Under the pieces are notes generated by a model. It was not told the DNA's origin and did no database searches. It saw only the letters and a program-made list of their open reading frames with translations. A stretch of 40,912 nucleotides of DNA from a virus, in IMG/VR virus record IMGVR_UViG_3300025168_000018, positions 1 to 40,912 of that record. One strand, 5' to 3'. Positions 1 through 40,912 of this stretch are shown piece by piece; positions within the stretch are counted from its first letter, which is position 1; the number at the start of each line of letters is the position of its first letter. The position numbers and the translations under genes were made by a program.

Positions 1-102
1 AGGGTAGAGCAGCTGTAACGGCTGGTTATGGTCGTGCTGCTGGTAGTTTGGGATCTGGTGCTTCGTTAATGGGGGGTTCGACAGGAGTTCCTGGTGGCGG
101 TG
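1..102. repeat. Left copy of exact 102-bp terminal repeat
   Basis: Bases 1-102 are identical to bases 40811-40912. The gp14-like gene reads in one frame from 40399 through the right copy and onward from base 103 to its stop at 156-158. The sequence therefore closes into a circle of 40,810 bp. The length suits either an assembler overlap or a circularly permuted packaged genome. It is short for a true T7-like direct terminal repeat, but that cannot be excluded. Confidence 0.95.
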
Positions 103-158
103 GCGGTAGCAGCTTATCTAAAAGTACAGGAACCGCAGATTGGCAATGGGCGAGGTAA
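1..158 (+). CDS. gp14-like internal virion protein, 3' part (continues from 40399-40810)
   Basis: This is the C-terminal piece of the gene that begins at 40399. Codons run from base 3 and stop at TAA 156-158. The fragment is Gly/Ser/Ala-rich and ends in a short polar tail finishing Trp-Gln-Trp-Ala-Arg. Joined over the repeat, the full product is 189 residues, close to T7 gp14 (196). It sits directly before the gp15-like and gp16-like genes, the T7 order of the three ejection proteins that leave the head to form the channel for DNA entry. The split is only an effect of where the circle was opened. Confidence 0.85.
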   Translation, partial: GRAAVTAGYGRAAGSLGSGASLMGGSTGVPGGGGGSSLSKSTGTADWQWAR

Positions 159-163
159 ATTAA

Positions 164-3100
164 ATGGCAAAAATACCACGTAGAAGAGACGCAGGTTTTG
201 GGGTTACGGATTATGTGCGGTATAAACCGTCTGCTCCACCCATGGCGCCTTTGGGTTTGGCTGATTATTCGTCAGTTACCGATGCTTTGGATAAGGGTGC
301 GAGATTTGCTGCTGATAGGCATAACGAAGAGCAGGATCTTGAGGCTCGAGCTTATACAGATAATTTTATAAATAGTGCTGATCTTTTATTAACTAGTAAT
401 CTGGATGAATTTGGTAGGTATGATTATCAATCTCTTGACGAGGCTGTGGAAAAAAGCAATCAGGAGTGGAAAAGATCGTTTTCTGAACTTTATGATGATG
501 AGGTAATTGCTAATATGCCTGCGCGGAGAGCGCAAGAATTTATGGAGAAAGTCCATTTATTCGAAACGAAGCATACTGCGGGTGTGCGCAAGCATAAGAC
601 AGAGGCTATTGTTGCCAATACTAAAGCTGTTCAAATTAGACAGAATGAAGGTTTCCTTGCCAATGTAAGGGATTTTAATTTCCCACTTGATCCTACTTTG
701 ACGAAGTTTGAGGATCATTGGGCTGCTCGTGGGGCTGCAGCTAGGGATGGCGGAAAATTAGAGAGTACTGCGCAAGTTCAGCAGGCTTATGTTAAAGCCT
801 TGAAGGAAATGGGTACAGCTATTTTTGAGCGTTACAATACTCTTGCTGTTGAAAAGGTAACGAAAGGCTTAATTAAAAGTAAGGAGGATTTTCAGTTTAG
901 CTGGCAACAGGATAATTCTATTGGTAAGTATGCTTCTTATCTTGATTTGATTAATGGGATTGAGCGTGGGGATTTTGCCAGGTATTTTTCCAATCCTTCT
1001 CCGCATGAGATGATTCGCAAGTTGAATAAGAGTGTGGAGGCTGCTTTAAAGTCGGCTACTACTTTTCGGAACGACCAGTTGACAAAGGATGCTTATGCGT
1101 ATAAGGATGAGCTTTTAGCGAAGGCTTTTAGAGGGGACTCGATTACTGAAGATGAGGTGGAGCGTGCGGCGGAGTTGTATCGTATTGCTGGTAAGACTTT
1201 ATCTCCTACAACGTGGAGTACTTTATTAAATATCCATACAAAGCCTACCCCGAGAGATGATGCGGTTTATAATGGGTTTATGCAGCTGTATTATGATGAG
1301 TTGAGAAAAAGCGAGGATGGTCATATTCCTAATCTTGGTGCGCTGCGTGAGAAGTTCGAGATATGGCAAACGGATAAGAATCCTATGAAGAGGGCGCTTC
1401 ATGGAAAACATGTGCAAAAAATACTAGAGCTTCTTAGGAAGGAGCAGTCTGGTCAAAATAAGGAAGTCAATAAGTCGGCGCAGGATGTTCTTAAGAGAAT
1501 TAATGATGAATTTGGTTTTGGTAAGTTTGAGAAAGGTCTTACGCTAGATTCGGGAGAATATGTTGCATGGAAAACATTAAACGATTCGTTGGGTTTTGAT
1601 ATATCTCAGTATGTAACTGAGTTTGTAAGATCGAGGTATAACGAAGCTAAAGCGGCTGGACAGTCTTTTAATCAATCCAAGGTTGCGCAGGAGGTGATGG
1701 ATCTTATTACCCAGGGAGTGAATAAGAGGGGCGTGTCTGCTGCTCATCTTAGAATCCCTGAAGATCAGTTGCGTGGGGCGTATACGAGGAAGACGGCTGA
1801 TATTCTGAATGGGACGAAAACGGCGACTTCTTATGATGATTTGCTTATTGAGTTAGCGAAGGTAAGGTTGAATAGGATTACTCGTATGCTAGGTAATGAT
1901 ACTTTGTCGATAGATGATGCTGTAACGCCGAATCGTTATGGTAACTGGGTTAAGTGGCTAAGAGAGCAGACTCCTGCTAGGCAAGAGAAAGCTCTTGGAA
2001 CAGTTGGGAAAACTAATTGGTGGCGTCAGCTCGAGTTTGCTCCTATAGGTACTAATATTAAGGATTTGCAAATGGACACAGGTTTTGATGCTGCTGCTGC
2101 AGGGCCGTATCAATACGGAGAGGGGTCAGCAGATGGAGAGAAGCCAGATGCGACTACTCAAGTGACAACTGACGATGGTGCTGGTTCACCGGCTTTGCCT
2201 GAAAAAGAGATGCCTCCTGAAGTGAAGAAAAAGACTGAGGAGCGTAAGGCAGAAATGGAGGCTGGTGCGGGAGTAGGTGAAGAAGAGAAGACGGATTATC
2301 CTTCTCCAGATTTATCTACTGAGGTTGAGTCTGGTAAGTTCTCGGCTTTAACGAACAAGGTGTTGGGTTATCAAGAAGGCACAAAAAAGGGGTTTCCTGG
2401 CAGGCGGATTTTAGCTAACGAACCAGATGTCGAAGGTAAGACTTCTGAGAGCTCAGAGAGGGCTTTTCATTTCCGACATACGAATGGTAAGTGGTATAGC
2501 TGGCCTACTATATTTAATGGTAAGGAGCTTTCGCCAGCCGAGGCTTATAAGTTGTTTGTAAAATATGGTGGTGTTGATCCAGAGTCGGGTACTGTATCGC
2601 AAGGTTTTGATACTGAGCAAGGTGTTCTTGATTATATGACAGAGAGATCGGAGCATTTATCTGATCATTTGCATCCTTGGAAGAAGGTTGAGAAACTTCG
2701 CAAAGAGGGAAGCCCTTATGAGGCTGTAGTGTCTGCTTTTTCTTCGCTATATGAAGGTTCTGATATTCAGAAAGCAAATTTAACCCTTAAGGCTGTTAGG
2801 GATGTGTTGTTAGATATTGTTAGTGTTGATCCCTCTAAAGGGTTATCTGCCGCTTGGTCTACTGTTAAAGGGTTGTATGACAAATATGACGGTAGTATAG
2901 ATAGGATGGTGGATGGTTTAGCTGGATATTTGCAGAAAAAATTAGAGTATAGGGAGCGTGGCGAGGGTGATTATGAGCCTGAAGGTTCTGAGGAGAAAGC
3001 GTTTGAAGAGGTGATCACGCAATTAGAGGCAGGAGCGGGTGGAGGAGAAGAGCCAGTTGAGGAACCTCCAAAGATTGAAGAGCCAACATTAGGTGGTGAA

Positions 3101-3763
3101 GAAGAGCCAGCGGTTTTTGATTCAGAGGGTCCTGAATTTGATTACGAGGGTGCTAGAGCGGCTGGGTTAACACCAGATGCGTCAGGTCATTGGCCATCTC
3201 GTGATCCAAAAACAGGACGACTTTTTAAAGGTCGTGGTCATATTTCATGGCATAAAACGGTTGCTGCTGAAGAAGAGTTGGGCAATACAATAATTAAAGG
3301 TGATGATGGGCGGTATTATTCGATTAATCCTGTGGATGCTCTGGTTAAGGATTTTCCAGAGTTGACAGGTATTAAGGATGCGTGGGATGGTGTTCCTGAT
3401 GAATTTAGGCCTGAGGTTAGCAAGGCTGTTGCGCGGTATGTCGAGGAGCATGGGGTAGTTGGAGAGGGTCAGGATATTATTGATATGATAAATAAAGTTA
3501 CCGCAGAAGGGACTACTTTACAGAATAAGGGGGTTTTAAAGAAAAAACCGTCAGATAAAAAGGGAATGTACCCGCCTCCAAAAGATCAAGGTGGGGAGAA
3601 TGTATTTGGGATTCGAAATACCCCTGATGAGATTGCAGCTTTTGCTGAAAAGTTTATACGAGCAAATCCTAATAATCCAGCGGCGGAATTTGAAAAAGTT
3701 ATTAAAGAAGTCGGGGAGTCTGATTTAGCAGATTCTATTCTTGACTATATACGGGGGAAATAA
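164..3763 (+). CDS. gp15-like internal virion (DNA ejection) protein
   Basis: A 1199-residue protein in the position of T7 gp15, between gp14-like and gp16-like genes. It is mostly alpha-helical and charged in the first 650 residues. A Glu/Lys-rich linker (about 660-720) is followed by a module at about 720-840 rich in Trp, Tyr and Gly (including WYSWPTIFNGKELSPAEAY). I recognise this as a small domain recurring in phage ejection proteins and virion lytic enzymes. A second recurrent module at about 1008-1050 has AAGLTPDASGHWPSRDP followed by a GHISWHK-like segment. Role by analogy: released into the periplasm or inner membrane at infection to build the DNA conduit. No catalytic motif was seen. 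The start ATG at 164 follows a GAGG ribosome site, and the stop overlaps the next ATG (TAATG). Confidence 0.75.
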   Translation: MAKIPRRRDAGFGVTDYVRYKPSAPPMAPLGLADYSSVTDALDKGARFAADRHNEEQDLEARAYTDNFINSADLLLTSNLDEFGRYDYQSLDEAVEKSNQEWKRSFSELYDDEVIANMPARRAQEFMEKVHLFETKHTAGVRKHKTEAIVANTKAVQIRQNEGFLANVRDFNFPLDPTLTKFEDHWAARGAAARDGGKLESTAQVQQAYVKALKEMGTAIFERYNTLAVEKVTKGLIKSKEDFQFSWQQDNSIGKYASYLDLINGIERGDFARYFSNPSPHEMIRKLNKSVEAALKSATTFRNDQLTKDAYAYKDELLAKAFRGDSITEDEVERAAELYRIAGKTLSPTTWSTLLNIHTKPTPRDDAVYNGFMQLYYDELRKSEDGHIPNLGALREKFEIWQTDKNPMKRALHGKHVQKILELLRKEQSGQNKEVNKSAQDVLKRINDEFGFGKFEKGLTLDSGEYVAWKTLNDSLGFDISQYVTEFVRSRYNEAKAAGQSFNQSKVAQEVMDLITQGVNKRGVSAAHLRIPEDQLRGAYTRKTADILNGTKTATSYDDLLIELAKVRLNRITRMLGNDTLSIDDAVTPNRYGNWVKWLREQTPARQEKALGTVGKTNWWRQLEFAPIGTNIKDLQMDTGFDAAAAGPYQYGEGSADGEKPDATTQVTTDDGAGSPALPEKEMPPEVKKKTEERKAEMEAGAGVGEEEKTDYPSPDLSTEVESGKFSALTNKVLGYQEGTKKGFPGRRILANEPDVEGKTSESSERAFHFRHTNGKWYSWPTIFNGKELSPAEAYKLFVKYGGVDPESGTVSQGFDTEQGVLDYMTERSEHLSDHLHPWKKVEKLRKEGSPYEAVVSAFSSLYEGSDIQKANLTLKAVRDVLLDIVSVDPSKGLSAAWSTVKGLYDKYDGSIDRMVDGLAGYLQKKLEYRERGEGDYEPEGSEEKAFEEVITQLEAGAGGGEEPVEEPPKIEEPTLGGEEEPAVFDSEGPEFDYEGARAAGLTPDASGHWPSRDPKTGRLFKGRGHISWHKTVAAEEELGNTIIKGDDGRYYSINPVDALVKDFPELTGIKDAWDGVPDEFRPEVSKAVARYVEEHGVVGEGQDIIDMINKVTAEGTTLQNKGVLKKKPSDKKGMYPPPKDQGGENVFGIRNTPDEIAAFAEKFIRANPNNPAAEFEKVIKEVGESDLADSILDYIRGK

Positions 3764-6700
3764 TGCCAGAAGAAGATTTTAGTCAATATTTAGCTTATGA
3801 TCCTTTTGCTCAGGGGTCTGAGGCTTCTGATGCCGATGGTCATGTATTAGATAATGCAGTGAATGAGAATATTGAAGCGACTCTTGCCTTTGAGCAGAAG
3901 ATTCCTCGAGAAGATTTTAGGCCTCCGGCTGAGGTGGCTGATTCTCCTGCAGCTATGATGCAGGATATTCCCTATAGTGGCGCACCTGAGCCTGAGGAAG
4001 ATTCTTTTACGGCTTTGTTGCGATCTCCTTGGGTGTCTCCTTTGGCTGGCGTTTATGATGCTGTGTTGAATACGGGTCGTTTTATTGGTGATGGTGTGGA
4101 TTGGTTGGGTCAGCATTCTGAGGTAGCTGAAGTTGCCGATTCTTTTTTAGATGGTTTACCAAATGCGCCTGAGTGGCCTGCTACTAAAGGTATGATTGGT
4201 AAGGGTGGGCGAGCTATTACCAGTTTTATTGCTGCGGCTTATCTGCCTGCTAAATATTTAAAAGCATATAATGCGATTGTTCGCGGTGGGGCTTCTGCTG
4301 GTGTTGCTGGCGCCACAGGATTTGATCATGACGCTCCTAATGCCGCCAATCTAATTCAGCAGATGGCATCTGGTAGCGAGAGAATGGAATCTATTTTTAA
4401 TTCGCTTCCTTCTGAATACCAAAATATTTTAAGAGCTCTACCTAATATGAACGATAAACATCCTTTATTCCTTCGTTTACAAAATGGTGGTGTTGAGGCG
4501 ATGTTTGGTGTTCCTTTTGATATGTTGCTGAGTGCTGCGCGTATCTTTAAAGCATCACGTGATGCAAAGAAGTTAGCTAAGGAAGATGCTACTGTCAGGG
4601 CTCAGGCTGCGAAAGCGAGAGGAGATTTTCCTATTCAGCCTATCGTTAAGGATGATCCTGATGTGATAAAAATGCGTGCTTTGTTGGATAATTTAGATAA
4701 AGCGGAGATTAATGGTAATCCTCAACAGATTAAACAGGCTCAGCAGAGGTTGGAAAAGTTTAAACAAACCAATCCTGAGGGAGCTAAGATTCTTGACGAT
4801 CCTAGTTTGTTGGGGAATTTAGGGAAAGGGACGTTAAAAAGTTGGGGTGTTCCTTCTTTAAAGCCTGGTTTTTTTAGAGATGTGGGCAAGGGGGGTATTT
4901 ATAAGGGTTCGGAACAGTTTGTGGATCCGGCTATATTGAAGAAAGCGTTAAAGGATAAGAACTTTGATTTAACCAAATGGATTTTACATCCCGCCAATAA
5001 TGCCTATAAGGCTCAGTTGATGGAAAATATTGGTGGTATGGTTGAGAAAATACAAAAAGAGGTTATGAAGAATGTGCCTGGTAGGCCAGGTCAAAGAAAG
5101 GCTGCAATAGAGGAGTTTACGGAGTTTGAGAAATCGCTGGCGTCTTTGGGGGATGGGACTGATACTTATATGACAAGCTCTTTATTGCGAAGTATGGAGT
5201 TTGGCCCCAGAACGGTTGATGATGCTTTAGTGCTGGATATTATTCGTTCTGCCCAGGGTATGCAATCTTGGCATTTAATGAAGAGAGCTCTTTCTGGTGA
5301 TGTGAGTGCTGCGCGTATGTTGCCGAAGCAGTTAGCTATTGGGGCTGAGATTGAGGCGATTGCTCGAGCGGCTAAATCTCCCTTAAATAAAGAGATGCTT
5401 AAGCAGATTGATCAGTCTGTTGTTTTGAAATATTCAGATGATCCTCTTGTAAGGGCTAGGTCTAAGGGTTTGCCTGAAGATGTTGGAGGTTTTGGTTTTG
5501 GTAAAAGTTTTAATGAAGATGCGACTAATATGATGATGCGTCATGCTGAGATGGTTCCTGAGTTTGATGGGCTGGATCTGGCGTTTCGTTTAAATATGCT
5601 TCGTACTCCTCAGGCTTATGAGGCGATGGCTCGCCAGATGAGTCGCCCTGGTATGTTTGATGCTTTCTTGGAGGGTTTTTATAATTCTATTCTTTCTCGT
5701 CCTATTACAATTATAGGTAACTTTGTCAGCTCCCATCTTTTTGCTGTTTATCAGATTCCTGTGCGTGCTATAGCCGGTATGGTTGGTGTCGTTGATCGTG
5801 CGATTGTAGGGCGGAGTGCAAATGATGTTGCGGTGGGTGAGTTTCTTGCAATGACTTATGGTTATGGGAGGGGCGCTGTGAATCAGTTTGTGCCTTTTAT
5901 GAAGAATCTCGGTTTAGTGGCGACGTTTAAGAAGCCTATTTCTGAGTCTGGGTTACAGAAGTTTGAGGCTTATTCGCGAGAGTCGTGGAATGCAGAGGGC
6001 TTGAAGCCGGCAATTTCGGCTTTAGATAAGATTGTGGATAATGCGACTCGTGGCGCTTTGAGCGTGAGGACTCCTGCGGAATTTTTAGCTAATGCTACTG
6101 GGCGTATTTTAAGGACGACTCAGAGTTTATTTGCTACTGGTGATGAATTGAATCGTGCTATTGCTTTTGATATGGGCAGACATGCTGAGGCTTATAGATA
6201 TGCGGCTAACTCTGGGAAGTCTCCCCTGGGGATGATGAAGGAAATGCGCAGGCATGTTGAGGATATTCCCCGCGTAAAAGGTAATGAATCATATGATATG
6301 AGTAATATGATTGCCTTTGTAGACGAGGTTGAAGCAAGCGCTGGCTTGAGGGATTTTGTTGATACTTATCCTGTTTTGCGTGTGGCCTTTCCGTTTGTTC
6401 GTTCTCAGGCGAGTATATTTTCTGCTTTTGTTAATAATTCTCCTTTGGCTGTTCTTTCTCCTCGGTTTCGAAAGGCTTTAAAAGCGGGTGGTGCTGAACG
6501 GCAATTAGCGTTATCTCGGTTGATGCTGGGTTCTGCCATGTCGTATGCGATGTATGAGGCATGGGGTGCTGGCAGATTGACCGGTAGCGGTACTGGAAAT
6601 CGCTCTCAGCTTTCTGCATTAAAGAAAATGGGGTGGCAACCGACCTCTGTGCTGGTGGATGGTGATAGTTTTTTTGCTACCATGTTTGATTTTGAGCGTT

Positions 6701-7899
6701 CCATGGAGGCGACTTTGGATCGTGTTATTGATGGAGATACAATAGATGTTAGAGATGCGGATGGAGAGGTTCATCGGATTCGCTTAAAGGGTTTGGATAC
6801 TGCTGAATTGGGTACTTTAGAAGGGTTCGAAGCAACAGATGTTTTACGCTCTGTTTTAGCTGATAATCCTGTATTGACTATTAAATGGTCTAAGATGGCT
6901 GCCAAGAAGAGTGGTAAGAATTGGGGGGATCGTTTGTTGGGTAAGGTTTATCTTGATGGCAAAGATATTGGGGAAACTATGATTGATAAGGGGGCTGGTC
7001 AATTTAGACCCGAACCTCCTAAATATGTTTCTTTGCGTGCTTTTGAACCTTTTGCGACCCATTTAGATGCGATAGTGAATACGCTTGATACTATTAATAG
7101 GATTGACGATTCTAAGGATCGTGATAGTCTATTTATGGCTCTTACGGAGAATGTGGCTGGCAATTTAATGAGCAAGCAATATACCAAGGGTTTTGCAACT
7201 CTTGTGGATATTCTACAGGGCAAGGGTGGAGATAGGTTGTTAAAGAGTTTTGTTCCTGCCATTCTTTCTGATGTGTCCAGGCATTTAGATCCTACGCATC
7301 GTGATTACAGGACTATTGATCCTACTTTAACTCCTGAGCATAAGGCTATGACTAGTTTAACAAATACGATAATGTCTAAAACTCCTTTAAAATCTGCTTT
7401 AATTCCGGATTATGATGGCATGGGTCATCTTGGAGTTAGACCTCCTTCTTGGGGAAGTAGTTTTTTTAATTTTATGCCTACTAAAGCTAAGGTATATAAT
7501 AAGGTCTGGCAGCAATTTGCGGTGAATCATTATTTTCCGAAAAAATTAGATCCAGTTGTGCATGGGGCGGATTTACAGCCTCATGAATATGCGGATTTAC
7601 AGAAGTTTTTAGGGACATTAACAATGGAAGGCAAGGATATTTATGCAATGATGGAGGCCCAGGTTGATGCTTTTGGCGAGGATGATCAAAAAGGGCCTGA
7701 TAGTTATCGCTATCATAAACTTGATGGTATACGTAAGAGTTATCAAGCTGCGGCTGAGAAGATGCTGTTGAACAAATATCCAGAGATAATCGAGAGGATT
7801 GAGGCGGTTGAGCTTGATAAAAATATTTCTGCTTACAATGATCAGCCTTTTGAACAAGAGAAATCGTTTCAGGATTTTTTACAGAGAGGACCTAACTAA
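3763..7899 (+). CDS. gp16-like internal virion protein with embedded staphylococcal-nuclease-like domain
   Basis: A 1378-residue protein in the position of T7 gp16, the largest ejection protein. Residues about 985-1085 form an SNase (thermonuclease) domain. VIDGDTI (988-994) supplies the metal-binding Asp pair. R1007 in IRLKGLDTAE matches SNase Arg35, D1012/T1013 match Asp40/Thr41, and E1015 matches catalytic Glu43. R1057 in DRLLGKVYLDGK matches Arg87. All key residues of the family are therefore present. I see no lytic transglycosylase motif such as T7 gp16 carries at its N terminus. Hydrophobic helices near 135-185 and 640-680 could insert into membrane. The nuclease fusion is unusual for this position. 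It could degrade host DNA or RNA, or act on the incoming genome, once delivered. The ATG overlaps the preceding stop. Confidence 0.8.
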   Translation: MPEEDFSQYLAYDPFAQGSEASDADGHVLDNAVNENIEATLAFEQKIPREDFRPPAEVADSPAAMMQDIPYSGAPEPEEDSFTALLRSPWVSPLAGVYDAVLNTGRFIGDGVDWLGQHSEVAEVADSFLDGLPNAPEWPATKGMIGKGGRAITSFIAAAYLPAKYLKAYNAIVRGGASAGVAGATGFDHDAPNAANLIQQMASGSERMESIFNSLPSEYQNILRALPNMNDKHPLFLRLQNGGVEAMFGVPFDMLLSAARIFKASRDAKKLAKEDATVRAQAAKARGDFPIQPIVKDDPDVIKMRALLDNLDKAEINGNPQQIKQAQQRLEKFKQTNPEGAKILDDPSLLGNLGKGTLKSWGVPSLKPGFFRDVGKGGIYKGSEQFVDPAILKKALKDKNFDLTKWILHPANNAYKAQLMENIGGMVEKIQKEVMKNVPGRPGQRKAAIEEFTEFEKSLASLGDGTDTYMTSSLLRSMEFGPRTVDDALVLDIIRSAQGMQSWHLMKRALSGDVSAARMLPKQLAIGAEIEAIARAAKSPLNKEMLKQIDQSVVLKYSDDPLVRARSKGLPEDVGGFGFGKSFNEDATNMMMRHAEMVPEFDGLDLAFRLNMLRTPQAYEAMARQMSRPGMFDAFLEGFYNSILSRPITIIGNFVSSHLFAVYQIPVRAIAGMVGVVDRAIVGRSANDVAVGEFLAMTYGYGRGAVNQFVPFMKNLGLVATFKKPISESGLQKFEAYSRESWNAEGLKPAISALDKIVDNATRGALSVRTPAEFLANATGRILRTTQSLFATGDELNRAIAFDMGRHAEAYRYAANSGKSPLGMMKEMRRHVEDIPRVKGNESYDMSNMIAFVDEVEASAGLRDFVDTYPVLRVAFPFVRSQASIFSAFVNNSPLAVLSPRFRKALKAGGAERQLALSRLMLGSAMSYAMYEAWGAGRLTGSGTGNRSQLSALKKMGWQPTSVLVDGDSFFATMFDFERSMEATLDRVIDGDTIDVRDADGEVHRIRLKGLDTAELGTLEGFEATDVLRSVLADNPVLTIKWSKMAAKKSGKNWGDRLLGKVYLDGKDIGETMIDKGAGQFRPEPPKYVSLRAFEPFATHLDAIVNTLDTINRIDDSKDRDSLFMALTENVAGNLMSKQYTKGFATLVDILQGKGGDRLLKSFVPAILSDVSRHLDPTHRDYRTIDPTLTPEHKAMTSLTNTIMSKTPLKSALIPDYDGMGHLGVRPPSWGSSFFNFMPTKAKVYNKVWQQFAVNHYFPKKLDPVVHGADLQPHEYADLQKFLGTLTMEGKDIYAMMEAQVDAFGEDDQKGPDSYRYHKLDGIRKSYQAAAEKMLLNKYPEIIERIEAVELDKNISAYNDQPFEQEKSFQDFLQRGPN

Positions 7900-9542
7900 T
7901 GACACAAACAGCTCTTAACGCTCGGGTTGAATATACTGGGAATAACAGCACGGTTGCGTTTGCTATGACTTTCCCTATTACCGCCGCGAGTGATGTTAGC
8001 GTATATGTTGACGGCGTGTTGAAGACAATTACTACTCATTATACCGTGGCAGTTACGTCTTATCCTGGTACTGGCACGATTACGTTTGGATCAGCGCCAG
8101 CATCTAGTACGGCTGTTTTGTTGGTGCAGAATGTTCCATTAACTCAGCCTGTTGATTATGTTGCTTTTGGAGCATTTACTGCAGCAACTAATGAGGGTGC
8201 CTTGGATAGAAACACGATGCACTCGATTAGGCGCGAGGATAAGCTAGATACTAAATTTGGTGTTACAGATACTATGAAGGTTTCTGATCGTCCTACTATG
8301 ACGATTGCTGATGTTGCGGCTGACAGGGCTAATAAGGTATTAGCTTTTGATGCGTCTGGTGATATATCGGCAACTCAAGAAATTGGAACACTTAAAGGGA
8401 ATTGGGCGGCATCTACTGCGTATGTTGTTCGAGATTTGGTCAAAGATACTTCCAATAATAATATTTATATTTGTATTGTAGCTCATACTTCATCAGGCGC
8501 ACAGCCCATTTCAAGTAACACAGATGTTGCTAAATGGACATTAATTGTTGATGCCGCGAGTGCGACTACAAGTGCGGCAGCAGCGGCGACCAGTGCAACC
8601 GCCAGTGCTACCAGTGCAACCGCGAGTGCGGCCAGCGCGACCACTGCTACGGCCCAGGCTGTTATTGCTACAGCAAAAGCTGTTTTAACAGCTTCGGATG
8701 CAACAGATACAGCTGCAGATTTAGTAGAGACAGCAGCGGACGTAGTTTTAGCGGAAGCTGCTAAGGTATCAGCGGAAGCTTCTGCTGGGGCATTAGCCTT
8801 TAAATACACATTTGATAATTCAACCTCAATGGCTGATCCTGGCAGTGCCGGAGAAATCCGTTTCAACCATGGGACGGTTGGAAGCGTTTCGGCTCTTGCT
8901 ATTAGGGCAACATCTGCTGATACGAGTAATCCAGACATTTCTCCATTCATTGCTTCCTGGGATGATGGAACAAACACCGCGCACGAAGGTTATATTACGA
9001 TTCGTAAATCTGGAACCCCATCGACTTACGTTGTATTTTCGCTAACGGGAAGCGTGGTCGATAACACGGCCTGGTTACAATTACCTGTAACTCATGTTTC
9101 CTCAAATGGATCGTGGTCTAACGCCGATACGATGTATATTTCATATGCTCGCTCTGGAAATATTGGGGCGACTGGCTCTACCGGCTCCACTGGCGCAACC
9201 GGATCTACAGGAGCCACAGGCCCAGCAGGTGATGTGGATGATGTCTTGACTACAAGAGGAGATGTAATATATAGAAACGCTTCTACAAGTGCAAGATTGG
9301 CTGCTGGTACATCAGGCTATTTTCTCAAAACTCTAGGTACTGGTGCTGATCCAGTATGGGCAGAAGTTACAGGTGGTGGCCCATCATTAGGAACTAACTC
9401 TGTAATACGCACAAACGCAAAAACGATTAGTGAAAACATAACTTTTTTAGGGTCAGAAAATGGCTCAAGTGTTGGCCCAATTACGGTGGCAGACACTTAT
9501 ACAGTAACGGTAGCGTCTGGTAGCACTTGGACAATAATTTAA
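7899..9542 (+). CDS. Tail fibre with gp17-like N terminus, Ala/Ser/Thr coiled coil and collagen-like stretch
   Basis: A 547-residue fibre. The first ~120 residues match the virion-binding N-terminal domain of T7 gp17-type fibres: a beta-rich start on a TALNARVEYTGN-like sequence, then a conserved RNTMHSIRREDKLD-like region that precedes the shaft. Residues ~220-300 are an Ala/Ser/Thr heptad-like segment, probably a trimeric coiled coil. Near 422-445 there are Gly-X-Y collagen-like triplets (GATGSTGSTGATGSTG). The C-terminal ~100 residues contain the SARLAAGTSGYFLKTLGTGADPVWAEV-type linker common in phage fibres. It sits directly after the ejection genes as in T7 and is followed by three smaller fibre-tip genes. 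Probable receptor-binding stalk. The start ATG overlaps the upstream stop. Confidence 0.85.
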   Translation: MTQTALNARVEYTGNNSTVAFAMTFPITAASDVSVYVDGVLKTITTHYTVAVTSYPGTGTITFGSAPASSTAVLLVQNVPLTQPVDYVAFGAFTAATNEGALDRNTMHSIRREDKLDTKFGVTDTMKVSDRPTMTIADVAADRANKVLAFDASGDISATQEIGTLKGNWAASTAYVVRDLVKDTSNNNIYICIVAHTSSGAQPISSNTDVAKWTLIVDAASATTSAAAAATSATASATSATASAASATTATAQAVIATAKAVLTASDATDTAADLVETAADVVLAEAAKVSAEASAGALAFKYTFDNSTSMADPGSAGEIRFNHGTVGSVSALAIRATSADTSNPDISPFIASWDDGTNTAHEGYITIRKSGTPSTYVVFSLTGSVVDNTAWLQLPVTHVSSNGSWSNADTMYISYARSGNIGATGSTGSTGATGSTGATGPAGDVDDVLTTRGDVIYRNASTSARLAAGTSGYFLKTLGTGADPVWAEVTGGGPSLGTNSVIRTNAKTISENITFLGSENGSSVGPITVADTYTVTVASGSTWTII

Positions 9543-9551
9543 GGATACAAA

Positions 9552-10100
9552 ATGGCATCAACAATTAAAGCAACTAATATTGGAACTCCTGACGGAACTG
9601 GTTCGATTACCTTTGACCGTCCTATAATTACTGCATCTGGTGTAGGTGCTGGGAAAATTGTGCAAGTGGTAAATGTTATTGATAGTGCTGTAGCGACTGG
9701 AACAACCCAACTTCCAGAGAATGATACTATTCCTCAAAATACAGAAGGCGATGAGTTTATGACTCTTGCTATAACTCCAACATCAGCAAGTAATAAATTA
9801 TATATACTATTTTCTGCGGGTACATTTAGGACAACTCCGCTGGGTACTTTCAGTGCGGCTTTGTTCCAAGATTCAACCGCTAATGCTCTTGCAGGGACAA
9901 TGACAACCTTTGCTAATGGCTGGGGGCAACGAATCGAGTTGACTCATTATATGACTTCTGGAACGACATCATCCACAACATTTAAAATAAGAGCTGGGAA
10001 TACTAATGCGGCTACTACAACTTTTAACGGTGCTAGTGGTTCTAGATATTTTGGTGGTGTAATGTCATCAACGCTTACAATAATGGAGATAGCAGTATGA
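9552..10100 (+). CDS. Fibre-tip/receptor-binding-like protein 1
   Basis: A 182-residue beta-rich protein. It begins with a short repeat-like trimerisation segment (GTPDGTGSITFDRPIITASG), then a KIVQVVNVIDSAVATGTTQLP stretch and IPQNTEGDEFMTLAITPTSA. I recognise that pattern from C-terminal tip domains of many podovirus and siphovirus fibres. No signal peptide. It lies 10 bp after the main fibre behind an AAGGA site, and its stop overlaps the start of the next small gene. It probably attaches to or replaces the tip of the main fibre. Confidence 0.65.
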   Translation: MASTIKATNIGTPDGTGSITFDRPIITASGVGAGKIVQVVNVIDSAVATGTTQLPENDTIPQNTEGDEFMTLAITPTSASNKLYILFSAGTFRTTPLGTFSAALFQDSTANALAGTMTTFANGWGQRIELTHYMTSGTTSSTTFKIRAGNTNAATTTFNGASGSRYFGGVMSSTLTIMEIAV

Positions 10101-10378
10101 CCAACATAGGTGAAGTAATCGGCTGGAAGTTTAACCATCAAGAAGGAATGTGTACCAGAGATGGAGTCATAACTAAATTTCCAAACGGCATCCCATCACA
10201 GGCTGACCAAGACAAGTGGACTAAGGAATATGAAGAATACTTGTCAGCTAATGCTCATAAAGAAAAACGTAAACCCCTCTATGGAACTTGGGAGGAACAA
10301 CTAGACATGATGTATCACGGAACGTGGAAGGATCATGTGGCTAAGATAAAAAGAGATATACCGAAGGAGAATAAATAA
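10097..10378 (+). CDS. Small fibre-partner protein 1
   Basis: A 93-residue, charged, soluble protein ending in EEQLDMMYHGTWKDHVAKIKRDIPK. This relates to the D-x-x-(Y/F)-x-x-...-G-(T)-W-x-D-(H/K)-(I/V)-x-x-I-K-x-x-x-P-K motif of small phage genes that usually follow fibre genes, which are suspected assembly chaperones or tip accessories. The gene at 11975 ends with the same motif. ATGA overlaps at both ends (10097-10100 with the fibre tip, 10378 with the next gene) imply translational coupling. The exact function is not established. Confidence 0.6.
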   Translation: MTNIGEVIGWKFNHQEGMCTRDGVITKFPNGIPSQADQDKWTKEYEEYLSANAHKEKRKPLYGTWEEQLDMMYHGTWKDHVAKIKRDIPKENK

Positions 10379-10950
10379 TGAGTCCCCAAATAGATTTCGA
10401 TGGAGCTAATAGTCTAGTCAAAACAGACAAGATACAGGGACAAAGTGGAACAACTGTAACCGTCCCTACAGGCCACACCGTTGCAATCACGGATGCTGGT
10501 AGATTGACCGTTGCTGGTATGGCTATTGGTAATGGCTTTGAAGTGGGGGCTAGGGCTTATAGTGCTGTTAATCAAACTTTTTCCAACGCAACTAGAACAA
10601 TAGTAGAACTTGAGGCAGAATCTTATGATTTAAACTCAGATTTTAATACGACTACTGATCGGTATGTAGCTCCCACAACAGGGGAGTATCTAGTTATTGG
10701 TGGTTGCAAACTGAGTGCTTTAACTGATGCGGCTACTTATCAAACAGAACTTCAAATTAATGGTAGTTTAATGACCTATAATATTGCACATACTTCAATG
10801 ACAGCAAATAAAAATAATATAGTTTCTGATATTTACCAACTTAGTGCAACTGATTATGTTCAGCTATCTATCTACCAAACTACTGGTAGTGATAAAACCA
10901 GTCACGCAAACGAAGGGAATGTTTTTCTTGCCGTACATAGACTTTCATAG
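10378..10950 (+). CDS. Fibre-tip protein 2, C1q/jelly-roll-like
   Basis: A 190-residue protein. Residues 1-60 form a repetitive beta segment ending TVAGMAIGNG, typical of a triple-beta shaft. Residues 60-190 resemble a C1q/TNF-like jelly roll: aromatic/Asn start (ARAYSAVNQTFSN), a central FNTTTDRYVAPTTGEYLVIGG strand pair, and a hydrophobic C terminus. Such trimeric heads commonly end phage fibres and bind glycans or proteins. Second of three fibre-tip genes in a row. The start overlaps the previous stop (TAATG). Confidence 0.65.
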   Translation: MSPQIDFDGANSLVKTDKIQGQSGTTVTVPTGHTVAITDAGRLTVAGMAIGNGFEVGARAYSAVNQTFSNATRTIVELEAESYDLNSDFNTTTDRYVAPTTGEYLVIGGCKLSALTDAATYQTELQINGSLMTYNIAHTSMTANKNNIVSDIYQLSATDYVQLSIYQTTGSDKTSHANEGNVFLAVHRLS

Positions 10951-10959
10951 GACGAACAA

Positions 10960-11277
10960 ATGCAATATATAAAACAAAAATCGACAGGCTTTGCAGTTTA
11001 TAGAGAATTTCCGCACGTTAGTACAACATTGACCGAAGCGGTCAGGCATACAGGGATTGCTATTGAAGATTTAGAGGTAGTAGAGGAAAACTGGACTGAG
11101 GATGAATGGAATAGTGCTTTGCATAATCAGTTATCTTATGAGGAAAAACGGAGAAAAAGTTATCCCCCAATGATTGACTACCTAGACGGCATAGTAAAAG
11201 GCGATCAGGCTCAAGTAGACAAGTACATCGCTGACTGTTTAGCAGTAAAAGAGAAATATCCAAAAGGAGGTAACTAA
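10960..11277 (+). CDS. Small fibre-partner protein 2
   Basis: A 105-residue protein that follows a fibre-tip gene by 9 bp. Its C terminus reads RKSYPPMIDYLDGIVKGDQAQVDKY then a Cys and VKEKYPK. This is the widespread Y-P-x-x-x-D-x-L-D-...-VKxxYPK motif of small proteins encoded next to phage fibres. Function not proven; an assembly-chaperone or tip-accessory role is inferred from position only. An AAAAGGAGGT site at its 3' end serves the next gene, which starts with TTG. Confidence 0.6.
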   Translation: MQYIKQKSTGFAVYREFPHVSTTLTEAVRHTGIAIEDLEVVEENWTEDEWNSALHNQLSYEEKRRKSYPPMIDYLDGIVKGDQAQVDKYIADCLAVKEKYPKGGN

Positions 11278-11278
11278 A

Positions 11279-11962
11279 TTGGCAATTGCAATCTCAGGAT
11301 CAGGTACAGTCACTGGCATCAGCGTTGGTGGGCTGCCAGATGGAGTAGTGGATGCCGGAACGCTTGCGACTAACTCGGTGGATTCGGCAGAGTTAATAGA
11401 TGGTTCTGTTGATGCTAGTCATTTAGCTAGTGGTGTCGGTGGTGGAGTGTGGACATTAATAGGAACTTCAGTTGCTAGTACTGATGCAACAGTCACACAA
11501 ACTGGGATTAACACTACTTATGAAACCTATGCTATTGTTTTTTCAGATATAACGCTTTCAGTAGACGGAAATCATATTTATTTTAGATGTGGTGATTCAA
11601 GTGGAATTGATTCTGGAGCTTCAGATTATGCTTGGCATATGGTTAAAACTGCAACTGGCTCACCTACAACATTTTCCGCTTATGGTGACACTGCGGATGC
11701 ACAACTCCGAATTGGTGGAGATGTTGGCAATGATACTGGAGAAGGTATGTCTGGAATTATGTATGTTAGTCCGTCCGATGGGAGTGGTAAACCTATGTTT
11801 TATGGCAATTTTGTTACGCAAACAACAGGAGGGCTTCCAGTTGGGGGTTCTATTTATGGGGCAAGAAACGCTGTAATCACTTTGACCCAAGTTCAATTAG
11901 TTGCTCAAAGTGGAACTATTGCAACTGGTAGGATGTCGGTGTTTGGGATTAAACATACATAG
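11279..11962 (+). CDS. Fibre-tip protein 3 (TTG start)
   Basis: A 227-residue beta-rich protein. A GSGTVTGISVGGLPDGVVDAG repeat-like shaft and a DSAELIDGSVDASHLASG segment (a common fibre linker) precede a C-terminal domain of about 150 residues with VWTLIGTSVASTDATVTQTG followed by an ETYAIVFSDI strand. I recognise the layout from receptor-binding tips of environmental phages. No ATG fits. TTG at 11279 lies 7-8 bases after a strong AAAAGGAGGT, which makes it the likely start. Third member of the fibre-tip series. Confidence 0.65.
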   Translation: MAIAISGSGTVTGISVGGLPDGVVDAGTLATNSVDSAELIDGSVDASHLASGVGGGVWTLIGTSVASTDATVTQTGINTTYETYAIVFSDITLSVDGNHIYFRCGDSSGIDSGASDYAWHMVKTATGSPTTFSAYGDTADAQLRIGGDVGNDTGEGMSGIMYVSPSDGSGKPMFYGNFVTQTTGGLPVGGSIYGARNAVITLTQVQLVAQSGTIATGRMSVFGIKHT

Positions 11963-11974
11963 AAAGGATTTTTA

Positions 11975-12226
11975 ATGACACGATTTAAGCAAATAGATGG
12001 CATACGGATGCCATTTACAAAAGAAGAAGAAATAGCTAAAGACGCAGAGGAAAAGGCTTGGGCTGATAAACAAGTTGAACTTGCAAAAACTCAATACAAA
12101 AGAGACAGGAAAGCAGAATACGATCAGCTTAACCAGTATGAAATGATGTTTGACGATAAAAGAGATGGTACTACCACTTGGGTGGATAAAATAAACGAGA
12201 TAAAAGCTAAACACCCAAAACCATAA
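11975..12226 (+). CDS. Small fibre-partner protein 3
   Basis: An 83-residue, Lys/Glu-rich protein. Its C terminus YEMMFDDKRDGTTTWVDKI...KHPKP matches the small-partner motif also seen in the gene at 10097. It follows fibre-tip 3 by 12 bp behind an AAAGGA site. The three fibre-tip/partner pairs thus share one architecture. No domain of known activity was seen. Confidence 0.6.
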   Translation: MTRFKQIDGIRMPFTKEEEIAKDAEEKAWADKQVELAKTQYKRDRKAEYDQLNQYEMMFDDKRDGTTTWVDKINEIKAKHPKP

Positions 12227-12238
12227 GGAGTTTAGTTA

Positions 12239-12493
12239 GTGCCAGACGAAATCAAGGAGGTATTGGAAAAATTAACGGATATGCACATTGATATACGGTT
12301 GATGAAATCTGACCTGGAAGCAACCCGGCAGATTGTCCAGGAACACCATACAACGCTTTTTGGAAATGGATCTGATGGGCTTCGGATTCGCGTGGACCGC
12401 ATAGAAACAGCCCATAAAACTGTTAATAGGGTTTGGTTATTTTTAACTGCGGGAATAGCGACTATTGCTGCATGGCTAGGTGTTAATAAATGA
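12239..12493 (+). CDS. Coiled coil plus C-terminal membrane anchor; XhlA/holin-like
   Basis: An 84-residue protein starting GTG at 12239 behind AAGGAG. Residues 1-60 are amphipathic and charged (helical, coiled-coil-like). Residues ~64-80 (VWLFLTAGIATIAAWLG) form one transmembrane helix with a short tail. The layout resembles haemolysin XhlA-type proteins and small phage membrane accessories, but no lysin lies next to it. It leads the membrane/secreted-protein cassette. It could be a second holin or an anchor for neighbouring envelope proteins. The stop overlaps the next ATG (ATGA). Confidence 0.55.
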   Translation: MPDEIKEVLEKLTDMHIDIRLMKSDLEATRQIVQEHHTTLFGNGSDGLRIRVDRIETAHKTVNRVWLFLTAGIATIAAWLGVNK

Positions 12494-13050
12494 TATGGAA
12501 GTTTTTAATATTTATTCTTTTTATCCCCTCACTTGCGTTTGCCGTAGATACTAACACAACAGTGTCCTCAACTGTTACTGGCACCTCAAGCAATACTGTT
12601 ACTGGTACAACCACAGTTGATAGAACCCCCAGCACCGCCGCTTCTCCAAACATAATGTTAAACAATCAAGATGTTTGTACTACTGCTATGGCTGGCGCGG
12701 CTCAATCTGCGTGGTTTGGTCTTTCTTTTGGTAATACGGTTGTCGATAAGAACTGCGAAAGATTAAAATTAGCCCGGTCACTCTATGGCATGGGGATGAA
12801 GGTCGCATCAGTCAGCCTCTTATGCCAAGACACCAGAGTGTTCCAAGCTATGGAACAGGCAGGAACACCCTGTCCCGTTGATGGCAAACTTGGAGAAGAA
12901 GCCAAACAGATATGGGATAAAGAACCCCATAGACGACCTGATTACCAGGAATGGAAAAACAAAAAAGAAAATCAAAAAGTTGTTGAGCTAAATAACCATA
13001 CAGGCAATACATATTCTAGCGGAGAGGTAGAGTGGGAGGAAGACTTTTAA
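12490..13050 (+). CDS. Secreted protein with Cys pairs, conserved LCQD...AGTPCP motif
   Basis: A 186-residue protein with a clear Sec signal peptide (MIWKFLIFILFIPSLAFA, cleavage after AFA near residue 18). A Thr/Ser-rich spacer (20-50) precedes a compact domain with Cys residues near 62, 89, 112 and 128 that could form disulfides. The segment KLARSLYGMGMKVASVSLLC followed by QDTRVFQAMEQAGTPCP resembles a family I associate with uncultured aquatic phages. Exported to the periplasm or virion surface; function unknown. Overlapping or abutting genes on both sides suggest one operon with the lipoprotein and large secreted protein downstream. Confidence 0.6.
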   Translation: MIWKFLIFILFIPSLAFAVDTNTTVSSTVTGTSSNTVTGTTTVDRTPSTAASPNIMLNNQDVCTTAMAGAAQSAWFGLSFGNTVVDKNCERLKLARSLYGMGMKVASVSLLCQDTRVFQAMEQAGTPCPVDGKLGEEAKQIWDKEPHRRPDYQEWKNKKENQKVVELNNHTGNTYSSGEVEWEEDF

Positions 13051-13199
13051 TGAGGTATTTGGTGTTCATGTTATTGTTGCTACAAGGGTGTGCGGCTATG
13101 GGGACAATAGCTGCAAGTACTGTTGCTAATGCTCTGGGTAATGTTATAGGTGAAAAATTAGAAGAAGCGTATGATAAAACCAGCGATGAGGGTAATTAG
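13050..13199 (+). CDS. Small lipoprotein (49 aa)
   Basis: ATG at 13050 overlaps the preceding stop (TAATG) and the frame runs to TAG at 13197-13199. The product starts MRYLVFMLLLLQGC, a type-II signal peptide with a lipobox (LLQGC), so Cys14 should be lipidated. The remaining 35 residues are Ala/Gly-rich and end acidic (KLEEAYDKTSDEGN). Its last 29 bases overlap the next gene, which starts at 13171. Spanin-like o-subunits have this size, but a better o-spanin exists at 27432. It is more likely a partner of the neighbouring secreted proteins. Confidence 0.6.
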   Translation: MRYLVFMLLLLQGCAAMGTIAASTVANALGNVIGEKLEEAYDKTSDEGN

Positions 13200-14607
13200 A
13201 AATACAGCCTTTTTCTTAATAGGCGTAGGCATTAGTTGTGTATTGGTTTTTTTAGCTGAAGCCGATACAAAAACAACCGCTGATGTTACTGAAGATTCTG
13301 CCGGGGCAGAAACCTCCTGTTCAACAAGATGCACAAATTATAATTTTGATCCAAGAAGTGATATTGCTTCCGATGGTGGTGATGATGACGATGTGGTTTA
13401 TTGGGATCATCATGGCGCGCTTTATCCCAACTACAATTATGGGATTGATACAGAATGGAAGATTACTAATGATATTAAATCATTTTTAACTGAAGAAGAA
13501 ATGCTTCAGGGATTCACTATGGATGCCTCTGTTGGATTAAGGGATAGGAATTATGTGGGTGGAGATCCATTCACGATGAAAATTGAAGTTACTGATGGAA
13601 CTACTACTTATTCGGACCTAGCGTCATTTACAACCAGTGCAGGTCAAGATTACCAAACAGTAGTCAGCCAACTAATTGTTCCGCAGAATACATTAACCTA
13701 TTCCTTAGCAACATTTGGTTTAATCTTAGATGGAGCAAGTTTGACTGGTGGCTATGGTGGGCCACAGACAAATGCAATTAACTTAACTGCTACATACGAT
13801 ATTATTAATGACCAAGTTCAAAATACTATTTTAGATTTAGTAGCTAACGCAGTTGATGATATTGTTGTTAGTAGTGAGGCAATAATGCAGAACAACGATA
13901 TGTCTCCAACAACTCCATCTCCTCTAGGTCAAGTGGTAAACGCTAGTGTAGGTACAAATATGCAAATTACTATTGCTACCCCAGCTGGGCAGCAAATGCT
14001 TAATGTTCCTGTAGCCGTAAGCCCTGGAGCTATAACTATATCAGTTCCTAGCACAACAGGAACAATCCAGCCAATAACTATTAATACAGGAATGTCTGCT
14101 CCTAGTGCGCCACCTGTAGCTGCACCTCAAGTCGCTAGTGCTGTAGCCGCTGTAGCTAAAATACAGGCAGCACCAGCGCCAGTAGCTCCTAAAGTTTCCG
14201 TAGCCCCAGTAGCTAAAAGTACACCAACAGCACCAGTAAGTAAAAGTACGCCAAAAAGTCAACCTAAAAAGCCACAGAAACCGACAGCTAAACAAGAATC
14301 AAAACAAGAAGTAAAACAAACTAACGCATCTAAAGCAAAAGCTGTGCAAGCTATAGTTTCAAGAGTTTTAGAAGTTGTTTCAATGGCTGGCGGAGATGTA
14401 GATGGAACTAAATTAGCATTGATGGGCGCTCTTGGTGCCCCCGGATTTAAGGACTATCAACAAGCGGGTATACCGGATATGCCAATGTACGTTAGTGAAA
14501 TTCCTTACGATGTTGCGTTGATAGATCCGTTGAGTTCTATCTATACATTAGGTAGTGACCAAATGATGAATGAAATGATCGATTCACAATATAACTTTAA
14601 GAAATAA
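13171..14607 (+). CDS. Large secreted/anchored beta-sandwich protein with Ala-Pro-Lys hinge
   Basis: A 478-residue protein. Residues ~10-31 form a signal or membrane segment (NTAFFLIGVGISCVLVFLAEA). Residues ~45-215 are a beta-rich domain (DPRSDIASDGGDDDDVVYWD onward) with a Cys pair near 49/53. Residues ~240-310 hold a hydrophobic beta segment. Residues ~315-390 are an Ala-Pro then Lys-Pro/Gln rich hinge resembling TonB-like periplasm-spanning linkers. A compact C-terminal domain of about 85 residues ends KFDY-like, ...SQYNFKK. The layout suggests an envelope-spanning or surface-displayed protein. It does not match a phage structural protein I know. Overlaps the lipoprotein gene and is followed within 2 bp by a coiled-coil membrane protein. 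Confidence 0.6.
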   Translation: MIKPAMRVIRNTAFFLIGVGISCVLVFLAEADTKTTADVTEDSAGAETSCSTRCTNYNFDPRSDIASDGGDDDDVVYWDHHGALYPNYNYGIDTEWKITNDIKSFLTEEEMLQGFTMDASVGLRDRNYVGGDPFTMKIEVTDGTTTYSDLASFTTSAGQDYQTVVSQLIVPQNTLTYSLATFGLILDGASLTGGYGGPQTNAINLTATYDIINDQVQNTILDLVANAVDDIVVSSEAIMQNNDMSPTTPSPLGQVVNASVGTNMQITIATPAGQQMLNVPVAVSPGAITISVPSTTGTIQPITINTGMSAPSAPPVAAPQVASAVAAVAKIQAAPAPVAPKVSVAPVAKSTPTAPVSKSTPKSQPKKPQKPTAKQESKQEVKQTNASKAKAVQAIVSRVLEVVSMAGGDVDGTKLALMGALGAPGFKDYQQAGIPDMPMYVSEIPYDVALIDPLSSIYTLGSDQMMNEMIDSQYNFKK

Positions 14608-14609
14608 TT

Positions 14610-15218
14610 ATGGAAGTTGAATACGGTGGAGTAAAAGCAACTGGTGGAAAGCTGTTCATTATCATGTCCTTGTTGGGAACTCTTGGTGGGGGCTTGTGGG
14701 GTGGATTTGAATTTTACAAAGATTATATGGATATGAAAGAGCAAATTACTTCTTATGTAGCTCCAGATTTATCAACTTTTGATAAACGCTTAGAAGTCAT
14801 AACAACATCGGTGGATGGTGTAAAAGCTTCATTAGCACTTGAGCGCGAAGTGGTTAATACTGCGGTGACAGCGTTAAAGGAAACAATCGCTACAGAAATA
14901 ACTGCCGTAAAAACGATAGTAGGTGATGCCCAGGCTACAGCTAGGGACATTCGTACTGATATTAAAACTACTGTCAATCAACAATTAGATCAGATTGACG
15001 CAATAGATAAACGATCTCGCGCAGACGGCTTGGAGACTAGGCAAGCTATGAGGAATACAGAGAAAGAGGTGAGAGATTTGATTGCTGATACATCTAAGAG
15101 ATGGGATGATAAGCTTACCAAGGTGGATAGTCAGATAGAGGCGTTGGAAACTAAGCTGGACAAGAAGATAACTAAGGCATTAGAAAATCCACTCGCGGCT
15201 ATGACTAAGACAAAATGA
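14610..15218 (+). CDS. Membrane-anchored long coiled-coil protein
   Basis: A 202-residue protein. One hydrophobic helix (about 15-36, LFIIMSLLGTLGGGLWGGFEF) is followed by about 160 residues of heptad-like helix (repeated Ile/Val/Leu spacing, e.g. TALKETIATEITAVKTIVGD). This is a rod with a single anchor. It lies 2 bp after the large secreted protein and overlaps the next gene by 4 bp (ATGATG/TGA), consistent with one complex. Could be an envelope or virion tether; function unknown. Confidence 0.6.
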   Translation: MEVEYGGVKATGGKLFIIMSLLGTLGGGLWGGFEFYKDYMDMKEQITSYVAPDLSTFDKRLEVITTSVDGVKASLALEREVVNTAVTALKETIATEITAVKTIVGDAQATARDIRTDIKTTVNQQLDQIDAIDKRSRADGLETRQAMRNTEKEVRDLIADTSKRWDDKLTKVDSQIEALETKLDKKITKALENPLAAMTKTK

Positions 15219-15412
15219 TGTGGCTTTTATTGTTGGTCCAATTATCCGCTACTCCACAACCTTATGTTCTTCATGTGGAGGTGGTAGATGTTTTTGATAG
15301 CGAAAGAAAATGTATGAAAAAAGTAACCAAAATACCAAAAAAAGAAATTCCGAAAAACATAAACATGGGTTGTGTTCAGTTACAGAGTGTTCAAAAGGCA
15401 AAAAATCTATAA
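15215..15412 (+). CDS. Small secreted protein with two Cys
   Basis: A 65-residue protein with a short hydrophobic start (MMWLLLLVQLSATPQ), probably a signal peptide, then a small basic domain with Cys at residues 33 and 54 that may pair after export. Last gene of the secreted/membrane cassette, translationally coupled to the coiled-coil gene. No family recognised. Confidence 0.5.
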   Translation: MMWLLLLVQLSATPQPYVLHVEVVDVFDSERKCMKKVTKIPKKEIPKNINMGCVQLQSVQKAKNL

Positions 15413-15419
15413 ATTAGGC

Positions 15420-15448
15420 TTGCTATCTTGCTCGCAAGATGTTATTCT
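15420..15448 (+). promoter_or_regulatory. Sigma70-like promoter with palindromic operator in the spacer
   Basis: TTGCTA (15420-15425) and TATTCT (15443-15448) are separated by exactly 17 bp. The spacer contains the perfect inverted repeat ATCTTGC-TC-GCAAGAT (15425-15440). A protein bound there would block RNA polymerase, so the recombination/replication operon from 15484 is probably repressible. Near copies of the palindrome occur at 25492-25507 (14 of 16 bases identical) and in part at 24199-24210. Sequence match only. Confidence 0.5.
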
Positions 15449-15483
15449 TGGCTTGTAGTTAACAACAACAAGTAAGGAGTAAG

Positions 15484-16518
15484 ATGATGCCGTTTAAAAA
15501 AGCAGACCCACAACAGAAGTTTTTAAAGATGGGGATCTATGGTCCTCCTGGTTCCGGGAAGACTTTTACCACTTTACAGTATGCAGAGAGGTTAGCGAAG
15601 GTTTCTGGCAAACGTATTGCGTTTGTTGATACTGAGCGTGGTACTGATTTCTATGTTCATGCGGAGAAAGCGCGCCAGGTTCATCCTGATGCGTTTGATT
15701 TTGATGCTATTTACACACGTTCGCTTGCTGAGACGTATATAGAGTTGGCGGGTGATCCTAGTAATGGCACCAAAGGTATTGATTTTAAGACTTATGGCGT
15801 AATTGTTATTGATAGCATCAGTCATTTATGGGATGCGGCTATTAATGCTTATGAGGGTAAGATGAATTCGAATGATGCTATCCCTATGAACGCTTGGTCT
15901 AAGATTAAGAAGCCTTATAAGGCTTTAGTGCAGTTTCTTATGGATTCTCCTGCCCATGTTTTTATTCTTGGCAGGCAGAAAAATGTGTTTGATAATTCTG
16001 TGGAAGGTGAGCTCAGGAAGGTGGGGGTGGCTATGAAGGCCGAAGGTGAAACCGCTTATGAGCCTCATATATGCTGTCGTATGGAAGCAAGGCAGAATGA
16101 AAAGGATTCTACTATTACCAATTATTATGCCTTGTTTGAGAAGGATCGCACAGGTGTCCTATCTGGGCGTACTTATGCTAACCCTAATGCAGATATTATC
16201 GATCTTGTTTTGCCCTGTTTAAAGGGTTCTAAGCAGGCTCAATCGCAGGATTTGGATGATGTTGCTGATCAGGATTCTGTGTTGTTTGATAAGGATGAGG
16301 CGAAGCGTCTGGATAAAGAGGCTAAGTCTAAGGATGATTTGGCGACTTTTACCGCCGAAATCAACTCAGCTAAAGACCTTGAGGCACTTGCCAAGGTGGC
16401 TGAGAAAATTAAGAAGCGCAAACGGTACATGATGGGGGCTCATGTAGCCTCTTTAGAGATTGTATATAAATCTACTCATGGAACGCTTGCTAACCAAGTA
16501 GCTAAAGGAGATATATAA
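15484..16518 (+). CDS. Sak4-like RecA-fold ATPase (single-strand annealing/recombination)
   Basis: A 344-residue protein with a Walker A P-loop GPPGSGKT (20-27) and Walker B YGVIVIDSISHLW centred on D110, the arrangement of phage AAA_24/Sak4-type RecA-like ATPases. These promote annealing or strand exchange with an SSB partner. The C-terminal ~90 residues are Lys/Asp/Glu-rich and helical. The gene follows a promoter, a strong AAGGAG site and ATGATG. The next gene, 1 bp downstream, is SSB-like, the usual Sak4 companion. Likely role: recombination-dependent replication and repair, important here because no phage polymerase is visible. Confidence 0.75.
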   Translation: MMPFKKADPQQKFLKMGIYGPPGSGKTFTTLQYAERLAKVSGKRIAFVDTERGTDFYVHAEKARQVHPDAFDFDAIYTRSLAETYIELAGDPSNGTKGIDFKTYGVIVIDSISHLWDAAINAYEGKMNSNDAIPMNAWSKIKKPYKALVQFLMDSPAHVFILGRQKNVFDNSVEGELRKVGVAMKAEGETAYEPHICCRMEARQNEKDSTITNYYALFEKDRTGVLSGRTYANPNADIIDLVLPCLKGSKQAQSQDLDDVADQDSVLFDKDEAKRLDKEAKSKDDLATFTAEINSAKDLEALAKVAEKIKKRKRYMMGAHVASLEIVYKSTHGTLANQVAKGDI

Positions 16519-16519
16519 G

Positions 16520-16924
16520 ATGACAATTAAGTACACAGAAGACGAGGTTTTTAAATCTGACAATACTGAAACCGTTGAATACAAGAAGTTCGACGAGGGA
16601 ACTTATTATTGCGAGGTTAAAGAGGTGCGTGATGGGAAGAAGCCCAATCAGTATGGTCTTTGTTTCAAGGAGGTCGAGTCTGGCGATATTATTTGTTGGG
16701 ATAATCTCACGTTCGCAGGCAAGGCTTTAGGTATTGCTAATAGAAAGATTAAGACGATTGACCCTGCATTCAAGATTGGCGAGGAGTATAATGAGCAGAA
16801 TTTAGTGGGCAAGCGTGTTAGTCTTTTGGTTGAATATGAAACATTCAATGGCAAAACCAGTTTGAGGCCAAAGTTTAAGTCTGATAATTTTGGCTACGTT
16901 GCCGATGCTGATGTGCCATTTTAA
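16520..16924 (+). CDS. Single-stranded DNA-binding-like protein (DUF669/OB-fold type)
   Basis: A 134-residue beta-rich protein. FDEGTYYCEVKEVRDGKKPNQ followed by a KRVSLLVEYETFNGKTSLRP stretch fits an OB-like fold of phage DUF669/SSB-like proteins. The C terminus ends DADVPF, nearly the acidic SSB tip (DDDIPF) that docks SSB partners. The pairing with a Sak4-like ATPase supports the call. The start is 1 bp after the previous stop behind AAAGGAG, and a hairpin terminator follows at 16931. Confidence 0.7.
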   Translation: MTIKYTEDEVFKSDNTETVEYKKFDEGTYYCEVKEVRDGKKPNQYGLCFKEVESGDIICWDNLTFAGKALGIANRKIKTIDPAFKIGEEYNEQNLVGKRVSLLVEYETFNGKTSLRPKFKSDNFGYVADADVPF

Positions 16925-16930
16925 TGTTTC

Positions 16931-16965
16931 GGGGGTCTGTTTCATGGGGCAGGCCCCCTTTTTCT
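16931..16965 (+). terminator. Rho-independent terminator after ATPase-SSB pair
   Basis: GGGGGTCTG (16931-16939) pairs with CAGGCCCCC (16950-16958), 9 bp with one G-U, a 10-nt loop and a following T-tract (TTTTTCTT). It lies 7 bp after the SSB-like stop and just ahead of the next ATG at 16967, so it probably reduces rather than abolishes expression of the downstream replication genes. Confidence 0.8.
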
Positions 16966-16966
16966 T

Positions 16967-17356
16967 ATGATATATCCAGTAAAAATATACGATAAAGATG
17001 GGAAGCTGAAGAAGGTGGTTGCTTCTGATGTTCTTGCTAAGCGTACCACACGTGATTTGGATCTTATTAGGTATCCTACTTTGCGTTATGGTGATACTAA
17101 TAAGGCTATGTGGCGGGTTTATCGGTGTAGAAATTGTGGTGTTAGGGTTAGGTCTAAGACAGATAGAGCCCAGTTTTGTGGTGTTTATTGTAGTGGTTAT
17201 TGGACAAAGACTGTTAGTAAGGGATTGGGGAAGTCCTTTATTAATGGTGGGTTGGATGATTATCCTGAGGCGAAGGTGGAGTTAAAGGCTAGGATTGATT
17301 CTGAAAAGGTCTTTAATAAAGATGAATATAAACCTGTAAAGAGAAGAAATGACTGA
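16967..17356 (+). CDS. Small zinc-finger-like protein
   Basis: A 129-residue basic protein. Residues ~47-75 read YRCRNCGVRVRSKTDRAQFC then GVYC, i.e. C-x2-C ... C-x3-C, a plausible single zinc-binding knuckle for nucleic acid. No other domain recognised. It has little ribosome site of its own and begins immediately after the terminator. Its end overlaps the next gene by 8 bp. Confidence 0.55.
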   Translation: MIYPVKIYDKDGKLKKVVASDVLAKRTTRDLDLIRYPTLRYGDTNKAMWRVYRCRNCGVRVRSKTDRAQFCGVYCSGYWTKTVSKGLGKSFINGGLDDYPEAKVELKARIDSEKVFNKDEYKPVKRRND

Positions 17357-17816
17357 ATATAAGGTTACTGAGAAGGGTAAAACGTGTGATGTTTATCAGG
17401 AGTTGGATCGTTTAGAGCGGTTTGGTTTGATCGAGAAGATTGTTTCACGTGAAACAAAACTTGTTAAAGTTAAGAATCCAGATATAAAAGTGGCTCTTGA
17501 TTATTATCATGATAGATTTTTAGCTAAATTTAAAGAAAAGCCTGATATTAAGGGTGCTAAGGATGCTTCTTTAGTGGGTCGTGTGGTTGGTAGGTATGGT
17601 TTGGAGAAAACTAAGCATATGATTGATGTGTTTATGGCTTCTGATGATCCATTTATTGTTTCTACAGGTAGGACTTTGGGGGTATTTAGTTCAGTTATTA
17701 ATAAATTATTGTTGAATGCTCAGCCTAAAACGAAAACTGGTTTAGCTATTAAGGCTATAGCTGATTGGAGCAATGGTCATTCTGAAGAGGTTTTAAACAT
17801 TATTGATGTGGAGTGA
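17349..17816 (+). CDS. DnaD-like replication protein (replisome organiser C-terminal type)
   Basis: A 155-residue protein. The N-terminal ~45 residues may be part of a winged helix (VYQELDRLERFGLIEKIV). Residues ~65-115 (AKDASLVGRVVGRYGLEKTK, then a SDDPFIVSTGRTLGVFSSVIN stretch) match the short helical domain of phage replisome-organiser/helicase-loading proteins. These recruit the host helicase to a phage origin. The coding region contains a perfect ParB-type parS palindrome at 17441-17456 (codons 31-36). Its position between the SSB-like and VRR-NUC genes supports a replication role. Origins of such phages often lie inside this gene. Confidence 0.6.
   Translation: MTEYKVTEKGKTCDVYQELDRLERFGLIEKIVSRETKLVKVKNPDIKVALDYYHDRFLAKFKEKPDIKGAKDASLVGRVVGRYGLEKTKHMIDVFMASDDPFIVSTGRTLGVFSSVINKLLLNAQPKTKTGLAIKAIADWSNGHSEEVLNIIDVE
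17441..17456. promoter_or_regulatory. Perfect parS-type ParB-binding palindrome
   Basis: TGTTTCACGTGAAACA is a perfect 16-bp palindrome identical to the bacterial chromosomal parS consensus (TGTTNCACGTGAAACA). It lies inside the replication-protein gene, encoding most of I-V-S-R-E-T. I found no parA or parB in the window and no second copy. If bound by host ParB it could load ParB sliding clamps on the phage genome. Confidence 0.65.
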
Positions 17817-17821
17817 GTTTT

Positions 17822-18226
17822 ATGTCTGAACATGATGATCAGGTTACTTTATTTGAGTGGGCTACAGTATATGCTCGTGAAGAGCCTAGATTGGAACTGA
17901 TGTTTGCTATACCTAATCAGGGGGGTAAGGGTCAGGAAGCTATTAAAAGAGGGAAGAAAATGGTTAAGGAGGGTCTTAAGAAGGGTGTTCCTGATATATT
18001 TCTTCCTGTTGTGACGAATGAGTTTGGTGGGTTGTTTATTGAGATGAAAGCTGAGGGGGGTAGGCTGAGTAAAGAGCAGAAATGGTTTTTAAATGGGTTG
18101 ACTCATGGTGGGTATTTGTGTGGGGTTTGTTTTTCGTGTGATCAGGCTATTGCACTGATTATGGATTACTTGAATAGTGAGTTGGATTTGAGTAATCCAG
18201 ATGATGTTAAGTTTAATTATCTTTGA
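17822..18226 (+). CDS. VRR-NUC domain nuclease
   Basis: A 134-residue protein from ATG 17822, which has GGAG 8 bases upstream; a GTG at 17813 is in frame but less well placed. It matches the phage VRR-NUC (PD-(D/E)XK) family: an N-terminal EHDDQVTLFEW helix, MFAIPNQGGKG, then GLKKGVPDIFLPV (catalytic Asp), GGLFIEMKAEGG (the E-x-K pair) and LSKEQKWFLNGLTHGGY. Such stand-alone nucleases resolve branched DNA. It closes the plus-strand replication block and its stop overlaps the convergent minus-strand gene by 14 bp. Confidence 0.8.
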   Translation: MSEHDDQVTLFEWATVYAREEPRLELMFAIPNQGGKGQEAIKRGKKMVKEGLKKGVPDIFLPVVTNEFGGLFIEMKAEGGRLSKEQKWFLNGLTHGGYLCGVCFSCDQAIALIMDYLNSELDLSNPDDVKFNYL

Positions 18227-18533
18227 GTTTAGGTGGTGGGGCTCGGTTTTCTTGCCATTCTTGTAGTTGGGTATTTTGTTCTAAGTATCTTTTCTCTTTG
18301 TTTTTGATGCGTTTTATATCTTTTAGCTTGGTTCGGATCATGCCAGGTACGTTGTCTGACGGCCACCATTGCTCTTTTTCTTTGCATATATCTAGCACAG
18401 CTTCTTGAAACAAGTCGTCTTCTAAGTCTTTGAGTAGTCGCCACCATGTTTCGATTTGGTGCTTTTCTTCTATTTTCAATCCACATACAGATAGTATAGT
18501 TAGGCCTATTTCAAAGGTCTTTTTTTTGAGCAT
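18213..18533 (-). CDS. G39P-like helicase loader/inhibitor
   Basis: A 106-residue protein. IETWWRLLKDLEDDLFQEAV, then the segment LDICKEKEQWWPSDNVPGMIRT matches the N-terminal helical domain of phage G39P-type replicative-helicase loaders (aromatic pair, leucine-rich helix, Pro turn). The C-terminal ~40 residues are charged and probably flexible, as in G39P. It could load or titrate host DnaB together with the DnaD-like protein. Start ATG with AAGGAACAAA upstream. Convergent with the VRR-NUC gene. Confidence 0.5.
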   Translation of the reverse strand: MLKKKTFEIGLTILSVCGLKIEEKHQIETWWRLLKDLEDDLFQEAVLDICKEKEQWWPSDNVPGMIRTKLKDIKRIKNKEKRYLEQNTQLQEWQENRAPPPKLKDN

Positions 18534-18705
18534 TTTGTTCCTTTTTTCGCCATGCGAGATAGTGGTTGTGGTTTATTTGCTCGTCTTTGAATATATGTTC
18601 TTGAAATTTATCCTGGTCAAAGTTTCCGTAGGCTTTTTTTAGCTTTTCTACTAGTTGTTTGATTGCTTCTGCTATGATTTTAAAGTCTTTTCTAGTCATT
18701 GACAT
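18511..18705 (-). CDS. Small hypothetical phage protein
   Basis: A 64-residue protein, MSMTRKDFKIIAEAIKQLVE then a Lys-rich helix. The T-R-K-D-F-x-x-I-A start is common in small phage early genes of unknown function. A second ATG at codon 3 is possible. It overlaps the 49-aa gene upstream (stop at 18692) and the helicase-loader gene downstream (start 18533), consistent with one minus-strand transcript. Confidence 0.5.
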   Translation of the reverse strand: MSMTRKDFKIIAEAIKQLVEKLKKAYGNFDQDKFQEHIFKDEQINHNHYLAWRKKEQNAQKKDL

Positions 18706-18841
18706 TATCGCGTTCCACCTTTCTTTCGATGAAGAATTTTACATGTACGAATCCTCCGGTCATTGAAGATATAGTATGTTTGAATGGACATTCTTTTAGC
18801 CATTCTAAGAATTCTTGTAGGCAGGTTATTTGGAAAGTCAT
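18692..18841 (-). CDS. Small hypothetical protein (49 aa)
   Basis: ATG at 18841 has GAAAGGA 6 bases upstream, and the frame ends at TAG 18694-18692. The product starts MTFQITCLQEFLEWLKECPF and contains GGFVHVKFFIERK. No family recognised. Supported by the ribosome site and by end-to-end overlap with the next gene. Confidence 0.5.
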   Translation of the reverse strand: MTFQITCLQEFLEWLKECPFKHTISSMTGGFVHVKFFIERKVERDNVND

Positions 18842-18857
18842 GTGTTCCTTTCAGCGT

Positions 18858-18884
18858 CCAAGGGGGGATTTGACTCCCCCCTTT
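18858..18884. terminator. Hairpin between minus-strand genes
   Basis: AAGGGGGG and CCCCCCTT form a perfect 8-bp stem with an 8-nt loop. The T-run (TTTTC) is on the plus side, so it would terminate plus-strand transcripts best. On the minus strand it could pause or partly terminate the early operon. A second small inverted repeat, AGCGTT-A-AACGCT, lies at 18887-18899. Confidence 0.5.
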
Positions 18885-18897
18885 TCAGCGTTAAACG

Positions 18898-19122
18898 CTA
18901 GGATTTTATCAGGATAAAATCGTCACGTTTGTTTGTAGGAGTGGATGGCGAAAATGCCACACATTCTCCGTTGGTAAGTCGAACGGCTGTGCTACCAGTG
19001 CCGTTCATTTTTACGAAGGTTCGAACGCCACCTTCGTATTCAGCTTGAAACACGTTTCCGGGTTTCAAGTTTGAGAATGCACCTTGTTGCATGGATGGTG
19101 CACCATTGAGACGAATCTTCAT
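18898..19122 (-). CDS. Small beta-rich hypothetical protein (74 aa)
   Basis: ATG at 19122 is preceded by AAGGAG at good spacing, so I prefer it to the longer frame from 19158. The product, MKIRLNGAPSMQQGAFSNLK onward, has GNVFQAEYEGGVRTFVKM and a C-terminal strand pair around GECVAFSPS, suggesting a small beta-barrel. No family recognised. It lies just downstream of the amidotransferase gene on the same strand. Confidence 0.55.
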   Translation of the reverse strand: MKIRLNGAPSMQQGAFSNLKPGNVFQAEYEGGVRTFVKMNGTGSTAVRLTNGECVAFSPSTPTNKRDDFILIKS

Positions 19123-19169
19123 GGAGACTCCTTTCTCAAAGGGTTGGTAATTAGGCATAGCTCCTGATG

Positions 19170-19904
19170 CTATGCCCCGTCAATGTCATCACGGATTTTA
19201 GTACGTTGGAAGAGGCTATCTTGTGCTGTGGTAATTGTTGTACTGTGCCCAAATGGTTGATTATTATAGTTTCTATGATATTCGTAGCCATAATCATCAT
19301 AGCCATAATTATTTCCATAATTTCCGTAGTACGTGTTGTCCGTTCTAACATGATTTAGGTTGGAACACCAAATATCTTGATGTTTTTTCCAATAGCCGTA
19401 TAGATCGACGTTTCCGTTTTTTTCTATGATGGCTATTTTTTCGTCTATGAATTTTAAGAAGCCTCGTTTGGTTTTATAAGCCATGTATGCAAGGGCTCTA
19501 CTGTCTGACCAGTCATGGTAATTGCCTTCAGGGAAATCTGCGGCGCCTGCGAAGGGCATGATGCTTTCTTTCCATTCTGACCAGGTACCATTGTGAAATA
19601 GTAATGCGTTGTTTTCTATTCCTTTGGTTTTTAATTGGACCTGTTTGTTTACAGGGAAGGGATGGGTGAGTTTTGGGCAGACTTCACCTACGCTGGCTAT
19701 TCTATAGTGGATAACATAGGGTAGTGGTGGGTTTTTTTCTTGGATGATTTCTAGGATTTTTGCTGTGTTGATTCCTTTTTGGTAGGAGAGTTTACCCTTA
19801 TTATTTCTCCATGCAATTCCACCGCCGTGTGGATTTACTGTTTCTGCGGCAGTTAGTATTTCAGCTGATGGGTGTTCTTTTGTTGGTACAAGTATTACGC
19901 ACAT
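19170..19904 (-). CDS. Class-II glutamine amidotransferase (Ntn-hydrolase) domain protein
   Basis: A 244-residue protein. MCVILVP places Cys2 as the N-terminal nucleophile after Met removal, as in PurF/GlmS-type glutaminase domains. Further family marks are NPHGGGIAW (24-32), HYRIASVGE (66-74, matching the H-x-R-x-A-S/T-x-G loop), H81-P-F, FHNGTW (103-108) and SDSRALA (133-139). It should release ammonia from glutamine. It stands alone without a synthase domain and lies 0.2 kb downstream of an amidoligase, the expected ammonia-using or peptide-forming partner. The C-terminal 60 residues are Tyr/Asn/Gly-rich and probably disordered. A very strong AAAGGAGG site precedes the start. Confidence 0.75.
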   Translation of the reverse strand: MCVILVPTKEHPSAEILTAAETVNPHGGGIAWRNNKGKLSYQKGINTAKILEIIQEKNPPLPYVIHYRIASVGEVCPKLTHPFPVNKQVQLKTKGIENNALLFHNGTWSEWKESIMPFAGAADFPEGNYHDWSDSRALAYMAYKTKRGFLKFIDEKIAIIEKNGNVDLYGYWKKHQDIWCSNLNHVRTDNTYYGNYGNNYGYDDYGYEYHRNYNNQPFGHSTTITTAQDSLFQRTKIRDDIDGA

Positions 19905-20120
19905 CTATTTTTCCTCCTTTGGCATTATCATGATGTCTTCTTCTAGTTCTTGGGTTGCTACTCGGTTTAGTTCTTCTAGTTCTGAAGCGATTATTATTTC
20001 TTTAAAGTCTTTTGCTTCTTTTTTTGTGTCAAATTCTAGTGTTTCTCCTTCCTGGTCATGAACAAATGAGAGGTGTTTACAGTCTTCGTTTTCGCAGTTT
20101 CTAGCGATTACATATTTCAT
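19905..20120 (-). CDS. Small acidic hypothetical protein between amidoligase and amidotransferase
   Basis: A 71-residue protein, MKYVIARNCENEDCKHLSFV then an acidic helical tail ending MPKEEK. The two Cys (C-x4-C) could bind metal. Its ATG overlaps the amidoligase stop, and it ends directly before the amidotransferase start, so it is expressed with both. It could be a substrate or carrier of the ligase, but that is only inference from position. Confidence 0.55.
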   Translation of the reverse strand: MKYVIARNCENEDCKHLSFVHDQEGETLEFDTKKEAKDFKEIIIASELEELNRVATQELEEDIMIMPKEEK

Positions 20121-21115
20121 TAAATTTCTCCATTTTCGTCGTATACTTCGCTGAAGTTTTCTCCGTGTTGATGTTCTTTTGCGAAGCGTGTTGTTGACAT
20201 TATTGTTGTTGCTTTGGGTGGGTTTTCTGGTACGAGGTAGGCTTGGGATGGTTTAATAACATATTCTTTTAGGGGTATGTTTTTTCCGGTGAGTTGTAGT
20301 CCTGAACGCGTGATCCAGCCTTCACTGTCGAATAATTTACCTAAGAGTCCATTTCTGTAATCGCTTATTTGTTGGTATGTTGCTGTTTCTTCGTATACTT
20401 CTGATTCAGTTTCTACTGGGTTGAGTTCTGTTTCTTCTTCCCAACAATCTGTAAGGGTAGGTGCTTTGTCCAGGTAGCTTTCTACGATAGTTAAGGTTTG
20501 GAAGATGGCGCTTGTTGTTAGCCATGGATCTTCGAAGGCAGGGAGCATTCTAAATTCTACTGTTTTCCATAGTCCGTAGCAGTAGTTGATTTGTGTATAT
20601 CTGTCAGCATTTCTTCCTGTGTCATAGATTTGTTCTTGTGGTTTAAATGCCTTGTTGCAGTAGGTATTATTACCTTTAAATCTTTCCCAGAACTCGTGTC
20701 CATTGTCTATTTTGTTTTTTCGGGCCCATTTTCCCATATGTTTTAAGTAATATTCTTCGAAAGAGGGATCGGTTAGTTGGGTGTAAAGTTTTTGATTTTT
20801 TACTGATACATGTACGTGTGTTCCGCATGTTCTATTTACGATATCGGGGTGATTTCTGATTATCCATCCTTTTATATTTCTGATTTGAAGTGGTGGGCTT
20901 GCCACTTCTCCTTTATATGCTGCTTTATTGTCGGTGATGGTAACGGATCCATCGTATTTGAGGGCTTTAGGTGCTCTTGGTCGTACCATTTTTGCACCTA
21001 TAGTTCCCATAGTAGCAGGTGTGGATTCGACTTTATGCGAGGCCCATCCGCCTTCAAATTCGATTCCTACTGCGAGTATGTGGTTTTGTTTGGGTATTTT
21101 ATGCTTGGTTGGCAT
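20120..21115 (-). CDS. Amidoligase (COOH-NH2 ligase, glutamine-synthetase-like fold)
   Basis: A 331-residue protein with the ordered motifs of the amidoligase family: VGIEFEG (E19, E21), YDGSVTI (54-60), GEVASPPL (69-76), TCGTHVHVSV (96-105), YTQINYCYGLWKTVEFRM (173-190, Asn and the E-F-R motif). These residues bind ATP and metal in the GS/GCS-like fold. Such enzymes form peptide-like amide bonds. Phage versions are known next to class-II amidotransferases and are thought to modify peptides, perhaps at the cell surface. Substrate unknown here. GGAG precedes the ATG, and the start overlaps the previous gene by 17 bp. Confidence 0.75.
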   Translation of the reverse strand: MPTKHKIPKQNHILAVGIEFEGGWASHKVESTPATMGTIGAKMVRPRAPKALKYDGSVTITDNKAAYKGEVASPPLQIRNIKGWIIRNHPDIVNRTCGTHVHVSVKNQKLYTQLTDPSFEEYYLKHMGKWARKNKIDNGHEFWERFKGNNTYCNKAFKPQEQIYDTGRNADRYTQINYCYGLWKTVEFRMLPAFEDPWLTTSAIFQTLTIVESYLDKAPTLTDCWEEETELNPVETESEVYEETATYQQISDYRNGLLGKLFDSEGWITRSGLQLTGKNIPLKEYVIKPSQAYLVPENPPKATTIMSTTRFAKEHQHGENFSEVYDENGEI

Positions 21116-22166
21116 CTTGAGACTCCATTGAGATAATCATTGATTTGTCAAATGGCATGAGATTTTCTGAATAGATTTGGTACATCACTTCTTTTGTTCT
21201 CATGAGGTAATCGTCTAATACAGAATTAGGGAACATTCCCTTGATAGAGATTACGATTGGTTTTTTAGGATTCATGAATTCGAGTTCGCGATCTCTTTTG
21301 AGTGCTTCTGTAGCTGGTGTTTTTTTCATAGGCTGGCCTTTATCGTCTAGTGGATAGTCATTAACAGCCTGGAGAAATCCGAGGTTGGGTTTGCCGTTGG
21401 AAACTAATTTTTGATCTCCGTATGAGAAGTAGAATAGTCTGTGGTATGCAGTAGGTAGGTCTTTAATGGAGAAGTAGGTTCGTTGGGGTGTAGTTTCTGG
21501 GAAGATATTAGATACCCAGATTTTTTGTCCGTCGTTTTCTGGTGCGTATGCTTTACGGAACCATGTGCTTTTGAAATAGTTTTGCATGATTGGGCTTTCG
21601 TATATTAATTGAATGCCCTCTGCTGTTCTTTGGATCCTCATTTTTTGGAGGATTCCTTTTTTAATGGGTGATGGGTTAATTATAATAGTTTCTTTTTTGT
21701 CAGGCATGGTTTGAACTCCTATTTCTGAGGGAAAAGTGTTTGCTGCTTCGTTGTCTCTTAATGAATATCTGCATTGTTTGCATGTTTTAGTTCTGATTGT
21801 TTTTGGTGTAGGTCTGGTGCATCTCATTCCGCATTCAATACAGGTTAATGGTGCATCTTGGTAATTGGTATAATTAGTAGATTCTCTGTGAGGTCCATTT
21901 GGTTCGTGCGTGTCATCATATCTTTGTTGTGCAGCTATTCTTGCGATGTTTGTTGCTTCTACTAGTTCGTTTCCATCTTCGTCTATTAGTACGGGAACGT
22001 AATGAGGGGAATTTGGATCGAATACTGGGTGGTTCATGCCATAGTTAGCTTCTCCTAGTGCTCTCATGATACTTGCTCCGGGAGAATCAGGAGGGGATGG
22101 AGTATAAGCTACCCATGGTTCTTCATCAATTCTGTCTTCATAAGGGATATCATCTATGTCAGGCAT
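21099..22166 (-). CDS. Hypothetical protein with zinc ribbon, upstream of amidoligase
   Basis: A 355-residue protein with an acidic, Pro-rich N terminus. Residues ~113-133 read CIECGMRC ... CKQC, two Cys pairs that look like a zinc ribbon. The C-terminal ~200 residues are mixed alpha/beta with many aromatics (YFKSTWFRKAYAPENDGQKI). No family recognised. The position, overlapping the amidoligase gene, suggests a function in the same module, for example substrate binding. Start ATG behind AAGGAG. The ATG overlaps the stop of nothing but abuts the 81-aa gene (shared base 22166). Confidence 0.55.
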   Translation of the reverse strand: MPDIDDIPYEDRIDEEPWVAYTPSPPDSPGASIMRALGEANYGMNHPVFDPNSPHYVPVLIDEDGNELVEATNIARIAAQQRYDDTHEPNGPHRESTNYTNYQDAPLTCIECGMRCTRPTPKTIRTKTCKQCRYSLRDNEAANTFPSEIGVQTMPDKKETIIINPSPIKKGILQKMRIQRTAEGIQLIYESPIMQNYFKSTWFRKAYAPENDGQKIWVSNIFPETTPQRTYFSIKDLPTAYHRLFYFSYGDQKLVSNGKPNLGFLQAVNDYPLDDKGQPMKKTPATEALKRDRELEFMNPKKPIVISIKGMFPNSVLDDYLMRTKEVMYQIYSENLMPFDKSMIISMESQDANQA

Positions 22167-22411
22167 TATTTACTCCTTATCATTTTGGTAGTGGTTTTTT
22201 CTATTGCTAATAGTACATCTATAGCTTTTTCGTATAGCTTGATGTGTTCTTCTGCGTGTCTAATAGCGTCCTGGTATTTTTTTATTTCAGCGTTTTTTGT
22301 TTTAGCCTGTCTTGCTTTTTCTTTTTTTAGTTTTAGGTATTGCTTTCTTCTTTGTTTGAATTTTTCTCTGTCTGCTTCGTGTTTGCTGTTCTTAAGGTCT
22401 TTTCTTGGCAT
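22166..22411 (-). CDS. Small Lys-rich coiled-coil protein
   Basis: An 81-residue protein. Almost all of it is a charged helix (KQRRKQYLKLKKEKARQAKT, then a leucine/isoleucine heptad tract ending IEKTTTKMIRSK). Probably a coiled-coil or nucleic-acid-binding helix. Its 5' end overlaps the zinc-ribbon gene at 22333-22686 by 79 bp in another frame. Moderate start signal (AAAGGTG). Confidence 0.45.
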   Translation of the reverse strand: MPRKDLKNSKHEADREKFKQRRKQYLKLKKEKARQAKTKNAEIKKYQDAIRHAEEHIKLYEKAIDVLLAIEKTTTKMIRSK

Positions 22412-22686
22412 GTATACACCTTTTGCCCTTTCTCGTTGAAGGTTATGTAATGGGTTACGTTTGTTTCTTTAAAATAGTGTGTGTATTTTTGACCGCATTT
22501 GTTACAGATGGAAAAAGCCTCTAGGGTATGAATGTTAAAATGTTGTTCAAACTCTGGGTAAAAGTAGTATTCGATTGCTTTTTTAGTCTTGCAATTTGGG
22601 CACGTGCTATTATTAAAATGTTTGAGCTCGTTTTCTGTGAGTGAAGTTTCAATGGTTTTTAGTATGGGATCTCGATTGCCTGGCAT
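22333..22686 (-). CDS. Small zinc-ribbon protein
   Basis: A 117-residue protein with CPNCKTKK (about 29-36) and CNKCGQKY (about 61-68), a classic two-knuckle zinc ribbon with an aromatic strand between. The C terminus is polar and probably disordered. Such proteins often bind nucleic acid or RNA polymerase. The start follows GGAGAAGA and overlaps the previous gene by 28 bp. Confidence 0.55.
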   Translation of the reverse strand: MPGNRDPILKTIETSLTENELKHFNNSTCPNCKTKKAIEYYFYPEFEQHFNIHTLEAFSICNKCGQKYTHYFKETNVTHYITFNEKGQKVYTCQEKTLRTANTKQTEKNSNKEESNT

Positions 22687-23090
22687 TCTTCTTCTCCTTT
22701 TCTAATAGGCTTGATGGACAGGAAGGTTCTTTCTTCTTCTTCTACTTTCTTTTTCTTAGATTTTGGTTTTACGATTGTGGCTACATCTTTCTTTTCTTCT
22801 ATTTGTTGTAGCTCTTTTTCTTCTTCTTCTTGTTCGTATTTCATTTCTTGGTATTGAATTATTTCTTCTTCTGTTGCTTTTCTTTTAATGAGTTGGTATG
22901 AGACTTGTTCGGCGGTGTTATTTACTTTATCGAATTTGATTATTTTTTCTTTATTAAGTTTGTTTAGTTCTTCCATTGCGTCTTCGTAATCCCAGTGGTA
23001 GTAGGGGCCGTCGTGGAATTCCCAATGTGGCTTTATGTTTTCTCCTTTTACTCGTGTTCTTGTTACTGACATGATTTCGTAAACTTTCAA
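22659..23090 (-). CDS. Hypothetical acidic/Lys-rich protein (TTG start)
   Basis: A 143-residue protein. The N-terminal ~70 residues are folded-looking (HWEFHDGPYYHWDYEDAMEE). The rest is a Glu then Lys-rich tract (EEEEKELQQIEEKKD, KSKKKKVEEEE). TTG at 23090 overlaps the upstream stop and has AAGGA nearby. ATG at 23072 is an alternative without a clear ribosome site. No family recognised. Confidence 0.5.
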   Translation of the reverse strand: MKVYEIMSVTRTRVKGENIKPHWEFHDGPYYHWDYEDAMEELNKLNKEKIIKFDKVNNTAEQVSYQLIKRKATEEEIIQYQEMKYEQEEEEKELQQIEEKKDVATIVKPKSKKKKVEEEERTFLSIKPIRKGEEECQAIEIPY

Positions 23091-23302
23091 TTTTCTAGTC
23101 CTTTCCAGTTGAGGTCATTGATTTGAGGGCCGTCTATTTCTTCTAGTCTTTTTTGTATTAAGAATCCTGATATGACTATGAAATCGGCTGGTTTATCCTG
23201 GTAGAAAGCGTGTAAGAGGTTTAGTGTTTTTCGAAGGAAATCTGCTTCATCATCTTCCATAAAATCCCATTCCACTCTTTTTGTGTCGTCTTGGTCGGTC
23301 AT
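23087..23302 (-). CDS. Small acidic hypothetical protein (71 aa)
   Basis: Starts MTDQDDTKRVEWDFMEDDEA and continues with a hydrophobic helix. No family recognised. First gene of the minus-strand run downstream of the structured non-coding region. Weak ribosome site (AAAGAAAG). The end overlaps the next gene's TTG start by 4 bp. Confidence 0.5.
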   Translation of the reverse strand: MTDQDDTKRVEWDFMEDDEADFLRKTLNLLHAFYQDKPADFIVISGFLIQKRLEEIDGPQINDLNWKGLEN

Positions 23303-23325
23303 ATTTTTCTTTCTTTGAAGGTTAG

Positions 23326-23785
23326 GTCGGCTACGGAGGGTTTAATTCTCCTATCGGATAAGTTAAAGCGCTCCGTAGCCTGCTGAAAGAGGTGTTCGAT
23401 TTAGGGGCGTTGCTTGTCGGTTTGGATAATCTGAGCCTCCCAAGTCTTAGGGATCCTGCAGTATCACTACCGGTTCGGGTCTGGCCCCATGTCCTAATAT
23501 GCCTCTTTCGGTAATTTATGGGGATGACGTCACCTCGTCCCCGCGAGTTATTAGCGATCTATGCCGGACGTCTCGGCGTGGTAAATAGCCTTGTGCAGAC
23601 TTCTTATTGGCCGGGCCTCCGTCTGCACAGAGGGCCACCCTGTCTTTGATGGGTGTGGGTTTAGCTTCGCGAAATCGACGGCGCACCGTTTTCCACTAAA
23701 TTTACAGACCCACCGCAGGGCTTGGGGCATCATGTTTCTCCAAGTCTATGATCTGATGCCCTTCGGACTTGGTATCTTTTTAATT
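23326..23785 (+). ncRNA. Large structured RNA candidate, plus strand, with terminal pseudoknot/terminator
   Basis: This 428-bp gap between minus-strand genes (23303-23730) and its right flank hold many helices. GGCTACGGAG pairs with CTCCGTAGCC (23329-23338/23371-23380). CTGAAAGAGG pairs with CCTCTTTCGG (23383-23392/23501-23510). GGGGC/GCCCC lies within it. GGGGATGA pairs with TCGTCCCC, TGTGCAGAC with GTCTGCACA (23592-23600/23621-23629), and GTGGGTTT with AGACCCAC. Three of these contain G-U pairs only if the plus strand is read; on the minus strand they become A-C mismatches. The 3' end has interleaved stems GGGCATCA/TGATGCCC (23725/23754) and CCAAGTC/GACTTGG (23740/23766), then TATCTTTTTAATTTT, a terminator. 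No known RNA family was recognised. Confidence 0.6.
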
Positions 23786-23948
23786 TTGGTTCTTCGTATT
23801 TGTAAAGAGCGTCTTCTTCATCTCCGTAAATTTCTTTCATGTTGAGTTCTAGTCTTAGGCCTTTAGCTGCGCTTTTGCTATTGAAGGAATGATCTGTGTA
23901 TTTTTTTGTTATGGTATCGTAGAGTCTAAAGAGTTTTAGTTTATTCAT
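23730..23948 (-). CDS. Small conserved phage protein (72 aa)
   Basis: Starts MNKLKLFRLYDTITKKYTDH and ends YQVRRASDHRLGET, a layout (R-L-Y-D-T start, R-x-S/G-x-D-H near the end) I recognise from small early proteins of many phages. Function unknown. GGAGG precedes the ATG, and the start overlaps the 57-aa membrane gene. Its 3' end is antisense to the terminator of the structured RNA candidate. Confidence 0.55.
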   Translation of the reverse strand: MNKLKLFRLYDTITKKYTDHSFNSKSAAKGLRLELNMKEIYGDEEDALYKYEEPKLKRYQVRRASDHRLGET

Positions 23949-24114
23949 TGTTAAGTGCCTCCTGAGTGGTTTGAATCTGCTTTGTTTGTTTGTCGATGCA
24001 CTTTGAAAAGGTATAGGTTTGCGCCCAGAGGTGTATGATTACTCCTGTTACGAATCCTAGGGCGTATATGATGATGTAGTCCAGGTTGTATTCCAGCCAT
24101 GATTGTTTTTGCAT
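23941..24114 (-). CDS. Small single-pass membrane protein (57 aa)
   Basis: ATG at 24114 with AGGAG upstream; stop TAA at 23943-23941. MQKQSWLEYNLDYIIIYALG continues FVTGVIIHLW, one transmembrane helix (about 12-32), then a polar C-terminal tail with one Cys. The stop overlaps the next start. An early inner-membrane protein; it could inhibit the host or exclude other phages, but no family is recognised. Confidence 0.55.
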   Translation of the reverse strand: MQKQSWLEYNLDYIIIYALGFVTGVIIHLWAQTYTFSKCIDKQTKQIQTTQEALNNE

Positions 24115-24176
24115 TACACGTGTCTCCTGTTAGAGGGTGAGAACTCGATGCAGTTTGGTAACATCTTCGACGCTTT

Positions 24177-24194
24177 CCGACTCATTAGAGTCGG
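24177..24194. promoter_or_regulatory. Intergenic inverted repeat
   Basis: CCGACTC-ATTA-GAGTCGG is a perfect 7-bp stem with a 4-nt loop in the 140-bp gap between two minus-strand genes. No T-run follows on either strand, so it is more likely an operator, processing site or RNA hairpin than a terminator. Confidence 0.35.
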
Positions 24195-24198
24195 TTCC

Positions 24199-24210
24199 TT
24201 TGCTCGCAAA
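24199..24210. promoter_or_regulatory. Possible operator half-copy TTTGC-TC-GCAAA
   Basis: The 12-bp palindrome shares the core TTGCTCGCAA with the operator inside the promoter at 15420. It lies upstream of the small early genes that start at 24114. Possible second binding site of the same regulator. Confidence 0.35.
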
Positions 24211-24221
24211 ATTTTTAACTG

Positions 24222-24245
24222 ACGGAGCAATTAAGCTCCGCCAGC
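24222..24245 (-). terminator. Probable terminator/attenuator after 236-aa gene
   Basis: On the minus strand TGGCGGAGC pairs with GCTCCGTCA (9 bp, one G-U) around a TTAATT loop, followed by CAGTTAAAAATTTT. It starts 10 bp after the stop of the gene at 24255. The U-tract is imperfect, so it is probably weak. Confidence 0.4.
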
Positions 24246-24254
24246 TATGTGATA

Positions 24255-24965
24255 TTAGTGAATAAACTCTTGAGCGCAAGCCATTGCTAGATTTGCGTTG
24301 AATGTATAGCTGTTCAAGAGGTCTTTATTGGTATCGTTCTCTTCTTTTGAGATCGATACTCCTGTATCTTCGTCGATAGGAAGAGGATCATCTCTCCAAG
24401 TTACTCTATCTCTTAGTTCGTCAGCTAACTTGGTGTTTTTTGTGTATTCTTCGACGAACATTTCTTGTGTAGGTATCATTCCTTTTTTCTTAATGGAGTT
24501 CAGTTTTTGTTTTGCTCTGAATTTGACGGAAGGATATCTGTTTACTACTTCTATGCCGGGTCCTTTGCCATCGAACTTATTTGTTCCTCTAATGCGTTCG
24601 TAATACTCTTTGATTTTTTCTGAGATAGTCCAATCATCATCTGATTGCATCTCTTCTGGTAGGCTTCTAAATGCTGGTCCGTTCCAGAAGCTAATTAATT
24701 TGTTTGCTTTTTCTTCCAGCTTTGGTGTTGGATCTTGGCAATCAACTTTGTTCATCAAGCACCAGCCTTTAACGTCTTTATCGCTTGATATGATGGTGAG
24801 TTTAGCTTTGATGTCTCCATCTTCGTTTTTAGTTCCATCGTATACTTCAACGTAATTTACGTCGTTAGTATTCTTCTTCAAGTTCCACTCTAAGGTGTTG
24901 AGGAAGAAATTTGTGGATGGAAATGCTTTCGTTGATCTGATGATGTGAATGATAAAGTTTTTCAT
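24255..24965 (-). CDS. Hypothetical early protein with structured leader (236 aa)
   Basis: ATG at 24965 follows GGAGATATATT; the longer frame reading upstream to 25043 crosses the leader hairpin and is not preferred. The product begins MKNFIIHIIRSTKAFPSTNF, with a beta-rich N-terminal ~80 residues (SSDKDVKGWCLM) and a mostly helical C-terminal half. No catalytic motif or family recognised. A 100-nt pseudoknotted element lies in its 5' leader, so its translation may be tightly controlled. Confidence 0.6.
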   Translation of the reverse strand: MKNFIIHIIRSTKAFPSTNFFLNTLEWNLKKNTNDVNYVEVYDGTKNEDGDIKAKLTIISSDKDVKGWCLMNKVDCQDPTPKLEEKANKLISFWNGPAFRSLPEEMQSDDDWTISEKIKEYYERIRGTNKFDGKGPGIEVVNRYPSVKFRAKQKLNSIKKKGMIPTQEMFVEEYTKNTKLADELRDRVTWRDDPLPIDEDTGVSISKEENDTNKDLLNSYTFNANLAMACAQEFIH

Positions 24966-24979
24966 AATATATCTCCAAA

Positions 24980-25080
24980 TTAAAAAGTTAAATTCCGAGG
25001 GCTTCTTCGTTTTTGCCTCTCGCCCTCGCTGAGGCAAAAACAAGACGCCCGGCCCGAATGGGCGGAATTAATCTTTTTAA
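24980..25080 (-). promoter_or_regulatory. Pseudoknotted 5' leader element
   Basis: An outer stem of 17 bp with two mismatches (24980-24996/25064-25080) encloses a perfect 11-bp hairpin GTTTTTGCCTC/GAGGCAAAAAC (25009-25019/25031-25041) and a 5-bp CGCCC/GGGCG hairpin. The 11-nt loop of the long hairpin contains 25022-25028, which is fully complementary (7 bp, GC-rich) to 24996-25002, forming a pseudoknot. The element ends 15 bp before the start codon of the 236-aa gene, close to its ribosome site. Candidate translational switch, protein-binding site or bidirectional terminator. Confidence 0.55.
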
Positions 25081-25259
25081 TCTTGATGAGATGTATTCAT
25101 GAATAAAAACTTTTCAGAGCATCCGAATCAACGAAGGCTATTTGCACCGCCAATTTCTGACGGTAACACCAACTTCGTTTGCTAGGATGTTTGATGGTGA
25201 GCTTGACAGGAGGCAAAAGATGTGATAGAAACTATGGTTTCAATCTACAGACGGGTATA
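25081..25259. other. Non-coding stretch upstream of leader element
   Basis: There is no open frame of note. It includes ACGAAG...CTTCGT (about 25131-25179) enclosing CCGCC/GACGG-like pairing, suggesting more RNA structure. Promoter-like TTGATT occurs on the minus strand near 25128 without a convincing -10. This gap probably holds the start of the 236-aa transcript. Confidence 0.3.
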
Positions 25260-25715
25260 TTATCGTTTGTTCCTTATGTTGAGCAGATATTTACTCGCTT
25301 CGAGTGAAGCGTTGATGACGAAATCTGTGAGGGATATGCCAGCCAGCTCACATGCGAATAGTATTTGAGTTTTGTCTTCAGGCCGACAGCGAACCGAGAT
25401 TGTGTCAGTCCGATCCGTCTTCTGTTTCCATTGCCGAAAGTACTCTCTTTGCTGAATCTGCCGAGCGGTGACATCGTCATCGGTCGCCCGCCTCTTGTTC
25501 GCAAGATAATCATCGCCTGTGCATTGCTTGCATGTGTTCACGACTTTGGAGTGAACTCTGCAAGGTCGTTCTTTTAATTGGGCTTGACGCTTGTCGAGAT
25601 ACTTCGAGCGATGCTTGCCCGACCATGGATGACGCGAGGTGGTTGGTTTGTAATGCTGGGGTCGCAAGGGAGTGGATTCATCGCCGAAGGCCTCCGACGT
25701 CTCACGTTTTGCCAT
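25260..25715 (-). CDS. Ribbon-helix-helix (DUF1778-like) DNA-binding regulator
   Basis: A 151-residue protein. The N-terminal ~100 residues are basic and polar, with C-x-x-C (CKQC). The C-terminal ~45 residues (DTISVRCRPEDKTQILFACE then a LAGISLTDFVINASLEAS helix) match the beta-strand/helix/helix of RHH proteins such as DUF1778/TacA-type antitoxins. No acetyltransferase toxin lies beside it, so a transcriptional regulator is more likely than an antitoxin. Codon use is visibly more GC-rich than its neighbours. GAGGAG precedes the ATG. A candidate promoter with 9-bp tandem repeats lies just upstream. Confidence 0.65.
   Translation of the reverse strand: MAKRETSEAFGDESTPLRPQHYKPTTSRHPWSGKHRSKYLDKRQAQLKERPCRVHSKVVNTCKQCTGDDYLANKRRATDDDVTARQIQQREYFRQWKQKTDRTDTISVRCRPEDKTQILFACELAGISLTDFVINASLEASKYLLNIRNKR
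25492..25507. promoter_or_regulatory. Near-copy of the 15.4-kb operator
   Basis: CTCTTGTTCGCAAGAT matches ATCTTGCTCGCAAGAT at 15425-15440 in 14 of 16 bases and keeps the inverted-repeat arms. It lies inside the RHH gene, a common place for an auxiliary operator. It could also be chance codon choice. Confidence 0.35.
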
Positions 25716-25749
25716 GTCTGCAGTCTCCTCTATGATTGCTAAGTTCTAA

Positions 25750-25787
25750 AGAGTAGCAAGAGTAGCATGAGTGAGCAGATATTTCAA
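25750..25787 (-). promoter_or_regulatory. Candidate RHH promoter with tandem 9-bp repeats
   Basis: On the minus strand TTGAAA (25787-25782) and TACTCT (25764-25759) are 17 bp apart. The -10 lies within two adjacent direct repeats AGAGTAGCA (25750-25758 and 25759-25767). RHH proteins bind short repeats and often repress their own promoter, so an autoregulatory operator is plausible. The -10 is a weak match. Confidence 0.4.
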
Positions 25788-25789
25788 TG

Positions 25790-26080
25790 AGCTTTTCGGG
25801 GTGACATGCGGGTCACCCGAGGGTGCCATCCCGAGGGTATGTCGCCCCGCCGACCCGGGTAACGGAGGGTCGGTACCCTACGAGCGAGGACGCTGTACTC
25901 CGAGCGAGCGGGCTGTTGAGCGAGGGCGTGTAGCTTGCAGGGGGTAGTGCAAGCAACATGCACGAGCGGATGACAGCTGCAAGTGCAGTGCCCATGGGGC
26001 ACGAACTTGCTTTCATTTACAAATAGCAATGCGGATTAGTGACCCCCCCGAGCGTGGGTTTCGCGAAAGAGGGTTTGGAC
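25790..26080. repeat. GC-rich hairpin and GAGCGAG-repeat cluster (non-coding)
   Basis: In the 400-bp gap 25716-26114 I see no credible gene. It holds a cluster of perfect stems: CGGGGTGAC/GTCACCCG around 25796-25818, CCGACCC/GGGTCGG (25850/25867), GCTTGCA/TGCAAGC (25933/25948), GTGCCC-ATG-GGGCAC (25988-26002) and the palindrome TTTCGCGAAA near 26070. GAGCGAG occurs at 25882, 25902 and 25918, with GAGCG again at 25964 and 26050. Composition is far more GC-rich than the genome. It could be a replication origin with iterons, another structured RNA, or an acquired island. Confidence 0.5.
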
Positions 26081-26114
26081 TCCCACACGTACTAGACACA
26101 TTTTAGGCATATTG

Positions 26115-26471
26115 CTAACAAGGCGGTTCTGTCTTTTCATAGTGCATGATTGCAAACATTCCCCAGGCAACTTTAGCCAGATGGTCTTCGGATCTGTCTC
26201 CCTGCTTCCATAGGTTCAGATGTCGTTCTACGTGATTGAGTATTTCTCCGATAGGCTGTCCGAGTTCCCAATTACGATCTCCATATTTTTTTGCTCCTTC
26301 TGCGTATACTTTTGCCAGGCGAACTAATCCGAAAGGGCTTATTAGATCGAAGCGTTCTCCGTCTGCGTCTGCGCTTCTTACGGATCCCGATTTGAATTTT
26401 TTTAAATTTTCAGTATCCCATTGGTAAACATAGTTCATAAACATATAGGGATCCTTATCTGGGTTTTTCAT
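26115..26471 (-). CDS. DUF5664/MazZ-like dNTP diphosphohydrolase
   Basis: A 118-residue protein. GERFDLISPFGLVRLAKVYA, then EGAKKYGDRNWELG and EILNHVERHLNLWKQGD...EDHLAKVAWGMFAI match the all-helical DUF5664 (dATP/dGTP diphosphohydrolase, MazZ-like) family, with acidic metal ligands on the helices. Related enzymes adjust dNTP pools, for example in 2-aminoadenine phages. No PurZ or DpoZ homologue is present here, so it probably acts in general nucleotide-pool control. ATG at 26471 sits 6 bases after AAGGA; the earlier ATG at 26477 abuts that site. Divergent from the packaging operon. Confidence 0.7.
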   Translation of the reverse strand: MKNPDKDPYMFMNYVYQWDTENLKKFKSGSVRSADADGERFDLISPFGLVRLAKVYAEGAKKYGDRNWELGQPIGEILNHVERHLNLWKQGDRSEDHLAKVAWGMFAIMHYEKTEPPC

Positions 26472-26488
26472 ACTCATTCCTTTTTTGG

Positions 26489-26537
26489 TTGTTTTTTAGA
26501 GGGATTTATGTTGTTATTTCTATAAAAGGAGGTGCTT
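26489..26537 (+). promoter_or_regulatory. Late-operon promoter region (divergent gap)
   Basis: The 66-bp gap between the divergent gene starts at 26471 and 26538 must hold the start of the rightward late operon. TTGTTT (26489-26494) and TGTTAT (26512-26517) are 17 bp apart but are weak sigma70 matches. A near-perfect AAAAGGAGGT ribosome site lies at 26524-26533. Confidence 0.35.
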
Positions 26538-26663
26538 ATGCCAACTGTAGGAACTAAACGATTTAGTTATACCACGAAGGGATCCCAGGCTGCCGCGAAA
26601 TATGCTCGCAAAACTGGGAAAAAAGTTGTTCGAAAGCCAAAGCCTAAGAAGCAGAATGGGTGA
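26538..26663 (+). CDS. Small basic phage protein (41 aa)
   Basis: ATG at 26538 has an excellent AAAAGGAGGT site; the stop is TGA 26661-26663. MPTVGTKRFSYTTKGSQAAA continues with Lys/Arg repeats. The M-P-x-V-G-x-K-x-F-x-Y-T-x-K-G start is a widespread tiny phage protein I recognise, usually near structural or lysis genes, with no known function. Its end overlaps the peptidase start. Confidence 0.65.
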   Translation: MPTVGTKRFSYTTKGSQAAAKYARKTGKKVVRKPKPKKQNG

Positions 26664-27024
26664 TCTTACAACTAATTTTTCTAAGGACGAGTTCAAATGT
26701 CCTTGCTGTGATGTATCCGGGATTAATGTTGGATTTGTTTTAAGATTGCAGCTGGCACGTGATCGTATGGGTCAGTCCATGACAATTAATTCGGGGTATC
26801 GTTGTTTATCCAGAAATCGTGCTGTGGGCGGCGTGGATTCTTCGTCGCATTGTCAGGGCCTAGCGGCTGATATTCGTTGCACGAACTCTGTGGATAGGAT
26901 GGTTTTATTGTCTATACTGCCCGAATTTTTTAATAGAATTGGTATTGCCAGTAACTTTGTCCATGTGGATATTGATGAATCTAAGGCTCAGCATGTGCTT
27001 TGGGTTTATCCCCCTAAAAAATAA
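26656..27024 (+). CDS. Peptidase M15-type endolysin
   Basis: A 122-residue protein from ATG 26656 (the open frame extends to 26602, but this start overlaps the upstream stop and begins the conserved domain). LTTNFSKDEFKCPCC, SGYRCLSRN (46-54), SSHCQGLAADI with zinc ligands H65 and D72, and FVHVD with H103 are the peptidase M15A hallmarks. It cleaves peptidoglycan cross-links. No signal peptide, so it needs the holin at 27036. Part of a lysis block with the spanins. Confidence 0.85.
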   Translation: MGDLTTNFSKDEFKCPCCDVSGINVGFVLRLQLARDRMGQSMTINSGYRCLSRNRAVGGVDSSSHCQGLAADIRCTNSVDRMVLLSILPEFFNRIGIASNFVHVDIDESKAQHVLWVYPPKK

Positions 27025-27035
27025 GGAGAAGTGTG

Positions 27036-27254
27036 ATGGAAGCTGTATTAACTATGATGTCTGGGTTGCCGATGTGGGCTCAAGCCGTTTTAGCTGTTGT
27101 GGCTTTGTGTAAGGTAATTACATTCTGGACACCTACTAAAATTGATGACGCCTGGTTTGGTAAATTAACTCCCATGATAAATATGATGTTGCGTGGTTTG
27201 AATCTTGGGGGTTTGAATATTATGAAAGACCAAAATAAGGATGATAGGAAGTGA
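27036..27254 (+). CDS. Holin candidate
   Basis: A 72-residue protein from ATG 27036 (GTG at 27033 also possible) behind AAGGAG. One strong hydrophobic segment (about 12-31, WAQAVLAVVALCKVITFW), an amphipathic middle, and a charged C terminus (KDQNKDDRK). Position between lysin and spanins is the main argument. The stop overlaps the i-spanin start. Confidence 0.6.
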   Translation: MEAVLTMMSGLPMWAQAVLAVVALCKVITFWTPTKIDDAWFGKLTPMINMMLRGLNLGGLNIMKDQNKDDRK

Positions 27255-27502
27255 TTATAGGCTTATCTCTTGCCCTGGCTTTGGTTGGAGCTGTTATGTT
27301 TGCTATTTGGTGGGGTAAAAAGTCTGGGATGGATGCAGCACGTGCCTCTGATTTCAAGTCTGTCAGGAAAAAGAATGCTAAAATTAACAAGGAATTTTCG
27401 AAGATGCGCAAAGAACATAACGAGGAGCTTGATGCTATCGATTCTGCTGATGCTGCTAGTCAACTGCGCTTCATCGGGCGCAGGCGTCGGAAGGATTCTT
27501 GA
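27251..27502 (+). CDS. i-spanin (Rz-like)
   Basis: An 83-residue protein from GTG 27251. An N-terminal membrane helix (IIGLSLALALVGAVMFAIWW) is followed by a charged periplasmic helix (KKNAKINKEFSKMRKEHNEEL). This is the type-II inner-membrane layout of Rz. The o-spanin gene begins inside it in the +1 frame, the classical overlapping arrangement. Together they fuse inner and outer membrane at lysis. Confidence 0.65.
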   Translation: MIIGLSLALALVGAVMFAIWWGKKSGMDAARASDFKSVRKKNAKINKEFSKMRKEHNEELDAIDSADAASQLRFIGRRRRKDS

Positions 27503-27722
27503 TCGTCCTCCTGATTTTGCGCAGGGCATTATTTTTACTCCTGTTGATGCTCAGGGTGGTAAGATGTGGTGTCTTTCAGATGGGGATTACATTACCGAAA
27601 CCAAGCATATTGTAAAGTTGAATCATGTGATTGATAAATACGAATGTCAGATTAACATTCTTAACGGGGAGAAGTGCGAGTATTGTCTTCAAGTTTCGGA
27701 TGGGGAGAAATGTGACAAATGA
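27432..27722 (+). CDS. o-spanin (Rz1-like) lipoprotein
   Basis: A 96-residue product from ATG 27432, which has GAGGAG six bases upstream and lies within the i-spanin gene in another frame (71-bp overlap). MLSILLMLLVNCASS is a short signal with lipobox-like LVNC, Cys12 being the lipidation site (Asn before Cys is unusual). The rest is longer than most Rz1 proteins, with Cys near 47, 74, 85 and 88. The open frame extends upstream to 27270, but no ribosome site supports that start. Confidence 0.6.
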   Translation: MLSILLMLLVNCASSGAGVGRILDRPPDFAQGIIFTPVDAQGGKMWCLSDGDYITETKHIVKLNHVIDKYECQINILNGEKCEYCLQVSDGEKCDK

Positions 27723-28117
27723 AGCAACTGTTTAATGGTGAGAAGTTCGACCAGATGTTGAAGTCTGCGGATCGCATGAACCAGTCTCGTAAAGAGAACA
27801 GGGAATGGGATAAGACGATGGATGCTGTGGATAATAAGGATGTGGATTTACCCGAGAGGACATCTGCTATTACCGCTTCTTTTGATTATGTTTATGAAAG
27901 GTTGGGCGGTCATGAGGGGTTTCTTGAGTGGGCGCGGTTCAACCCGAAGAATACAGCCAAGTTTTATGAGTGGCGAGCTAAGCAGTTACAAAAAGAATCC
28001 GTTGCTGATTCCAGTGAGGGTAAAGTTACTATTAACGTCTTAAACTACCATAATGATGCAGATTCCATTCAATTACCAACCGAGGGATTACCAACTCCCC
28101 CTGTTCCAGGCGTTTGA
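27719..28117 (+). CDS. Small terminase subunit (TerS-like)
   Basis: A 132-residue, charged, mainly helical protein directly before TerL. The conserved part is ASFDYVYERLGGHEGFLEWA then a RFNPKNTAKFYEWRAKQLQK helix, a pattern I recognise from small terminases of T7-like and related podophages (DNA recognition, ring assembly). The Pro-rich C terminus (LPTPPVPGV) overlaps TerL by 65 bp in another frame. ATGA overlap with the o-spanin stop. Confidence 0.7.
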   Translation: MKQLFNGEKFDQMLKSADRMNQSRKENREWDKTMDAVDNKDVDLPERTSAITASFDYVYERLGGHEGFLEWARFNPKNTAKFYEWRAKQLQKESVADSSEGKVTINVLNYHNDADSIQLPTEGLPTPPVPGV

Positions 28118-29375
28118 TGCTGGCGTAAAGCGAGCGGTATGTGTTTGGCACAGGAGAAGTGGTAAAGATAAAAGTGCATTAAATTTATGCGCCAAGATGG
28201 CTTTGCAGAGGGTGGGAGGTTATTTCCATCTTTTTCCTACGGCAAGGCAGGCTAGAAAGGCCATGTGGGACGGAATTGACCGCGATGGTTTTAAGTATAT
28301 GGATCACTTCCCTCCCGGGGTTGCTGTGGGTAAAAACGAAACCGATATGAAGATTACTTTGTGTAATGGTTCGTATTATCAGCTCGTGGGGGTTGATATG
28401 GGGTTGGATTGGCTCGTCGGGACTAATCCCGTCGGGCTGATTTTTTCAGAGTGGGCGATTATGAATCCGAGGGTTTGGGATCTTTTACGTCCTATTTTGA
28501 GAGAAAATGGGGGCTGGGCATTGTTTATCTATACGCCTCGCGGTCAGAACCATGGTTATAAAACTTATAAGGTGGGTCTTGAGGAAGAAGATTGGTTCTG
28601 TTCCCTACTTACTGTTGATCAAACTCGTCGTGCTGACGGCTCCCATATTGTGTCGCCTGAGGATATTGAAGCGGAACGTCGTGAGGGAATGGTTGAAGAA
28701 ATGATCCAGCAGGAGTATTTCTGTTCGTTTGAATCTGCGATCCCTGGTGCTTATTTTTCTGTTGAGATGCGGAGAGCCGAGGAGGATGGTAGGATTACGA
28801 AGGTTCCTTTTGAGCCGGCTCTGCCAGTAGATACCTGGTGGGATCTTGGAGTTAATGATGCTACTGCGATTTGGTTTACCCAATCCCATGGAAATGAGAT
28901 CAGGTGTATTAATTATTACGAGAACAGCGGGGAGGGTCTTTCTTTTTATGCAGGCATATTGTCTCAGTTTAGGCATCAGCATGGTTATACGTATGGGCAT
29001 CATACGGCGCCTCATGATATTGAGGTCAGAGAGTTTACGACAGGTAAAAGTCGTCGTGCAGCTGCCCGTTCGTTAGGTATTAATTTTAATGTTGGTAAAA
29101 AGGTTTTAGCTAAAGAGGAATCGATTGATGCAGTTCGTCGGTTGCTTCCTAAGGTTTGGTTTGATAGGTTGAAGTGTGAGAAAGGAATAGCTTGTCTTCG
29201 TAGTTATCACAAGGAATTTGATGATAAGCGGCAGACTTTCCGCGTACAGCCTGTTCATGATTGGAGTTCCAATGGCGCTGATGCTTTTATGGAACTTGCC
29301 AAGAATTATCGGAATTTTAGTCAAGATAATTATCAACCTATGGCGACAGCCACTTATTCAGTATTTGGAGGTTAA
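28053..29375 (+). CDS. Large terminase subunit (TerL)
   Basis: A 440-residue packaging motor. Walker A WHRRSGKDKS (32-41) carries the Arg-rich variant typical of phage terminases. Walker B/catalytic carboxylate is GLIFSEWA with E133. ATPase coupling motif YTPRGQNHGY follows. The nuclease domain begins DTWWDLGVND (D264, D269, RNase-H-like metal ligands), and the late acidic and histidine residues lie in GHHTAPHD. Cuts and pumps genome concatemers into the prohead through the portal encoded next. Length is typical. ATGATG start inside TerS. Confidence 0.9.
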   Translation: MMQIPFNYQPRDYQLPLFQAFDAGVKRAVCVWHRRSGKDKSALNLCAKMALQRVGGYFHLFPTARQARKAMWDGIDRDGFKYMDHFPPGVAVGKNETDMKITLCNGSYYQLVGVDMGLDWLVGTNPVGLIFSEWAIMNPRVWDLLRPILRENGGWALFIYTPRGQNHGYKTYKVGLEEEDWFCSLLTVDQTRRADGSHIVSPEDIEAERREGMVEEMIQQEYFCSFESAIPGAYFSVEMRRAEEDGRITKVPFEPALPVDTWWDLGVNDATAIWFTQSHGNEIRCINYYENSGEGLSFYAGILSQFRHQHGYTYGHHTAPHDIEVREFTTGKSRRAAARSLGINFNVGKKVLAKEESIDAVRRLLPKVWFDRLKCEKGIACLRSYHKEFDDKRQTFRVQPVHDWSSNGADAFMELAKNYRNFSQDNYQPMATATYSVFGG

Positions 29376-29377
29376 TT

Positions 29378-29650
29378 ATGATTTTAGACGAACAAGATTT
29401 TAAAGACCTACTTGCCCGCTCGGTGGATCAATTTGGCGGCGGTGCCCCGAGTCCTCCTCCCCCGCCGCCTCCTCCCAAAGTTGACGATGAGGAAAAAAAG
29501 GATCGTGAAAAGCGATTATCGCGTGTTGCTGCTAGAAAGAAAGGGCGTCAGTCTCTTATTCATTCTGGAATACGTGGTGATACTTCCAGGGCTCCTGCTT
29601 TTGCGGCGTCTTTAACTGGCACTGCTCCAGAATCCCAAACTTTAGGATAG
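29378..29650 (+). CDS. Small Pro-rich protein between terminase and portal
   Basis: A 90-residue protein. An acidic start is followed by a polyproline stretch (SPPPPPPPP, ~25-33), a Lys/Glu tract and a conserved-looking KKGRQSLIHSGIRGD then TGTAPES tail. Proteins with the K-G-R-x-S-L/T-I motif often accompany podophage portal genes; some are virion-associated. Precise role unknown. Confidence 0.55.
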   Translation: MILDEQDFKDLLARSVDQFGGGAPSPPPPPPPPKVDDEEKKDREKRLSRVAARKKGRQSLIHSGIRGDTSRAPAFAASLTGTAPESQTLG

Positions 29651-29654
29651 TGTG

Positions 29655-31325
29655 ATGAAAAATGATGATGCTGTAAAAATGATGCTGAAAAGGCGTGATG
29701 GTAAGGTGGAGGAGCGTCAGGAATGGGAACCGTTTTATTCTTCGATTGCCAGGTATATTCGTCCGAGGAAAAAGTCTATTGATTCTTTTAGGACGCCTGG
29801 GCAGTTGAGTAATGACCATTATGATTCTACGGCTTGTGCTGCCAGTAATACTTTGGCATTGATTATGGCGGATACCTTGACTCCGAAGGCAATCGAGTGG
29901 TTTGGTTTTTCTATTCCTGAATCGAGTCCTTACAAGGTTTTAAATAAGAATGTGAATGTGAAGAATTGGTTGCGTGAGTTGAATATGGCTGTTTTTGATG
30001 GCTTGGCACAGTCTAATTTTTATTCTGTTATTAATGAAATTTATGCTGATTTTAATTCTTTTGCCACCGTGTGTTTGTATTTGGAAGAAGCCAGGTTAAA
30101 AAAATCCGGTTTTAATGGATTTAATTTTAAAGCCCTTCCTATTAGTTCCTATGTTTTTGCCGAGAATGATTTAGGTCTTGTGGATACGGTGTTTAGGGAT
30201 TATGAGTTTTCTGTTCGCCAGCTGTATCAGCGTTTTGATAAGGCTACAATTCCTGCCAAGTATAAGCCGAAATTAGAGAAGACGCCTGATGATGCGGTGA
30301 AGTTGGTTACTTGTATTTGTCCTACTGAGGATCTTCCGAAGGCTTTAAAATCTAATCGTCCTTTTACTTCTCTTGAGATGCTGGAAGAAGATAAGGTTAT
30401 TTTAGAGTCAGCGGGTTATCACGAGTTTCCTTATATGGTGGGGCGTTGGGATAAGGCTTCTGGTGAGGATCGTGGGCGTGGTCCTGCTGCGGTTGCGATG
30501 GCTGATATTCTGAGTTTGAATGAATTAAGGCGACAGGAATTGATTGGATTACAGAAAGCGGTTAATCCTCCTATTCTTTCAGGGGAAGAAGGTTTTGTCG
30601 GTACAGTCAAGATGATTCCGAATGCGATTGTTTATTCTCGCAATCCCAGGGAAGTTCGTACGATGCCTTCCGAGCTTCGTTTGAATTTGTCTTCCCTCGT
30701 TGCGGATAATTTGATCAAAGGCATTAAAGATATGTATCTAGTGGATCAGTTGAATCTGCCTCGGGGGAAGGCTATGACTGCTGAAGAAGTTATTACTGTT
30801 CGTGGTGAAGTTGAGCGTTTGCTGGGTCCAACTGTTTCAAGGTTTGAATCGGAGGTGTTGGGTCCGATGCTTGAGCGTTGTGCTGCGATTATGGTTCGTG
30901 CGAAGGCTATCTCTGAACCTCCACAGGAGTTGGAGGGTTTAGATACTTTGGATATTGTTTATACAGGGCAGTTGGCTCGAGCTCAGAAACTCGCCCAGGT
31001 TCAGGCAATTCAGCGTTGGTCGCAGATGAATGTGGAATTTTCTTCTGCTGATCCGGGTGTTCTGGATGTTCAGAATTTACAAGAGGCATCTCGGTTTGCA
31101 GCTCCTTTGATGGGTGTTCCGCCTGAGGTTGTAAGGGATAAGGCTGAGACGGATAAGATGCAGGCTGATAAAGCTGCGGCTGCTCAAGCTGAGAAGCAAG
31201 GTCAGCAAGTTCAGGATAGTGCTGAGTCGATTAGTAAGACAGCACCTTTATTAAAAGTTCTTGGTGAACAAGGTGGAGGAATATTAAGTGGCACCCAAAG
31301 TCAAATCCCTGCGGGAGTATCCTGA
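29655..31325 (+). CDS. Portal / head-tail connector (T7 gp8-like)
   Basis: A 556-residue protein from ATG 29655 (GTG 29652 also possible). The N terminus (WEPFYSSIARYIRPRKKSID ... DSTACAASNTLALIMADTLTP) is the signature of T7-like head-tail connectors. It forms the dodecameric ring for DNA passage, and TerL docks on it. The C-terminal region is Ala/Gln-rich. Size is close to T7 gp8 (536). The last ~38 bases overlap the next gene. Confidence 0.9.
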   Translation: MKNDDAVKMMLKRRDGKVEERQEWEPFYSSIARYIRPRKKSIDSFRTPGQLSNDHYDSTACAASNTLALIMADTLTPKAIEWFGFSIPESSPYKVLNKNVNVKNWLRELNMAVFDGLAQSNFYSVINEIYADFNSFATVCLYLEEARLKKSGFNGFNFKALPISSYVFAENDLGLVDTVFRDYEFSVRQLYQRFDKATIPAKYKPKLEKTPDDAVKLVTCICPTEDLPKALKSNRPFTSLEMLEEDKVILESAGYHEFPYMVGRWDKASGEDRGRGPAAVAMADILSLNELRRQELIGLQKAVNPPILSGEEGFVGTVKMIPNAIVYSRNPREVRTMPSELRLNLSSLVADNLIKGIKDMYLVDQLNLPRGKAMTAEEVITVRGEVERLLGPTVSRFESEVLGPMLERCAAIMVRAKAISEPPQELEGLDTLDIVYTGQLARAQKLAQVQAIQRWSQMNVEFSSADPGVLDVQNLQEASRFAAPLMGVPPEVVRDKAETDKMQADKAAAAQAEKQGQQVQDSAESISKTAPLLKVLGEQGGGILSGTQSQIPAGVS

Positions 31326-31542
31326 TTCAGAGGACGCTCTTGATGAGGCGTTTTACAGGACGTTCAATAGTCTTGATGGAAAACAGGTTTATGAATTGTT
31401 GGAGAGTGTTTATCACTCTGTTTCTTCCTTTGAATCTGATACGCATATGATGGCGTATAAGGAGGGACAGCGTTCTATCTTTTTGCAGATTAAAACGAGG
31501 ATGGATAATTACCTGAATCGTGATGTTAGGAATAAGAAATAG
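31288..31542 (+). CDS. Bbp19-like small virion protein
   Basis: An 84-residue protein with a GTG start overlapping the portal end. FYRTFNSLDGKQVYELLESV, then YKEGQRSIFLQIKTRMD matches the Bbp19-type phage domain (F-x-x-...-G-x-x-V-L, Y-x-E-G-x-R-x-V), found next to portal or capsid genes. Probably a minor virion component. Confidence 0.55.
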   Translation: MAPKVKSLREYPDSEDALDEAFYRTFNSLDGKQVYELLESVYHSVSSFESDTHMMAYKEGQRSIFLQIKTRMDNYLNRDVRNKK

Positions 31543-31544
31543 TT

Positions 31545-32777
31545 ATGCCTTTACCTGCAGCAATATTAGCGTTTGTGGCACGAGAGGGAATTAAACGTGC
31601 TGCTCAGAAGTATGGACCGTATGCGGCGTTGATTGCCAGGAAGATGTTTGTTAAGAAGTCTAAGAAAATTAGCGATAAGATTAAACAGGCTAAGCAGAAG
31701 AAAGATTCAAGCCGGAAGGATTTGGACGAACAGATTATCCAGACGGACAAGAAGAATAATATTCATAGTCGTAAAAAACTTGGATTTGCTTTTGAGGAGT
31801 ATCTTCGTTGGGGTAAAAAACTTATTGATTTGCAAAAACAGTTTGAGTCGATTCGAACGAAGAAAACCCAGCCAATTATAGATCCTAAAAAACCAAATAA
31901 GCCCTTCCCTTTTAAAGATTGGAAAAAGGAGGCGGCGGATGAGTTTAAGAAGTTTAAGGAAGATGCGGAAAATGCTTTAGATGATCAGGTTTTAAATGCA
32001 CCTAATATGGGTCGGCTGAATAAGAAGATTGATGAATTTACAAGTGAACTGAAGCGGCGAAAGGCAGAACGGCCAGCAAGGATGAAGGAGATAGATTTGG
32101 AAGAACGTAGAAAATGGGAGCGTGATTACCCTGATAAGCCATTGCCTCCATTGCATCCTTGGAAGCAGGCTGAATATGAAGAATACGTGAGGGGTGTGGA
32201 GGGGCAGGAGGCGCGCCGCGAGGATAAAGAAGAAAAACAGAGATTGAGAGCTTCTAAGAAAATCTGGAGTAAGAAACAGAAGGAAAGATTTACAAAGCCA
32301 TGGAAGCAACATTGGCTGAATGATGAAAAGGGTGGGCGAGAGATGACAGAAGAGGAATGGCGTGACTATTACCCGGAAGAGTATAAAAAATGGGAGCGGG
32401 AGCATAAGCCCCCCGGCGATGAGTTGGATCGTTTAGAAAGGAAAGATTTTGTTCGTGGCAATTTAGACAGGATTAAGCGACAGAAAAAGTCTGTTAGTGA
32501 ATTTCGTGTCTTAGCCGGTGAAGAATCTGATGTGCGTTCTCTTCCTCATAATTATTCGCAGAGGTCTGTTGACAAGGATATGAATACTCAAGATGAGGGA
32601 TTGACTACGAAAGATGTTTTGCGAGGTGGACCTACTTCTCGCCATCTGATGAATGCTCCTGTGGCTGCAACTGTGGTTGCTGGTGGTGTAGCAGCCGCGT
32701 TATTGAAGAAGAAGAAGAAGCAGCAGCAGGTTGAGGAGCCTCCTTTAGCTAAGGATTTTCCTGAGTGGGGTGAATAA
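31545..32777 (+). CDS. Large Lys/Glu-rich basic protein of the head block
   Basis: A 410-residue protein. A hydrophobic N terminus (ILAFVAREGIKRAAQKYG) is followed by about 330 residues of extremely charged helix (KKSKKISDKIKQAKQKKDSS; repeated RKWERD, KEEKQRLRASKK). A C-terminal hydrophobic patch VAATVVAGGVAAALLKKKKK is followed by an acidic tail. No family recognised. First of three basic proteins between portal and scaffold; such proteins might condense DNA inside the head or be ejected with it (inference). Confidence 0.55.
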   Translation: MPLPAAILAFVAREGIKRAAQKYGPYAALIARKMFVKKSKKISDKIKQAKQKKDSSRKDLDEQIIQTDKKNNIHSRKKLGFAFEEYLRWGKKLIDLQKQFESIRTKKTQPIIDPKKPNKPFPFKDWKKEAADEFKKFKEDAENALDDQVLNAPNMGRLNKKIDEFTSELKRRKAERPARMKEIDLEERRKWERDYPDKPLPPLHPWKQAEYEEYVRGVEGQEARREDKEEKQRLRASKKIWSKKQKERFTKPWKQHWLNDEKGGREMTEEEWRDYYPEEYKKWEREHKPPGDELDRLERKDFVRGNLDRIKRQKKSVSEFRVLAGEESDVRSLPHNYSQRSVDKDMNTQDEGLTTKDVLRGGPTSRHLMNAPVAATVVAGGVAAALLKKKKKQQQVEEPPLAKDFPEWGE

Positions 32778-33346
32778 TGGTAGCTACTTATAGTGGTGCT
32801 CAAAATCAAGCAGCTGATGCTCCTTTCATGCCAACTACTTTTGCTAGTCCCGTTGCTGTTATTTATGGATTGGGTTGGTGGGTTAGGAAGTATGGGCAGC
32901 TTTTAGGCGCGAAGAAGTATGAAGCGGCAAGGAAAGCTGAGCAGGCGAATGCTATTGCATCTAGGAAAAATAATGTTAAGGAGCTTGATGCTAGTGCTAA
33001 GCGTTTAAAAGATAATACAATGGGTGATCTCAGGGATTTAGAGGTTAAGAATCCTAAGGCTTTTAAAAAAGTTTCTCCTAAAATACGCAAGCAATATGGC
33101 AAACAGAAGGGTCAGCATTTAGAGAAAACGAGTCAGCGTTATCAGAGTATTCACGGTGAGAAGGGTTGGGGTGGTCCGAAAACGAAGAAGCAAGCCGAGA
33201 AGGAATTAGGTGAGGCTAAGAAATTTCAGAAAAAGTTAGATAGTCACGCTATGGATCGAGATAAACCATCTACTAGTAAATATAATCCAAAGAAAGGCGA
33301 GAAGACTAGACGGCCTGCTAGTTTATTAAAAAAGCCTAAAAAATAG
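32777..33346 (+). CDS. Basic protein 2 of the head block
   Basis: A 189-residue protein. The N-terminal ~50 residues hold a short hydrophobic, Trp-containing segment (SPVAVIYGLGWWVRKYGQLL), and the rest is Lys-rich helix and coil ending RRPASLLKKPKK. The start overlaps the previous stop (TAATG). Shares the pattern of a membrane-like patch plus polybasic tail with its neighbours, without obvious sequence identity. Confidence 0.5.
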   Translation: MVATYSGAQNQAADAPFMPTTFASPVAVIYGLGWWVRKYGQLLGAKKYEAARKAEQANAIASRKNNVKELDASAKRLKDNTMGDLRDLEVKNPKAFKKVSPKIRKQYGKQKGQHLEKTSQRYQSIHGEKGWGGPKTKKQAEKELGEAKKFQKKLDSHAMDRDKPSTSKYNPKKGEKTRRPASLLKKPKK

Positions 33347-33356
33347 GGGCATTGAT

Positions 33357-33803
33357 ATGAGAACTGTTGGTATGGGTGGTGGTGGTGCAGGGCGTAGACG
33401 CGGTGGAGGTTGGTGGGGAAGTGGCAAAAGTTTAAAGAGGGCTAAAAAAAATCAATCTGACCCCGAAGCGAATGCTAAGTTTAAGGAGGCGATTGGTAAG
33501 TCTATGCTTCGTGCAAAGCCTGGTTCTTCTATGAAGACAAAGGTTACAGGTCGGAAAGGATGGGATCTTTCTTCATCAAAACCTGGTTCTACTATGAGCA
33601 CAAAGGTTGCAGGTAGAGGGGCTGGCAGTAAGGAGCCGTGGAGGAATAAGGTGAGTAAATTGTTGAAGAAATCTGCGGAGAAATCTCATAAACCGCGACG
33701 GCTGGGTAAGAAAGCAAAGGCGGTGGCTGGTCTTGGTTTGGCTGCTTCTATTTGGGCGGCAATGCAAGGGAAGAAGAAAAAAGATAAGAAATCTAAAAAA
33801 TAG
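33357..33803 (+). CDS. Basic protein 3 with internal repeat
   Basis: A 148-residue, very basic protein. A Gly/Arg-rich start (GGGGAGRRRGGGWWGSGKS) precedes two copies of KPGS(S/T)M(K/S)TKV(T/A)GR at about 55-85. The end is a hydrophobic LGLAASIWAAMQGKKKK segment and a poly-Lys tail. Looks DNA-binding. A similar hydrophobic-then-poly-Lys end is seen in the protein at 31545. Confidence 0.5.
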   Translation: MRTVGMGGGGAGRRRGGGWWGSGKSLKRAKKNQSDPEANAKFKEAIGKSMLRAKPGSSMKTKVTGRKGWDLSSSKPGSTMSTKVAGRGAGSKEPWRNKVSKLLKKSAEKSHKPRRLGKKAKAVAGLGLAASIWAAMQGKKKKDKKSKK

Positions 33804-33811
33804 GAGGTTTT

Positions 33812-34657
33812 ATGTCTGAAGAAATCACTGAACCCGTTGAAGATGCGGCTAATTCAGGTGGTGGCTTATTGGGTGAGCAGGTTGGTGGAGCATCTTGGAT
33901 GCAGGATTTGCCTGATGATCTAAGGGAAGATGGAAGTCTTGCGAAGTTTAAAGATGTGGCTTCTCTGGGTAAGGCTTATAAGCATATGGAGTCTTTTCGT
34001 GGTCAATCTATTTCGATCCCGGAGGAGCGTGACTCGGAATCTATGGGTCCGATATGGGATAAGTTAGGGCGTCCTGAATCTCCCGATGGTTATGAGTATG
34101 AGCCACCAGGGAAAATTGATACGGGCGAATATAATTTTGAAAACCAGAAAGAGTTTTTAACTCAGGCTCACGAGCAGGGTTTCACCAAGGATCAGGCTAG
34201 TTTTGTTCTTGATTATTATAACAATATGGCCTTTGATTCTATTAATGATATTCAGAATTTTCAAGCTAAAGTTGTTGCGGATAATACGACTGCATTACAG
34301 AAAGAGTGGGGTACGGCGTATGATGAGAATCTTTCTATGGCAGTTAGAGCTTTTGATGAATTTGCCTCTGATGAGGATCGTGAGTTTCTTGGCTCTAACA
34401 ATTTAGATTCGAATCCTACTTTGATTAGGTTGTTTCATAAGGTAGGTACGGTTCTTTCTGAGGGTAGCTTTACAGGCAATGTTGGTGGGAATAGGATGTT
34501 GAGTCCTGTTGTTGCTGAGAGCGAGATTCAGGCTATTCGTAATGATGCGAGTCATCCGTTAAATGAGGCTTATCATTCTGCTGATCATCCTGATCATCAG
34601 AAGGCTATTGCAGAGATGGAGAAGTTGTATAATTTAGCTTATGATGAGGAGACATAA
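33812..34657 (+). CDS. Head scaffolding/assembly protein
   Basis: A 281-residue acidic helical protein directly upstream of capsid. WMQDLPDDLREDGSLAKFKD then SLGKAYKHMES, IPEERDSESMG and KLGRPESPDGYE are hallmarks of podophage scaffolds. It guides capsid polymerisation and is removed before DNA filling. Strong GGAGG site. TAATG overlap with the next gene. Confidence 0.85.
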   Translation: MSEEITEPVEDAANSGGGLLGEQVGGASWMQDLPDDLREDGSLAKFKDVASLGKAYKHMESFRGQSISIPEERDSESMGPIWDKLGRPESPDGYEYEPPGKIDTGEYNFENQKEFLTQAHEQGFTKDQASFVLDYYNNMAFDSINDIQNFQAKVVADNTTALQKEWGTAYDENLSMAVRAFDEFASDEDREFLGSNNLDSNPTLIRLFHKVGTVLSEGSFTGNVGGNRMLSPVVAESEIQAIRNDASHPLNEAYHSADHPDHQKAIAEMEKLYNLAYDEET

Positions 34658-34911
34658 TGGGAGACGGTAAACCGATTTCTTGCCGTCAGTGCAATCATTA
34701 TGAGGATGATAGGTGTAAGGCTTATAATACAGTTGTATCTAATGCAGATTTAGTGTATATGTTATGTCCAGCCTCAGATAGGATACAGGTCCCGCCTGAG
34801 GTTGTTCCTCCTTCGTTTGTTGTTGCTCTTGGGGAGAAGGTTGCTGCTGGTCAGCAGCCTTCCCCTAAGGCTTCTAAACGGCGTGGGAAACGGAAAAAGA
34901 AACCCGCATAA
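34657..34911 (+). CDS. Small Cys-rich protein between scaffold and capsid
   Basis: An 84-residue protein. CRQCNHYEDDRC (9-20) and a further Cys near 37 could bind one zinc. A Pro-rich centre and a poly-Arg/Lys tail (KASKRRGKRKKKPA) follow. No family recognised. Coupled to scaffold by TAATG. Confidence 0.5.
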   Translation: MGDGKPISCRQCNHYEDDRCKAYNTVVSNADLVYMLCPASDRIQVPPEVVPPSFVVALGEKVAAGQQPSPKASKRRGKRKKKPA

Positions 34912-34966
34912 GTCGGATAATTTCTTTTCCACCTACCGATAACCCGTCAGGGCCGGAATCTTTTTT

Positions 34967-35043
34967 AGGGGATTATCCCCTGGAGGAGCCCGAATGATCG
35001 GCTAACTCTTCTAATTTAATAATCTAGCTTAAGGAGTTAGCTA
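34967..35043 (+). promoter_or_regulatory. Capsid-gene leader with SD-sequestering hairpin
   Basis: The 132-bp gap before the capsid gene has the palindrome AGGGGAT-T-ATCCCCT (34967-34981) and a perfect 8-bp stem GCTAACTC/GAGTTAGC (35001-35008/35034-35041). The 3' arm includes the GGAG of the capsid ribosome site. Folding would mask the site, so capsid translation could depend on melting or on active upstream translation. No convincing promoter seen. Confidence 0.45.
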
Positions 35044-35919
35044 ATGTCTCAACAAATTACTAAAGCGTTTGAGCAAGACTGGGCGGATACGTTCATCCAT
35101 CTCTCTCAACAGAAAAACTCCAAGCTTGCCAATGCGGTACGCATGGAGAGCGTAAATGACGCTAAGGCCTTTCATTTCGATAGGTTAGATAGTGTAATTA
35201 TGCAAAAAGCTGTGAGTCGTCACGAAGACACTCCGTTGACTGAAGTACCTTACAGTCGAAGGCGTGTGACGTTTAATACCTTTAGAGCTGCTGATCTTAT
35301 TGATAATCCTGACCGTGTCAAGATGTCTAAAGATCCGACAAGTCCGACTATGAAGACTTTGTTGATGGCTCTTAATCGTCAGAAGGATGACGAAATTATT
35401 GCTGCTGCTTCAGGGAATGCTTATTCGATAGATGAGAATGATTCATCTACCTCTACGGCTTTACCTGCAGCTCAGAAAGTAGCTCATGGTTCAGCCGATC
35501 TTACACTGGCTAAAATTATTAGTACCAAGAAGAAACTTCTTGATTCTGATGTTGATCCAGATGCAGAGCCTTTGTATTTTGCTATAGGTCCTGCTCAGTT
35601 GGAAGCGTTGCTGAATAATACGACTGTAACGAGCTCAGACTATAATTCGGTGAAAGCTCTTGTGAATGGTGAAATTAACACCTTCATGGGTTTCCACTTC
35701 ATTGTTTCTACAAGGCTTGCGGTTGCTTCTAGCATTCGATCGTGTCTTGCTTGGGCTAAATCTGGTATTGGTCTTGCCATGAATGGTAATGCTAAATCCC
35801 GTATTACGGAACGTTCTGACAAGAATTACTCTACTCAGGTTTTCATCGAAGCTTCAATGGGTGCTACCCGTATCGAAGACGAGAAGGTAGTCGAAGTCTC
35901 TTGTGATGAATCTGCGTAA
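35044..35919 (+). CDS. Major capsid protein
   Basis: A 291-residue protein of the podophage capsid family (HK97-like fold assumed). RHEDTPLTEVPYSRRRVTFN, then AADLIDNPDRVKMSKDPTSP, DYNSVKALVNGEINTFMGFH and ERSDKNYSTQVFIEASMGATR are conserved signatures. It follows scaffold and precedes the decoration-like gene. Strong AAGGAG site within a hairpin. Confidence 0.9.
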   Translation: MSQQITKAFEQDWADTFIHLSQQKNSKLANAVRMESVNDAKAFHFDRLDSVIMQKAVSRHEDTPLTEVPYSRRRVTFNTFRAADLIDNPDRVKMSKDPTSPTMKTLLMALNRQKDDEIIAAASGNAYSIDENDSSTSTALPAAQKVAHGSADLTLAKIISTKKKLLDSDVDPDAEPLYFAIGPAQLEALLNNTTVTSSDYNSVKALVNGEINTFMGFHFIVSTRLAVASSIRSCLAWAKSGIGLAMNGNAKSRITERSDKNYSTQVFIEASMGATRIEDEKVVEVSCDESA

Positions 35920-35947
35920 TTAATCTTATAAATAAGGAGTAATTCAA

Positions 35948-36502
35948 ATGGCTACAGCAAAAGGAATCGAGATTACAAAGCTCGATGCTACTCCTCGTAC
36001 TCTTATGGAGGCAGGAAGTGGCACAGGTAAAGTGCGTGTTTTTATGGATACGATTGCCGCTGGCACAGGGGATATCGATGATAATGATATTCTTATGATG
36101 GCTGAAATTCCGTCTAATTCTAAGGTTATCAGTATTAAGGTTTACAATGATGACTTGGATTCAAATGGATCACCGGCATTAGTTACTGACGTTGGTCTTT
36201 ATAACGGCGGTACTAAGTTTAATGATACTGATGCAAGTGCAACTGCATATGCCGCAGAAGGTGTTATTGATAGAGATTGTTACGGAACGGTTAGTACGGT
36301 TCTTCAGGCTGCTGTAACGGCTGGAACTGAATTTCGTTTCGAAACTCTTAATATCAACACGATTGCTAATTATGCTTGGGAAGATGGCGGTCTGACTTCA
36401 GACCCAGGTGTTCCCCTGCGTATTGCCTTGACGATTGAAACGGTTGCGGCTACTGCTGCTGCTGGTGATATCACCATGGTTGTTCAGTATGTTGTAAATT
36501 AA
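35948..36502 (+). CDS. Capsid-associated (decoration/cement-like) protein
   Basis: A 184-residue beta-rich protein after capsid behind AAGGAG. AGSGTGKVRVFMDTI, NDILMMAEIPSNSKVISIKV, and a repeated Thr/Ala pattern resemble the protein often found next to capsid in podophages. Likely stabilises or decorates the head. Assigned by position and composition. Confidence 0.6.
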   Translation: MATAKGIEITKLDATPRTLMEAGSGTGKVRVFMDTIAAGTGDIDDNDILMMAEIPSNSKVISIKVYNDDLDSNGSPALVTDVGLYNGGTKFNDTDASATAYAAEGVIDRDCYGTVSTVLQAAVTAGTEFRFETLNINTIANYAWEDGGLTSDPGVPLRIALTIETVAATAAAGDITMVVQYVVN

Positions 36503-36519
36503 TTATTGGAGGATAAGCA

Positions 36520-36594
36520 ATGTCACACTTAGATAGGATGATTTGGTTTTTAGTCGGGTGGGCAGCTGCAGCTATCTTTTACTGGATGGTTTAA
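36520..36594 (+). CDS. Single-helix mini-protein (24 aa)
   Basis: ATG at 36520 behind TTGGAGGATAA, stop TAA 36592-36594. Ten polar residues lead into one membrane helix (MIWFLVGWAAAAIFYWMV). The next gene starts 1 bp later. The good ribosome site and tight fit support a real gene. Function unknown. Confidence 0.45.
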   Translation: MSHLDRMIWFLVGWAAAAIFYWMV

Positions 36595-36595
36595 T

Positions 36596-37204
36596 ATGAG
36601 TTCTTTTACTCAGATTGCTTCCAATGCGCTTCAACAGCTGGGCGCTGCCCCGATTTCGGATATTGCCGAAAATACGGGGCGCGCCAAGCGTGTTAATGCG
36701 ATTTACGAGGATGTAAGGGATGCTGTCATCAGGGACGCGTCATGGAATTTTGCCATGGTTCGTGTTCAGTTGGCGGCGCTTGCTGATGCGCCTGCCTTTA
36801 CATGGTCGAAGCAGCATCAGTTGCCTGAGAATCCTTATTGCCTGAGGGTGATGGAGGTGTTTTCTGGTGATGAACGTATAGACCATGTTATTGAGGGGCG
36901 TAAGGTCCTTTCCGATTATTCCACTATAAATCTTTTATATTTAAAACGAGTTGTTGATCCTTCTCAGTTTGATGCTTTGTTTGTTGAGGCTTATGAGGCT
37001 CGTTTAGCGGCAGAGTTGGCTGTGTCTATTACTGGTTCTCGTGGGCTTTCGCAGGATTTTTGGGCTACTTATGATTCTAAGATTGCGAATGCCAGGTTGG
37101 TGAATAGTCAAGAGGGAACACCGGCTGCTATTCAGGCGAACTCATTAGTTGATGTTCGTCGTCGTTCTTTTATTGTGGATGATCAGAAAATTAAGGTTGA
37201 GTGA
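36596..37204 (+). CDS. Tail tubular protein A / adaptor (T7 gp11-like)
   Basis: A 202-residue protein with the typical start SFTQIASNALQQLGAAPISD then ENTGRAKRVNAIYEDVRDAVIRDASWNFA and a YCLRVMEV core. This is the adaptor ring below the portal. Size matches T7 gp11 (196). It precedes the gp12-like gene by 3 bp. Confidence 0.85.
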   Translation: MSSFTQIASNALQQLGAAPISDIAENTGRAKRVNAIYEDVRDAVIRDASWNFAMVRVQLAALADAPAFTWSKQHQLPENPYCLRVMEVFSGDERIDHVIEGRKVLSDYSTINLLYLKRVVDPSQFDALFVEAYEARLAAELAVSITGSRGLSQDFWATYDSKIANARLVNSQEGTPAAIQANSLVDVRRRSFIVDDQKIKVE

Positions 37205-37207
37205 TGA

Positions 37208-39991
37208 ATGTCGAAATCATTTTCTATATATACCCATTTCAATACTGGGGAGATTTCAGATCGTCTTAAGGGTCGTGTTGATCTTGATAAGTACAAGCAT
37301 GGTTGCGAAACCATGGAAAACTTTCAGGTTCTTCCCGAGGGCGGTGCTAAAAAGCGTGGTGGCATTCATTATGTTGCCGATGTAAAACCTACCGTTACGG
37401 GTTCCGAGTTGATGTCTAATGGAACCTTTGCAAGTAATATTACTGGTTGGACTGACAAATCTGTTGGTACTGGTTCTATTGCTCATTCTACAAATTTAAT
37501 GAATATCGTTTCTTCTAATGCCAGTAATTATGGCTGGGCTGAGGAAGAGGTGACTACTGAGGCTGGGGCTTTATATATTCTTGGCTTTGTTGTTGGCACA
37601 GGTGCGTTGAATCTTCAGATTGGGACGGCTACGGGTGGTGAACAGATTTTTGCTTCTACGAGTATGGCTGTTGGTACTTATAGCACTGTTGAATTTCGTG
37701 CCTTAACGACTGCTACTTTTATTGGCTTTAAGCATACTGCAAGTGCTACGCATACGCTGGATACTGTGACTTTAAAGAAGGGCGTTACGGATGCAAAGGT
37801 GCGTATGGTTCGTTTCCAGTTTAGTGATACGCAGGCTTATATGCTTGAGTTTGGCAATCTTTATTGTCGGTTTTATAAAGATAATGGGCGGATCGAGCAG
37901 AGTGGTATTGCTGTGGAATTAGCGACTCCTTATCCAACTAGCGTTTTATTTGATCTTATGTTTTCGCAATCTGCCGATACCATGTTTATTGCTCATCGTG
38001 ATTATGCGCCCAGGCAAATTGAGCGTACGAGTCATGTGGCTTGGACGATTAGCGAGACTTCTTTTATTAGTGCGCCTACTTCTTTTGTTTCTGTAGCTGA
38101 TGCGATTACGAATGGTACTTTTAGAAATAACCTAACAGGTTGGACTGTTATTTCTGGTAATAATGTGACGGCAACGGGTTTTGATGTTGATTTGGATAAT
38201 AGTGGTACTGATGCAATTATTCAACAAGCCGTGACCGTGGATTCCGGGCAGGCGTATATTTTAACTTTTAATTTTATAGATCACACGCAAACCACTTCTT
38301 CTGATGATCGTAATATAACTGTTCAGGCGGGTAGCACTGCTGGCGCGGTGAATCATTTAGCTGCTACGGAAGTTACTATTGGGCATCATGATTTTACTTT
38401 TACTCCTGGGGCCGCAACAACTTATTTACGTTTTTCAAATCTGGATGATGGTGTTGCTACTATTGGTTCGATTAGCATGAGACGAGTTTCAGGCGGTACT
38501 GTGGATGTGAATACTTATCCTGGTGCTGTTTCGTTTTATGAACAGCGTTTGTTTTGGGCGGGTTCGAGAAACCATCCTCAGACTTTTTGGGGTTCTCAGA
38601 CGGGTTCTTATTTTAATATGGATCCTGCGACAGCTGATGCAGATCATTCTGTTCAATTTTCAGTTGCTTCGGATTCGCTTGATGCGATTGTGTGGATTGG
38701 TGCTGCACGTGATTTGATTATTGCTTCTTATGGTTCTGAGCATTCTGCTAATGGTGGTGTGGATAATGCTATTCAACCTGCGAGTATTAATGTGACTTTG
38801 CAATCTGCATTTGGTTCAGAGAGGATCACGCCTGTGAACGCGGGTCATGCTTTATTATTTGTGGCTCGTGGTGCTAAGAAGTTACGTGAGTTTATTTTTA
38901 ATTTTGATGTGGATGGTTTTAAAGCTCCTGACATGACTTTACTTGCAGCTCATATTACGAATGACGGAATTACTCAATTAGCTTATCAACAGGATCCTGA
39001 TTCTATTTGCTGGTGTACTACTGTGTCTGGTGAGTTGATTGGTTTGACTTATCTTGCTGATCAAAATGTTACAGCTTGGCATAGGCATCCTTTAGGTGGA
39101 ACATTGGCAACCGTTGAGTCTGTTGGTGTTCTTCCTGATATTACGAAGGGTGAGGATCAGTTATGGGTTGTCGTGAAGCATCAGGTGAATGGAGTTGATT
39201 ATCGTTATGTGGGTTATTTGGATCCTGATATATTTGCGGATCATGCGGTGGAATTGAATAGTCCTATTACTATTTCCGGGGCAACGCAGGCAAATCCTGT
39301 TGTTATTACGGCTACTTCGCATGGTTTGTCGAATGGGGACCAGGTGGATATTGAAAATGTCGTGGGAATGACCGAGTTGAATAGGACGCGATATACGGTT
39401 AGCAATCAATCAACTAATACATTTGAATTACAGAATATTGAGCCGACGCCTGTAAATGTTGATGGTTCTTCTTATGGAACGTATTTGTCTGGCGGGGAGG
39501 CTCGGTTATGTGTGACTTCTCTTTTTGGTTTGGATTATCTTGAGGGAGAGAGTGTTGATATTGTAGATCGTGATACGGTGGTTTATTCAGGTGTTACGGT
39601 GACTGCCGGTTCGGTTACTATTCCTAATGGTGAGCGTGTATCGAGAGTTTATGCTGGCAAGAGTTATACTTCTACTTTAAAACCTGTTCGTCCTGAGTTT
39701 GGTTCTCCCCAGGGAATGACGCAGGGCAAAAGAAAGCGTTGGAATAAACTTGGGTTGCGTTTAAGTTCTACCTTGGGTGGTACGGTTAATGGTGATGATA
39801 TAGAATATTTAGAGGATCAGGTTATTACGGATAGGGGGTTATCTCTTTTTACGGGTGATAAGATGATGGATACTACGAATTGGGATCCTGATGGTTTTGT
39901 TACTATTGTTCAGGCAGAGCCTTTACCAATGACAATTAATGCTGTTTTTGGCGATTTGTCTGTTGGAGAAGTTTATGGATCGGATGAATAA
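37208..39991 (+). CDS. Tail tubular protein B / nozzle (T7 gp12-like)
   Basis: A 927-residue protein starting with the conserved nozzle signature FNTGEISDRLKGRVDLDKYK then CETMENFQVLPEGGAKKRGG. It also has YPGAVSFYEQRLFWAGSRNHPQ and a long beta-rich C-terminal half with LSNGDQVDIENVVGMTELN, a small domain common in nozzles. Somewhat longer than T7 gp12 (794), with a duplicated carbohydrate-binding-like insertion (two NGTFxxNxTGWT-type segments near residues 73 and 300). Its last 17 bases overlap the gp13-like gene. Confidence 0.85.
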   Translation: MSKSFSIYTHFNTGEISDRLKGRVDLDKYKHGCETMENFQVLPEGGAKKRGGIHYVADVKPTVTGSELMSNGTFASNITGWTDKSVGTGSIAHSTNLMNIVSSNASNYGWAEEEVTTEAGALYILGFVVGTGALNLQIGTATGGEQIFASTSMAVGTYSTVEFRALTTATFIGFKHTASATHTLDTVTLKKGVTDAKVRMVRFQFSDTQAYMLEFGNLYCRFYKDNGRIEQSGIAVELATPYPTSVLFDLMFSQSADTMFIAHRDYAPRQIERTSHVAWTISETSFISAPTSFVSVADAITNGTFRNNLTGWTVISGNNVTATGFDVDLDNSGTDAIIQQAVTVDSGQAYILTFNFIDHTQTTSSDDRNITVQAGSTAGAVNHLAATEVTIGHHDFTFTPGAATTYLRFSNLDDGVATIGSISMRRVSGGTVDVNTYPGAVSFYEQRLFWAGSRNHPQTFWGSQTGSYFNMDPATADADHSVQFSVASDSLDAIVWIGAARDLIIASYGSEHSANGGVDNAIQPASINVTLQSAFGSERITPVNAGHALLFVARGAKKLREFIFNFDVDGFKAPDMTLLAAHITNDGITQLAYQQDPDSICWCTTVSGELIGLTYLADQNVTAWHRHPLGGTLATVESVGVLPDITKGEDQLWVVVKHQVNGVDYRYVGYLDPDIFADHAVELNSPITISGATQANPVVITATSHGLSNGDQVDIENVVGMTELNRTRYTVSNQSTNTFELQNIEPTPVNVDGSSYGTYLSGGEARLCVTSLFGLDYLEGESVDIVDRDTVVYSGVTVTAGSVTIPNGERVSRVYAGKSYTSTLKPVRPEFGSPQGMTQGKRKRWNKLGLRLSSTLGGTVNGDDIEYLEDQVITDRGLSLFTGDKMMDTTNWDPDGFVTIVQAEPLPMTINAVFGDLSVGEVYGSDE

Positions 39992-40406
39992 GCGTGTGGA
40001 ACCGTATACATTATATCATTCTATGTTGTTGGATTCGGATTCTGGGGATAGCGATTGTTTGCACAAAGTTGACCCTGGTACTAGCTTTTCTGGTGTTATT
40101 GGTACTGATCATGTCATCTGTATTGCTGGCGTCCAGCCGATCTGGGATGGAGTTGGGTATGCTTGGGTGAGATTTTCTCCTGATGCTCATGACCATAAGT
40201 TTTGGTTGTATAAGCATATAAGGATTTATCTTAATCATCTGGTTATTAAATGTGGTTTTTGGAGGGTTCATGCTACTGTGGCTTGCAATCATTTAGCGGG
40301 TTGTAGTTGGATCGAGTCTCTTGGGTTTGAGATGGAGTCTACGTTGAAGAAATACGGTCCTCATGAAGAGGATCATTATATGTATAGGAAAATTTACAAT
40401 GGTTAA
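39975..40406 (+). CDS. GNAT-like internal protein (T7 gp13-like)
   Basis: A 143-residue protein from ATG 39975 (GGAG five bases upstream); the longer frame to 39939 lies in the gp12-like gene. CNHLAGCSWIESLGFEMEST near the end is the acetyltransferase-like C-terminal half seen in T7 gp13, a virion assembly factor in the same gene position. Catalysis is not expected to be certain. The stop overlaps the gp14-like start. Confidence 0.65.
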   Translation: MDRMNKRVEPYTLYHSMLLDSDSGDSDCLHKVDPGTSFSGVIGTDHVICIAGVQPIWDGVGYAWVRFSPDAHDHKFWLYKHIRIYLNHLVIKCGFWRVHATVACNHLAGCSWIESLGFEMESTLKKYGPHEEDHYMYRKIYNG

Positions 40407-40912
40407 AAAGCGCAGTTTGTTTACTTTAATTTTTCTCGTGTTTGCCGTTTCAGGCCCATGGCTTATTGCTGCGGTTGTTATGTCGGTTGTGTCTGCTGGT
40501 ATAGCTGTTGCGCAGGGTTATCAGCAAAAGGCGATAGCGGATGCGAATGCAAGAAATCTTCAGATTCAGGCTGAGCGTGAGCGTGCTGCGGCTGATAGGC
40601 AGGCTAAGATTGCAGCGCAGAGAAGGAAGCGTGAGCGTGCTAAAGCGTCTGTTGGTTATGCGGCTTCGGGTGTGTTGATTGATGAGGGTTCTCCTCTTAT
40701 TGTTGAGGCGGAGGATGATTATCAGTCTGAGTTGAATGAGGCTACGATTCGTGCCCAGGGTGCGGATACGGCTTGGAAGGCGCAGTCTCAAGCTGGTATT
40801 GAAAGGGCTAAGGGTAGAGCAGCTGTAACGGCTGGTTATGGTCGTGCTGCTGGTAGTTTGGGATCTGGTGCTTCGTTAATGGGGGGTTCGACAGGAGTTC
40901 CTGGTGGCGGTG
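40399..40912 (+). CDS. gp14-like internal virion protein, 5' part (continues at 1-158)
   Basis: ATG at 40399. Residues ~5-40 are hydrophobic (SLFTLIFLVFAVSGPWLIAA), followed by a long Ala/Arg/Gln helix (NARNLQIQAERERAAADRQA) and a GYAASGVLIDEGSPLIVEAE motif that resembles T7 gp14 (small residues then a D-x-G-S-x-L-type turn). The gene continues past the end of the window at base 103. Membrane-active first ejection protein by analogy. Confidence 0.75.
   Translation, partial: MVKKRSLFTLIFLVFAVSGPWLIAAVVMSVVSAGIAVAQGYQQKAIADANARNLQIQAERERAAADRQAKIAAQRRKRERAKASVGYAASGVLIDEGSPLIVEAEDDYQSELNEATIRAQGADTAWKAQSQAGIERAKGRAAVTAGYGRAAGSLGSGASLMGGSTGVPGGG
40811..40912. repeat. Right copy of exact 102-bp terminal repeat
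   Basis: Identical to bases 1-102; marks the closure of the circle (see the left copy). Confidence 0.95.

What the first reader, a model, noticed from the sequence alone, without database searches (positions are those of the whole stretch)
6700..7020. Staphylococcal-nuclease domain inside a T7-gp16-like ejection protein
Seen: VIDGDTI, R1007, D1012, T1013, E1015 and R1057 align with SNase Asp19/Asp21, Arg35, Asp40, Thr41, Glu43 and Arg87 in order, with the downstream YLDGK strand. Known: T7 gp16 carries a transglycosylase instead and is injected before or with the genome. Inference: the phage delivers an active Ca-dependent nuclease into the cell with the first DNA. It might attack host DNA or RNA, destroy competing phages, or process the entering genome end. 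The phage must then protect its own DNA during ejection and packaging.
Basis: partly seen in the sequence, partly recalled or inferred. Interest (0 to 1): 0.78.

Follow-up and report, generated by a model that had tools for sequence, protein, structure and literature searches.

The report
Nuclease domain inside phage ejection protein
A small lineage of marine short-tailed phages has spliced a staphylococcal-nuclease domain, with its catalytic residues intact in this genome, into a hairpin loop of the large protein it is expected to inject ahead of its DNA, so the virus probably delivers a DNA/RNA-cutting enzyme at the first moment of infection, although activity and target are untested.

Summary
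ORF 3763-7899 (1378 aa) is a gp16-like internal virion protein (phrog_6651, gene order gp11-12-14-15-16-fibre), and residues 981-1080 (nt 6703-7002) are an SNase domain: phrog_452 E 8e-13, PDB nuclease E 2e-4, AlphaFold model matching SNase crystals at E 5e-8. Three more distinct relatives in IMG/VR carry the domain at the same site. About 75 other gp16-like homologues, including HTVC011P, HTVC119P, CRP-804 and MEP301, have an empty site: a 21-27 (or 44) aa beta-hairpin where this clade has 140 aa. The nuclease was therefore acquired once, as an in-frame insertion into a hairpin turn. Asp19/21, Arg35, Glu43 and Arg87 are kept in all four; Asp40 is Asp in two, Asn in one (also common in free-standing relatives), Tyr in one. 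With Asp40 kept (window vs L004), the domain changes more slowly than its host protein; where Asp40 is lost, faster. Best reading: an ejected, latent nuclease effector. Target and compartment are inferred only. Homology to T7 gp16 itself was not detectable. SNase on a virion protein has one published precedent (BtI1 baseplate hub), so this is a new variant of a known kind.

The parts
3763..7899 (+). gp16-like internal virion (ejection) protein, 1378 aa, carrying the SNase insert
   Evidence: phrog_6651 internal virion protein E 8e-27; position between gp15-like ORF and tail fibre; homologous to 'internal virion protein D' of HTVC011P, HTVC119P, CRP-804
6703..7002 (+). SNase domain, residues 981-1080
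   Evidence: phrog_452 E 8e-13; PDB SNase E 2e-4; Foldseek to 3lx0 E 4.6e-8
6646..6657 (+). strand 1 of the host-protein hairpin (residues 962-965) that precedes the insert
   Evidence: AF2 strand E463-466 of model m843585efe19d = residues 962-965; aligned with hairpin GWQPYSIKVGD of homologues without insert
7021..7032 (+). strand 2 of the hairpin (residues 1087-1090) that follows the insert
   Evidence: AF2 strand E588-591; aligned with xYYAYNRLDP of homologues without insert
6724..6738 (+). D990-G-D992-T-I994: equivalents of SNase Asp19/Asp21
6781..6783 (+). Arg1007 = SNase Arg35
   Evidence: invariant in 4 inserted and 27 free-standing SNases
6796..6807 (+). Asp1012-Thr1013-Ala-Glu1015 = SNase Asp40, Thr41, Glu43
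   Evidence: Asp40: D,D,N,Y among the four inserted copies; Glu43 invariant
6931..6933 (+). Arg1057 = SNase Arg87
   Evidence: ungapped from YLDGK; invariant in 31 sequences
164..3763 (+). gp15-like ORF (1199 aa), directly upstream; no family match, assigned by position
   Evidence: 35% identical to its counterpart in L004, 24-27% in L003/L001
39939..40406 (+). gp14-like internal virion protein
   Evidence: phrog_308 internal virion protein E 3e-8; phrog_4177 E 2e-15
7899..9542 (+). tail fibre gene (gp17-like N-terminus) directly downstream
   Evidence: phrog_1640 tail protein E 1e-18; Pfam Phage_T7_tail 7e-4, below its cut-off

Best explanation
An ancestor of this marine podovirus lineage acquired an SNase domain, inserted in frame into the turn of a surface beta-hairpin in the C-terminal half of its gp16-like ejection protein. 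The protein is packed inside the capsid and leaves ahead of or with the DNA. The SNase is carried as cargo: held latent in the virion, folded after passage through the portal and tail, and positioned at the inner end of the ejection channel, where it cuts host nucleic acid (nucleoid DNA and/or RNA) or competing DNA in the first minutes of infection. Shown: fold, catalytic set, insertion site, single origin, purifying selection. Inferred: virion location, latency, activity, compartment, target.
For: SNase family and fold. Ejection-protein identity: phrog_6651 and gene order. Four diverged members with the insert at the same site against an empty 21-27 or 44 aa hairpin in about 75 homologues. 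One origin: inserted copies form one group, support 98/98. Arg35, Glu43, Arg87 invariant in 4 inserted and 27 free-standing copies. Window vs L004: 13 of 100 SNase residues differ against 117 of 466 in the core (Fisher p 0.009), pN/pS 0.18. Homologous gp16-like proteins carry other enzyme domains: ART-PolyVal, RelA/SpoT, ddrB-ParB, RadC, matching the injected polyvalent-protein theme (PMC5512222). In T7, gp16-C is modelled in the cytoplasm and binds DNA, and gp16 refolds after ejection (PMC8954989).
Against: Asp40 is Asn in L001/L002 and Tyr (with Thr41 to Ala) in L003; in that pair the SNase changes faster than the core (19/98 vs 44/472, p 0.007), which looks like relaxed constraint. SNase needs about millimolar Ca (own knowledge), scarce in cytosol but present around the virion, the opposite of what a cytoplasmic effector wants. 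The domain is acidic (pI 4.9). No virion proteomics; T7 gp16 relationship not detected.
Confidence: 0.5

Rival explanations
1. The SNase domain no longer cuts; it is a DNA-binding or structural module that grips the genome in the core stack or in the channel, as an add-on to the DNA clamp proposed for gp16-C.
For: Asp40 lost in 2 of 4 relatives; SNase evolves faster than the core in that pair; danger of a nuclease beside packed DNA; T7 gp16-C binds DNA and is proposed to clamp the entering genome (PMC8954989).
Against: Arg35, Glu43, Arg87 and Asp21 are kept in all four although silent sites are near saturation; non-catalytic SNase repeats such as those of Tudor-SN typically lose them (own knowledge). 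Domain is acidic, poor for a DNA grip.
Confidence: 0.2
2. The nuclease works outside or in the periplasm, where Ca is high: it clears DNA or RNA in the envelope, degrades competing phage DNA in transit, or degrades extracellular DNA around the cell.
For: Ca is plentiful in seawater and periplasm (own knowledge); gp16-N of T7 stays in the periplasm (PMC8954989); hub-borne SNase in BtI1 sits where T4 has its tail lysozyme (PMC2147016).
Against: The insert lies in the C-terminal half, which in T7 is modelled as cytoplasmic; no clear topology signal was found.
Confidence: 0.15
3. The nuclease processes the phage's own DNA, for example trimming or releasing the genome end at the end of ejection or packaging.
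For: The domain sits in the protein expected to contact the entering DNA (position and phrog_6651).
Against: SNase is not sequence specific (own knowledge); about 75 related phages manage without it.
Confidence: 0.08
4. Decaying passenger: a neutral insertion tolerated in a permissive hairpin, without current function.
For: The hairpin tolerates another insert (44 aa version in L129, L133, MEP301); L003 has lost Asp40 and Thr41.
Against: pN/pS 0.18-0.31 in all pairs; slower than the host protein in window vs L004; frame and nearly all catalytic residues kept at 57-69% protein identity.
Confidence: 0.07

Closest known systems
BtI1 baseplate-hub homologue of phage 0305phi8-36 gp147, with N-terminal SNase domain (Hardies et al. 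2007, PMC2147016)
   Same: SNase domain decorating a phage virion protein that meets the cell first; authors suspect transfer from a stand-alone gene and call its use obscure
   Different: Myovirus-like hub of a Bacillus element, N-terminal fusion, outside the capsid; here a podovirus internal protein with an internal insertion
Polyvalent proteins (Iyer et al. 2017, PMC5512222)
   Same: Large injected phage proteins carrying enzyme domains; relatives of this gp16-like core carry ART-PolyVal, ddrB-ParB, RadC, RelA/SpoT
   Different: SNase is not mentioned in that paper, which reports ParB-like DNases not displaced by other DNases; the window protein matches no polyvalent Pfam domain
T7 gp16
   Same: Gene order (gp14, gp15, gp16, fibre), size (1318 vs 1378 aa), internal virion role
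   Different: No detectable sequence or fold similarity; T7 has an N-terminal transglycosylase, none seen here
Stand-alone marine phage SNases (phrog_452; cyanophage 'endonuclease')
   Same: Same domain family and catalytic set
   Different: Free-standing genes, mostly 114-200 codons, not virion cargo
A0A6J5NQ80 and other long phage proteins with SNase folds in BFVD
   Same: Long phage proteins (965-1368 aa entries) containing an SNase fold, one called baseplate hub (A0A6J5M9K0)
   Different: 15-20% identical to this domain; not the same family (inserted copies here are about 68-87% identical); their roles were not examined

Membership tests
SNase (thermonuclease) domain family | OB-fold SNase structure | tested here: met
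   AF2 model vs PDB SNase, E 4.6e-8, probability 1.00
SNase (thermonuclease) domain family | Sequence family membership | tested here: met
   phrog_452 E 8e-13, phmmer to PDB SNase 2e-4; Pfam PF00565 not reached
SNase (thermonuclease) domain family | Catalytic Arg35, Glu43, Arg87 and Ca ligands Asp21, Asp40, Thr41 | tested here: met
   All present in the window and L004; Asp40 replaced in L001 (N) and L003 (Y)
SNase (thermonuclease) domain family | Ca-dependent nuclease activity | not testable with these tools
   needs enzyme assay
Podovirus gp16-like internal virion protein | Sequence relation to annotated internal virion proteins | tested here: met
   phrog_6651 E 8e-27; HTVC119P 2e-5, CRP-804 5e-6, MEP301 9e-9
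Podovirus gp16-like internal virion protein | Gene order tail tube A, B, gp14, gp15, gp16, fibre | tested here: met
   conserved in L004, L003, L001 as far as the contigs reach
Podovirus gp16-like internal virion protein | Presence in virion and ejection into the host | not testable with these tools
   needs proteomics and ejection assay
T7 gp16 (strict homology) | Sequence or fold similarity to T7 gp16 | tested here: not met
   hhalign probability <1%; the listed Foldseek matches of residues 500-1378 are SNase entries or unrelated proteins; model confidence moderate, so distant homology is not excluded
T7 gp16 (strict homology) | N-terminal transglycosylase | tested here: not met
   no significant Pfam match in the protein
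Polyvalent proteins | Several effector enzyme domains and LPDs in one injected polypeptide | tested here: not met
   only one enzyme domain recognised in the window protein; relatives L091 and L115 do carry polyvalent domains

The most novel reading that the evidence does not exclude
A pre-loaded, latent nuclease: the ejection machine carries a nuclease that is masked or unfolded in the Ca-rich virion and becomes active only after the protein threads through the tail and refolds at the host envelope, giving the phage nucleic-acid attack before any gene is expressed, with Ca or refolding as the switch that spares its own genome.
Probability: 0.3. Interest if true: 0.75.

Novelty: new variant of a known kind. 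Interest (0 to 1): 0.52.

Why it matters
Host takeover by podoviruses is normally thought to wait for early gene expression; an ejected nuclease would act before that. The empty and filled versions of the same hairpin in related phages make a clean experimental pair (with and without the insert, or with Glu1015 changed), and the question of how a virion stores a nuclease next to its genome becomes testable. It also shows that a hairpin in the gp16-like core is a natural insertion site that takes up foreign domains.

Tried and rejected
Pfam SNase model: no hit, yet other lines are strong, so divergence and not absence. T7 gp16 homology by hhalign and Foldseek: none. phrog_8809 (2317 aa, matches residues 965-1079): its member phages could not be found; candidates MW202475, BI-TP1 and Baldr were checked and rejected. 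A0A6J5NQ80 looked like the same family by length (1342 aa) but at 20% identity is not. Further family members: two degenerate DNA patterns in IMG/VR gave only the known four contigs; 15 hits in GTDB genomes were chance (no gp16 or SNase). Mobile-element reading of the insert (intein, homing element) rejected: no such domain was recognised, and the insert has one origin and co-diverges with the host protein. Hydropathy gave no clear topology for the SNase. Invariance of VIDGDTID among free-standing copies is partly by construction (search pattern), so only Arg35, Glu43 and Arg87 were counted as independent evidence.

Full report
Observation. ORF 3763-7899 (+, 1378 aa) is open and holds the motif string exactly as described. 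The domain spans residues 981-1080 (nt 6703-7002). It matches phrog_452 (endonuclease) at E 8e-13 and solved thermonucleases at E 2e-4 by single-sequence search, with D19, D21, R35, D40, T41, E43 and R87 all aligned. Pfam SNase does not score, which explains why automatic annotation could miss it. An AlphaFold2 model of residues 958-1100 (31 sequences, core pLDDT about 90) matches SNase crystals at E 4.6e-8 and probability 1.00.

The host protein. It matches phrog_6651 'internal virion protein' (E 8e-27) and, more weakly, internal virion protein D of HTVC119P, HTVC011P and CRP-804 and the internal virion protein of MEP301. Through HTVC011P these connect to the gp16-type core proteins of P-SSP7, Syn5 and others. 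The two ends of the window share a 102-base direct repeat, so it is probably a complete genome. Its gene order is terminase, portal, capsid, tail tube A and B, gp14-like, gp15-like, gp16-like, fibre, conserved in the relatives as far as their contigs reach. Direct homology to T7 gp16 was not detectable by profile comparison or by fold search of residues 500-1378. 'gp16-like' is thus a statement about position and a chain of marine relatives.

Insertion. Three further distinct sequences with the same architecture exist in IMG/VR: L004 (69% identical), L003 (58%) and L001/L002 (57%). All carry the SNase at the same site. About 75 other gp16-like homologues, four from cultured phages, lack it. 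Where they have GWQPYSIKVGDxYYAYNRLDP (21-27 aa, or 44 aa in one subgroup), this clade has about 140 aa. No SNase was found anywhere in their gp16. In the model of residues 500-1378 the strands 962-965 and 1087-1090 bracket the SNase strands. The SNase was therefore inserted in the turn of a beta-hairpin that also accepts another insert. The four inserted copies form one group against 27 free-standing phage SNases (support 98/98), so one acquisition is the simplest reading; the exact donor is unresolved.

Is it active? Arg35, Glu43, Arg87 and both Asp of DGD are present in 4/4 inserted copies and 27/27 free-standing ones; the DGD motif is partly by construction of the search, the other three are not. 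Asp40 is D, D, N, Y among the inserted copies; N also occurs in 6 of 27 free-standing ones, Y in none. Between window and L004 the SNase differs at 13 of 100 positions and the core at 117 of 466 (p 0.009). Between L003 and L001 it differs at 19 of 98 against 44 of 472 (p 0.007). So the domain is under strong constraint where the site is complete, and less so where Asp40 is gone. This is one contrast between two pairs, hence suggestive only.

How it probably works. In T7, gp16 refolds after leaving the head, its N-terminus lines the periplasmic tunnel and its C-terminal part is modelled in the cytoplasm, where it binds DNA (PMC8954989). By analogy the insert would end up at the inner end of the channel. 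Relatives of this core carry other effector domains (ART-PolyVal in L091; RelA/SpoT, ddrB-ParB and RadC in L115), which fits the injected polyvalent-protein theme (PMC5512222). The likeliest role is an ejected nuclease acting on host or rival nucleic acid. Two cautions, from general knowledge: SNase Ca demand is met in seawater and periplasm but not in normal cytosol, and the virion interior is Ca-accessible, so the domain must be latent or weak in the capsid. Neither point was testable here.

Novelty. The library searches for SNase with ejection or internal virion proteins returned no paper; subscription journals are largely missing from the library. The one precedent found is the SNase domain on the BtI1 hub protein, whose use its authors called obscure (PMC2147016). 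Predicted-structure search shows several other long phage proteins with SNase folds at 15-20% identity. I therefore rate it a new variant of a known kind: known domain, known theme of decorated virion proteins, new placement inside a podovirus ejection protein with a documented empty site.

Noticed in passing
L115:5072-11821 (+): 2250-aa protein ending in the same gp16-like core carries RelA/SpoT (E 1e-8), ddrB-ParB (E 7e-17) and RadC (E 8e-5) domains: a possible injected alarmone enzyme.
   Followed up: partly
L091:7718-11836 (+): gp16-like protein with an N-terminal stretch resembling ART-PolyVal (ADP-ribosyltransferase), below the Pfam cut-off.
   Followed up: no
L129, L133, L102, L098 and MEP301 (L085:8524-10281): A different, 44-residue version of the same hairpin in a subgroup of gp16-like proteins: the turn seems to be a natural insertion site.
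   Followed up: partly
L085:7185-10284 (MEP301 gp24 and gp23): The gp16-like protein of Methylophilales phage MEP301 is split over two overlapping ORFs that both match the gp16 profile.
   Followed up: no
window 164-3763: The gp15-like partner diverges far faster (24-35% identity) than gp16, gp14 and tail-tube genes (55-88%) in the same relatives.
   Followed up: no
window 7899-9542: Tail fibre with a CBM_5/12-like stretch (residues 168-202, E 7.5e-5, below cut-off) and a collagen-like stretch (residues 420-444).
   Followed up: no
window 20120-21115 (-): ORF with a weak amidoligase_2 match (E 4.5e-4, below cut-off).
   Followed up: no
L169:15422-22411 (Pelagibacter phage Baldr): 2329-aa protein in the gp16 position with no PHROG match and no match to the gp16-like or SNase profiles.
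   Followed up: partly
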